Source: Chromatiales bacterium
Lineage (GTDB): Bacteria; Pseudomonadota; Gammaproteobacteria; JAGRGH01
NCBI GenBank assembly: GCA_020445605.1
Contig: JAGRGH010000001.1
Span: 1-38,009 of the forward strand
Reading direction: 5' to 3'
Length of the DNA: 38,009 bases
Shown here in pieces: positions 1-38,009 of the stretch; within the stretch, counting starts at the first letter, position 1, and every line of letters begins with the position of its first letter. The notes beneath the pieces are model-generated. The model was given only the letters and a program-made list of their open reading frames with translations, had not been told where the DNA came from and did no database searches. The translations under genes and the position numbers were made by a program.

Positions 1-2
1 GC

Positions 3-1193
3 GGGGCTACCGGAGTAAAGACATTTTTCTATCGCTATACCAGCCCGATCACCTCAAAGCTCGTTCAGGTGAAAATCGGCAACTTCCCGGAGACCTCCCT
101 GGCCGAAGCGAGATTGAAGCTCCAGGAACTTAAACAAATTCGCCGCCAGAAACGCTGCCCGGCAACTGAGGCCAAAGAGGAGAAACGGCAGAAACGGGAG
201 CAAGCCCAGGAATTGGAACAGGGACAAGTAGAGTCGGTTGAGAAGTCCTTCACAGTTGAGAGTCTCGTGGAACTCTACCTAACCCAATATATCGAAGACC
301 GGAAATCTCCAAGCGGAAGAAAAATCGCCGGTGCACGAAAACCGAAAGGTCAGTCTGAGACGCGCAGAACCCTCTATGGCGATGTTATTCCCAAGTTGGG
401 GGAGATGCCAGCAAATGCTGTCACGCGAAAGGCTGTGGTGGATATGATCATGGCAATTGTTCAACGTGGGGCAAATGTTCAAGCAGGAAATGTGCTGAGA
501 GAGCTTGCCGCCGCCTACGAATTTGCGATTGGTCTGGGCTATTTTTCAGATGAGTTTGCAAATCCGGCAATTCTCGCCAAATCAAGCCTCAGACAGGCCA
601 AGGTGAAACTCACCCATCAACGAGGAAAAAGAGTCCTCTCTGATACCGAGTTGGCGACGTTGCTGAAATGGCTGCCTGGCTCTGATTACACTGCAACACA
701 GAAGAATGTTCTTCGATTTACCCTCTGGACAGGGTGTCGTACCGGAGAGGTCTGCAATGCGGCCTGGCAGGATATTGATCTGGAGAAGCAGACCTTTCAT
801 ATCAGGGAGAGCAAGACAGAGGTCGAGCGCTATGTCCAGCTACCACGACAGGCGGTGGAATTCTTGACAGCGCTTCGTCTAACCACGGGTGACTATCTGT
901 TTCCATCCCAGAAAACGCGGCTGCCAATCCAGCAAAAACAACTGACCGAGCAGGCCTGGCGGATGAGACAAAGCAACAGCATGGTAAATCTTCCGGCCTG
1001 GACACCTCATGATCTGCGCAGAAGTGTCAGGACTGGCTTGTCACGCCTGCAATGTCCTAACGAAGTGGCTGAAGCGGTATTGGGGCATTCACGTAGAGGG
1101 ATTGAGGGAACCTACGATTTGCACCGGTACGAGGCAGAGTGTAGGCGGTGGTTACAGAAGTGGGCGGATCATCTGGACTCGCTTATTCGTTAG
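3..1193 (+). CDS. Tyrosine recombinase (island integrase, Arm/DUF4102 type), 5' end outside window
   Basis: Site-specific recombinase of the P4/CP4 integrase kind, which inserts and excises genomic islands, often at tRNA genes. The frame is open from base 3, before the first ATG at 69, so the start lies upstream of the window. The visible N-terminus (FFYRYTSP..LVQVKIGNFP..SLAEAR) is an Arm DNA-binding domain, followed by a charged linker, a core-binding domain and the catalytic domain. Catalytic residues visible are the first Arg in WTGCRTGEV (codon 738-740), the HDLRR box near 1007-1021, the LGHS box near 1081 and the likely nucleophile Tyr in GTYDLHRY (1113-1115). It seems intact over the visible part. 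The following genes are efflux genes on the same strand, so it probably sits at one edge of an island. I saw no tRNA or attachment site. Confidence 0.9.
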   Translation, partial: GATGVKTFFYRYTSPITSKLVQVKIGNFPETSLAEARLKLQELKQIRRQKRCPATEAKEEKRQKREQAQELEQGQVESVEKSFTVESLVELYLTQYIEDRKSPSGRKIAGARKPKGQSETRRTLYGDVIPKLGEMPANAVTRKAVVDMIMAIVQRGANVQAGNVLRELAAAYEFAIGLGYFSDEFANPAILAKSSLRQAKVKLTHQRGKRVLSDTELATLLKWLPGSDYTATQKNVLRFTLWTGCRTGEVCNAAWQDIDLEKQTFHIRESKTEVERYVQLPRQAVEFLTALRLTTGDYLFPSQKTRLPIQQKQLTEQAWRMRQSNSMVNLPAWTPHDLRRSVRTGLSRLQCPNEVAEAVLGHSRRGIEGTYDLHRYEAECRRWLQKWADHLDSLIR

Positions 1194-1494
1194 TAGTTCA
1201 GACGCGATCTTACAATAAGTGTCAGGCTCCAACGGCCCGTGTCGACCCGTTGTAGTCCTTCGAACCAAACACCGGCGGAGCGATTTAATGCCTGTGTTGC
1301 ATCGACCGGTTGAACCGGCAAAGCGAATGTGGTCATTGAGCTCCAGCAATCCGGCTGGCACTTCCGACCAGTTCCGACTATTCATATTGACGTCGATTTG
1401 ATTTAATCCGGGCTCCCAGGACCGTCTCGCGCTGTATTCAAGCTTCGAAACGTGCACACCTCAACAAACGCACCCTTTTCAGTAAAACTGCCGA
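1194..1494. other. Intergenic stretch without a recognised gene
   Basis: About 300 bases between the integrase and the efflux promoter. Short open frames exist on both strands, but none has a recognisable protein pattern or a convincing ribosome binding site. No tRNA-like fold or clear direct repeat was seen, so no attachment site can be named. Confidence 0.4.
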
Positions 1495-1574
1495 TTGACA
1501 GCGGCACTTTTCAGGAGTTACCTTAACGAACGTTTGATTAATTACTCCATTCCTCTTTTCTGAAAACGGAGAGG
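1495..1574 (+). promoter_or_regulatory. Putative promoter, operator and SD hairpin of the efflux operon
   Basis: A perfect -35 hexamer TTGACA lies at 1495-1500, with a weak -10 candidate TACCTT at 1519-1524 (18-nt spacing). Directly downstream, 1523-1541 is an AT-rich imperfect palindrome around a central ACGT (TTAACGAACGTTTGATTAA). Its size and place suit a TetR-family operator, and the second gene of the operon encodes such a regulator. Just before the start codon, CCTCTTTT (1552-1559) can pair with AAAA (1563-1566) and AGAGG (1570-1574), which would cover the SD. Binding by the regulator is inference. Confidence 0.4.
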
Positions 1575-1577
1575 TCG

Positions 1578-2870
1578 GTGCAAGGCATACGGACAGCAAA
1601 AGGTTTTGTGATTCTGGTGGCATTACTGTTATCGACGACGAGTCATTCGGAATCGCTTGAGGACGCCTGGAGAACAGCTCTCGCAGTTGATCATAGTCTC
1701 AGAGCGGCCCACCTTACCGCTGCCTCGGAGGAAGCGCGTCTGGATGCTGCGAAATCCCGCCGACTGCCAACGCTGAACGTGGAGGCTGGGTACCTCTCCA
1801 AGAGCGATCCCTCTATTGTTGATATCAGCGAGCTCAATTTACCCGCCGTTGAGCAGTTTCAGGCTGATGAAAAGGAGAGCCTCTCATACGGCGCCAATGT
1901 TAGTGTGCCCGTATATACCGGTGGCCGTATTAGCCAGGGCATCAATGCGGCCAACCACCAGCTTGAGGCGGCACAGAGTGAAACCGCCACAGCCATCCAG
2001 AATCTGAAGATGCGGGTGGCTGAAGCATACATAACTGTGCTTCGAACACACCGCGCCCGCACGGTAGCCGAAAGCCAGGTAATGAGTCTGGAGGCTCATG
2101 CCGAAGATACGGAGCACTTGTTTGAGCAGGGTCTGACCGACAAAAACGCGTTACTGTCAGCGCGCGTTGCGTTAGCGGATGCGAAACACCAGTCCTTACA
2201 GGCATGCAACGACGTTGATGTGGCACAAGCCGCATACAACCGTATTTTAGGTCGACCGCTTACCCAGGCGGCAGCCCCGGATGAAGTCGAACTTGTCCTT
2301 CCGGATGATGACCTGGAAGATTTGACACTCCGTGCGCTACAACAACGGCCTTCAATATCTATTCTTTCCCATCGGATGGAAGCCTTTCAAGCACAAGCAG
2401 CCGCAGAAAGATCGGTGCGGCGTCCACAGGCGGCGATAAGCGGTGGCTATAACCATACGGAAAACGAGTTTCAGGCCCACGAAGGTATCTGGTCGGTAAA
2501 ACTTGGCCTGGAATGGAAACTCTTCGATGGTGGGACGGCTAACCATACAAGTGCTGCGATCATCCGTAAAGCCGATGCCTTGTCCGAGTCGCGCGCCGAC
2601 CTGGCATCAAGGATCACGCTAGAGGTGCGGGAAGCCTGGCTGGATTTGAATGAAAGCCGGGAACGTATTGCTGTCACACAGCAAGCTGTCAGCCAGGCTG
2701 AAGAAAATCTAAAGGTGGCGGTAAACCTTTTTAAAGCTGGCATGGCCACGCATACGGAGGTCTTGGAGGCAGAACGTCTGCGCACCACAACCTATACCAA
2801 TAACAACAATGCAATCTATGACGCAGCGCTCGCTGGGTTGCGTCTGCGTCGCACTCTGGGTGAATTATGA
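1578..2870 (+). CDS. TolC-family outer membrane efflux channel
   Basis: Outer membrane channel of a tripartite efflux pump, 430 aa, about the usual length for the TolC/OEP family. The GTG at 1578 is preceded by GAGAGG. Residues 1-25 form a secretion signal ending near SHSES. The rest shows the two-fold OEP repeat: long helical segments rich in Ala, Glu and Gln, alternating with strands such as LSYGANVSVPVYTGGRI and WSVKLGLEWKLFDGGTA, which are the paired strand motifs of the family. No lipobox Cys is seen, so it is TolC-like rather than an OprM-type lipoprotein. It is the first gene of a four-gene operon. Its stop overlaps the start of the TetR gene by 4 bases (ATGA), so translation is probably coupled. 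Substrate unknown. Confidence 0.9.
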   Translation: MQGIRTAKGFVILVALLLSTTSHSESLEDAWRTALAVDHSLRAAHLTAASEEARLDAAKSRRLPTLNVEAGYLSKSDPSIVDISELNLPAVEQFQADEKESLSYGANVSVPVYTGGRISQGINAANHQLEAAQSETATAIQNLKMRVAEAYITVLRTHRARTVAESQVMSLEAHAEDTEHLFEQGLTDKNALLSARVALADAKHQSLQACNDVDVAQAAYNRILGRPLTQAAAPDEVELVLPDDDLEDLTLRALQQRPSISILSHRMEAFQAQAAAERSVRRPQAAISGGYNHTENEFQAHEGIWSVKLGLEWKLFDGGTANHTSAAIIRKADALSESRADLASRITLEVREAWLDLNESRERIAVTQQAVSQAEENLKVAVNLFKAGMATHTEVLEAERLRTTTYTNNNNAIYDAALAGLRLRRTLGEL

Positions 2871-3469
2871 CACGTCCCAAGAACCCTAAAAGCAAGGCGC
2901 ATATCCTGGAGCTGGCGATCCCATTGTTTGCCCAATCGGGATTTGCAGGTGTGTCCATGCGGGATATCGCCAAGACAGTTGGCGTCACCGCCGCTTCGCT
3001 CTACCACCATTTTCCGGACAAAGAGGCGCTGTATCTGCAAACGATGGCAAAGGCCTTTGAAGACAAGGCCGAGGGCTTCGAGAAAGCGCTGTCAGCCACG
3101 GGGACGGCTGAACAACGCCTGGAGAAATTTGTCGCGACCTTCACGAAATTGATGAGTGACGATCCGGACTTCAGGGCACTGCTGCAACGTGAGCTGCTGG
3201 ATGGTGATGAAACCCGTTTGAAGCTGCTGGCCGAGCAGGTATTCCGTGAACCCTTTGTCGCCATGGAGGCGCTGGTCAGTGAACTGGTGCCTAGCTGTGA
3301 TGCGCACATGCTCGCCATTTCCATGGCCAGTCTGATTTTATATCACTTGGAAACAGCGCCTATTCGCCGATTCTTCCCTGGAGGTAAAGCAAAACACAAC
3401 AAGCCGACTGTTATAGCTCGGCATGTGACGCGACTGTTACTTCACGGATTGAGGGGATGCGGCAAATGA
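2867..3469 (+). CDS. TetR/AcrR-family transcriptional regulator
   Basis: A 200-aa one-domain-pair repressor. Residues about 8-56 form the TetR HTH (AIPLFAQSGFAGVSMRDIAK, then VTAASLYHHFPDKEALY), which matches the family consensus closely. The C-terminal helical part (about 60-200) would bind the inducer and is not conserved. It overlaps the TolC-type gene before it and the adaptor gene after it by ATGA junctions, so it is made from the same transcript as the pump it most likely controls. That gives a feedback loop: repressor and pump rise together when the operon is derepressed. The palindrome at 1523-1541 is the best operator candidate. Ligand unknown. Confidence 0.9.
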   Translation: MTRPKNPKSKAHILELAIPLFAQSGFAGVSMRDIAKTVGVTAASLYHHFPDKEALYLQTMAKAFEDKAEGFEKALSATGTAEQRLEKFVATFTKLMSDDPDFRALLQRELLDGDETRLKLLAEQVFREPFVAMEALVSELVPSCDAHMLAISMASLILYHLETAPIRRFFPGGKAKHNKPTVIARHVTRLLLHGLRGCGK

Positions 3470-4521
3470 GTCGTTTGAGGTCGCAAGTCGTTCTACTGAT
3501 TCTGGTGGCGGTGGCCATGCTGGGAGGCTGCAATGATCCTGATGCCGGTGAAGATATCCAGACTAGAGAGCAAACCGCAAACCTGCACAGTGTCCAGGTG
3601 GCATTGACGGCGATTCCGCGCATCTACCAGTCACCCGGCAGCGTCGTTTCCAGTCAGGAATTCGTGGTGACATCCAACATCAGCGGATTCATACAGGTGA
3701 TCGCAGTCGAGGAAGGTGACTGGGTCGAAGCAGGCGACTGCCTGGTGCAGATTGATCCGACCAAGGTTGAACGCGCGATCGCACAGGCCGAAGCCTCGGT
3801 CGCCGCAGCGCGCGCGGAGCTGGAAGACGCCGAAGACGATGTCAGGAAATACCGGGCCCTGGTCAAATCAGAATCTATCTCCAAAGAACGGTTGAGAAAG
3901 GCTGTCTTGCGCCAGAAGCAGGCCAGGGCTGCATTGAATAACGCGCAGGCAGCGCTGGATGTCCAACGCACCGACCTCGACTACATCCAGATTACCAGTC
4001 CGGCCAGTGCTCAAGTCAGCAAACGTCTCTTGAATGTAGGTGATCTGTCGCTTCCGGGTGCTCCCATCCTCCAGCTGGAATCGCTGGAGTCGATGGAATT
4101 CGAGACCCACGTGCCGGAAAAGATCCTTATCCATATCCAGCTGGGGCAACCCGTCACCGTCGAACTGGATGTCCTTGATCAGACCATCACAGGCGAGCTG
4201 ATGGCAGCCGTTCAGTCAGCAGATCCGGCGACTCGCAGCGGCAAAGTGAAGGTAAGGTTACCGGATCGTGCTGATCTCATACCGGGCATGTTTGGGCGCG
4301 TCTCGTTTATCACGGGAAACGATACCTACCTCACTGTGCCTGAAACCAGTGTGGTGACACGAGCCGGTGTGGAGGGCGTCTTTGTTGTCAGCCGGGAATA
4401 CGGCGCACGCTTTGTCAGTGTCAGAACCGGGGCGCGATGGAAAGACCAGCGAATCATCCTAGCGGGTCTTCGGCCGGATGACCGCGTTCTTCCTGATCCA
4501 CCGGCAGCAAGATTTGATTGA
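3466..4521 (+). CDS. RND efflux periplasmic adaptor, lipoprotein
   Basis: Membrane fusion protein linking the inner membrane RND pump to the outer membrane channel. I chose ATG 3466 because it forms the ATGA overlap with the TetR gene and has GAGGGG about 10 bases upstream. An in-frame ATG at 3457 is too close to that SD. A type II signal ends in LGGC with Cys22 as the lipid site, so it is anchored in the inner membrane. The HlyD order is visible: a barrel and lipoyl half (SNISGFIQVIAVEEGDWVEA), a helical hairpin (about 100-165, rich in Ala/Glu/Lys), the second lipoyl half (ITSPASAQVSKRLLNVGD), then the barrel and membrane-proximal parts. About 351 aa, a normal length. Confidence 0.9.
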   Translation: MSRLRSQVVLLILVAVAMLGGCNDPDAGEDIQTREQTANLHSVQVALTAIPRIYQSPGSVVSSQEFVVTSNISGFIQVIAVEEGDWVEAGDCLVQIDPTKVERAIAQAEASVAAARAELEDAEDDVRKYRALVKSESISKERLRKAVLRQKQARAALNNAQAALDVQRTDLDYIQITSPASAQVSKRLLNVGDLSLPGAPILQLESLESMEFETHVPEKILIHIQLGQPVTVELDVLDQTITGELMAAVQSADPATRSGKVKVRLPDRADLIPGMFGRVSFITGNDTYLTVPETSVVTRAGVEGVFVVSREYGARFVSVRTGARWKDQRIILAGLRPDDRVLPDPPAARFD

Positions 4522-4532
4522 CGGCCGCTGCG

Positions 4533-7500
4533 ATGAGCGAAAAAGATGCGACTTCATCACTGAATATTGCGGGCCATCTGGCACAGACGTTTGTCGAATC
4601 CCGTCTTGTTATTCTAATGATTCTGGGCATCCTGCTATATGGCAGTTTTGGCCTGGTTTTCACGCCACGCGAGGAAAATCCACAGATTGTTGTACCAGCG
4701 GCCGAGGTGCAGGTGGCCTACCCGGGTGCTCAGCCGCTCGAAGTCGAGCATGCGATCCTGAGACCACTGGAAACACTGCTGAGTACCATCGATGGCGTAA
4801 AACATACCTATGGCACAGCACTCGCCGGGATGGCTGTTGTGCAGGTAGAGTTCGAGGTTGGCGAAGATAAGGATGATGCCCTGGTCAGGATATATGACCA
4901 CGTGTTACGGCATCAGGATGAACTGCCGGTGGAGGCTGGCGAGCCGAAGATAAAAAATATCGATGTCGATGATGTGCCCGTGTTCACCCTGACACTGGCA
5001 TCAGATCAGTACTCCGATTACGAACTCTATCGAATGGCTGAACGTGTTCTGGAGCGCCTGCGCAGTGTTTCCGGAATCGGGGCCAATTATATTGTGGGCG
5101 GGCGTCAGCGCGAACTCAGAATTGCGGTCGACCCGGAGCGCCTGCGGGCCTTCGCCATCCCGGTGGAGCAAATCAAGGTGGCGGTGCAGACGGCTAACGT
5201 AGCTTCGCCATTGGGTGCACAGGTGATAGAAGGCGAAAACCGGCAGATCCGGCTTGAGGGTCACTTGAACAGCAGCCACGAACTACAGGATTTGGTGGTC
5301 GGTAAAAACGAAGGTAGGGTGATACATCTTCGTGATGTTGCCGAGGTGATCGACGGACCGCCCGCCGAACACCGGCGCTATACCCGCTTTGCGTTTGGAG
5401 TCGCTGATACACGTTCACTGAACACATTGGGCAAGGAAATGGCAGCGGTCACTATCGCTATCGCCAAACGTCCGGGGATTGATGCAGTGCCTTTTACCCG
5501 AGAACTCAGAGGTCGTCTGGATCAAATCAAGCACAGCATCCTGCCCCCGGATGTCTACGCCACCGTGACGCGTGACGACGGCGAGAAGGCCAACCATACC
5601 GTTAACCGGCTGGTCGAGCACATGTTTATAGCGATCGGTTCCGTCACTATCGTGCTGTTTTTATTTTTGGGCTGGCGCGCCGCCATCATTGTCTTGCTGG
5701 CTATTCCACTGGTGATTCTGGTGGTGTTGGGTTCAGATATGCTTGCGGGACCTACCCTCAATCGTATCAGCCTGTATGCGCTCATTCTCTCGCTGGGTAT
5801 GCTGGTCGACGACGCCATTGTCGTTATTGAGAATGCACACCGGCATTTCGCAATGCTGCCCCGAGATACAGGGCGTGATGCCAAAGCACGCAGTGTCGTA
5901 CTGGCCACCAACGAAATCGGCAACCCCACGACACTTGCGACCTTTACCGTCGTTGTTGTCTTTCTCTCGCTGCTGCTGGTGACGGGCATGCTGGGTCAGT
6001 ACTTCCGGCCCATGACTTTCAATCTGCCTGTTGCCATGATCGCATCGCTGTTGCTTGCCTACTCGGTGACACCGTGGATGATCCGGCGCTGGTTGCCCGT
6101 CGGCAATCACCAGGGTGAGGAGGCTCCAGCAAGAGATTGGCTACAGAAGGGCTACCGGGCACTGTTTCTGCCACTCGTCACCCATAAAAGGAAGCGCCAT
6201 GCTTTTTATGCAGTGGTGGGTCTGCTGCTGGTACTTTCGCTGTTGCAGCCTGCCTGGCAGTTCATACGTCCACAGGGTGTCTCCGGCGCGACCTCGATGA
6301 TGGGGGTTCCACTGGCCTTTCTCCCAAAGGCCGATAAAAACACCTTCCTGGTCAGTCTGCGGATGGCAGACAATACGCCGCTGGAAGACACTGACCGCAT
6401 CGCGCGCGACATTGAGGCCGTCCTGGTACGCCATCTCGAAGTACAGAACATCGAGAGTTATGTCGGGACGCCCTCGGTCATCGATTTCAACGGACAGTTA
6501 CGCGGCAGCGGTTCCCGCATTGGACCGCAGTATGCAGAGATCCGCGTTAATCTGACGGATAAGACCACACGGGATATTGCCTCGATAGAAATTGTTCACC
6601 AGTTGCGCCCAGCAATTAAGGCAGTGGTAAAAGACTACCCTGACGCCGTGGTTCAGTTGGTTGAAGACCCGCCGGGGCCCCCGGTTCGCGCTACGGTATT
6701 TGCCGAGATTTATGGCGCAAACCGGAAAGTACTGGAAAAACTGGCTAAGGATATCGAGGGTGAGTTTGGCTCCACGTTCGATATGGCTGAAGTCTTTACC
6801 AGCGTACCCACGGACATCATGGAATATCGTATTGCCGTCGACCGTGAAAAGTCCGCGTTATCGGGGATCAGCACGGCACAAGTCACTGCGAGTCTGGCGC
6901 AATTGATGCCGGGAGAGACACTCGGTTACGCACACATTGACGGTGAGCGCCAACCGGTGCCGATTCGATTTCAGGTCCCCCGCCAGCAACGGATTGAACC
7001 GGACCAGTTGGAGCGTGTAGGGATAAGCAATGATCAGGGGCAACATGTCCCGCTATCCGAGTTGACGAAGATTGAGATAGCTGAATACCCCCGTCCGATC
7101 TTTCATAAAGACACGGAACGCGTCGAGTATGTGGGTGGGGAACTCAGGGACAGTGCGCCGGTGTATGCGATTCTGGATCTGGATAAACGTCTGGATGGCC
7201 GTGATCTCGGCGAAGACGGGAACCTGACGACTGCCAATCTTCGTTTCAATTCCGACCGTCCCAATACACTGGAAGGCTACAAGCTGCTTTGGGAAGGTGA
7301 ATTACGGCTGACCCTGGACGCCTTTCGGGATATGGGGATCGCTTTACTGTTGGCACTGGCGGCTATTTATCTGTTGCTGGTCGGATACTATCGCTCGTTC
7401 CGTCTACCGATACTGGCCATGGTATCGATTCCGTTGGCAATGATCGGTGTTTTTCCAGGGCACTGGATCCTGGGCGTGACGTTCTCGGCCGCCTCCATGA

Positions 7501-7826
7501 TCGGTGTGATTGCCCTGGCCGGTGTAGTGGTACGAAACTCGCTGCTGATCATCGACTTCATTCAGGCCTATCAGAAGGAGGGATATTCTCTCGAAGAAGC
7601 CATTTGTGAGGCCGGTACCGTTCGTCTTCGGCCAATTTTACTAACGACCCTGGCGATTATATTCGGCACGGCAATCATGGTGCCGGATGCCGTAATCGGT
7701 GGTCTGGCAATCAGTCTGATCTTCGGTGCAGCCAGTTCAGCCGTCTTTACAGTATTTGTAGTGCCGCTGCTGTATCGCAGATTGGTGTCAGTGGATGCGG
7801 GGATACCTGATCTGGAGCCTGAATAG
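4533..7826 (+). CDS. RND-family efflux pump permease
   Basis: Inner membrane proton-driven exporter, about 1097 aa, the full length of the AcrB/MexB superfamily. It has the expected order: a first transmembrane helix (residues about 20-42), a large periplasmic porter loop, a helix bundle, a second transmembrane helix, a second loop and a closing bundle. The proton-relay motif GMLVDDAIVVIENAH is present, with the Asp pair at about residues 426-427. ATG 4533 is preferred. An upstream TTG at 4518 in the same frame overlaps the adaptor stop, and neither has a strong SD. Many RND pumps of this branch (with a lipoprotein adaptor and TolC-type partner) export organic toxicants, but the sequence does not give the substrate. 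Nothing suggests a frameshift. Confidence 0.92.
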   Translation: MSEKDATSSLNIAGHLAQTFVESRLVILMILGILLYGSFGLVFTPREENPQIVVPAAEVQVAYPGAQPLEVEHAILRPLETLLSTIDGVKHTYGTALAGMAVVQVEFEVGEDKDDALVRIYDHVLRHQDELPVEAGEPKIKNIDVDDVPVFTLTLASDQYSDYELYRMAERVLERLRSVSGIGANYIVGGRQRELRIAVDPERLRAFAIPVEQIKVAVQTANVASPLGAQVIEGENRQIRLEGHLNSSHELQDLVVGKNEGRVIHLRDVAEVIDGPPAEHRRYTRFAFGVADTRSLNTLGKEMAAVTIAIAKRPGIDAVPFTRELRGRLDQIKHSILPPDVYATVTRDDGEKANHTVNRLVEHMFIAIGSVTIVLFLFLGWRAAIIVLLAIPLVILVVLGSDMLAGPTLNRISLYALILSLGMLVDDAIVVIENAHRHFAMLPRDTGRDAKARSVVLATNEIGNPTTLATFTVVVVFLSLLLVTGMLGQYFRPMTFNLPVAMIASLLLAYSVTPWMIRRWLPVGNHQGEEAPARDWLQKGYRALFLPLVTHKRKRHAFYAVVGLLLVLSLLQPAWQFIRPQGVSGATSMMGVPLAFLPKADKNTFLVSLRMADNTPLEDTDRIARDIEAVLVRHLEVQNIESYVGTPSVIDFNGQLRGSGSRIGPQYAEIRVNLTDKTTRDIASIEIVHQLRPAIKAVVKDYPDAVVQLVEDPPGPPVRATVFAEIYGANRKVLEKLAKDIEGEFGSTFDMAEVFTSVPTDIMEYRIAVDREKSALSGISTAQVTASLAQLMPGETLGYAHIDGERQPVPIRFQVPRQQRIEPDQLERVGISNDQGQHVPLSELTKIEIAEYPRPIFHKDTERVEYVGGELRDSAPVYAILDLDKRLDGRDLGEDGNLTTANLRFNSDRPNTLEGYKLLWEGELRLTLDAFRDMGIALLLALAAIYLLLVGYYRSFRLPILAMVSIPLAMIGVFPGHWILGVTFSAASMIGVIALAGVVVRNSLLIIDFIQAYQKEGYSLEEAICEAGTVRLRPILLTTLAIIFGTAIMVPDAVIGGLAISLIFGAASSAVFTVFVVPLLYRRLVSVDAGIPDLEPE

Positions 7827-7877
7827 ATGACAAGTGAAAGGCTTCGTTTGGTGGGTTTTTACTAATACCGATGTCCG

Positions 7878-8453
7878 ATGGTTATTCAAACTGAATCACG
7901 TCTCACCACCAAGATTAGCCTGCTACTGGTTGGCTTAGTCGTGGTCAGTATGGCCGATGCCGGTGAAGTGTTGAAAGCGAAGGTTACTCATCAGTCGGGG
8001 CTTTACACGCCGGAACTGGACGCTCGGATTACTGCACCGGTGCCAGACGTACACCGCCTGCTGACCGCCTACAACCACCTCGAACAAGTGAACCCCGCAG
8101 TAAAGGAAAGTGCGATCATCGAAACCTACAGCCCGGCTCATCACCGGGTCCGCAGTGTAATCGAGGCTTGTGTTGCTTTCTTCTGTAAGCGCCTGATACA
8201 GGTTTGGGATGTGGAACAACGCAGCAACGGTGAAATTGTGGCAGCGATTGTGCCGGAGGTAAGCAACTTCCGCTTTGGCGACGCACACTGGGTATTACAG
8301 GAGGAAAACGGCGGGACACACCTGCAATTCACGACACGTCTCGAACCCGCATTCTGGGTGCCGCCTCTGATCGGCCCCTGGATAATCCGCTATAAACTAC
8401 ATCAGGAGGGACTGGAGAGCGTAGAAAACCTGGAGCGCTTGGCCCGTTTCTGA
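7878..8453 (+). CDS. Secreted START/SRPBCC-like protein
   Basis: A 191-aa protein with a signal peptide (TKISLLLVGLVVVSMADAGE) followed by a fold like the START/polyketide cyclase (SRPBCC) group. Features that fit are ITAPVPDVHRLLTAYNHLEQVNP near the start, a central run of strands, and a C-terminal amphipathic helix (RYKLHQEGLESVENLERLAR). Such domains have a hydrophobic pocket for lipids or aromatic compounds. The mature protein would be periplasmic. It starts 51 bases after the RND gene on the same strand, so it may be transcribed with the pump. A role in handling the pump's substrate or membrane lipid is inference. Cys residues in EACVAFFCKR could form a disulfide. Confidence 0.7.
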   Translation: MVIQTESRLTTKISLLLVGLVVVSMADAGEVLKAKVTHQSGLYTPELDARITAPVPDVHRLLTAYNHLEQVNPAVKESAIIETYSPAHHRVRSVIEACVAFFCKRLIQVWDVEQRSNGEIVAAIVPEVSNFRFGDAHWVLQEENGGTHLQFTTRLEPAFWVPPLIGPWIIRYKLHQEGLESVENLERLARF

Positions 8454-8670
8454 ATTGAATTCATCGAATAGCAGGAAAGGGTCGTATGCCAACTATCATG
8501 GTCTGTATATAAACGACTGTTTTTTAACCTGCCGTTCGTCGCTTTGAATTGGATGGCAGGAGCTGGCCGTTCTGAGCCACTGTCAGACGGATAGGGCGCG
8601 CGACCTCATCTGACTAGGTTGGGGTCGCTCGAGTCTGAGCTCAAGCAGCTAATTTGTGACAAACAATCAT

Positions 8671-8928
8671 TCAAGCTGCCAGATTCTGCCGTTTTTCAAT
8701 GAGAAGTTTTACCACGGCTTGAAGTTCCTCTGTTGTTTTTCCTGAGGCAAATGCATTTAACATGGTATCCACTTCATGGGCCAGCCAGCCGACAGAACGA
8801 TTACCAAGGGAAACTCCAGGAGGGAACAAGCCTTCACTGATTCGACGATAGAGGGTCGCGTGACTCATCCCGGTTCGATTCAACACCGCTGGTTTTCTTT
8901 CGATTCGGATTGCGTGATGCTCAGGCAT
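8671..8928 (-). CDS. AlpA-family phage/island regulatory protein
   Basis: An 85-aa DNA-binding protein. Residues 14-50 (VLNRTGMSHATLYRRISEGLFPPGVSLG followed by RSVGWLAHEVDTML) match the AlpA/MerR-like winged HTH that controls integrase or excision genes in P4-like islands. The C-terminal 30 residues are a helix ending in KRQNLAA. It faces away from the efflux operon and lies next to the remnant of an integrase, the usual AlpA setting. Its partner integrase could be the remnant at 9147-9296 or the one at the left edge. Confidence 0.85.
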   Translation of the reverse strand: MPEHHAIRIERKPAVLNRTGMSHATLYRRISEGLFPPGVSLGNRSVGWLAHEVDTMLNAFASGKTTEELQAVVKLLIEKRQNLAA

Positions 8929-9146
8929 ACGCGATGACTACCCGAAGTGGGGGTGGTGTGCGATTGTCGGTTGCCTCATGAATTCACGTGCTCCACAGTG
9001 CTTTGATACACAGTTCATACTAACGGCGGCTCGTGCGAGAAAAACCCGGAAAAGCGGGCAGACAGGTGCGGGCTTTCGTCATTGAAAGCGCGCCGGTGCT
9101 TGTCGATGAGCGGCGGTGATTACAGATACTTCTTGAAGTACGCCAA

Positions 9147-9296
9147 GCTCACACGCACGGTGAGGCCTTGACACGTCTGTCGAAAGTCTTTGGTGTGATG
9201 GAGTTGGCCCGGATCAGCGGGCACCGTGATCTTCGGGTATTGCAGAACGTCTATTTCGCTCCTTCAGTGAAGGACCTGTCCGATAAGCTCGATTAG
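9147..9296 (+). pseudogene. Tyrosine integrase C-terminal remnant
   Basis: Reading from 9147 gives AHTHGEALTRLSKVFG, then MELARISGHRDLRVLQNVYF, ending at TAG 9294-9296. This is the last ~50 residues of a tyrosine recombinase: the helix after the HxxR box (normally RHEALTRL, here degraded to THGEALTRL), the SGHRD box, and the Tyr of NVYF in the nucleophile position. A stop codon closes the frame a few codons upstream and no catalytic Arg segment precedes it, so the gene is broken. It overlaps the convergent HTH gene by 4 bases. Confidence 0.7.
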
Positions 9297-9559
9297 GCGA
9301 CTCGATTTTCCTGGTGTTTCTCAGTCCAGGCGATCACTTCCTTGGCCTTCCACAAGGGTTGCCCGCGGCGTTTACTGCCGGCGACTGGCAACCTGATGGC
9401 CTGGGGAAACCCGGGGAGAGCAGTGATGCGGTCACGAACGACCGCTTCGGAGCGCTTCAAATAAGCGGCGATCTCTTTCACCGTCCATAAGTCCACCGTA
9501 ATCGGGATACGCGGGGAAAGGTTGTTGATCGCATCCAGTAGTATTTCAATCTGATTCAT
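9293..9559 (-). CDS. Small HTH (excisionase/AlpA-like) protein
   Basis: An 88-aa protein with a helix-turn-helix of the excisionase/HTH_17 kind: LWTVKEIAAYLKRSEAVVRD (residues about 24-43), then a wing-like segment PGFPQAIRLP, a basic turn (GSKRRGQPLWK) and the KEVIAWTE helix usual at the end of this domain. Such proteins bend DNA for excision or regulate island genes. It is transcribed away from ParB and convergently to the integrase stump. It may be the element's recombination directionality factor, but that is inference. Confidence 0.7.
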   Translation of the reverse strand: MNQIEILLDAINNLSPRIPITVDLWTVKEIAAYLKRSEAVVRDRITALPGFPQAIRLPVAGSKRRGQPLWKAKEVIAWTEKHQENRVA

Positions 9560-9958
9560 ACTTGTTCCATGGCGTCATCGTTTTCGATGCAATGATTGTA
9601 TTGGCTTGGTCACAAGGGAATTAGGTCGAAACCCCGGATCCAGCAGCGGCTTTTCCGCGTATTTTTCGGTACGAGCCGTCCTTCCAACCGTCTAGTTCAC
9701 ACATACCGCTCGCAGCGTTACTAATAAAGCAGGAAAGCGACTCTAGAGGGGCGTGCTTTCGGAGACGTTTATTTTTGTCCAAGCCACTAACATCCGCAGG
9801 GAAGAAATTCATGAAGGAGAAAGTGGTGAAAATCGAACTGTGCAGTGGCAACCAACCGTATTTGAATCATGTTTGCGACATCGCATGTAAAGATCCCACT
9901 ATCGCGTCGCTTGCGCGGGGAATGCTATCCAATCTGGCTTTCCTATAGGGTACCGCCA
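9560..9958. other. Divergent intergenic region before parB
   Basis: About 400 bases between the HTH gene (minus strand) and the ParB gene (plus strand), expected to carry both promoters. A 76-codon open frame on the minus strand (9621-9851) has no protein-like pattern and is left out. I see no clear -35/-10 pair. In intact PFGI-1-class elements a ParA or DnaB gene is expected upstream of ParB, and none is here. Confidence 0.4.
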
Positions 9959-11542
9959 ATGGCTAGCCAAGACTCTAGCGCCATGAAGGAACCGGGTACT
10001 CCTGACGCGGCCACGACGGTAAAGCTGGATGTGCGTCGTATCAAGTCCTATGAACGCAATCCGCGTCGCAGCAAGAATCCGGAATACGATCGCATCAAGG
10101 CCTCCATCCGTGCCAATGGCATGGATCAGCCCTTGGTGGTCACGTGTCGACCCGGCGAAACCGACCACGTCGTCGGCGCCGGCGGCAACACGCGACTGCA
10201 CATCCTGCAGGCGTTGTACCAGGAAACGGGCGACGAGCGATTCCTGTGGGTCGATTGCCTGTTCAAGCCGTGGCGTGAAGAGTCGGATGTGCTGCTGGCA
10301 CATTTAAGGGAAAACGATCTGCGCGGTGGACTGAGTTTCATCGACAAGGCGCAGGCCGTCTTCGAAGCCAAACAACTTCTCGAAGAGGAAATGGGCAACG
10401 ACAGCCTTTCGCAGCGACGCCTCGAGACGATACTTCGAGATCGCGGCTACAGCTTGAGTCACGGGCTGATCTCCCAGATGGGCTACGCTGTTCACACCTT
10501 GCTCCCGGTGATTCCCCAGTCGCTGAAGTCGGGTCTCGGCCGACCGCAGGTGGAGCGGATTCGCGCGCTGGAGAGGGCGGCGCGCGCCCTCTGGAAAAAG
10601 CGCAAGCTGGGTGATGACGAATCCTTCGATGCGGTGTTTAGCGCATTATGTGAACGATACGACGGTCCCGAGTGGGATCTCGAACTGTTACGCAATGCCA
10701 TTGAGATTGAGATTGCGGAAGAGCTCGAGGTGAGTATCCAGGCCATTCGCGTTGAACTGGACGCGCAGCTCTTAGGACGCGAGATCGAAACCCCAATCCT
10801 TGAGAACGACCATGATGCGGATACACCAGAAGAAAGAGCATCTTCTTCTAATGCCATTACGGCAAAAGTAAAAAGTGTTGCCGACGACAAGACGCCTGGT
10901 GACTCACGCGGTAACAACGCGGAGACGCAATCCAAGGGCAAAGTGTCTCCACCGCAACGACCATTGCTTGTCATCGCGCCCGATGCATCGGAGGAAAACT
11001 CAGAGGAGCTGCCGGATAACCCGATCGAGTCAGAGGCGGATTCTATCGAGAGTGCGATCACGCTCAGCCAACCCGGTGCCACGGACCTCAAATCATTGCG
11101 TGCTCGGGCCTGGACACTGGCCGCACGCCTTGCGCAGCGCAACGGCATCAGCGGCCTGGTCGCGCCGCTGTCCGGCAAGGGACTCGGGTTCATCCTCCGT
11201 GACGTACCGGATTCGTCGTTGGCCGATCAGTTGGACGCCGAAACGCTCGGACAGGTCTCCATGTTGTGGTGGCACCTGGCGGCTTGCGCGGAGATGACCG
11301 TGGCGCCACTGGATGCCGTCATCGCCACCTTGTCTGACGACTCGATCCTGCGCAAGGCGCTCGAGAACCAGGATGCCGGCCTGCTCTTCAACAGCGTCTG
11401 GACGCTGGATCCGGGGCATACCGGCTATCGGCTGTGGCGCCAACTCGGCGAGCAGGACTGGCAGGACCTGCTCAACCTGATGGACACCTACCGTCGCATT
11501 CACCGTTCGTCGGAAGCCTCGCAGGTCCGGCTCTGGGAGTAG
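9959..11542 (+). CDS. ICE ParB-family protein (PFGI-1 class)
   Basis: About 527 aa. The N-terminal ParB/Srx domain reads VKLDVRRIKSYERNPRR, then YDRIKASIRANGMDQPLVV and GAGGNTRLHILQAL, where GAGGNTR replaces the GERR box of classical ParB. An HTH region follows (SQRRLETILRDRGYSLSHGL), then an acidic linker (residues about 285-375) and a C-terminal domain specific to ICE ParB proteins. The family is a marker of PFGI-1/SPI-7-like ICEs, where it is linked to maintenance of the excised element. The start is uncertain: the frame opens at 9869, but ATG 9959 has AGGG upstream and begins close to the conserved domain. No ParA gene is adjacent. Confidence 0.85.
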   Translation: MASQDSSAMKEPGTPDAATTVKLDVRRIKSYERNPRRSKNPEYDRIKASIRANGMDQPLVVTCRPGETDHVVGAGGNTRLHILQALYQETGDERFLWVDCLFKPWREESDVLLAHLRENDLRGGLSFIDKAQAVFEAKQLLEEEMGNDSLSQRRLETILRDRGYSLSHGLISQMGYAVHTLLPVIPQSLKSGLGRPQVERIRALERAARALWKKRKLGDDESFDAVFSALCERYDGPEWDLELLRNAIEIEIAEELEVSIQAIRVELDAQLLGREIETPILENDHDADTPEERASSSNAITAKVKSVADDKTPGDSRGNNAETQSKGKVSPPQRPLLVIAPDASEENSEELPDNPIESEADSIESAITLSQPGATDLKSLRARAWTLAARLAQRNGISGLVAPLSGKGLGFILRDVPDSSLADQLDAETLGQVSMLWWHLAACAEMTVAPLDAVIATLSDDSILRKALENQDAGLLFNSVWTLDPGHTGYRLWRQLGEQDWQDLLNLMDTYRRIHRSSEASQVRLWE

Positions 11543-11547
11543 GCGCA

Positions 11548-12156
11548 ATGGACGGGACCAAGGAATCCGATTTGATCACGGCCGTGCTGATGTACGCGAT
11601 TCGTTGCCTGGCCGAAGGGGATCAAGCCGCGCTGCGCAACATGAACTTCGGCCCGCGCGAAATCGAGGCGTTGCGCGAGATGAACCTGGCCGATCTCTAT
11701 CGCGTCGAATCCTTGCGCGCCCATTGCCTGGATATCGTTCTCAATCGGGACGTGTACTGGCCGATGATCGAGCATCTGCGGCGTCAGCGCGAATCCGAGG
11801 AACTGCAACAAGTGCTCATCGCCGCCGACGCACCGTTGGAGATGATGCAAACGCTCTTCGGCTTGGGCTCCCGCGAATACACGCGCCTGCGCCGTATGCT
11901 CACCGTCGATCCCTCGGTCGGCCGGCCGGCGGAACCCGATGAAGCGAGCACGCACAAGCTCTGGAACGCCTGGGTCCAACGGGCGGAACACGAAGAAGAT
12001 GGTCCGCTCGCACCGAACGAGTATCTCGCCATCCACCGTGAAACCGGTATCTCGATGCGGGCCATATGGAACTTGACGCAACGCTGGAATCAATACGGTG
12101 ACTTGACGGGTCGAAGCAGTCACGACCCTGTGGAGCGAGCCTGTTCGGATGGATGA
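11548..12156 (+). CDS. DUF2857 family ICE protein
   Basis: A 202-aa protein of the DUF2857 family, found directly after ParB in PFGI-1/SPI-7-like elements. ATG 11548 has GGGAGTAGG just upstream and lies 5 bases after the ParB stop, so the genes are coupled. The protein is mostly helical. Its C-terminal half contains an HTH-like stretch (LAIHRETGISMRAIWNLTQR). A role in regulation or replication of the element is likely but unproven. Its end overlaps the next gene by 8 bases. Confidence 0.8.
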   Translation: MDGTKESDLITAVLMYAIRCLAEGDQAALRNMNFGPREIEALREMNLADLYRVESLRAHCLDIVLNRDVYWPMIEHLRRQRESEELQQVLIAADAPLEMMQTLFGLGSREYTRLRRMLTVDPSVGRPAEPDEASTHKLWNAWVQRAEHEEDGPLAPNEYLAIHRETGISMRAIWNLTQRWNQYGDLTGRSSHDPVERACSDG

Positions 12157-13408
12157 GGGTTCTCGCGGACTCCGGCCCGAGACCCACGCACTGGATGCAC
12201 TGATACAGGCGACCATCGAACGCGTACAACAGGAATCGGGTACCAAGCAGTCCGATACCATGCTGTTCATGGGCAACCGCCATCAGGCGTTCCCCACGCT
12301 GGTAGTGCAAGACCCCGTGCTCGAACCCGTGGACAAGTTGGTGTGGATGGTCATCATGCTGCAGGCCCAGGAGATCGGCGGCAGCACGGCGTTCCCCAGT
12401 TACGAGTATCTGGCCAAGAAAACCAACGTCTCCTCCACATCGACCATCTCCCGGGCTATCGCCATTCTGCGCGCCACCCGTTGGCTGACCTTGTGTGCGC
12501 GGCTGCGGGAGGCGAGCGGCCGCTTCCGCGGCAACGTCTATGCGTTGCACGATGAACCCTTGCCGTTGGTCGACGTCCTGCACCTGGACCCGGACTATAT
12601 GCAGTTCCTGCAGCAGTCGCTCGGGCATCATCATGCTCGGGTGCGCCTGGTCGCCAAGGGGGTGTTGGATACCATCGACGAGGACATCCAGGAGGGTCTC
12701 GATATCTGCGCCCAAGGCCATCCGCTCGAACGTCGCATGCAAGCGGCGGAGGCGATCCAGCAGGATTCACCGCGGCGTTATTTCGCATTCAGCGCAAAGG
12801 TGATGACCCGTCTGCGCAACGTGGTCGGGGAAGGCGGTACGGATCACCGGGACCAAAATTCAAAGGCGGATGAAACAGGGTTCCAAATTTCGAACCCACA
12901 AAATTCAAAGTCGAGTAGTTGTAGTAGTTATATAAATAAAACTACTACTACAGAACCCGCTGAAGAGAAAATAATTAGCGGCCACGCAGAGGGGGAGCCG
13001 TCCCTGATCTACCCCAAGCGTCTCTCTGACAACCAGCGCGAGCTCGCGGATCGTTATTTGAAATCCGTTTCCGAAACTGCACGTCAGCCCATCCTCGATG
13101 AGCTGGAAGGCCGGTTTCGTTCGGAACAGAAGGGCATGAAGCCGGTGTACGACGAAATGCGCTTCCTGCACTTCTTATGTCGCGCCGCGAACAAGGGTGA
13201 GTTCGTGCCGAACCTCGGCATCAAGGTGCATGACGAACGCATCGAGCGGGAGAAGGCGCGCTTGAGGTACCTGAAGCAACAGGAGCAAAGCCTGGCGGAA
13301 GTGAAGCGTCGCGATAGTTCCAGCGCCTCAGGTCAACAACAGCTCGCCGAGCTACGCAAATCGCTCAACCTGCCGGCGCGTCCACAGACCGACGACGAGT
13401 CGGACTGA
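12149..13408 (+). CDS. STY4528-family ICE replication-type protein
   Basis: A 419-aa protein that matches the STY4528 family of pathogenicity-island replication proteins. Residues about 55-130 hold a winged HTH: DKLVWMVIMLQAQEIGG, FPSYEYLAKKTNVSS, then TISRAIAILRATRWLTLCAR. This resembles the DNA-binding domains of replication initiators. A low-complexity Ser/Thr linker (about residues 248-272, SSSCSSYINKTTTTEP) separates it from a helical C-terminal domain. The linker is encoded by an AT-rich, trinucleotide-rich segment quite unlike the rest of the gene. It ends the ParB-DUF2857-STY4528 operon and is followed by the palindrome at 13426. Confidence 0.8.
   Translation: MDEGSRGLRPETHALDALIQATIERVQQESGTKQSDTMLFMGNRHQAFPTLVVQDPVLEPVDKLVWMVIMLQAQEIGGSTAFPSYEYLAKKTNVSSTSTISRAIAILRATRWLTLCARLREASGRFRGNVYALHDEPLPLVDVLHLDPDYMQFLQQSLGHHHARVRLVAKGVLDTIDEDIQEGLDICAQGHPLERRMQAAEAIQQDSPRRYFAFSAKVMTRLRNVVGEGGTDHRDQNSKADETGFQISNPQNSKSSSCSSYINKTTTTEPAEEKIISGHAEGEPSLIYPKRLSDNQRELADRYLKSVSETARQPILDELEGRFRSEQKGMKPVYDEMRFLHFLCRAANKGEFVPNLGIKVHDERIEREKARLRYLKQQEQSLAEVKRRDSSSASGQQQLAELRKSLNLPARPQTDDESD
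12921..12948 (+). repeat. AT-rich inverted repeat inside the STY4528-type gene
   Basis: GTAGTAGTT (12921-12929) and AACTACTAC (12940-12948) form a perfect 9-bp inverted repeat around a 10-base A+T loop. It lies inside the Ser/Thr linker coding region. A short direct repeat (CAAAATTCAAAG near 12855 and 12898) lies just upstream. It may only reflect Ser/Thr codon runs, or it may be a melting site or a hairpin in the mRNA. Confidence 0.6.
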
Positions 13409-13425
13409 CCGATACCCGAAATGCA

Positions 13426-13444
13426 GTGGTTACAGTGTAACCAC
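13426..13444. promoter_or_regulatory. 19-bp palindrome, copy 1 (operator candidate)
   Basis: GTGGTTACAGTGTAACCAC is a perfect 9+1+9 palindrome. It lies 17 bases after the STY4528-type gene and about 130 bases before the PFL_4669-type gene. The same sequence, with only the centre base changed, occurs at 20250-20268. It has no T run, so it does not look like a terminator. Confidence 0.7.
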
Positions 13445-13576
13445 TCTCAGCACTCTCTCCCCGGTTATTGTGTCTCGGCGTCAACCACGCCGAACCGTGC
13501 GGGAATAATTCCTTGTCGGCCGGCTCTCGTCATGGATTGATGGGCGACTCATTCACCAGGATGAAGGATATGCCAC

Positions 13577-14377
13577 ATGAGTTCCGGTAAGTCAGACCCA
13601 GAACAACAGAACCACCCGGAAGACGCGAGCGTCGATGCCGGGCCGGGTGCGCTGCGTGGGCAGGTGTGGCTGACGGTCCAGACCCGGCAGGCGCAACGGC
13701 TGATCCGGGGGCGCAACGGCAACGCCGATAAACCGGCGATCATCGGGCTAGTGGGATTTGCCGATCGGCTGCGTGTGATCTGGCAAGCGGCACGCAATGA
13801 CGATCCCTACGCCGATTGGTGGCTGGTCAAGGTGCACGAGGCGCTGGAACGGGTGCGTGACCTGATCAAGAACGACCAGGCGGCGTTAGACGCGCAGCTC
13901 GAACAGCTCACCGCCCTGGAAGTGGCCGTGGCGGAGTCGATGAAGCCATACCGGATCGCGCTCCAGTTCGCCAACCCATACGCCTATCGAGGCGCACAAC
14001 TGATCGCCGAGTACGACAGGTTTGTGCGCACGTTGTTGACCGCCCACCATGTGGGAGTGTTGACCGGGGCCGCGATGGAAGGCTCACTCAATGCGGGTGC
14101 GCGCAAGATCCGCGGCGCGTTCGCGGTACCGCAAGGTTATCACTTCCTCAACGTCGATCGCGCGGCACTCCAACAAGGCACCGCCAACGCGAGTCGCGCC
14201 AGCCAGCTCATGGGCGAAGTCCCGGAAGACGTATTGAACAGAGCACACCAGGCACCACTGGTACCCCGCAAAGTCCGATTCCCCGAAGAGGCGGCCAAGC
14301 ACATCCGTCTCAAGCCCGTTGATGCCGCACCAAGAGCGGGTATCGCCGTGGGAAACGACGACGAGGTTAGCACCTAG
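13577..14377 (+). CDS. ICE protein of the PFL_4669 family (TIGR03761)
   Basis: A 266-aa protein of the PFL_4669/TIGR03761 family, a marker of PFGI-1-class ICEs with unknown biochemical role. Visible family features include WLTVQTRQAQRLIRGR near residue 30, the Asp/Trp-rich DDPYADWWLVKVHE segment, a helical middle, and the aromatic FANPYAYRGAQLIAEYDRFV stretch. No signal peptide or membrane helix is seen, so it is cytoplasmic. The start has CAGGATGAAGGAT upstream and the spacing to the ATG is acceptable. It begins a new transcription unit after the palindrome at 13426 and precedes the ParR/ParM-like pair. Confidence 0.85.
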   Translation: MSSGKSDPEQQNHPEDASVDAGPGALRGQVWLTVQTRQAQRLIRGRNGNADKPAIIGLVGFADRLRVIWQAARNDDPYADWWLVKVHEALERVRDLIKNDQAALDAQLEQLTALEVAVAESMKPYRIALQFANPYAYRGAQLIAEYDRFVRTLLTAHHVGVLTGAAMEGSLNAGARKIRGAFAVPQGYHFLNVDRAALQQGTANASRASQLMGEVPEDVLNRAHQAPLVPRKVRFPEEAAKHIRLKPVDAAPRAGIAVGNDDEVST

Positions 14378-14452
14378 TTTTCGCTGGTATGCAACGCGTC
14401 GCCCGCCATACTACTGCGACGACATGGTTAATGCCGGTAGGGCCGAAGCCGT

Positions 14453-14833
14453 ATGACTAAGGCGACAGCAGGCAAACGTATCGCACTTCTGCTCGACCCG
14501 CGGGTGGCGTTTGAGGCCCTGATCCTGAACCGGCTGGAGCGAATTCCGGAAGTCCGGCGTCAAGAGTGGCTGCGCGGGCTCCTGGTGCAGGGCTTTCGCC
14601 AGGAATGCCAATCGTTGCGGGTGGTACAGGACGAGGTTGTTCCGCAACCGATGAGACCACCACAAGGCCAAGGCGTGTCAACGAGGCAACCGCGAACCGC
14701 GTTTGCCGCCTGGTTGGCGCAACCATCGGCTCCACGCGTCATCGAGACCGCGGCGACGCCGGCGGCGGTCGAAGTGAACACCGCAGCGGGTCAGGCTAAG
14801 CCCTTCGCCGGCTTGAGAAAGGTGATCGGTTGA
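14453..14833 (+). CDS. ParR/StbB-like partition adaptor
   Basis: A 126-aa protein directly before a ParM-like gene. The N-terminal 55 residues (RIALLLDPRVAFEALILNRL, then EVRRQEWLRGLLVQGF) resemble the ribbon-helix-helix part of StbB/ParR proteins: a short strand, an Asp-Pro turn, then two helices with Arg-rich ends. The rest is Pro/Ala/Thr-rich and looks disordered, up to a conserved-looking KPFAGLRKVIG tail. A short C-terminal motif of this kind contacts the filament in known ParR proteins. Function rests on the start pattern and gene order. It is small and fast-evolving, so the call is moderate. Confidence 0.6.
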   Translation: MTKATAGKRIALLLDPRVAFEALILNRLERIPEVRRQEWLRGLLVQGFRQECQSLRVVQDEVVPQPMRPPQGQGVSTRQPRTAFAAWLAQPSAPRVIETAATPAAVEVNTAAGQAKPFAGLRKVIG

Positions 14834-14872
14834 GGCTGGTTGCATAAAAGACGAGACAAGAACGGAGGAGAA

Positions 14873-15898
14873 ATGATGACAGAATCCAATACGGTGTCGC
14901 CCATCCAAGTCGGTCTCGATGACGGGTATGCCTTTACGAAGGTGGCCCTGCCGGATGGCAGGCTGATCGCCATTCCCTCGCGGGCCAGGGTCGGCAAGTC
15001 CGGCGTCACTTGGATCGATAACGGCCGGCAGCGCATCTTCGAGTACGAAACCGAAGGGGCGATGTATGCGGTGGGCGCCGTCGACGGTGCGCCCACGCAT
15101 TTCGAGGGCTATCCCACCTCGGGACTGAACCGCGTCATCGTACAGCATGCCCTCCAGGAAGCCGGGCTGTCCGGCCGCTCCATTCATGCGGTCTCCGGAC
15201 TCCCCGTCAGCGCCTTCTACAAGAAGAACGGTGAGCAGCGTCGCGACACCATCGAGAGGAAGCGCCTCAGCTTGAAGCAGGCGGTGCAACCGAAGTCGGA
15301 GCGGCTGCCGGCCGCGATCGCGTTCCACGAGGTGATCCCGGAGGCGCTGGCCGCGTGGTACGACTACGTCATCGTCACCCAAGCCAATGATGTCATTCTT
15401 GATGAAGCGCGCTTGTCGGTGCCGATCGCCATCGTGGACATCGGCGGGCGCACCACCGACTACGTGGTCGTGAAGGACCAGGGCGTCGTTCACGCATCGT
15501 CGGGTTCCTTACAGGGCGGCATGTTGGACGTGAAACAGCAGGTGGCCAACGGCATCCAGGAACGCTTCGACCTCGAGAACGTGGGCGAGCAGCTGGTGTC
15601 ATCGGCCGTCGAACGCGGCGTCGTACGTTTGCACGGCAAGGATCACGATGTCGCGGCACTGGTGGACGCCGCCAAGCGGGAGCTGGTGGAACGGCTCTAT
15701 GCCGAGAGCCGTCGCCAACTCGGGCTGGGCGTGGAACTGGACCGGATAGTGTTCGTCGGCGGTGGCACCGTTGCCTTGGTGGAACATATCGCCGATTGGT
15801 TTCCCAACCAGGCCATCGCCGAACACCCGGCCTTCGCCAACGCGCGCGGGATGTTGAAGTATCTGCAATACGTCTGTGAAGAGTCGGACGTTGCCTGA
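14873..15898 (+). CDS. ParM/StbA-family actin-like segregation ATPase
   Basis: About 341 aa, the normal ParM length. Actin-fold nucleotide motifs are visible: phosphate-1 (VGLDDGYAFTKVALPDG) near the start, phosphate-2 (IAIVDIGGRTTDYVVV) near residue 185, and the adenosine motif (RIVFVGGGTVALVEHI) near 290. ATG 14873 is chosen because GGAGGAG ends 2 bases upstream. ATG 14876 is also possible and has better spacing. A TTG at 14840 opens the frame but lies upstream of that SD. ParM filaments push plasmid copies apart when capped by ParR. In an ICE this would act on the excised, replicating form. Confidence 0.85.
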   Translation: MMTESNTVSPIQVGLDDGYAFTKVALPDGRLIAIPSRARVGKSGVTWIDNGRQRIFEYETEGAMYAVGAVDGAPTHFEGYPTSGLNRVIVQHALQEAGLSGRSIHAVSGLPVSAFYKKNGEQRRDTIERKRLSLKQAVQPKSERLPAAIAFHEVIPEALAAWYDYVIVTQANDVILDEARLSVPIAIVDIGGRTTDYVVVKDQGVVHASSGSLQGGMLDVKQQVANGIQERFDLENVGEQLVSSAVERGVVRLHGKDHDVAALVDAAKRELVERLYAESRRQLGLGVELDRIVFVGGGTVALVEHIADWFPNQAIAEHPAFANARGMLKYLQYVCEESDVA

Positions 15899-15910
15899 CC
15901 GGTTTTATAC

Positions 15911-15981
15911 GTGGTCACTGCGGTCTCAGTGACAAACAAGGCGCCTTAGGATCGTGCAACAGGCGCCGTGGCGAAAGCCTC
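15911..15981 (+). ncRNA. Structured leader RNA, copy A (DUF3577-type motif)
   Basis: Three stems lie between the ParM-like gene and the DUF3577 gene. P1: TCACTG (15915-15920) pairs with CAGTGA (15927-15932). The linker CAAACAA follows (15933-15939). P2: GGCGCC (15940-15945) pairs with GGCGCC (15962-15967) around a 16-base loop containing GGATCGTGCAAC. P3: GGC-GAAA-GCC (15970-15979). The same order, spacing and loop core recur at 20685. I recall that a DUF3577 RNA motif has been described computationally upstream of DUF3577 genes, and this position fits, but I cannot align it here. Confidence 0.7.
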
Positions 15982-15994
15982 GGTCGAGCTTCAA

Positions 15995-16018
15995 GGAAAC
16001 ACAATCGTTTCCGTTTTT
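15995..16018 (+). terminator. Terminator-like hairpin in the DUF3577 leader (attenuator candidate)
   Basis: GGAAAC (15995-16000) pairs with GTTTCC (16007-16012) around ACAATC and is followed by GTTTTT (16013-16018). It is a short intrinsic-terminator shape. It lies after the three-stem RNA and about 78 bases before the DUF3577 start, so readthrough control is possible. Confidence 0.5.
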
Positions 16019-16023
16019 CACCA

Positions 16024-16053
16024 ACCCTGCCGGGTAAGCCTTCCCGCCAGGGT
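16024..16053 (+). promoter_or_regulatory. Leader hairpin upstream of the DUF3577 gene
   Basis: ACCCTG, a C mismatch and CGGG (16024-16034) pair with CCCG, a C mismatch and CAGGGT (16043-16053) around an 8-base loop. It is the first of a series of hairpins placed before each of the next genes. Confidence 0.5.
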
Positions 16054-16095
16054 CGCGCTTGCTCCGGATGAAACCAACCTGAAGGAGTAAGCGCT

Positions 16096-16500
16096 ATGTC
16101 CAACAACGAAAGTACCAAGTATTTCGATCTTCACACCAACGGCATCGGTTATCTCAACCGTGTCCGGGAAGTGTCACCGGAAGAGGGGACCCCCTTTCTG
16201 AGTGTCACCATCGCTGCCCTTCGCGGCAGTGTCGACGACGTCCAGTACACGCATTTCGAGTGTCCCGTGTCCGGCAAGAAGGCGCAGGAAGTCGTGCGCC
16301 AACTCAAATCGGCCGTGGAGGGCAAGTTGAAGGTGCTCATCGGATTCACGCTCAGTGATCTGTATGCGGAGCCCTTCACCTTCAAGAACGGTGACAAGGC
16401 CGGCGAGACCGGTGTCAGCCTGAAGGCCCGACTGCTTCGCGTGTCATGGGCCAAGGTCGACGGCCAGCCGTTCTTCACGGAGCAAGAGAGCGCTGCGTAA
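16096..16500 (+). CDS. DUF3577/STY4534-family ICE replication-associated protein
   Basis: A 134-aa protein of the DUF3577 (STY4534) family. It shows the pattern YFDLHTNGIGYLNRVREV near the start, then strands (PFLSVTIAALRGSVDDVQY, THFECPVSG, LKVLIGFTLSDLYAEPF), an all-beta order that resembles small OB-fold/SSB-like proteins. It is usually found near single-strand binding and topoisomerase genes in PFGI-1-like elements. Neither of those is nearby here. GAAGGAG sits 9 bases before the ATG. It is preceded by the three-stem RNA and the terminator-like hairpin, so expression may be controlled by attenuation. Confidence 0.85.
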   Translation: MSNNESTKYFDLHTNGIGYLNRVREVSPEEGTPFLSVTIAALRGSVDDVQYTHFECPVSGKKAQEVVRQLKSAVEGKLKVLIGFTLSDLYAEPFTFKNGDKAGETGVSLKARLLRVSWAKVDGQPFFTEQESAA

Positions 16501-16510
16501 ATCAACATCC

Positions 16511-16535
16511 GGCCGGGTAACTGAGTTACCCGGCC
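16511..16535 (+). terminator. Strong hairpin after the DUF3577 gene
   Basis: GGCCGGGTAAC (16511-16521) and GTTACCCGGCC (16525-16535) form a perfect 11-bp stem with a TGA loop, 10 bases after the stop. There is no T run, so it may be an RNA stabiliser or a Rho-dependent or partial terminator. A second hairpin (GGGGGAT, C, ATCCCCC at 16551-16565) follows before the RadC-like gene. Confidence 0.55.
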
Positions 16536-16604
16536 ACCTTTCAACCCATCGGGGGATCATCCCCCCGCGGGTCTGGTCTCCCGGTCTATTCGAGGAGATC
16601 AGTC

Positions 16605-17096
16605 ATGAAGAACACGGACGACCGGTTCGCCGGTCTGAAGCCGTCGGAGCTCAACGACGTGGAGAAGCAATCAGTGATGATGTTGGCGATGAAGGTGTTG
16701 GCGATCAAGCATCGCGCCGGGAGAACCTTGAGCAGTCCAGTCGAGACACGAGATTTTCTGCGTCTGCGCCTGGCCGACTACCGCAACGAGGTATTCGGAT
16801 GTCTGTTTCTGGATAACCGGCATCGGATCATTGCTGTGCGTGAGTTGTTTCAGGGCACCATCGACGGTGCTTCGGTTCATCCGCGCGTCGTCGTGCAACA
16901 CGCCATGGAGGTGAACGCGGCCGCCATGGTCTTTTTCCACAATCACCCCTCCGGAGTCGCGGAGCCCAGCCGTGCGGATGAAATGCTCACCCGCCGGCTG
17001 AAAGAGGCGCTGGCACTGGTCGATGTGCGCGTGCTCGACCACTTCGTGGTGTCGGCGGGTGACAGCGTGTCTTTCGCGGAACGTGGCTTGCTCTGA
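16605..17096 (+). CDS. RadC-like JAB-domain protein
   Basis: A 163-aa protein made almost only of the RadC/JAB (MPN+) domain. The metal-binding motif is complete: HNHPSG at about residues 112-117, followed by S122 and D125, with a Glu in the AVRELFQGTIDGASVHPRVV segment. Chromosomal RadC proteins have an extra N-terminal helix-hairpin-helix part. Here only about 40 residues precede the domain, as is typical for versions carried on mobile elements. The molecular role of RadC is unsettled despite its name. It starts 104 bases after the DUF3577 stop, with GAGGAGATC upstream. Confidence 0.88.
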   Translation: MKNTDDRFAGLKPSELNDVEKQSVMMLAMKVLAIKHRAGRTLSSPVETRDFLRLRLADYRNEVFGCLFLDNRHRIIAVRELFQGTIDGASVHPRVVVQHAMEVNAAAMVFFHNHPSGVAEPSRADEMLTRRLKEALALVDVRVLDHFVVSAGDSVSFAERGLL

Positions 17097-17120
17097 CATT
17101 CGTAATTTTTCACAACCCCA

Positions 17121-17146
17121 GCCGGGAAAGCTTCCTCTTTCCCGGC
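17121..17146 (+). terminator. Hairpin between the RadC-like and DUF6573 genes
   Basis: GCCGGGAAAG (17121-17130) pairs perfectly with CTTTCCCGGC (17137-17146) around CTTCCT. The next bases contain a strong SD (AAGGAGGTG, 17151-17159) flanked by CCGGG and CCCGG, so that SD may itself lie in a hairpin loop. Confidence 0.55.
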
Positions 17147-17193
17147 CGGGAAGGAGGTGTGACCCGGTGTTAATTCCAAACAGGAGGAACACC

Positions 17194-17622
17194 ATGTCCA
17201 ACTCTTCAAATGATCGCAGCACTGAATCGTTCTTCGGTGAGGTCATCTCAACCTATACCCGAGCCCAGGCCATCGAAGATGGTGTCCTGATCGACGCAGG
17301 CAGCATGGCACAGGAGGCCGGTTTCAAATGGCCGGTGGCCGTGACATCCGCTGCTTGGGCCGATTGCGTGGCCTGGTCAGAGGACGACAGCGACAAGCAG
17401 GCTCATCAGGACGAGTCTGGCCGCTTGTGGGATGTGCTCTTCATGGCGTCCCACGCCATCCGAACCCGCTCAGGTTCCGGCGACCGGTTGCTGTTTGAAC
17501 TCTACCGGGTACCTCGCGATGGGCGGTCGACAAAGGCGGAGCTGACGACATTGAAACTGATTGTCGGCCCGGGTGATCAGGGTGAACCCGTGATCACCAT
17601 CCTTTTGCCTAATGAGGACTGA
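17194..17622 (+). CDS. DUF6573 family protein
   Basis: A 142-aa cytoplasmic protein of the DUF6573 family, common on plasmids and ICEs, function unknown. The family pattern is FGEVISTYTRAQAIEDGVLID, then AQEAGFKWPVAVTSAAWADC and WDVLFMASHAIR. ATG 17194 has AGGAGG 6 bases upstream. A GTG at 17167 in the same frame has its own strong SD (AAGGAGGTG, 7 bases away) and would add nine residues, so two starts may be used. Gene order and leader hairpins suggest it belongs to the same set of small accessory genes as DUF3577 and the RadC-like gene. Confidence 0.8.
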   Translation: MSNSSNDRSTESFFGEVISTYTRAQAIEDGVLIDAGSMAQEAGFKWPVAVTSAAWADCVAWSEDDSDKQAHQDESGRLWDVLFMASHAIRTRSGSGDRLLFELYRVPRDGRSTKAELTTLKLIVGPGDQGEPVITILLPNED

Positions 17623-17681
17623 AAAGCCTTTCAACAGCGTTATTTCAATTCAATCGGGTCTATGACTCGAGTACAAGCCAA

Positions 17682-17712
17682 CCCCATCGGGGAGATCTTC
17701 TCCCTGGTGGGG
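17682..17712 (+). promoter_or_regulatory. Leader hairpin before the 17751 gene
   Basis: GGGAGA (17690-17695) pairs with TCTCCC (17699-17704), and CCCCA (17682-17686) with TGGGG (17708-17712). The hairpin lies about 40 bases before the next start, like the leader hairpins of the neighbouring genes. Confidence 0.5.
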
Positions 17713-17750
17713 GATGGTCTCTCCAACGGATCAAATACAGGAGAACCATC

Positions 17751-18416
17751 ATGAGATACATCATTCAATACACCTTGCCCTACGAACACAGGGTCATGGT
17801 CGGCATCGATGCCGAAAGCCGGGAAGCTGCCATCGCCAAGGCCGGTGAGATGTTTGACCAGGGCGATATCTGGCAAGACTCGGCGGACGTACCGCTGCTC
17901 TACGATGACTTCGAGGAACAGGGTGATGCCGGTGTTCCGCTTGAGTTTACCGTGGAGGACGAGGTATGCGGCGACTGGCCGGAACCCGATGCCAGTGTCA
18001 AAGCGATTCGCCGCCGGGATGCGGCTTTTCAAGCTGTCCGCCTGCTGATCGAGGCCTACCGCCGCGGCGAAGCGCGGGGCGGCAGCGTCGACTGGGAGGA
18101 TCTGGATCGGGCCTACCAGGCGGCGCTTCAGGCATCTGGAGCGAGTCCGGAGACGGGTCGTCCCGAGCCACGTCCGCGCTGCTCGCGGCTTGCCGTCGTC
18201 ATGGAAGGCGGCATCGTGCAAGCGGTGATTGCCGATCAGCTCGAGGCCGCGCCTGCGGTCGCGGTCATCGATTACGATATCGAAGGGCAGGCGCCGGAAG
18301 ACCTGTGTGACATCACGCAATCCGACGGCAGCCGCTCGAAAGCGTATGTCGTCGAACCATGGATCGAGCCAGCCCGCATCGATCTGGATGAGGTATTCCG
18401 GCCCATCGACGCGTAG
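17751..18416 (+). CDS. Hypothetical ICE protein, acidic
   Basis: A 221-aa protein I do not recognise. ATG 17751 has AGGAG upstream. The N-terminal ~85 residues look like a small alpha/beta unit (YIIQYTLPYEHRVMVGIDAE, a helix, then acidic strands LLYDDFEE and LEFTVEDEV). A helical middle (about 85-125) follows, then a linker, then a C-terminal strand-rich unit (SRLAVVMEGGIVQAVIAD, VAVIDYDIEG, DLCDITQSDGS). That C-terminal pattern is seen in other plasmid and ICE hypotheticals. No signal peptide or membrane helix. It ends the run of small genes before a GC-rich hairpin. Confidence 0.7.
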   Translation: MRYIIQYTLPYEHRVMVGIDAESREAAIAKAGEMFDQGDIWQDSADVPLLYDDFEEQGDAGVPLEFTVEDEVCGDWPEPDASVKAIRRRDAAFQAVRLLIEAYRRGEARGGSVDWEDLDRAYQAALQASGASPETGRPEPRPRCSRLAVVMEGGIVQAVIADQLEAAPAVAVIDYDIEGQAPEDLCDITQSDGSRSKAYVVEPWIEPARIDLDEVFRPIDA

Positions 18417-18426
18417 TCACTTCCAT

Positions 18427-18445
18427 GCCCCGCCTCGTGCGGGGC
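18427..18445 (+). terminator. Hairpin after the 17751 gene
   Basis: GCCCCGC (18427-18433) and GCGGGGC (18439-18445) form a 7-bp GC stem with a 5-base loop, 10 bases after the stop, followed by AAATCTTGT. It is terminator-like but has no clean T run. Confidence 0.5.
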
Positions 18446-18524
18446 AAATCTTGTCGATTCAAGAATTATCATGTAAAAACAATAGGAAAGGGGTGTGCGT
18501 CCAGATCGCAGCCCTACATGCCGC

Positions 18525-18562
18525 TTTACTTTTGAAAGAAAAATGTATATATATTTCTTTCA
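18525..18562 (+). promoter_or_regulatory. AbiE promoter with overlapping operator
   Basis: TTTACT (18525-18530) and TATATA (18548-18553) with 17-base spacing form a sigma70-like promoter. TGAAAGAAA (18533-18541) and TTTCTTTCA (18554-18562) form a perfect 9-bp inverted repeat with a 12-base spacer around the -10. AbiEi-type antitoxins are known to bind inverted repeats in their own promoter. Transcription would start only about 10 bases before ATG 18569, and no SD is present. Confidence 0.6.
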
Positions 18563-18568
18563 TTAAAT

Positions 18569-19192
18569 ATGGGCAAGCACATTGACAGCACTGACAGCAA
18601 GATTCTCCGGCGGATTCAGTCCCGCAAGCGGGGCTGGGTCTTCACGCCTGATAGCTTCACGGATCTCGGAACCCGCCGTGCGATCGATCTCGCCCTGATG
18701 CGACACCGGGACAGCGGCCTTATCCGCCAGCTCGCCCGGGGGCTCTATGACTACCCGAAAACCGACCCGCAGCTGGGCCCGTTGCAGCCGGCAACGGATG
18801 AGATTGCGCGCGCCCTGGCCGGCCGTGACGCCACCCGTTTGCAGCCCTCCGGAGCCTATGCCGCCAATCTCCTTGGGCTCTCTACCCAAGTTCCCATGAA
18901 GGTCGTTTATCTCACGGATGGTCGTACGCGGACCGTCCAGGTTGGCAAGCGCCAGATCCTCTTGAAGCATACCACGCCCCGCAATATGGCCACGGCGGGG
19001 AAGGTCAGTGGACTGGTCATTCAGGCCCTGCGCCACTTCGGTCAGAAGAATGTCGATCAGCAGATCATCAAGCGGCTCGATCATAAGCTCGATGACGCGG
19101 CACGCAAGCAACTGACGAAGGATATTCGATATGCTCCCGCCTGGATCGCCGATATCATTCGCACTCTTTCAGACAAGAAAAACGCCGCATGA
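18569..19192 (+). CDS. AbiEi-type antitoxin (DUF6088 family)
   Basis: A 207-aa protein of the DUF6088/AbiEi-like group, the antitoxin of type IV toxin-antitoxin systems. An N-terminal winged HTH is visible ([20 protein letters not shown], then [28 protein letters not shown]). The remainder is the antitoxin domain with [19 protein letters not shown] and a basic strand region ([15 protein letters not shown]). In this family the N-terminal part binds the promoter and the C-terminal part opposes the toxin. The start lacks an SD and lies only 6 bases after the operator, so the message may be nearly leaderless. Its stop overlaps the toxin start (ATGA). Confidence 0.85.
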
Positions 19193-20211
19193 AAGAATTC
19201 ATCGAACTGCCGGTAGAACGCCGCCGGTTGGTCTGTACGGAAGCTGGCGCGCGACTGAACCTGTTCGAGATCGCCGTCGAAAAGGACTTCTGGGTGTGCT
19301 GGACCTTGCGCAAGCTGTTCGAGTTACCCGAATGGGGCGAACACCTGTCGTTCAAGGGCGGTACGTCACTGTCCAAGTGCTGGAACCTTATCGAACGCTT
19401 TTCCGAAGATATCGACATCGTCATCGACCGGGGTGTCCTGGGCTTTGGAGGAGGCAATGCGCCGCAAACGGCGCCCAGCAAGAAACAGACGACAAAGCGC
19501 CTCAAGGCGCTGAAAGAAGCCTGTCAGCAGACGATCAGGGACAAGATACAGCCAGCACTGATCGAAGCGATCTCATCGGAACTGCCGGGGGATCTCGAAT
19601 GGGCGCTCGAGCCCGATCCCGACGATCCCGATGGGCAGACCTTGCTGCTGGTGTATCCGACAGCCTTTCCGGAACAGGCCGCCTATCTCCGACGTGCTGT
19701 CAAGATCGAGATGGGCGCACGCTCGGATACGGACCCTGCCGAATCGATCAATATCAGACCCTATATCAGCGACGCCTTTCCGGATTTGCTGTCGGAGCCG
19801 GGGGCGCGTGTCCGCTCGGTCATGCCAAGACGGACTTTCTGGGAGAAGGCAATGCTCCTGCACGAGGAAACCTTCCGGCCGGAAGCCAAGCGGCGCGGAG
19901 AAGCCATGGCCCGCCACTACTATGACCTTTATCGGCTGATCCTCGCTGGCATCGGCGATGAATCTGCACGGGATCTCGATCTGTTCGATCGGGTTGCCGC
20001 CCACCGCCAGATCTTTTTCCGCCATACCTGGGTCGATTACTCGACGCTGAATCCCGGCCAGTTGCGGTTATTGCCAGCGGAAGCCGACCGGCCAGACTGG
20101 CAGGCCGAATACGAAGGGATGCGGCAAGAGATGTTTTATGGCGATGTACCGACATTCGATGAGATCCTGGTGGTAGTGGGCGAGTTTCAGGCCCGGTTGA
20201 ACGCCGGTTAG
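19189..20211 (+). CDS. AbiEii/AbiGii-type nucleotidyltransferase toxin
   Basis: A 340-aa toxin of the AbiEii family, related to DNA polymerase beta-like nucleotidyltransferases. The motifs GGTSLSK (residues 57-63) and SEDIDI (72-77) are the family nucleotide-binding signature and Asp pair. The helical C-terminal part contains [13 protein letters not shown] and [10 protein letters not shown], also conserved. AbiEii-type toxins stop growth and can abort phage infection. On an ICE they also stabilise the element by post-segregational killing. It is translationally coupled to the AbiEi gene. No inactivating change was seen. Confidence 0.9.
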
Positions 20212-20249
20212 ACTGCGCCCGAGAAGACCTGTTCATAGCTAACGGACGG

Positions 20250-20268
20250 GTGGTTACACTGTAACCAC
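20250..20268. promoter_or_regulatory. 19-bp palindrome, copy 2 (operator candidate)
   Basis: GTGGTTACACTGTAACCAC is a perfect 9+1+9 palindrome, 38 bases after the AbiEii stop. It differs from the copy at 13426-13444 only at the centre base. Confidence 0.7.
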
Positions 20269-20350
20269 CCCGATCTCTGTGCTTGGTAGCACACCATCGC
20301 TTCCCTCTTCGCCGACCGACCTACCCACCCGTATTGAGGCTGTCCACAGA

Positions 20351-20435
20351 GTCCACAGGCCTTGTCCGCCACGGCGTAGCGAGCCTCACACTCGCGCAGC
20401 CAAGGGCGGGGCCGCGTACAGCGGCGCCTGTGGAC
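20351..20435. repeat. TCCACAG-type repeats in the non-coding region
   Basis: GTCCACAGGC (20351-20360) and GCCTGTGGAC (20426-20435) form a perfect 10-bp inverted repeat with a 65-base spacer. Extra copies of the core (TGTCCACAG at 20341, CCTGTGG at 20437) make a small cluster. The core resembles part of a DnaA box (TTATCCACA) but none is a full match. Confidence 0.5.
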
Positions 20436-20483
20436 CCCTGTGGTCAGGCCAATCTGCTCTGAAAGCCCGCACCGATCATCAAT

Positions 20484-20579
20484 TCCAAGCGACATGCCAG
20501 GCGTGAGCCTGGCGGGTCGCTTGGATTGCAGCGAAGTCGCCCTCGTCACTAGCGAGCGCAGCGGGGTAGTGACGAGGGC
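20484..20579. other. Two strong hairpins, oriT or single-strand origin candidate
   Basis: First hairpin: TCCAAGCGAC (20484-20493) plus GCCAGGC (20496-20502), loop GTGA, then GCCTGGC (20507-20513) plus GTCGCTTGGA (20516-20525). That is 17 pairs with one 2x2 internal bulge. Second: GCCCTCGTCACT (20539-20550) and AGTGACGAGGGC (20568-20579), a perfect 12-bp repeat with a 17-base loop. No gene covers them. Such paired repeats are seen at relaxase sites and single-strand origins, but no relaxase gene is in the window to match. Confidence 0.5.
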
Positions 20580-20684
20580 GGCGGTCCCGGGAATGGCGCG
20601 GGCTTGCGATCGAATTTCGGGATTACAGCGGGATGATGTGTTCCTATACTGCGCCCTCGAAACGAAGATCTATTGAATTTAACC

Positions 20685-20755
20685 GTGGCCACTGCGGGTA
20701 CAGTGGCAAACAAGCGCATCCGGACCATGCAACGCGCTGCGGCTATTCGCCGTTG
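20685..20755 (+). ncRNA. Structured leader RNA, copy B (same motif as 15911)
   Basis: P1: CCACTG (20689-20694) with CAGTGG (20701-20706). The linker CAAACAA (20707-20713) is identical to copy A. P2: GCGC (20714-20717) with GCGC (20734-20737), extended by an A-T pair, around a 16-base loop containing GGACCATGCAAC. P3: CGGC and GCCG just after. Compared with copy A, the outer pair of P1 changes from T-A to C-G and the P2 stem sequence changes while pairing is kept. Confidence 0.7.
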
Positions 20756-20774
20756 GTCCATCTTCCAGCCAACA

Positions 20775-20818
20775 CGGACCGCAAGGTCCGCCCTTCACGT
20801 AGGCGCAAGCCTGTTTTT
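20775..20818 (+). terminator. Two hairpins after RNA copy B, the second with a T run
   Basis: CGGACC-GCAA-GGTCCG (20775-20790) is a compact 6-bp hairpin. AGGC-GCAA-GCCT (20801-20812) followed by GTTTTT (20813-20818) is a weak intrinsic-terminator shape, placed like the one after copy A. Confidence 0.4.
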
Positions 20819-20931
20819 ACCCGACGAGCCGAGACGGTCGCGCCTGATGATCCCACTCAGGGCGATCCCGTCGACGCTCATTTTTCATAAACCCGCGGAC
20901 TGAGTCCGCACAATTGAAAGGAGGTGATGTG

Positions 20932-20946
20932 ATGAAACCACACTGA
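20932..20946 (+). CDS. Four-codon mini-ORF with a very long Shine-Dalgarno match
   Basis: AAAGGAGGTGAT (20917-20928) matches the 16S rRNA 3' end over 11 or more bases and stands 3 bases before ATG 20932. The frame encodes only Met-Lys-Pro-His and stops at TGA 20944-20946. A GC hairpin (GCGGAC, TGA, GTCCGC, 20895-20909) lies just upstream. It could be a leader peptide, a ribosome-holding site, or a chance ORF next to a functional anti-SD-like sequence in an RNA. Confidence 0.35.
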   Translation: MKPH

Positions 20947-20952
20947 GAGAAC

Positions 20953-21100
20953 GCCCGAGATCGGGCAGGTTGGCCAGCGCCGGGCCATTACCCATAAGGG
21001 GAAACCGGCGTTGCCTGAGACCAGGCATACTCAGGTCGAATGGGAGTGGTGTCCCTGACCGTTTCGCGAAAGCGAGCCCAGTTAGCTACGGCTACCGGGT
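20953..21100 (+). ncRNA. Multi-hairpin stretch, structured RNA candidate
   Basis: No protein frame fits. Hairpins follow each other closely: GCCCG-AGAT-CGGGC (20953-20966), CGCCGG...CCGGCG (20979-21010, with CCC-ATAA-GGG inside), TGCCTG-AGAC-CAGGCA (21012-21027), TCAGG...CCTGA (21031-21058), TCGC-GAAA-GCGA (21064-21075) and AGC-TACG-GCT near 21084. The density of short stems with tetraloops over about 150 bases is unusual. It lies between the mini-ORF and the recombinase gene. Confidence 0.5.
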
Positions 21101-21133
21101 GGTCATAAACACTTACCAGATAGAGATTGCACC

Positions 21134-22000
21134 GTGAGAGATCTGAACTACCAACTCAAACAACTCTGTCATCGCAACCGCGACGGCAGCTATTCCACAC
21201 AAGCGAAGCGTATGCATCACTTGATGCTCATCGCAAATCAGCTGGATGCGTTGGGTTTTCGTGGCATGAACGCGCGCTCGTTGAAACCAAAGCATGTCGA
21301 GGCGCTGGTCAAGGATTGGCTGGCGCAGGCACTCAGCGTCGGCACGATCAAGAATCGGATGGCGGTCTTGCGTTGGTGGGCGCAGAAGGTGGACAAGCAG
21401 AATGTCGTAGCCCGATCGAACGACCACTACGGGATCCCGGATCGGCAGTTCGTGACCCATGGGTCGAAAGCAAAGTCGCTGGGCGCGCCGGACCTCGACA
21501 AGGTACGTGATCCGTTCGTGCGGATGAGCCTCGAATTGCAGCAGGCCTTCGGCCTGCGCCGTGAAGAGGCGATCAAGTTCAGTCCCGGTTACGCCGACCG
21601 CGGTGACCGCATCACGCTGAAGGCCAGTTGGACCAAAGGCGGCAAGGAACGCGACGTACCGGTACGCAGCGATGAACAGCGCGCCGTGTTGGATCGCGCG
21701 CGTCGGCTTGCCGCAGGCGGTTCCCTCATACCAACGGATCGGAACTACGTGCAGCAGCTGCGCACCTACGAACGGCACACGGCCAATGCCGGCCTCTCGA
21801 AAATGCATGGTTTGCGCCACGCGTATGCGCAGCGGCGTTACGAAGAGCTGACCGGGTGGAAGGCGCCGGCCGCCGGCGGGCCGGTGACGCGGGCGCTCAG
21901 CCCCGGGCAGAAGGTGATGGACCGACACGCGCGGCAGACCATCAGTCGGGAACTCGGGCATGAACGCGAGCAGATCACTTCGGTGTACTTAGGGCGCTGA
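21134..22000 (+). CDS. ICE-borne tyrosine recombinase (integrase domain protein)
   Basis: A 288-aa protein starting at GTG 21134. It has an N-terminal SAM-like DNA-binding domain (residues about 1-85, with SVGTIKNRMAVLRWWAQKV) and a catalytic domain of the Integrase_1 type found in PFGI-1-class ICEs. Catalytic residues visible are Arg in FGLRREEAIKF, the HGLRHAY box, LGHERE, and the Tyr in TSVYLGR near the C-terminus. It lacks an Arm domain and is unlike the integrase at the window's left edge. This family is thought to act within the element rather than in chromosomal integration, but its role is not established. It follows the hairpin-rich RNA region directly. Confidence 0.85.
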   Translation: MRDLNYQLKQLCHRNRDGSYSTQAKRMHHLMLIANQLDALGFRGMNARSLKPKHVEALVKDWLAQALSVGTIKNRMAVLRWWAQKVDKQNVVARSNDHYGIPDRQFVTHGSKAKSLGAPDLDKVRDPFVRMSLELQQAFGLRREEAIKFSPGYADRGDRITLKASWTKGGKERDVPVRSDEQRAVLDRARRLAAGGSLIPTDRNYVQQLRTYERHTANAGLSKMHGLRHAYAQRRYEELTGWKAPAAGGPVTRALSPGQKVMDRHARQTISRELGHEREQITSVYLGR

Positions 22001-22005
22001 GTGGG

Positions 22006-22053
22006 ACACAGGAAACGGCGCAAATAGTTGGATGGATTTTTCGTTCCCTGTGT
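22006..22053. repeat. Inverted repeat between recombinase and pilL-like genes
   Basis: ACACAGG, a mismatch and AACG (22006-22017) pair with CGTT, a mismatch and CCTGTGT (22042-22053). The loop is 24 bases. There is no T run after it on the plus strand, so its role (terminator, operator or recombination site) is open. Confidence 0.45.
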
Positions 22054-22106
22054 GGAGGACGCTTCGTCATGATGCCGGCCTGGTTAGAACCACCGAGGCC
22101 GAATTC

Positions 22107-22604
22107 ATGAAGAGATCCATTTTCCATCCCACCCATCCGGTCGCGGCAACCGCCATCTGTCTCGCCGGTATCTGTCTCGTGGGCAGCGTGAACCTGCAGG
22201 CGAATGATGTCCAGGTAGGGCGGTATTCATTGCTTTCCGCCACACCGACAGAGGCACAGGCCAACCTGTTGGCGACGATCATCACGGTGTCGTTTCCGGA
22301 ACGTATCGTGACGGTGGGCGAGGCCGTGCAATACCTGCTCCAGCGAAGCGGTTACCGCCTCGTCACCGGGCCTGCAACAGGACCGGAAACCGCTGACCTG
22401 TTGATGCTGCCGTTGCCGGCCGTGCACCGCCATCTTGGTCCGATCACGTTGACGCAAGCCTTAGAGACACTGGTGGGACCAGTATTTCGTCTCATTCACG
22501 ATCCGGTGCATCGGCTGATCTCTTTCGAGTTGTGCACGGCGACGGGGCGTGTCACGCAGCAAGCCAGCAGTATGAAGCCGGAGGGTCAGCAAAATGGAGA
22601 ATGA
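22107..22604 (+). CDS. PilL-like ICE type IV pilus protein
   Basis: About 165 aa. ATG 22107 is chosen because it gives a clean signal peptide (MKRSIFHPTHPVAATAICLA...) ending near NLQAND and has GAGG upstream. An upstream ATG at 22032 adds a non-signal-like stretch. The mature part (VGRYSLLSATPTEAQANLL, VTVGEAVQYLLQRSGYRL, LPLPAVHRHLGPITLTQAL) matches the PFGI-1-class PilL family (TIGR03748), linked to conjugative type IV pili. The pilN to pilV genes that often follow are missing here. It overlaps the next gene by 11 bases. Confidence 0.8.
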   Translation: MKRSIFHPTHPVAATAICLAGICLVGSVNLQANDVQVGRYSLLSATPTEAQANLLATIITVSFPERIVTVGEAVQYLLQRSGYRLVTGPATGPETADLLMLPLPAVHRHLGPITLTQALETLVGPVFRLIHDPVHRLISFELCTATGRVTQQASSMKPEGQQNGE

Positions 22605-23370
22605 GAAATTGTCCGTGCGGTCGCATGACTCGGAGCAGGATACCGCTCGTGTGGAGAGTGCCGAACAGAGAAAGCCGAAACGCTCATCGCGAAAAACGCT
22701 GCTGATCGCCGCCCTCGTCAGTGTGATAACGATCGGCGCAGTCGTGATGTTGCGCGGTCAGATCGACACCCTGCACAGCGGAACGGCTACGACAGACCAT
22801 GCCGCGCCGACGATCCCGGAAAGCGCGACGAATCCGAGAGGCGTGGACAGGGTCGATGACAACTCACCGCTGGCGTCCGTCGCCTCCGAGACGATCATGC
22901 GCGCCATCGATGGCGTGTCCGATCAGATCAATCAGTGGTTCGAATCCTTGAGGACCGAGCAATCGAGTGCGAAGCGCGAACTGTCGGGTTTGGTTGCCAG
23001 CATGAGCACGATTCATGAGTCGATCACCGAGCTGCGCAAAGGCAACGACGAACTCAAGCAACGCATCACCGATGCGCAAACCCAGCTCCAAGCCATTGCC
23101 GATGACGTGCGCGACCTCAAGATCGCCCGGAACAAAAAGGTGGCGGCACAACAAAAGCCGGCGACCAGCGTCCCGCCGTTTCTCATCGACGCCATCGACC
23201 TGTGGGACGATGCCGTCTATGTCGCCGTGTCCAAGAACGGACAGGTCGCTTTCCTGCGTGAAGGTGAGCAGCAGTCCGGTTGGCAAGTCACGCACATCGA
23301 TCGGCCCAAGAACCAGGTTGCGTTTCGTGGTCCCGAAGGTCAGGACTATTCCACTTCGATCCGGAGGTAA
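22594..23370 (+). CDS. Membrane-anchored coiled-coil protein of the conjugation block
   Basis: A 258-aa protein I cannot assign to a named family. Residues 1-34 are cytoplasmic and basic (QRKPKRSSRKTL), 35-52 form one membrane helix (LLIAALVSVITIGAVVML), and the rest is periplasmic. A helical region (about 90-185, with SSAKRELSGLVASMSTI and ELRKGNDELKQRITDAQTQL) looks like a coiled coil. The C-terminal ~65 residues are a strand-rich unit (VYVAVSKNGQVAFLREGE, GWQVTHIDRPKNQVAFRGPE) reminiscent of PilP-like domains. This layout suits a scaffold between inner membrane and pilus or transfer channel, which is inference. It has GGAGGG upstream. Confidence 0.7.
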   Translation: MENEKLSVRSHDSEQDTARVESAEQRKPKRSSRKTLLIAALVSVITIGAVVMLRGQIDTLHSGTATTDHAAPTIPESATNPRGVDRVDDNSPLASVASETIMRAIDGVSDQINQWFESLRTEQSSAKRELSGLVASMSTIHESITELRKGNDELKQRITDAQTQLQAIADDVRDLKIARNKKVAAQQKPATSVPPFLIDAIDLWDDAVYVAVSKNGQVAFLREGEQQSGWQVTHIDRPKNQVAFRGPEGQDYSTSIRR

Positions 23371-23375
23371 AGTTG

Positions 23376-23672
23376 ATGGAAATATTCGTTGCCATTTTAT
23401 TGTTGTTCGGGGCCTTCTCGCTGGGGTCGGCAACTCATGAAGGAATGGAGGGTGATCCGACGACCGTGGAAGTGCCGGCCGTGGTGAATGCATTGCCGGA
23501 TGGACCCGATGATGTACACGCATCAGGGGATGATGACCCGGCGCAGCTGCAGGACTGCATGCTGAACCGGCACGACGTGATCTATCGGGATCTGTCCCGC
23601 GCCCGTGCGCGGGAGATCAATGTTGCGACGGAATCCGCTAGTGACTGCGACGGCGCGTGCACCGATGAGTAG
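23376..23672 (+). CDS. Small hypothetical exported or membrane protein
   Basis: A 98-aa protein, unrecognised. ATG 23376 has GGAGGT 8 bases upstream. The first ~18 residues are hydrophobic (MEIFVAILLLFGAFSLGSAT) and could be a signal or anchor. The rest is acidic with three Cys. It lies between the coiled-coil protein and the PFL_4693-type gene and overlaps the latter by 8 bases, so it is part of the operon. Confidence 0.6.
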   Translation: MEIFVAILLLFGAFSLGSATHEGMEGDPTTVEVPAVVNALPDGPDDVHASGDDDPAQLQDCMLNRHDVIYRDLSRARAREINVATESASDCDGACTDE

Positions 23673-24441
23673 TCGCGCGCGGTGGATGGGCGTGATCCTG
23701 GCGCTGGTATTCGCAGCGCCGGTGTTCGCCGTGGAGGTCTCCGGCACACAGGCGAACGAAACCGACATCGGTGTGTCGGCGACGGCCAGGAATACGTTGA
23801 CGCCGTCGGAGCTGGCGCGTTCACGTGCCTGGGGCCTGTCGGAGACCGAATGGCAACGCTACAAACTATTGATGCAAGGCATACGTGGCAGTATCAGCCC
23901 GCCGACCATCTCCCCCATCGAAGTGTTGGGCATCCACGCGCGCGACGAGGATGAGCGTCGTCGGTACGCCGAGCTTTGGGCCCGCGCCATGCGCGAGGAC
24001 GTGGATCGCATCCTGGCCTTCCAACACGCCTACGCTGAAGCCGGCAAGCGTTTGTATCCGAATGAGCAACTCATCGATGTCAGCCGCCTGCCCGCGCACA
24101 GCAGTAACACCAGTGCCTTGTTGCCGGGTGATCGTGTGCTGTTCTTCACCCGCCCAGATTGCCCCGCCTGTGATGCCCTGCTGGGCAAGTTGCTCAAGCG
24201 GATCGATGAGGTGGCCGGTATCGATCTCTATGTCGCCGGCGTGAAGCCCGGCGATGACCAGGCGGTCAGGGCTTGGGCGGTCGATCGTGGGATCGATCCG
24301 GCGTGGGTGCGCAATCGCCGCGTCACCCTCAACCATGAGGCCGGTTCGCTGGAGCGGCTCACCCAGGGCAAGGGTGAGATTCCGTATCTGCTGCGTCGAC
24401 GGGGCGAGGACCTATCCGCGCTGCGCGCTTCGGAGCTGTGA
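23665..24441 (+). CDS. ICE protein of the PFL_4693 family (TIGR03759), thioredoxin-like
   Basis: About 258 aa, with a signal peptide (RWMGVILALVFAAPVFAVE). A helical N-terminal half contains LSETEWQRYKLLMQGIRG and the SPIEVLGIHARDEDER segment, typical of the PFL_4693/TIGR03759 family. The C-terminal half is a thioredoxin-like fold (RVLFFTRPDCPACDALL) with CPAC at about residues 166-169, a plausible redox pair. It would be periplasmic, perhaps helping disulfide formation in transfer proteins. ATG 23665 overlaps the previous stop. An in-frame GTG at 23605 is less likely. The next gene starts 3 bases after its stop. Confidence 0.85.
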   Translation: MSSRARWMGVILALVFAAPVFAVEVSGTQANETDIGVSATARNTLTPSELARSRAWGLSETEWQRYKLLMQGIRGSISPPTISPIEVLGIHARDEDERRRYAELWARAMREDVDRILAFQHAYAEAGKRLYPNEQLIDVSRLPAHSSNTSALLPGDRVLFFTRPDCPACDALLGKLLKRIDEVAGIDLYVAGVKPGDDQAVRAWAVDRGIDPAWVRNRRVTLNHEAGSLERLTQGKGEIPYLLRRRGEDLSALRASEL

Positions 24442-24443
24442 CC

Positions 24444-24992
24444 ATGTGCCCGGCGCGAGGGCAAATCATCTTGCTGGGCATCGTGTTGGGGATCGTCTGG
24501 CCGACCGCCGGCTGGTGTGCGGCATCCGTTCCCGAAGGATACCGCGTCGTCGCCGCCGAATACGGGATTCCCTACACAGTGCTGTATGCCATCGCCATGA
24601 CGGAAAGCGGCGTGGGCTCGAACGATGACGGTGTGCGCCGCCCCTGGCCCTGGACACTCAATGTCGCCGGCCGCGGTCATGTCTACCCGTCCCGCGAGGC
24701 GGCATGGGAGGCGCTGAACACATTTATCGCGCGCGGCGAGCGGTCCATCGATATCGGTTTGATGCAAGTGAACTGGCGGTACCACAAGGACAAACTGGGA
24801 GACACCTGGCAGGCATTGGACCCGTACTACAACTTGCGCGTGGGGGCGGTGATCTTGCGGCAGTGTTTCGAGCAGCGGCGTGACTGGTGGGCGGGCGTCG
24901 GTTGTTACCACGCTCCCGCGGATACGGCGCGCGCGGAACGCTACCGGTCGCGGGTGGTTGGCCACTGGCAGCGGTTGGCCGCAAACGGGTAG
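24444..24992 (+). CDS. Lytic transglycosylase (SLT) of the conjugation block
   Basis: About 182 aa. A signal peptide (LGIVLGIVWPTAGWCAA) leads to an SLT/goose-lysozyme-like domain. The catalytic Glu lies in AIAMTESGVGS (residue about 54), followed by DIGLMQVNWRYH and DPYYNLRVGAVILRQCF, which are the conserved Gln and Asn/Leu motifs. Such enzymes open peptidoglycan locally so that the pilus or channel can pass. ATG 24444 has GGAG with 8-base spacing, while GTG 24438 is too close to it. It stands between the PFL_4693- and PFL_4695-type genes, the usual place in this ICE class. Confidence 0.88.
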   Translation: MCPARGQIILLGIVLGIVWPTAGWCAASVPEGYRVVAAEYGIPYTVLYAIAMTESGVGSNDDGVRRPWPWTLNVAGRGHVYPSREAAWEALNTFIARGERSIDIGLMQVNWRYHKDKLGDTWQALDPYYNLRVGAVILRQCFEQRRDWWAGVGCYHAPADTARAERYRSRVVGHWQRLAANG

Positions 24993-25001
24993 TGCAGTCC
25001 G

Positions 25002-25544
25002 ATGACTAGATTCTTCCAATACATACGGTACGGTGTGATGTTGATCGGCATGGCGCTGACACCGGTACCGGCCTGGTCGGAAGTCACGGTGATCTACGAC
25101 AGCGGCGATACGCGGCCGCTGGCACCGTACCTCGATATCATCGACCGCACCGAGCCGGCCATCAATCCGCCGTCGGTGACCGGAGTGCCGAATAGGCCCA
25201 GGCTCGGCGCCGCCGACATTCAAACGCTGTTACCGATTCGCTCTCCCGGTTTGAGTCCCGGACCGGTACCGGCCAGGTCGCACGACAGGCCGTTCTCTCG
25301 TCCGTTCTTTCTCATTGGTTCCGATGACCGATCGCGGCAGTGGCTGGTTGAATACCGGGAACGCCTCCAGGAGATCGGTGCGGTCGGCATGCTGGTGCAG
25401 GCGGAGACACAGGAGGACTTACGGGCCATCTCCCGGTTGGCTGGCGGGCTGCCCATCCTGCCGGCATCCGCGGCGGATATCGCGACCGCCTTGGGTATCT
25501 CAACCTATCCGGTGCTAATAACGCCACAAGGCATCGAGCAGTGA
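25002..25544 (+). CDS. ICE protein of the PFL_4695 family (TIGR03765)
   Basis: A 180-aa exported protein. A signal peptide (YGVMLIGMALTPVPAWSE) precedes VTVIYDSGDTRPLAPYLDII, the family start motif. The middle is Pro-rich. The end (GAVGMLVQAETQEDLRAISR, LPILPASAADIATALGI, YPVLIT) is an alpha/beta unit. Family role unknown, but it is always found just before the TraD-type coupling protein in PFGI-1-class ICEs, as here. It overlaps the TraD start by 4 bases. Confidence 0.85.
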   Translation: MTRFFQYIRYGVMLIGMALTPVPAWSEVTVIYDSGDTRPLAPYLDIIDRTEPAINPPSVTGVPNRPRLGAADIQTLLPIRSPGLSPGPVPARSHDRPFSRPFFLIGSDDRSRQWLVEYRERLQEIGAVGMLVQAETQEDLRAISRLAGGLPILPASAADIATALGISTYPVLITPQGIEQ

Positions 25545-27655
25545 GCCGGCATCCTATCGAGGCCTTGCTGCGCCCGCCGGTCGAGTTGTGGTCGACCTTG
25601 GTGGCGTTTGCCACGGCGGCCATCGCCGTGCTGGCCCCCTGGGCCTTGATGATGCCGCCGGGTGTCGCCTACAGCGCCGGCTCGGCGCTGGCGGTGATCG
25701 GTGTGATGCGCGCCCGCCAGGCTTGGCGGGTCATGCGCTATCAGCGCAATATGCGCCGACTGCCCACCTATCGGCTGCGCGCCGACAAGATCCCGCTCAG
25801 TCGCCACAAGCTGTTTCTCGGCAAAGGCTTTCGCTGGACCCAGAGGCACACCCAGCGATTGCGGGACACGATTCGTCCCGAGGTCCAGCACTACGTCCAG
25901 CCGAGCTCGCTGTATCAGTGGGCGCGCCGCAAGGAAGTGGCCTGGGAACCCATACCGCTATTGAATCTCGTGGCCTGGTTTTTCCGCTCCCGGGGCTGGT
26001 GGAATCCCCTGTCGCCGCTGCCCGCCGTCGGCGGTAAGCCGGCCCTGCATGCCGTGGAACCCGACGAGCAGGATGTCTGGATGGATATTGGTGAGCGCGT
26101 CGGACACACGCTGGTGTTGGGCACCACGCGTGTCGGCAAGACACGCCTCGCCGAGATTCTCATTGCCCAGGACATCCGGCGCGGCGATGTGGTGATCGTG
26201 TTCGATCCCAAGGGGGATGCCGATCTCCTGCGGCGGGTGTACGCCGAGGCCAAGCGGGCAGGGCGCGCCAAGGACTTCTACATGTTCCATCTGGGTTTCC
26301 CCGAGGTCTCGGCCCGCTACAATGCGATCGGCAACTTTTCCCGCATCACCGAGGTGGCGACCCGCATCGCCAACCAGCTTCCCAGCGAGGGCAACTCGGC
26401 GGCCTTCAAGGAATTCGCTTGGCGCTTCGTCAACATCATCGCCCGCGCCCTGGTGGCACTGGGGCGTCGGCCGGACTATCAGCAGGTGCGCCGCTACATC
26501 AACGACATTGAGCCGCTGTTCGTCGAGTACGCCCGCGAACACCTGCGCCGGCACGGGGCGGCGGACTGGCGCGAGAAGGTGGCCGACATCGCCGGCAACA
26601 TCAAGGAACGCAACCTGCCGAACTCGCTGCGCGGTCGCAACGACGAGGCCATCGCGCTGATGCGGCACCTGCAGGATCTGGACCTCTACGACCCAGTGCT
26701 CGACGGGCTGGTATCGGCCTTCAAGTACGACAAGACCTACTTCGACAAGATCGTCAGTTCCGTCGGGCCGCTGATGGAGAAGCTGACCACCGGTAAGATC
26801 GCCGAGCTCATTTCACCGGACTACCTCAATGAGGCTGATCAGCGTCCCATCTTCGAATGGATGGACGTCATCCGCCGCAAGGGGATTGTGTATGTCGGTC
26901 TCGACGCCCTGACGGATACCACCGTCGCCAGTGCGGTGGGGAATTCCATGTTCGCCGACCTGGTCTCGGTGGCCGGGCATATCTACAAACACGGCGTGGA
27001 CGCGGACCCTATCGAAGCTCCCAGGTCCTACACCTTGCCGACGATCTCCATGCACGCCGACGAGTTCAACGAACTGATCGGGGATGAGTTCGTGCCGCTG
27101 TTGAACAAGGCCGGCGGCGCCGGCTTCCAGGTCACCGCCTATACCCAGACCTGGTCCGACGTGGAGGCGCGCATCGGCAGCCGTGCCAAGGCCGGGCAGG
27201 TGGCGGGCAACTTCAACACGCTGATCATGCTCCGGGTCAAGGAACTGGCCACCGCCGAGATGCTCACGGAGCAGCTCCCGCGCGTCGAGGTCTTCACACT
27301 CATGAGTGTCTCCGGCGTCAATGATTCCTCTGACCCGGGCTCGGGGGTCGACTTCATGTCGCGCAACGAGGACCGCATCAGTGTCTCGGAAGTGCCGATG
27401 CTCACACCGGCTGAGTTGATCACACTGCCCAAGGGGCAGGCCTTCGCGCTGCTGGAGGGCGGGCAGCTCTGGAAAATCCGTATGCCATTGCCGGCAACGG
27501 ATTCTGATATGCCGGAAAGCCTCGCCGAGATCGCCAACGAAATGGAGCGGACCTACATCACCAACGATCAGTGGTATCGCGTGCAGGAGCCATGGTGGAT
27601 GGCGGTGACCGACGTTTCGGGGCCGAACGGGCAAGCGGAAGATAACCATGGCTGA
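25541..27655 (+). CDS. traD: Type IV coupling protein TraD (ICE type)
   Basis: A 704-aa inner membrane ATPase that brings the relaxase-DNA complex to the secretion channel. The start is GTG 25541, overlapping the previous stop. Two membrane helices lie near the N-terminus (LWSTLVAFATAAIAVLAPWA and VAYSAGSALAVIGVM). The Walker A motif GTTRVGKT is at about residues 194-201 and the Walker B-like VVIVFDPKGD at about 217-226. The C-terminal half holds the TraD-family ATPase core (PTISMHADEFNELIGDEFVP, then GFQVTAYTQTWSDVEARIGS). It matches the SXT/PFGI-1 TraD group (TIGR03743). It looks complete, yet neither relaxase nor T4SS genes are in the window. Confidence 0.92.
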   Translation: MSRHPIEALLRPPVELWSTLVAFATAAIAVLAPWALMMPPGVAYSAGSALAVIGVMRARQAWRVMRYQRNMRRLPTYRLRADKIPLSRHKLFLGKGFRWTQRHTQRLRDTIRPEVQHYVQPSSLYQWARRKEVAWEPIPLLNLVAWFFRSRGWWNPLSPLPAVGGKPALHAVEPDEQDVWMDIGERVGHTLVLGTTRVGKTRLAEILIAQDIRRGDVVIVFDPKGDADLLRRVYAEAKRAGRAKDFYMFHLGFPEVSARYNAIGNFSRITEVATRIANQLPSEGNSAAFKEFAWRFVNIIARALVALGRRPDYQQVRRYINDIEPLFVEYAREHLRRHGAADWREKVADIAGNIKERNLPNSLRGRNDEAIALMRHLQDLDLYDPVLDGLVSAFKYDKTYFDKIVSSVGPLMEKLTTGKIAELISPDYLNEADQRPIFEWMDVIRRKGIVYVGLDALTDTTVASAVGNSMFADLVSVAGHIYKHGVDADPIEAPRSYTLPTISMHADEFNELIGDEFVPLLNKAGGAGFQVTAYTQTWSDVEARIGSRAKAGQVAGNFNTLIMLRVKELATAEMLTEQLPRVEVFTLMSVSGVNDSSDPGSGVDFMSRNEDRISVSEVPMLTPAELITLPKGQAFALLEGGQLWKIRMPLPATDSDMPESLAEIANEMERTYITNDQWYRVQEPWWMAVTDVSGPNGQAEDNHG

Positions 27656-28382
27656 AGCGGTCGCCGATCCGCGGCGTACCGCCGTTCGACAAGGACTGAT
27701 TTCTAAAGGGCTGACCGCCGTCGCCCAAGCCATTAAGTGGCTGCTGTTCTCCCTGTTGTTTTCGATCGTCGTTGAGTGGGTAGGGATGAACTTGTGGTGG
27801 CCGGAGCAAGGCCTCGACCACAGTCGCGCGATGCTCACTCAAGAGATTAGCTATCTGGACACGGACTTTCGCCGCAGCATCGTGATATCGGACCCGGCCC
27901 GTTTCGCCAAGCAAGTGGCCGATGGGACATACCACTATCTATTCGAAGTCACACGCGTCGTCGCCTTCATACGCTGGATATCGCCGCCGCCACGCGTGGA
28001 GGAGACGGGGTTGCGACCGACACTGCACAAGCTCTATCGACCGATCGCCGAGTACACGATCGCGGCCATGCAGGTGACCCAAGTGTTCTCCGTACGCCTG
28101 GCGATTCTCATGTTGGCGACGCCGGTGTTCCTGTTGTTCAGCCTGGTGGCTCTGGTGGACGGTCTTGTGCGACGGGATCTCCGCCGCTGGGGCGGAGGCC
28201 GGGAGAGTTCTTTTTTGTACCACTATGCGAAGAAGGCAGCGATACCACTCGTAGTGCTGGCATGGGTGGTCTACTTATCACTTCCATTCAGCCTGCATCC
28301 GACCTTCGTCATCCTACCCTTCGCTGCGCTGTTCGCGCTCGCCGTGGCAGTGACCGCCAGTACGTTCAAGAAATATCTATAG
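27648..28382 (+). CDS. ICE membrane protein of the PFL_4697 family (TIGR03747)
   Basis: A 244-aa inner membrane protein of the TIGR03747 family, normally directly after TraD. Four membrane helices are visible: WLLFSLLFSIVVEWVGMNLWW (about 28-48; cited without its last residue it is WLLFSLLFSIVVEWVGMNLW), ILMLATPVFLLFSLVALVDG, IPLVVLAWVVYLSLPF and FVILPFAALFALAVAVTA. The loop segment VDGLVRRDLRRWGGGRESSF is a conserved family stretch. It overlaps the TraD gene by 8 bases. It is the last recognisable ICE gene. The RAQPRD, TIGR03745, TIGR03750 and VirB4-like genes expected next are absent. Confidence 0.88.
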   Translation: MAEAVADPRRTAVRQGLISKGLTAVAQAIKWLLFSLLFSIVVEWVGMNLWWPEQGLDHSRAMLTQEISYLDTDFRRSIVISDPARFAKQVADGTYHYLFEVTRVVAFIRWISPPPRVEETGLRPTLHKLYRPIAEYTIAAMQVTQVFSVRLAILMLATPVFLLFSLVALVDGLVRRDLRRWGGGRESSFLYHYAKKAAIPLVVLAWVVYLSLPFSLHPTFVILPFAALFALAVAVTASTFKKYL

Positions 28383-28748
28383 ATTCGTTGAATGCTTTTC
28401 CGTTTAAACCGCGTCGTTCACCATTCGCTTAAATTCAAAACCATCATTAGTAATTTGCGGAAGCGTTACTGTTTGGGGGGGTGCGAGGAATTTCCGATTA
28501 GCGGACCTCTAAAATCGACTGCTGACAACCAAATATCAATAAGTTAGATGCCTCAATACGACCCCAAGTGGCTTCTCGAAGATTCCACGACGAAAGACAG
28601 TTTTGGAATGAACAGCTGACACCGATTGGGCGTTGCGCTGAACGGCACTCCCCCTCTGGGCCATCCTGCGGTGCTTGCCTACCCCCGGACGTTTCAATCT
28701 TCAATCCACGCTCGTGCGAAGCCGCGAAAGTCTAAACGCAACCAATTC
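28383..28748. other. Intergenic stretch at the ICE break point
   Basis: About 365 bases after the last ICE gene, with lower G+C than either side. Only a short minus-strand open frame (28498-28704) exists and it has no protein-like pattern. A G run lies near 28473. No insertion-sequence end or attachment repeat was recognised. Confidence 0.4.
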
Positions 28749-28777
28749 TTGCGAATTACGGTTCGCAAGGCTATAAT
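28749..28777 (+). promoter_or_regulatory. Promoter with embedded operator of the XRE-ImmA gene
   Basis: -35 TTGCGA (28749-28754), a 17-base spacer, and a perfect -10 TATAAT (28772-28777). TTGCGAA (28749-28755) and TTCGCAA (28762-28768) form a perfect 7-bp inverted repeat covering the -35 and spacer, a typical place for an autorepressor. A GGGGAGG SD precedes ATG 28802. Confidence 0.75.
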
Positions 28778-28801
28778 TCCATTTCTAAAGGGGAGGCCGC
28801 C

Positions 28802-29923
28802 ATGCTTGAACAACTATCGCAGAGACTCATCGGCTATCGCGTCAAAGCTGCCCGCGAGGCGGCCGACTGGACACAGGACCGGCTAGCCGAGGCCATGGGT
28901 CTGAAAGACCGCCAAAGCGTTTCCGATATCGAGAATGGCAAGCGGGCGCTCAAGCCGGATGAACTCGTCCTGCTGACCGACACCCTGGATCGCGAGCTCG
29001 ACTTCTTCCTCGATCCATTTCAGGTTGCCGGTGAGGCCCAGTTCTCCTGGCGCGCCTCCCCCGGACTGGCCGAGGACAGCCTGGACGGTTTTGAGTTGAG
29101 GGCCGGTCAGTGGATCGGCCTGCTACGCTGGTTGCGTGAGAAGGAGCAGGACCGGTCCAATCCCCTCAAGCACACCCTGCGGCTCACCTCGCAGTCCTCA
29201 TACGAGGATGCGATTGCCCGTGCCGAAAGCCTGGTCGAGACGCTCGACCTGGGTGTTGTTCCGGCCGAGAGGCTGGCCGAGAAGATCGAGCAGGAGCTCG
29301 ACATCCCGGTTCTGTACGTCGACACGATCGAAACCCAGGACGGGGATTCGATCTCCGGCGCGACCTGTCATCTCCAGGATATGGGTATGATCCTGATCAA
29401 CCGCAACGAGCCGGAGGCCCGTCGCTTCTTCGATCTGGCCCATGAACTGTTCCACGCCCTAACTTGGGATGCCATGAAGCCGGATCACCGCGAATCCAAT
29501 TCGGTCGAAGACCGGGCCAAGGGCAAACGCATCGAGCAACTGGCCAACAATTTCGCCGCTGCTCTGCTGATGCCCCAGGCTTCTTTGGCGAATCTGATCG
29601 ACAATCGTCGTATCGATGACGTAAGCCATCTTGCAGACGTAGCCATGCAGTTGCGTGTCGCGCCAGTGGCCCTTGCCTGGAGACTGTTCAATCTGAACTG
29701 GATCGGTACCGAAACACGGGATACCCTTCAACAGGAGCACCAGCGTCCATCCGTGTCCGGTACGCCGAAGCGGTTCTCCCCGGCCTTCATTAACATGCTG
29801 CACCACGCAATCGACAGAGGCCACCTCTCCGCCCGCAAGGCGGCAAAAGCGATGGGGGCAACCTTGACGCAGCTTGTGGACCTGTTTGCCGAGCACTCGC
29901 TACCCTCCCCCTTCGAGCTGTAA
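28802..29923 (+). CDS. XRE-family HTH plus ImmA/IrrE metallopeptidase
   Basis: A 373-aa fusion. Residues about 8-65 are an XRE HTH (YRVKAAREAADWTQDRLAEA, RQSVSDIENGKRALKPDEL). The centre is a COG2856 (ImmA/IrrE) Zn peptidase: HELFH at residues 214-218, followed by EQLANNFAAALLMP with the third ligand Glu. The C-terminal ~90 residues are helical. ImmA-type proteases cut repressors or antitoxins after a stress signal. Here HTH and protease are in one chain, as in the Xre-COG2856 toxin-antitoxin families. The next gene, 15 bases away, encodes a PIN-domain protein, the probable toxin partner. Confidence 0.88.
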   Translation: MLEQLSQRLIGYRVKAAREAADWTQDRLAEAMGLKDRQSVSDIENGKRALKPDELVLLTDTLDRELDFFLDPFQVAGEAQFSWRASPGLAEDSLDGFELRAGQWIGLLRWLREKEQDRSNPLKHTLRLTSQSSYEDAIARAESLVETLDLGVVPAERLAEKIEQELDIPVLYVDTIETQDGDSISGATCHLQDMGMILINRNEPEARRFFDLAHELFHALTWDAMKPDHRESNSVEDRAKGKRIEQLANNFAAALLMPQASLANLIDNRRIDDVSHLADVAMQLRVAPVALAWRLFNLNWIGTETRDTLQQEHQRPSVSGTPKRFSPAFINMLHHAIDRGHLSARKAAKAMGATLTQLVDLFAEHSLPSPFEL

Positions 29924-29938
29924 GGGGTGGCGCCGGGC

Positions 29939-30460
29939 ATGGCAAAGACGCGGGTATTCATCGACACCAACATCATCATCGAGGCATTCCGGACAGGCTG
30001 CTGGACGGCGATCTGCAACAAGTTCGCTGTCGAGACCGTCGACAAATGCGTCGAGGAAGCCCTCACCGGCAACCCCGATGATCCCGGGCGTGTACACATC
30101 GACAGGGATGCTCTTCTGGAAGGACTTGCCGGCCGACACCAGATAGGGAAGCTAGAGCTGGCGAACCTCGTCCTTTCCCATCCCTTATGCCACGGCCTCG
30201 ATGACGGCGAACTGCATCTCCTCGCCTGGCTCCACGCCCAAGGGCTGCTTCCAAACGCCCTTATCCTCGTTTCCACGGCCGATAAGGCGGCTATCGTGGC
30301 CACCGGTAATATCGGGTGGCTCGACTCGCTTACTTCCCTGGAGCATCTGGCCAACGAATCCGGCGTGACACATGGGCAGATCAACTCCCTGGCGCGTCAC
30401 TACCGCGCAGGTTGGCTGGATGAGATCCGGGTAAAAATCCGGCTTGGAGTCATTCCATAG
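29939..30460 (+). CDS. PIN-domain protein (probable RNase toxin)
   Basis: A 173-aa protein with PIN-like acidic motifs: FIDTNIIIEAF at the start (Asp9), then VETVDKCVEEAL, DDGELHLLAWLHAQ (conserved Glu region) and LILVSTADKAAIVA (third Asp). PIN toxins cut RNA using metal held by these residues. ATG 29939 is preferred. An in-frame GTG at 29927 would add four residues. It follows the XRE-ImmA gene closely on the same strand and is probably transcribed from the promoter at 28749. The pairing as a toxin-antitoxin module is inferred from gene order. Confidence 0.75.
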   Translation: MAKTRVFIDTNIIIEAFRTGCWTAICNKFAVETVDKCVEEALTGNPDDPGRVHIDRDALLEGLAGRHQIGKLELANLVLSHPLCHGLDDGELHLLAWLHAQGLLPNALILVSTADKAAIVATGNIGWLDSLTSLEHLANESGVTHGQINSLARHYRAGWLDEIRVKIRLGVIP

Positions 30461-30476
30461 GAGGTCTTGCATATTC

Positions 30477-30695
30477 ATGGCTGGCAACCATAACGCATCA
30501 CCATTCTCCGTCGACGACCCTGAAATTGCAGAGGTCCTCGACATGCGCACGAGCTCAATCAGCCCCGCTCATGAGGCTATAGGTTCAGATTACGACCAGG
30601 CAATGGCCCTACGCATGGAGCTTGGTGAGGCATCACTCATCCGGTTTGTTCAATGTCGGCCGCCTCGTTCACGGTCTCTTTCAGCATGTTTCTGA
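30477..30695 (+). CDS. Short ORF of unknown nature, probably truncated
   Basis: A 72-codon frame (MAGNHNASPFSVDDPEIAEV...) after the PIN gene, with AGGAGG 12 bases before ATG 30477. The first ~58 residues look protein-like and acidic. The tail (CRPPRSRSLSACF) reads like out-of-frame sequence running into the EmrA remnant, so the original 3' end is probably lost at the junction near 30650-30710. Not recognised. Confidence 0.35.
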   Translation: MAGNHNASPFSVDDPEIAEVLDMRTSSISPAHEAIGSDYDQAMALRMELGEASLIRFVQCRPPRSRSLSACF

Positions 30696-30712
30696 GATAC
30701 TTCCGGGCAACC

Positions 30713-31171
30713 TCGTTACTCGATCAGGCCCGGCTCGACCTGGAGCGGATCGACGTGCGTGCTCTGCTGCCCGGCATTGTGAGCAAACCGCCCAAACCGG
30801 GGCAGTATGTCGGCGCTGGGGCTACGGCGCTGGTCTTGGTGGTCAGCGGTGACCTCTGGGTCGAGGCCAACTTTCCAGAAACCGATCTCACCTACGTCCA
30901 TCCCGGCCAGCCGGTAACCATCAAGGTCGACACGTACCCAGACACGACCTGGAAGGGTGTGGTGGACAGCCTGAGCCCCGCCACCGGGTCGGAGTTTTCG
31001 GTCATCCCTGCGCAGAACGCCACTGGCAACTGGGTCAAAATTGCCCAGCGGGTGCCTGTGCGGATCCGTATCGAGGCCGTGCCGAACGCGCCGCAACTGC
31101 GCGCGGGACTGAGCACCATAGTGGATATCGACACCGGCCACCGCCGCCACGTGTTCGGGCTCTCGCTCTGA
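30713..31171 (+). pseudogene. EmrA/HlyD-type efflux adaptor, C-terminal remnant
   Basis: The frame reads SLLDQARLDLERIDVRALLP, then GIVSKPPKPGQYVGAGATAL, LWVEANFPETDLTYVHPGQP and PAQNATGNWVKIAQRVPVRI, ending at TGA 31169-31171. This is the second lipoyl half and barrel domain of an EmrA-like membrane fusion protein. The signal anchor, first lipoyl half and helical hairpin are missing, so only about 150 of roughly 350 residues remain. The true gene would have paired with an EmrB pump, whose first codons follow at 31184. Confidence 0.8.
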
Positions 31172-31183
31172 CATGGCCTGACC

Positions 31184-31237
31184 ATGACCGACGCACACCC
31201 GGACGGCACGCATCGCGGCTTGGTCACCCTATCGTGA
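31184..31237 (+). pseudogene. Start of an EmrB/DHA2-type MFS transporter gene, broken
   Basis: ATG 31184 opens MTDAHPDGTHRGLVTLS and stops at TGA 31235-31237. Its place right after the EmrA remnant is where emrB normally starts. The frame breaks where inverted sequence begins. Confidence 0.5.
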
Positions 31238-31331
31238 AGATGGCCGCCGCCACGATGTAGGACGTCAGCACCCAGGAAATCTGGTCCTGGGTCGCACCCA
31301 TCGAACCCTGCATGTGCGGCAGCGCCACGTT
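31233..31331 (-). pseudogene. Inverted fragment of the EmrB/DHA2 gene
   Basis: On the minus strand this reads NVALPHMQGSMGATQDQISW then VLTSYIVAAAIFT, the highly conserved first-helix region of DHA2-family drug exporters, next to nothing that continues it. It belongs about 15 residues downstream of the piece at 31184-31237 but points the other way. Confidence 0.75.
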
Positions 31332-31332
31332 G

Positions 31333-31656
31333 GGTCAAATGGGACTGGCCTATATGCACATCGTCGATCATGCGTCGATGGGCGCGCCCGAAGTGCCGCA
31401 GCACATCAAGCAGACCATGCGCGAGCGGTTCAAGGGGACCGTCATCCTGTCCGGTGGTTATGATGCCGAACGTGCCCAGGCTGACCTGGATGCCGGAAAG
31501 TGCGAGTTGATCGCGGTGGGACGGGCCTTCCTCGCCAACCCGGATCTGCCCGCGCGCTGGCGCATGGGCGCGCCGCTCAATTCGCCCGATTTCGACACTT
31601 TTTATACCCCGGGTGAAAAAGGCTACACCGACTATCCCACCAACGCGGGTGCGTAA
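31333..31656 (+). pseudogene. Old Yellow Enzyme (NemA-like) C-terminal remnant
   Basis: Reads GQMGLAYMHIVDHASMGAPE, then TVILSGGYDAERAQADLDAG, LIAVGRAFLANPDLPARWRM and DTFYTPGEKGYTDYP, ending at 31656. This is the last third of an alkene reductase of the OYE family, with its FMN phosphate-binding segments (SGGY, VGRAFLANPD). The N-terminal two-thirds of the barrel is gone. It directly joins the inverted EmrB piece. The glutathione transferase gene follows 27 bases later. Confidence 0.85.
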
Positions 31657-31683
31657 CTTCAACCGCAACAAGGAGACACTGTC

Positions 31684-32289
31684 ATGAAACTGTATTACGC
31701 GCCTGGTGCCTGTTCGCTGTCCGTGCACATCACGCTCCAGGAGGCCGGATTCGCCTTTGCGCTCGAAAAAGTGGATTTGGCCACGAGCAGGACGGAAACC
31801 GATGTCGATTACACCACCATCAATCCCAACGGCTACGTGCCTACGTTGGTACTCGATGATGGCGAGGTGCTGACCGAAGTGCCGGCTATTTTGCTGTACC
31901 TGGCTGATCGTGCCGACAAGAATCTGGCGCCGCTCGCTGGCAGCATGGCACGCTATCGCCTTTACTCCTGGCTCAATTTCATCACATCGGAGTTGCACAA
32001 ATCCTTTGGCGCCCTGTTCAATCCCGACACGCCCGATGAGTGGAAAACACAGCTCAAACAGACGCTGGCAAAGCGTTGCGACCATGTGGCGGCACAGCTT
32101 GCAGGCAAGCAGTTCCTGCTCGGCGACAGCTACACGGTTGCCGATGCCTATCTATTCACCGTGTTGGGCTGGTCGCGATGGGTGCAGTTCGATCTTGCAC
32201 CCTGGCCCACGATCAACGAATACCTGGGGCGCATCGCCGCGCGCCCTGCCGTACAGGCGGCGCTCAAGGATGAGGGCTTGCTCGGCTAA
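31684..32289 (+). CDS. gstA: Glutathione S-transferase, beta class
   Basis: A 201-aa cytoplasmic enzyme that joins glutathione to electrophiles or reduces substrates with it. The N-terminal thioredoxin-like domain starts MKLYYAPGACSLSVHI, with Cys10, the mark of bacterial beta-class enzymes. NPNGYVPTLVLDDGEVLTEV holds the cis-Pro and the Glu-Val glutathione contacts. The helical C-terminal domain has the LGDSYTVADAYLFTVLGW capping box. An AAGGAG SD stands 9 bases before the ATG. It looks intact, although it follows the scar of efflux and OYE gene pieces with which it probably once formed a detoxification operon. Confidence 0.92.
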   Translation: MKLYYAPGACSLSVHITLQEAGFAFALEKVDLATSRTETDVDYTTINPNGYVPTLVLDDGEVLTEVPAILLYLADRADKNLAPLAGSMARYRLYSWLNFITSELHKSFGALFNPDTPDEWKTQLKQTLAKRCDHVAAQLAGKQFLLGDSYTVADAYLFTVLGWSRWVQFDLAPWPTINEYLGRIAARPAVQAALKDEGLLG

Positions 32290-32299
32290 GGGAAGGCGA

Positions 32300-32421
32300 T
32301 CGTTGGGTTGATCTGCGAAGATGACATAAGCGCTAATGGAATCGGATTGCGTCACCTGCCAGTCGGCAGCCATCGACGAACCTGCCCAGACCAGGGCAAG
32401 CAATGTGAACATGCATTTCAT
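32300..32421 (-). pseudogene. Truncated secreted protein, N-terminal part
   Basis: ATG at 32421 (minus strand) opens MKCMFTLLALVWAGSSMAAD, a signal peptide, then WQVTQSDSISAYVIFADQ. After about 40 residues the frame runs into the reverse of the glutathione transferase gene, so the 3' end is lost at about 32290-32300. The mature start loosely resembles surface-adhesin E-like proteins. Its ATG overlaps the stop of the preceding gene (ATGA). Confidence 0.5.
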
Positions 32422-32674
32422 GAGGATTTCCTCATTGCCCGGTAGCCTTTCCAGGCATAGCCATTTCGTGCGCGACGGCACGCATCGCCTTTTAGTCGCG
32501 TGCATGCCGCGTTGTAGGCATCGACTGCTTCCCACGAAGCGCCAATCGATTGAAGTTGTTCGCCAGCACCCAGCTTGACGCTGGTACAGGCATCGTAGAG
32601 GTGTGCCTCGGTGTATCCGAGTGACTTGATTGGGGTTCTCCGCAGCCACGTGTTTGCATCATGACGCAACTCGG
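32418..32674 (-). CDS. Small unknown protein or remnant downstream of lpxR-like gene
   Basis: The minus-strand frame between the LpxR stop and 32418 encodes about 84 residues (TWLRRTPIKSLGYTEAHLYD, VDAYNAACTRLKGDACRRAR, ending RAMRKSS). Four Cys are present in a spacing that suggests a secreted disulfide protein, yet there is no signal peptide and no ATG. TTG 32669 is the only plausible start, so the 5' end may be lost. The ATGA overlap with the next gene supports that this frame is or was translated. Not recognised. Confidence 0.4.
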
Positions 32675-32677
32675 GGC

Positions 32678-33673
32678 TTAAAACTTGACAGATACGCTGA
32701 ACGCGCCGAAATCGTCGCCGCCATTTTGAGTTTGGAACTCTCGCGTACGAATCACGTGGGTGTAACTCAATCGAATATCGGGCCAATCCATGACAAACCC
32801 GAATTGCAGGTCCCCGACCAAGGATTTTTTGTCCACGCTGCGGCTGTCTCGAAGCGTGTTGCCGTCAAGGAAGATGTTGCGTGCAACGGCCCGCCCCTCG
32901 ACGCCGGCGAACAAGTACCAGCCGAAATTTGACACCGGAGCGAATTCCCCCGAGCCCAACAGGCCGGGCTGAATGCGTGGCGGCCCGTAGTCGTTTGGTA
33001 GCCGCTTGCCGTAGCGCATGGTGACCCCCGTATTGCCGTAGGTGAACACGTTGCCAAGTGCAAATCCCACGTGGGGCGTGAAATCCAGGCTGTTTCCCAA
33101 GAAGGTTGTGGTGGCGAGCCCCCGCCAGCCTCGCTGGTAGGTCGCGATGAAGCCTGGCTCATTCCCGAGCTGTGTGTCCCAGCCTTGGGGCTTATCGGAA
33201 CCCACGACTTTATGGATGAATTTCTGGCTTTGCTCGGCCAGGGAGGCCGGGCCAACCACGCCGAGGGTAAATGCGAACAGATCAAGCTGCTTTCCCGACT
33301 CCACGCCCAGGCCGATCAAACCATACAGCCATCCGGCATAGGGCCGATCCCGCAAGGAAGGATTCTCGATCGTGATATCGCTGGGCGTGAACATGCTTTG
33401 GCCGAAGGCGTAACCGTGGCGGAGCTCGCCTTGCTCGTGGAACCATGGCACCAAGTGGGCCAGCTTCACCGCCCACTCCGGCGTGGGAGTGCGTCGATCC
33501 GGAACCCAGATGAACCCCACCCCGTTGGTGTAGTGACTGTCGGCGCGATAGAACAAATCATTTTCCAGAATGAAGCTCAGCGTTCCGGTTTTTTCCGGTT
33601 CCACCGACCAGGCCATAGCCGGGCTGGCGCCCTCGATAGCAAGCCACGCTATGAGTCCGATTATTTTTTTCAT
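32678..33673 (-). CDS. Lipid A deacylase, LpxR family
   Basis: A 331-aa outer membrane beta-barrel enzyme (DUF2219/LpxR) that removes the 3'-acyloxyacyl group of lipid A. A signal peptide (MKKIIGLIAWLAIEGASPAMA) is followed by TGTLSFILENDLFYRADSHY. Asn38-Asp39 of the END motif and the nearby Ser fit the catalytic N, D and S positions known for Salmonella LpxR. Alternating strands run to the end, and the last residue is Phe (SVSVKF), the usual barrel signature. It is upstream of two damaged small genes on the same strand. Such enzymes change the immune and peptide sensitivity of the outer membrane. Confidence 0.9.
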   Translation of the reverse strand: MKKIIGLIAWLAIEGASPAMAWSVEPEKTGTLSFILENDLFYRADSHYTNGVGFIWVPDRRTPTPEWAVKLAHLVPWFHEQGELRHGYAFGQSMFTPSDITIENPSLRDRPYAGWLYGLIGLGVESGKQLDLFAFTLGVVGPASLAEQSQKFIHKVVGSDKPQGWDTQLGNEPGFIATYQRGWRGLATTTFLGNSLDFTPHVGFALGNVFTYGNTGVTMRYGKRLPNDYGPPRIQPGLLGSGEFAPVSNFGWYLFAGVEGRAVARNIFLDGNTLRDSRSVDKKSLVGDLQFGFVMDWPDIRLSYTHVIRTREFQTQNGGDDFGAFSVSVKF

Positions 33674-33733
33674 GCCATCGTTGCACGTGTTTTGCGGGCT
33701 CGCACCGGGGCAGGGAGAACAGGTCTGCCCATG

Positions 33734-34969
33734 TCATTCCTTGTCTCGATTGCGATGCCCGGCGTCCACAGTCAGGAGCCCGATTGCGGCGAGGGCAGCG
33801 AAACCGGCACCGGCCAGGAACGTCGCAGCGGGTCCGATGGCGCTCCACAGAACGCCAGCCAGCACGCTGGCGAGCAGTAACGCACCGCCGCTGACGAGAT
33901 TGAAGATACCAAACCCCGTGCCGCGCAATTGCGTCGGCACCGTGTCAGCGACGAGTTTCGACAACAGGCCCTGGGTAAAGGCCATGTGCAGGCCCCACAG
34001 CGCGACACCGGCAAAGACGCCCAGTGCGCCTCGGGCCGCGGCCAGCACCATGTCCGCTGCGATGAGCAGCGCGAGTCCGATCAGCAACAAGGTGCGCGGG
34101 TGGAAGCGGTCAGCGGCGGCCCCGGCCGGATAGGCGGCGCCGGCATAGAAAACGTTCATCACGACCATGACCACCGGCACATAGCCGAGCGCGAGGCCAA
34201 TGTCCTGTGCCCGCAGCACCAGAAAGGCGTCGCTGAAGCGGGCGAGCGTAAAGACCGCCCCCAACAGCACAACCAGCCAGTAGCGCAGCGGCAGGCGCTT
34301 GATGTTGGCCCGTGCGAGTGGGGATTTTACGTCGCCGGTTGCATGCGTGCGCTCAGGGTCGCGTACGTAAATCATGAGCAGCGCCACCGCAATGAAGGCT
34401 GGCACCACGGCTATCCACATCACCGCACGGATGTCATCGGCAAGCCATATCATAAAGACCACCGCCAGTAGCGGACCGAGCAGGGCACCAGCCGAATCAA
34501 GCGCCTGCCGCAAACCATAGGCCGCGCCGCGCAATGGTGCTGGCGAAATGTCGGCAATCAGGGCGTCGCGCGGCGCCCCGCGAATGCCTTTGCCGATGCG
34601 ATCGACGAAACGCGCCGTGAACACCCAGCCGATCGACGAGGCCAGCGGAAAAATGGGCTTGGTGAATGCCGCGAGTCCGTAGCCAAGGATCATCAGGAAT
34701 TTGCGCTTGCCAAGATAGTCGCTCAGCGCACCCGAGAACACTTTCAAGATGGCTGCCGTAGCCTCTGCAATCCCTTCGATAACGCCGACGGTCACCATGG
34801 AGGCGCCCAGTACGGTGACCATGAAGACTGGCAGGAGGCTATGGATCATCTCGGAGGATATGTCCATGAACAGCGAGCCGAATCCGAGTGCCCAGATGCC
34901 GGTCGGCAGTGCGCGCCATTTGCCTGGGACGCGCGAACGAGGCGAAGTTTGTTCGGTGCGCGAACTCAT
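33734..34969 (-). CDS. MFS transporter
   Basis: A 411-aa major facilitator protein with 11-12 membrane helices. The N-terminal motif (FGSLFMDISSEMIHSLLPVF) and loop 2-3 (GALSDYLGKRKFLMILGY) are typical of an MFS branch found near stress or metal genes, and VDRIGKGIRGAPRDALIADI is the conserved loop of that branch. Substrate unknown. Its ATG overlaps the stop of the ABC permease gene (ATGA), so it is the third gene of a minus-strand operon with the exporter. It ends 60 bases from the LpxR start. Confidence 0.9.
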   Translation of the reverse strand: MSSRTEQTSPRSRVPGKWRALPTGIWALGFGSLFMDISSEMIHSLLPVFMVTVLGASMVTVGVIEGIAEATAAILKVFSGALSDYLGKRKFLMILGYGLAAFTKPIFPLASSIGWVFTARFVDRIGKGIRGAPRDALIADISPAPLRGAAYGLRQALDSAGALLGPLLAVVFMIWLADDIRAVMWIAVVPAFIAVALLMIYVRDPERTHATGDVKSPLARANIKRLPLRYWLVVLLGAVFTLARFSDAFLVLRAQDIGLALGYVPVVMVVMNVFYAGAAYPAGAAADRFHPRTLLLIGLALLIAADMVLAAARGALGVFAGVALWGLHMAFTQGLLSKLVADTVPTQLRGTGFGIFNLVSGGALLLASVLAGVLWSAIGPAATFLAGAGFAALAAIGLLTVDAGHRNRDKE

Positions 34970-36087
34970 GCCATCGTTGCCAGCGTTTTACGGAAGCGCG
35001 TCAGGGCCAGCGTGAACAGGACCGCACCGATTGCCGCCAGGCTGAGGAACTGCGGCCAAACGGCGGCGAAGCCCGCGCCGCGATAGAGGATCGCCTGGGC
35101 CAGCATCACGAAGTGTGTGTTGGGCGCGGCGAGCATGATGTACTGCACGGCCTCCGGCATGCTCTCACGCGGCGTCGAGCCGCCGGAGAGCATCTGCAAG
35201 GGCAGCAGCACCAGCATGAGCAGTAGGGCGAACTGCGGCATGGAGCGGGCGACGGTGCCGAGGAAGATGCCCATCGAGGTGGTCGCGAACAGATGCAGCG
35301 CCGCCCCGGCCAGGAACAGCGCGAGCGAGCCTTGGATCGGCACGGACAGCCAGCCCTGCACGACGGCGGTGAGCGCGAAGGCGGTGGCGGCAAGGACGAC
35401 CAGCGCCATCGCCCATACCTTGCTGCTCATGATCTCGAAAGGCGTGACCGGCATGACCAGCAGATGCTCGACGGTGCCGTGCTCGCGCTCGCGGATCAGC
35501 GCCGCGCCGGTGAGGACGATGGAGAGTATGGTCACGTTATTGATGACCTGCATGATGGCGCCGAACCACGACTTGTTGAGCTGGGGATTGAAGCGCATCC
35601 GCAGCGCCAGATCGACCGGCAACTCCGGAACCTCGCGATAGCGCTGCGCGAAGGTGCGCACCTCGTCGCTGACGATGGTCTGGATATAGCCGCTGCCGGT
35701 GAAGGCCTGACTCATGCGCGTGGCATCGACATTGAGCTGGACCGTGGGCCGCCGCCCCGCCAGCAGGTCACGCTGGAAGTGGGGCGGGATGTCGAGGGCG
35801 AAGGTGTCGAGGCCGGCATCCATGCGGGCGTCCATCTCGGCCTGGTCGATCACCTCGGGGGGAACAAAGTACGGCGGGTAAAAGGCGCTGACGATGCGCC
35901 ATGACAGCGGCGAGCGATCCTCGTTCACCACCGCGATCGGCGCCTTGTTGAGGGTCTCCGGCATAGCCGTGGCCGCCGTGTAGACCGAAACGGTGAAGGC
36001 ATAGACGATCAGCACCAGCATGATCGGGTCGCGGGCGAGACCGCGCAGCTCCTTGATACCGAGATGCAGGATGTTGGCCGCGCGCAC
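34966..36087 (-). CDS. ABC-2 type transporter permease (YhhJ-like)
   Basis: A 373-aa permease. One N-terminal membrane helix (DPIMLVLIVYAFTVSVYTAA) is followed by a large periplasmic loop (about 45-170), then five helices (IMQVINNVTILSIVLTGAAL, MALVVLAATAFALTAVV and others). REREHGTVEHLLVMPVTPFE is the ABC-2 coupling motif. The start is GTG 36087, 3 bases after the stop of the ATPase gene. The layout ATPase with fused permease, then a second permease, is that of RbbA(YhiH)-YhhJ exporters. Substrate not evident. Confidence 0.9.
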   Translation of the reverse strand: MRAANILHLGIKELRGLARDPIMLVLIVYAFTVSVYTAATAMPETLNKAPIAVVNEDRSPLSWRIVSAFYPPYFVPPEVIDQAEMDARMDAGLDTFALDIPPHFQRDLLAGRRPTVQLNVDATRMSQAFTGSGYIQTIVSDEVRTFAQRYREVPELPVDLALRMRFNPQLNKSWFGAIMQVINNVTILSIVLTGAALIREREHGTVEHLLVMPVTPFEIMSSKVWAMALVVLAATAFALTAVVQGWLSVPIQGSLALFLAGAALHLFATTSMGIFLGTVARSMPQFALLLMLVLLPLQMLSGGSTPRESMPEAVQYIMLAAPNTHFVMLAQAILYRGAGFAAVWPQFLSLAAIGAVLFTLALTRFRKTLATMA

Positions 36088-36090
36088 GGC

Positions 36091-38009
36091 TCAGGTCTCC
36101 TGCTTCTTGAGCAGCGCGGCGGAAAGCCCGATCAGGATCGGAACGGCGAGCGCCAGCGGGAGAAAGGCGGCATGCAGGTCAGAGAAGTTCAGGGCCTTCG
36201 AGAAGGTGCCGCGCGCGATCGTCAGGAAATGCGTGGTCGGGTAGATCTCGCCGATCACTCGGCCCACCCCTTCGAGGGACGAGACCGGGTCGATCATGCC
36301 GGAGAAGTTCGCCGCCGGCAGGATGGTGAGCACCGCCGTGCCGAAGATCGCCGCGATCTGGCTGCGCATGAAGGTTGAGATCAGCAGCCCCAGGGCCGTG
36401 GCGGCGCCGACATAGAGCAGCGCACCCGCCGCCAGCGTCAGGAAGCTGCCCTTCAGCGGCACGCCGAAGACGGTCACCGCGAGCAGCGTGAGCAGCAGGA
36501 AGCTCAGGAAGGACAGGACCACGTAAGGGAGCTGCTTGCCGAGCAGGAACTCGAGCCGCGTGGTGGGCGTGACGTAGAAGTTGGTGATCGAGCCGAGCTC
36601 CTTCTCTTGCACGACGCTGAGCGCCGCGAGCATGGCCGGGATCAGCATGAGCAGCAGCGGGATCACCGCCGGCACCATCGCCACCAGGCTCTTGACGTCC
36701 GGGTTGTAGCGGAACCGGGTCTCGATATTGACGAGCCCCGCCAAAGCCTCGCCGTAGCCGGCCTCGCGCGCCTTGGTCGCCAGCCAGTGGGCATGAATCC
36801 CCTGCACATAGCCGCGGACGGTCTCTGCCCGCGTGGGCATGGCGCCGTCGATCCAGGCGCCGATCTCGACCCGCCGGCCCCGGGCGATGTCGCGCGCGAA
36901 GCCCGGCGGGATCTCGATCGCCAGACTGATGTCGCCTTCGCGCATTCGCCGGTCGAGATCGGCATAACCGGTAATCGGCGCCCGCTCGACGAAGTAGCGG
37001 GAGCCGGTGAGGTTGAGCGTATAGTCGCGGCTGACGGTGGTCTGATCGCGATCCAGCACCGCGAAGGTCAGATCCTCGACATCGAGGCTGATCCCGTAGC
37101 CCATCACGAACATCAGGATGACGCTGCCGACCAGCGCCAGGGTCAGCCGGATGGGATCGCGGCGCAGCTCCAACCCTTCGCGCCGGGCGTGGCTGATCAT
37201 GCGCCGGGGATCGAACTGGCGCCGCCAGCCCTGGGGTTCGACATGGCCTGCCGACGCGTCAACCGTATCGAGCGACGCTGTTTGCCCCGCGTCGGCTTCG
37301 CCTTCCCCCGACGCCTCTTCCAGATGCGCCACAAACGCCTCTTCCAGGGTCTCCACGCCCCGCTGCTGCACGATATTCGCCGGCGTGTCGGTGACCAGCA
37401 CCCGGCCCGCGTGCATCAGCGAGATGCGGTCGCAGCGCTCGGCCTCGTTCATGAAGTGGGTGGAGATGAAGATGGTCACCCCGTCACGGCGCGACAGCTC
37501 GACCAGCCTGCGCCAGAAGGCGTCGCGCGCCACCGGGTCGACACCCGAGGTGGGCTCGTCGAGGATCAGCATCTCGGGCTTGTGGATCATGGCGACCGCC
37601 AGCGACAGGCGTTGCCGGTGGCCGAGGGGCAGCCGGCCCGGCAAGCTGTCAATCACCGCGGCCAGATCGAAGCGTTCAACCATTTCGTCCACCCGCCCTG
37701 AAATCTCGGCAGCGGGCACCTGGAACAGCCGGGCATGCAGCTCCAGGTTCTGCCGCACCGTCAGCTCGGTGTAGAGCGAGAAGAACTGCGACATGAAGCC
37801 GACGCGGCGCCGGGTCGCGAGGTCGTGCGGGTCCACCTCCTGTCCGAACAGCCAGGCGCGGCCTTCGCTCGGCGGCAGGAGGCCGGTCAGCATCTTCATC
37901 GTCGTGGTCTTGCCGCAGCCGTTGGAGCCGAGAAAACCGAAGATCTCACCCCGTGGGACACGCAGGTTCACATGATCGACCGCGGTGAACTCGCCGAAGC
38001 GCATGGTCA
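36091..38009 (-). CDS. RbbA/YhiH-like ABC ATPase-permease fusion, 5' end outside window
   Basis: The frame runs off the right edge, so the start is missing. The ATG at 38004 is internal (it reads [14 protein letters not shown], the usual interior of an ABC domain). The visible part has an ABC domain with Walker A ([14 protein letters not shown]), a divergent signature ([15 protein letters not shown], as in RbbA), Walker B ([12 protein letters not shown]) and the His switch ([13 protein letters not shown]). A linker of about 60 residues follows, then an ABC-2 permease domain with a periplasmic loop and a coupling motif ([20 protein letters not shown]). RbbA proteins have two ABC domains before the permease, so another one may lie outside. 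It is the first visible gene of a three-gene operon. Confidence 0.9.

What the first reader, a model, noticed from the sequence alone, without database searches (positions are those of the whole stretch)
20953..21100. Dense run of compact hairpins upstream of the recombinase gene
At least five short stems with 2-6 base loops follow one another in about 150 bases, with no protein frame. Together with copy B and the mini-ORF this makes about 400 bases of apparent RNA. It may be a longer non-coding RNA than any single known motif.
Basis: seen in the sequence. Interest (0 to 1): 0.6.

Follow-up and report, generated by a model that had tools for sequence, protein, structure and literature searches.

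The report
Transfer-origin RNA module of an ICE
The run of hairpins is a conserved folded element, probably an RNA, placed between a likely DNA-transfer origin and an enzyme related to the transfer enzyme of Salmonella genomic island 1, so this conjugative element, in which no usual transfer enzyme was found, probably spreads by an RNA-assisted mechanism so far known from that one island family.

Summary
20953-21100 folds better than shuffles (z -2.4), and its core (20964-21117) is conserved in 58 distinct relatives. About 47 double substitutions on the tree keep base pairing, against 2.0 expected and at most 7 when partners are slid. No Rfam family matches. The mini-ORF is not conserved.

The downstream "recombinase" (21134-22000) is homologous to MpsA of SGI1 (36% identity, E 3e-23, same Pfam PF12835), the proposed atypical relaxase. 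Relatives on two small plasmids are followed by VirD4-type coupling proteins. No TraI-type or PF03432 relaxase was found in the window's genome, and in a class-wide sample no genome had both this RNA and the usual ICE relaxase TIGR03760.

Upstream lies an inverted repeat (GTCACTA-N15-TAGTGAC) resembling the one in SGI1's oriT region (GTCTCTG-N16-CAGAGAC). The order oriT-like repeat, structured RNA, relaxase matches SGI1, whose sgm-sRNA is essential for transfer by an unknown mechanism. An [A/T]nACTnACC motif lies upstream of most relatives tested, including SGI1 mpsA, where it falls inside the sRNA.

Best reading: an oriT / sgm-like RNA / tyrosine-recombinase-type relaxase module. Orphan RNA copies without an intact relaxase gene suggest hitchhiking islands. 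The RNA model does not detect sgm-sRNA itself, so RNA homology is unproven.

The parts
20538..20580 (+). IR1: CGCCCTCGTCACTA-N15-TAGTGACGAGGGCG; GTCACT/AGTGAC near-constant, flanking pairs co-vary; proposed core of the origin of transfer
   Evidence: Conserved upstream of the RNA in most ICE-type loci and five orphans; same geometry as GTCTCTG-N16-CAGAGAC in the oriT region upstream of SGI1 mpsA
20622..20650 (+). promoter-like site ATTACA-17-TATACT
   Evidence: Only sigma70-like site found in 20500-21200, 0.3 expected; the -10 hexamer is conserved in the alignment. A consensus match only
20687..20707 (+). IR2: GGCCACTGCGGGTACAGTGGC
   Evidence: Conserved about 130-200 bp after IR1
20917..20928 (+). 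AAAGGAGGTGAT, complementary to the 3' end of 16S rRNA; fixed distance (mostly -193 to -203 from the RNA 3' end), no conserved start codon
   Evidence: Present in 45 of 58 loci; start codon absent in many
   Evidence: Alignment
20953..20966 (+). variable hairpin GCCCGAGATCGGGC
   Evidence: Sequence and fold; poorly conserved
20976..21012 (+). P1 stem with inner hairpin P1b
   Evidence: Double canonical changes at most pairs
21013..21026 (+). P3 hairpin GCCT/AGGC (also GTCT/AGAC; GCCG/CGGC in one subgroup)
21042..21055 (+). P4 hairpin GGG-AGTGGTGT-CCC, pairs invariant, loop nearly so
   Evidence: invariant pairs give no covariation evidence
21056..21105 (+). three-way junction P5 (TGACC/GGTCA) with P6 (often GNRA loop) and P7 (often UNCG loop)
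21108..21117 (+). AACACTTACC motif, shared across the family and with SGI1 (TCACTTACC, -67 from mpsA)
21134..22000 (+). tyrosine-recombinase-type protein (PF12834+PF12835), proposed relaxase, MpsA homologue; R142, H225, R228, H229, H276, Y285 present

Best explanation
The locus is a conjugative transfer-initiation module: an oriT-like region (IR1/IR2, about 20538-20707), a structured RNA (transcribed from about 20658, conserved core 20915-21117), and a relaxase of the tyrosine-recombinase type (21134-22000). It stands in for the TraI (MOBH) relaxase usual in PFGI-1-class ICEs. Proposed mechanism: the MpsA-like protein binds IR1 and nicks the ICE with its tyrosine. The RNA, like SGI1's essential sgm-sRNA, folds into a scaffold ending in AACACUUACC that the relaxase (or the complex it forms with the coupling protein TraD) needs for assembly or delivery to the secretion channel. 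Shown here: conserved structure, homology of the protein to MpsA, order of parts, lack of detected usual relaxases, orphan copies. Inferred: transcription, RNA rather than single-stranded DNA as the active form, nicking at or near IR1, and scaffolding.
For: Covariation: 47 double canonical changes vs 2.0 expected, slid controls at most 7.1; 18 of 28 RNAalifold pairs changed on both sides. Plus-strand bias: G-T 109 vs A-C 29 outside P5; UNCG in 35/58 and GNRA in 25/55 tetraloops fit an RNA. Protein: BLASTP 36% over 174 aa, E 3e-23, to a 321-aa protein with R162, H247, R250, H251, Y319 and a following 98-aa gene, i.e. SGI1 MpsA/MpsB as described in PMC6414798; both hit PF12835. Plasmid relatives are followed by VirD4-type coupling proteins. 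Relaxase replacement: own genome lacks TIGR03760, PF07514, PF03432 though it has a T4SS; RNA and TIGR03760 never co-occur in 369 genomes; among 31 PilL genomes 0/5 with RNA vs 17/26 without it have TIGR03760, Fisher p 0.012; one genome with four such ICEs has neither TIGR03760 nor PF03432. The ICE has a separate integrase (69-1193). Shared [A/T]nACTnACC and GTCWCT inverted repeat. Six of 25 RNA copies lack an intact relaxase gene; five keep IR1/IR2.
Against: The covariance model gives no real hit in SGI1 (3.8 bits, tail only), so RNA homology to sgm-sRNA rests on position plus a short motif. A phylogeny-simulated G-test found no pair beyond its null, although top-ranked pairs include many structural ones. 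Orphans keep the RNA in cis, which a purely trans-acting RNA would not strictly require. No transcript or transfer data. A subgroup (L016, L020, L022-L025, several G090 copies) has RNA and gene but no IR1/IR2. MobK, TcpM and other relaxase families were not compared or searched. A separate MpsB is not seen.
Confidence: 0.6

Rival explanations
1. The hairpins act only as single-stranded DNA: they are the origin of transfer itself, folding when the strand is displaced and recognised by the relaxase, with no RNA function.
For: Orphan copies keep the whole region in cis without the relaxase gene, as expected of oriT; L134 and L136 similarity ends just after AACACTTACC; a DNA fold would co-vary as well.
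Against: Plus-strand G-T bias and UNCG/GNRA loops, a 16S-complementary motif at fixed distance, a promoter-like site upstream. In SGI1 the oriT is separable from the sRNA core, which holds the ACTTACC motif by my coordinate mapping and acts in trans (PMC9299015).
Confidence: 0.22
2. A structured 5' leader of the recombinase mRNA that controls its expression in cis (riboswitch, thermosensor or protein-binding autoregulation).
For: It lies directly upstream on the same strand, ending 17 nt before the start codon, with a promoter-like site in front.
Against: Orphan RNAs persist without the gene, and L134/L136 differ by two compensatory double changes with no broken pair. In SGI1, MpsAB supplied in trans does not rescue loss of the RNA (PMC9299015).
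Confidence: 0.1
3. The gene is an ordinary integrase and the hairpins and inverted repeats are its recombination site (attC-like or attI-like).
For: Pfam names it an integrase and catalytic residues are kept; the RNA+gene block is found in different surroundings in one genome.
Against: The ICE has its own integrase, the gene stays next to PilL in many ICEs, plasmid relatives sit next to coupling proteins, and its homologue MpsA is a mobilization protein (PMC6414798).
Confidence: 0.08

Closest known systems
SGI1 mobilization module: oriT, sgm-sRNA, MpsA/MpsB (PMC6414798, PMC9299015)
   Same: Order oriT-like repeat, RNA region, tyrosine-recombinase-type protein; homologous protein (36%, E 3e-23, PF12835); ACTTACC motif upstream of the gene; GTCWCT inverted repeat
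   Different: Self-transmissible-type ICE rather than a mobilizable island; protein carries its own N-terminal SAM domain instead of a separate MpsB; RNA not recognised by the covariance model; promoter-like site lies after IR1, whereas SGI1's P5 lies before oriT
MobK of pIGRK and TcpM of pCW3 (MOBM and related tyrosine-recombinase-like relaxases; PMC8152469, PMC12857230)
   Same: Tyrosine-recombinase type; oriT upstream of the gene (as reported)
   Different: No sequence comparison made here; no RNA reported for them in the papers read
PFGI-1-class ICE relaxase TraI (TIGR03760/PF07514, MOBH)
   Same: Initiates transfer in the same T4SS class
   Different: Unrelated enzyme; not found in the window's genome nor together with this RNA in the class sample
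IMEs with oriT mimicry (concept cited in PMC11389934)
   Same: Orphan RNA/IR copies without an intact relaxase gene, one near its own integrase and an FlhC-like protein
   Different: Mobilization not tested; here a structured RNA would be kept along with the oriT

Membership tests
MpsA-type (tyrosine-recombinase-like) relaxase | Significant sequence homology to MpsA / shared Pfam PF12835 | tested here: met
   BLASTP E 3e-23; both hit PF12835
MpsA-type (tyrosine-recombinase-like) relaxase | Catalytic R, HxxRH and Y | tested here: met
   R142, H225, R228, H229, Y285 aligned with MpsA R162, H247, R250, H251, Y319
MpsA-type (tyrosine-recombinase-like) relaxase | Separate MpsB partner gene | tested here: not met
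   No MpsB hit in the listed loci; the protein has its own PF12834 N-terminal domain
MpsA-type (tyrosine-recombinase-like) relaxase | Required for conjugative transfer; nicks oriT | not testable with these tools
   Needs mating and nicking assays
sgm-sRNA | RNA region between oriT and the relaxase gene, same direction, ending just before it | tested here: met
   Position and order; RNA nature of the window element itself is inferred
sgm-sRNA | Sequence/structure similarity to SGI1 sgm-sRNA | tested here: inconclusive
   Model R1 gives only 3.8 bits; ACTTACC shared
sgm-sRNA | Transcribed, processed, essential and active in trans | not testable with these tools
   Needs Northern blot and complementation
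oriT of MpsA-type systems | Inverted repeats upstream of the relaxase gene | tested here: met
   IR1, IR2; GTCWCT repeat also in SGI1, Aeromonas and Oceanimonas relatives
Any Rfam family | Match above gathering score | tested here: not met
MOBM (TcpM) relaxase | Sequence homology to TcpM | not tested
   TcpM sequence not fetched

The most novel reading that the evidence does not exclude
A widespread class of conjugative elements (ICEs, small plasmids typed as non-mobilizable, satellite islands) starts DNA transfer with a ribonucleoprotein: a tyrosine-recombinase relaxase plus a dedicated structured RNA that is part of the relaxosome. Satellites would carry the RNA/oriT alone and borrow the enzyme.
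Probability: 0.35. Interest if true: 0.92.

Novelty: new variant of a known kind. Interest (0 to 1): 0.76.

Why it matters
SGI1's sgm-sRNA is essential for transfer, but its mechanism is unknown and its authors found no precedent for an RNA in a conjugation complex (PMC9299015). This finding gives a likely relative or analogue outside SGI1, with a defined secondary structure, a shared motif, a candidate oriT repeat and orphan copies, so specific mutants can be designed. It would explain how PFGI-1-class ICEs without TraI move. It also suggests that some plasmids typed as non-mobilizable are mobilizable: 120 of 187 plasmid records with this protein family bear that label.

Tried and rejected
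Rfam search: nothing. Mini-ORF leader peptide: start codon not conserved. A pseudoknot TGGYC/GRCCA read by eye: only 1.2 double changes vs 0.35 expected, not supported. G-test covariation with a tree-simulated null: no pair at E below 0.2, reported as negative; the event-count test was run afterwards. Terminator: none found. SGI1 by accession and through E. coli mnmE insertions: failed; it was found by chance in a host-derived contig filed as a Salmonella phage. DNA search of plasmids with the window region: no match. PDB sequence search of the protein: no relative.

Full report
What was checked. Its folding energy is better than dinucleotide shuffles (z -2.41, 2 of 200 as good), as is that of 20640-21133 (z -2.61). 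No Rfam family matches.

Setting. The window is one whole contig (38,009 bases) with a PFGI-1-class ICE: ParB, PFL_4669, PilL2, TIGR03759, PFL_4695, TraD and TIGR03747. The secretion genes TIGR03745, 03749, 03752, TraC, 03756 and 03755 lie on another contig, C17. The ICE integrase is a separate gene at 69-1193. An AbiE pair lies just upstream.

Conservation. Fifty-four loci with related proteins were fetched, mostly gammaproteobacterial. Blastn shows two conserved blocks travelling with the gene: about 20537-20715 and 20937-22000. The core aligns well. A covariance model finds it in 12 of 369 genomes of the class.

Structure. On a tree of 58 distinct sequences, the nested pairs of the proposed fold carry about 47 branches on which both sides change and pairing is kept; matched column pairs give 2.0, and sliding one partner by 1-6 columns gives at most 7.1. 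RNAalifold on 42 sequences independently finds P1, P3, P4 and P7 (and part of P6), with 18 of 28 pairs changed on both sides; it pairs the P5 region differently. A stricter G-test with simulated null alignments did not call any single pair significant, though many of its top-ranked pairs are structural. G-T exceeds A-C among pairs outside P5 (109 to 29; the binomial p ignores relatedness), which points to folding of the plus strand. P7 has UNCG loops in 35 of 58 and P6 GNRA loops in 25 of 55 tetraloops. These favour RNA over DNA but do not prove it.

Upstream elements. IR1 (GTCACTA-N15-TAGTGAC with co-varying outer pairs), a promoter-like site, IR2 and an AGGAGGT motif at nearly fixed distance are conserved in most ICE-type loci. 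The AGGAGGT motif is not followed by a conserved start codon, so the mini-ORF is rejected.

The protein. A tblastn search of phage records hit a 3.1-kb contig from a Salmonella Kentucky lysate. It encodes a 321-aa protein with R162, H247, R250, H251 and Y319 and, one codon on, a 98-aa protein. These are the features published for SGI1 MpsA and MpsB (PMC6414798). The window's protein aligns with it at 36% identity, E 3e-23, and both match PF12835. MpsA is proposed to be an atypical relaxase. On pSIO1 and a Pleionea plasmid, homologues precede VirD4-type coupling proteins. The own genome has no TIGR03760, PF07514 or PF03432 relaxase. In the class sample RNA and TIGR03760 never co-occur; among genomes with PilL the contrast is 0 of 5 against 17 of 26 (Fisher p 0.012). 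Of 41 genomes carrying the protein family, 33 lack PF07514, and 17 of 19 tested lack PF03432. One genome with four such ICEs lacks both TIGR03760 and PF03432. In Sedimenticola the ICE that has TraI lacks the RNA and protein around its PilL, while other ICEs in the same genome have them.

Parallel with SGI1. In SGI1 the order is oriT, sgm-sRNA core, mpsA, all in one direction; the sRNA is essential, acts in trans, and its mechanism is unknown (PMC9299015). The window shows oriT-like IR1/IR2, structured RNA, MpsA-like protein. The motif [A/T]nACTnA[C/A]C lies 23-104 nt upstream of most family members tested (exceptions include L058, L059, L060, L062, L073, L074, L106, L157 and single-base variants in L051 and L094), including SGI1 (TCACTTACC, -67). 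By my mapping of published coordinates it falls in the 3' part of the functional sgm-sRNA. A 10-bp repeat CCCGTCTCTG-N16-CAGAGACGGG lies in the SGI1 oriT region, its arms nearly unchanged in Aeromonas plasmids; the assignment to oriT uses the published overlap of S021 and S022. The R1 model itself does not score SGI1 (3.8 bits), so RNA homology remains open.

Orphans. Six of 25 RNA copies lack an intact relaxase gene; in one the gene is cut at about codon 20, next to an IS3-like ORF. Five of the six keep IR1/IR2. Two in one genome, 91% identical over 408 bp, differ by two compensatory double changes and no broken pair. One of these lies about 5 kb from its own integrase and next to an FlhC-like gene; SGI1 likewise encodes an integrase and an FlhC-family activator. 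These look like satellites that borrow the relaxase, but they may also be remnants.

Verdict. The most likely reading is an oriT / structured RNA / tyrosine-recombinase-type relaxase module in an ICE. Novelty is judged against the papers held here: reviews of 2021-2025 list only TcpM, MobK and MpsA as such relaxases (PMC8152469, PMC12857230). Unread or subscription papers may say more.

Noticed in passing
L145 (OR851053.1, 1-3144): A record filed as a Salmonella phage is a fragment of the SGI1 mobilization region, presumably host DNA in the lysate.
   Followed up: yes
plasmid collection: Many small plasmids with this protein family are typed non-mobilizable (120 of 187; 107 of 168 with MpsA as query), possibly because typing tools do not know this relaxase type.
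   Followed up: partly
L134/L143, L136/L144, L118, L125, L128: Orphan RNA/oriT-like copies sit beside defence or toxin-antitoxin genes (Fic and type I restriction genes, AbiE-like, a predicted NTPase, HipB-like); some keep the first codons of the relaxase gene.
   Followed up: partly
G090 (L057, L072, L076, L079, L081-L085): One genome carries 12 full or partial matches to the protein; most of its RNA copies lack IR1/IR2, a separate subgroup with L016, L020, L022-L025 and unknown context.
   Followed up: no
20917-20928: Conserved complement of the 16S rRNA 3' end at fixed distance from the RNA end without a start codon; role unknown.
   Followed up: partly
L020, L023, L025, L028, L043: Contigs titled Klebsiella pneumoniae MAG carry genes of environmental gammaproteobacterial type; probably mislabelled bins.
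   Followed up: no
G000:C17 (L098), about 27.8-39.1 kb of the contig: BREX genes (BrxC, BrxL) lie beside the ICE secretion genes, so this ICE probably carries a BREX system.
   Followed up: no
1578-8453 and 30653-31171: Efflux gene clusters (TetR, RND and TolC-type; EmrA-like) flank the ICE genes in the window, possibly cargo.
   Followed up: no
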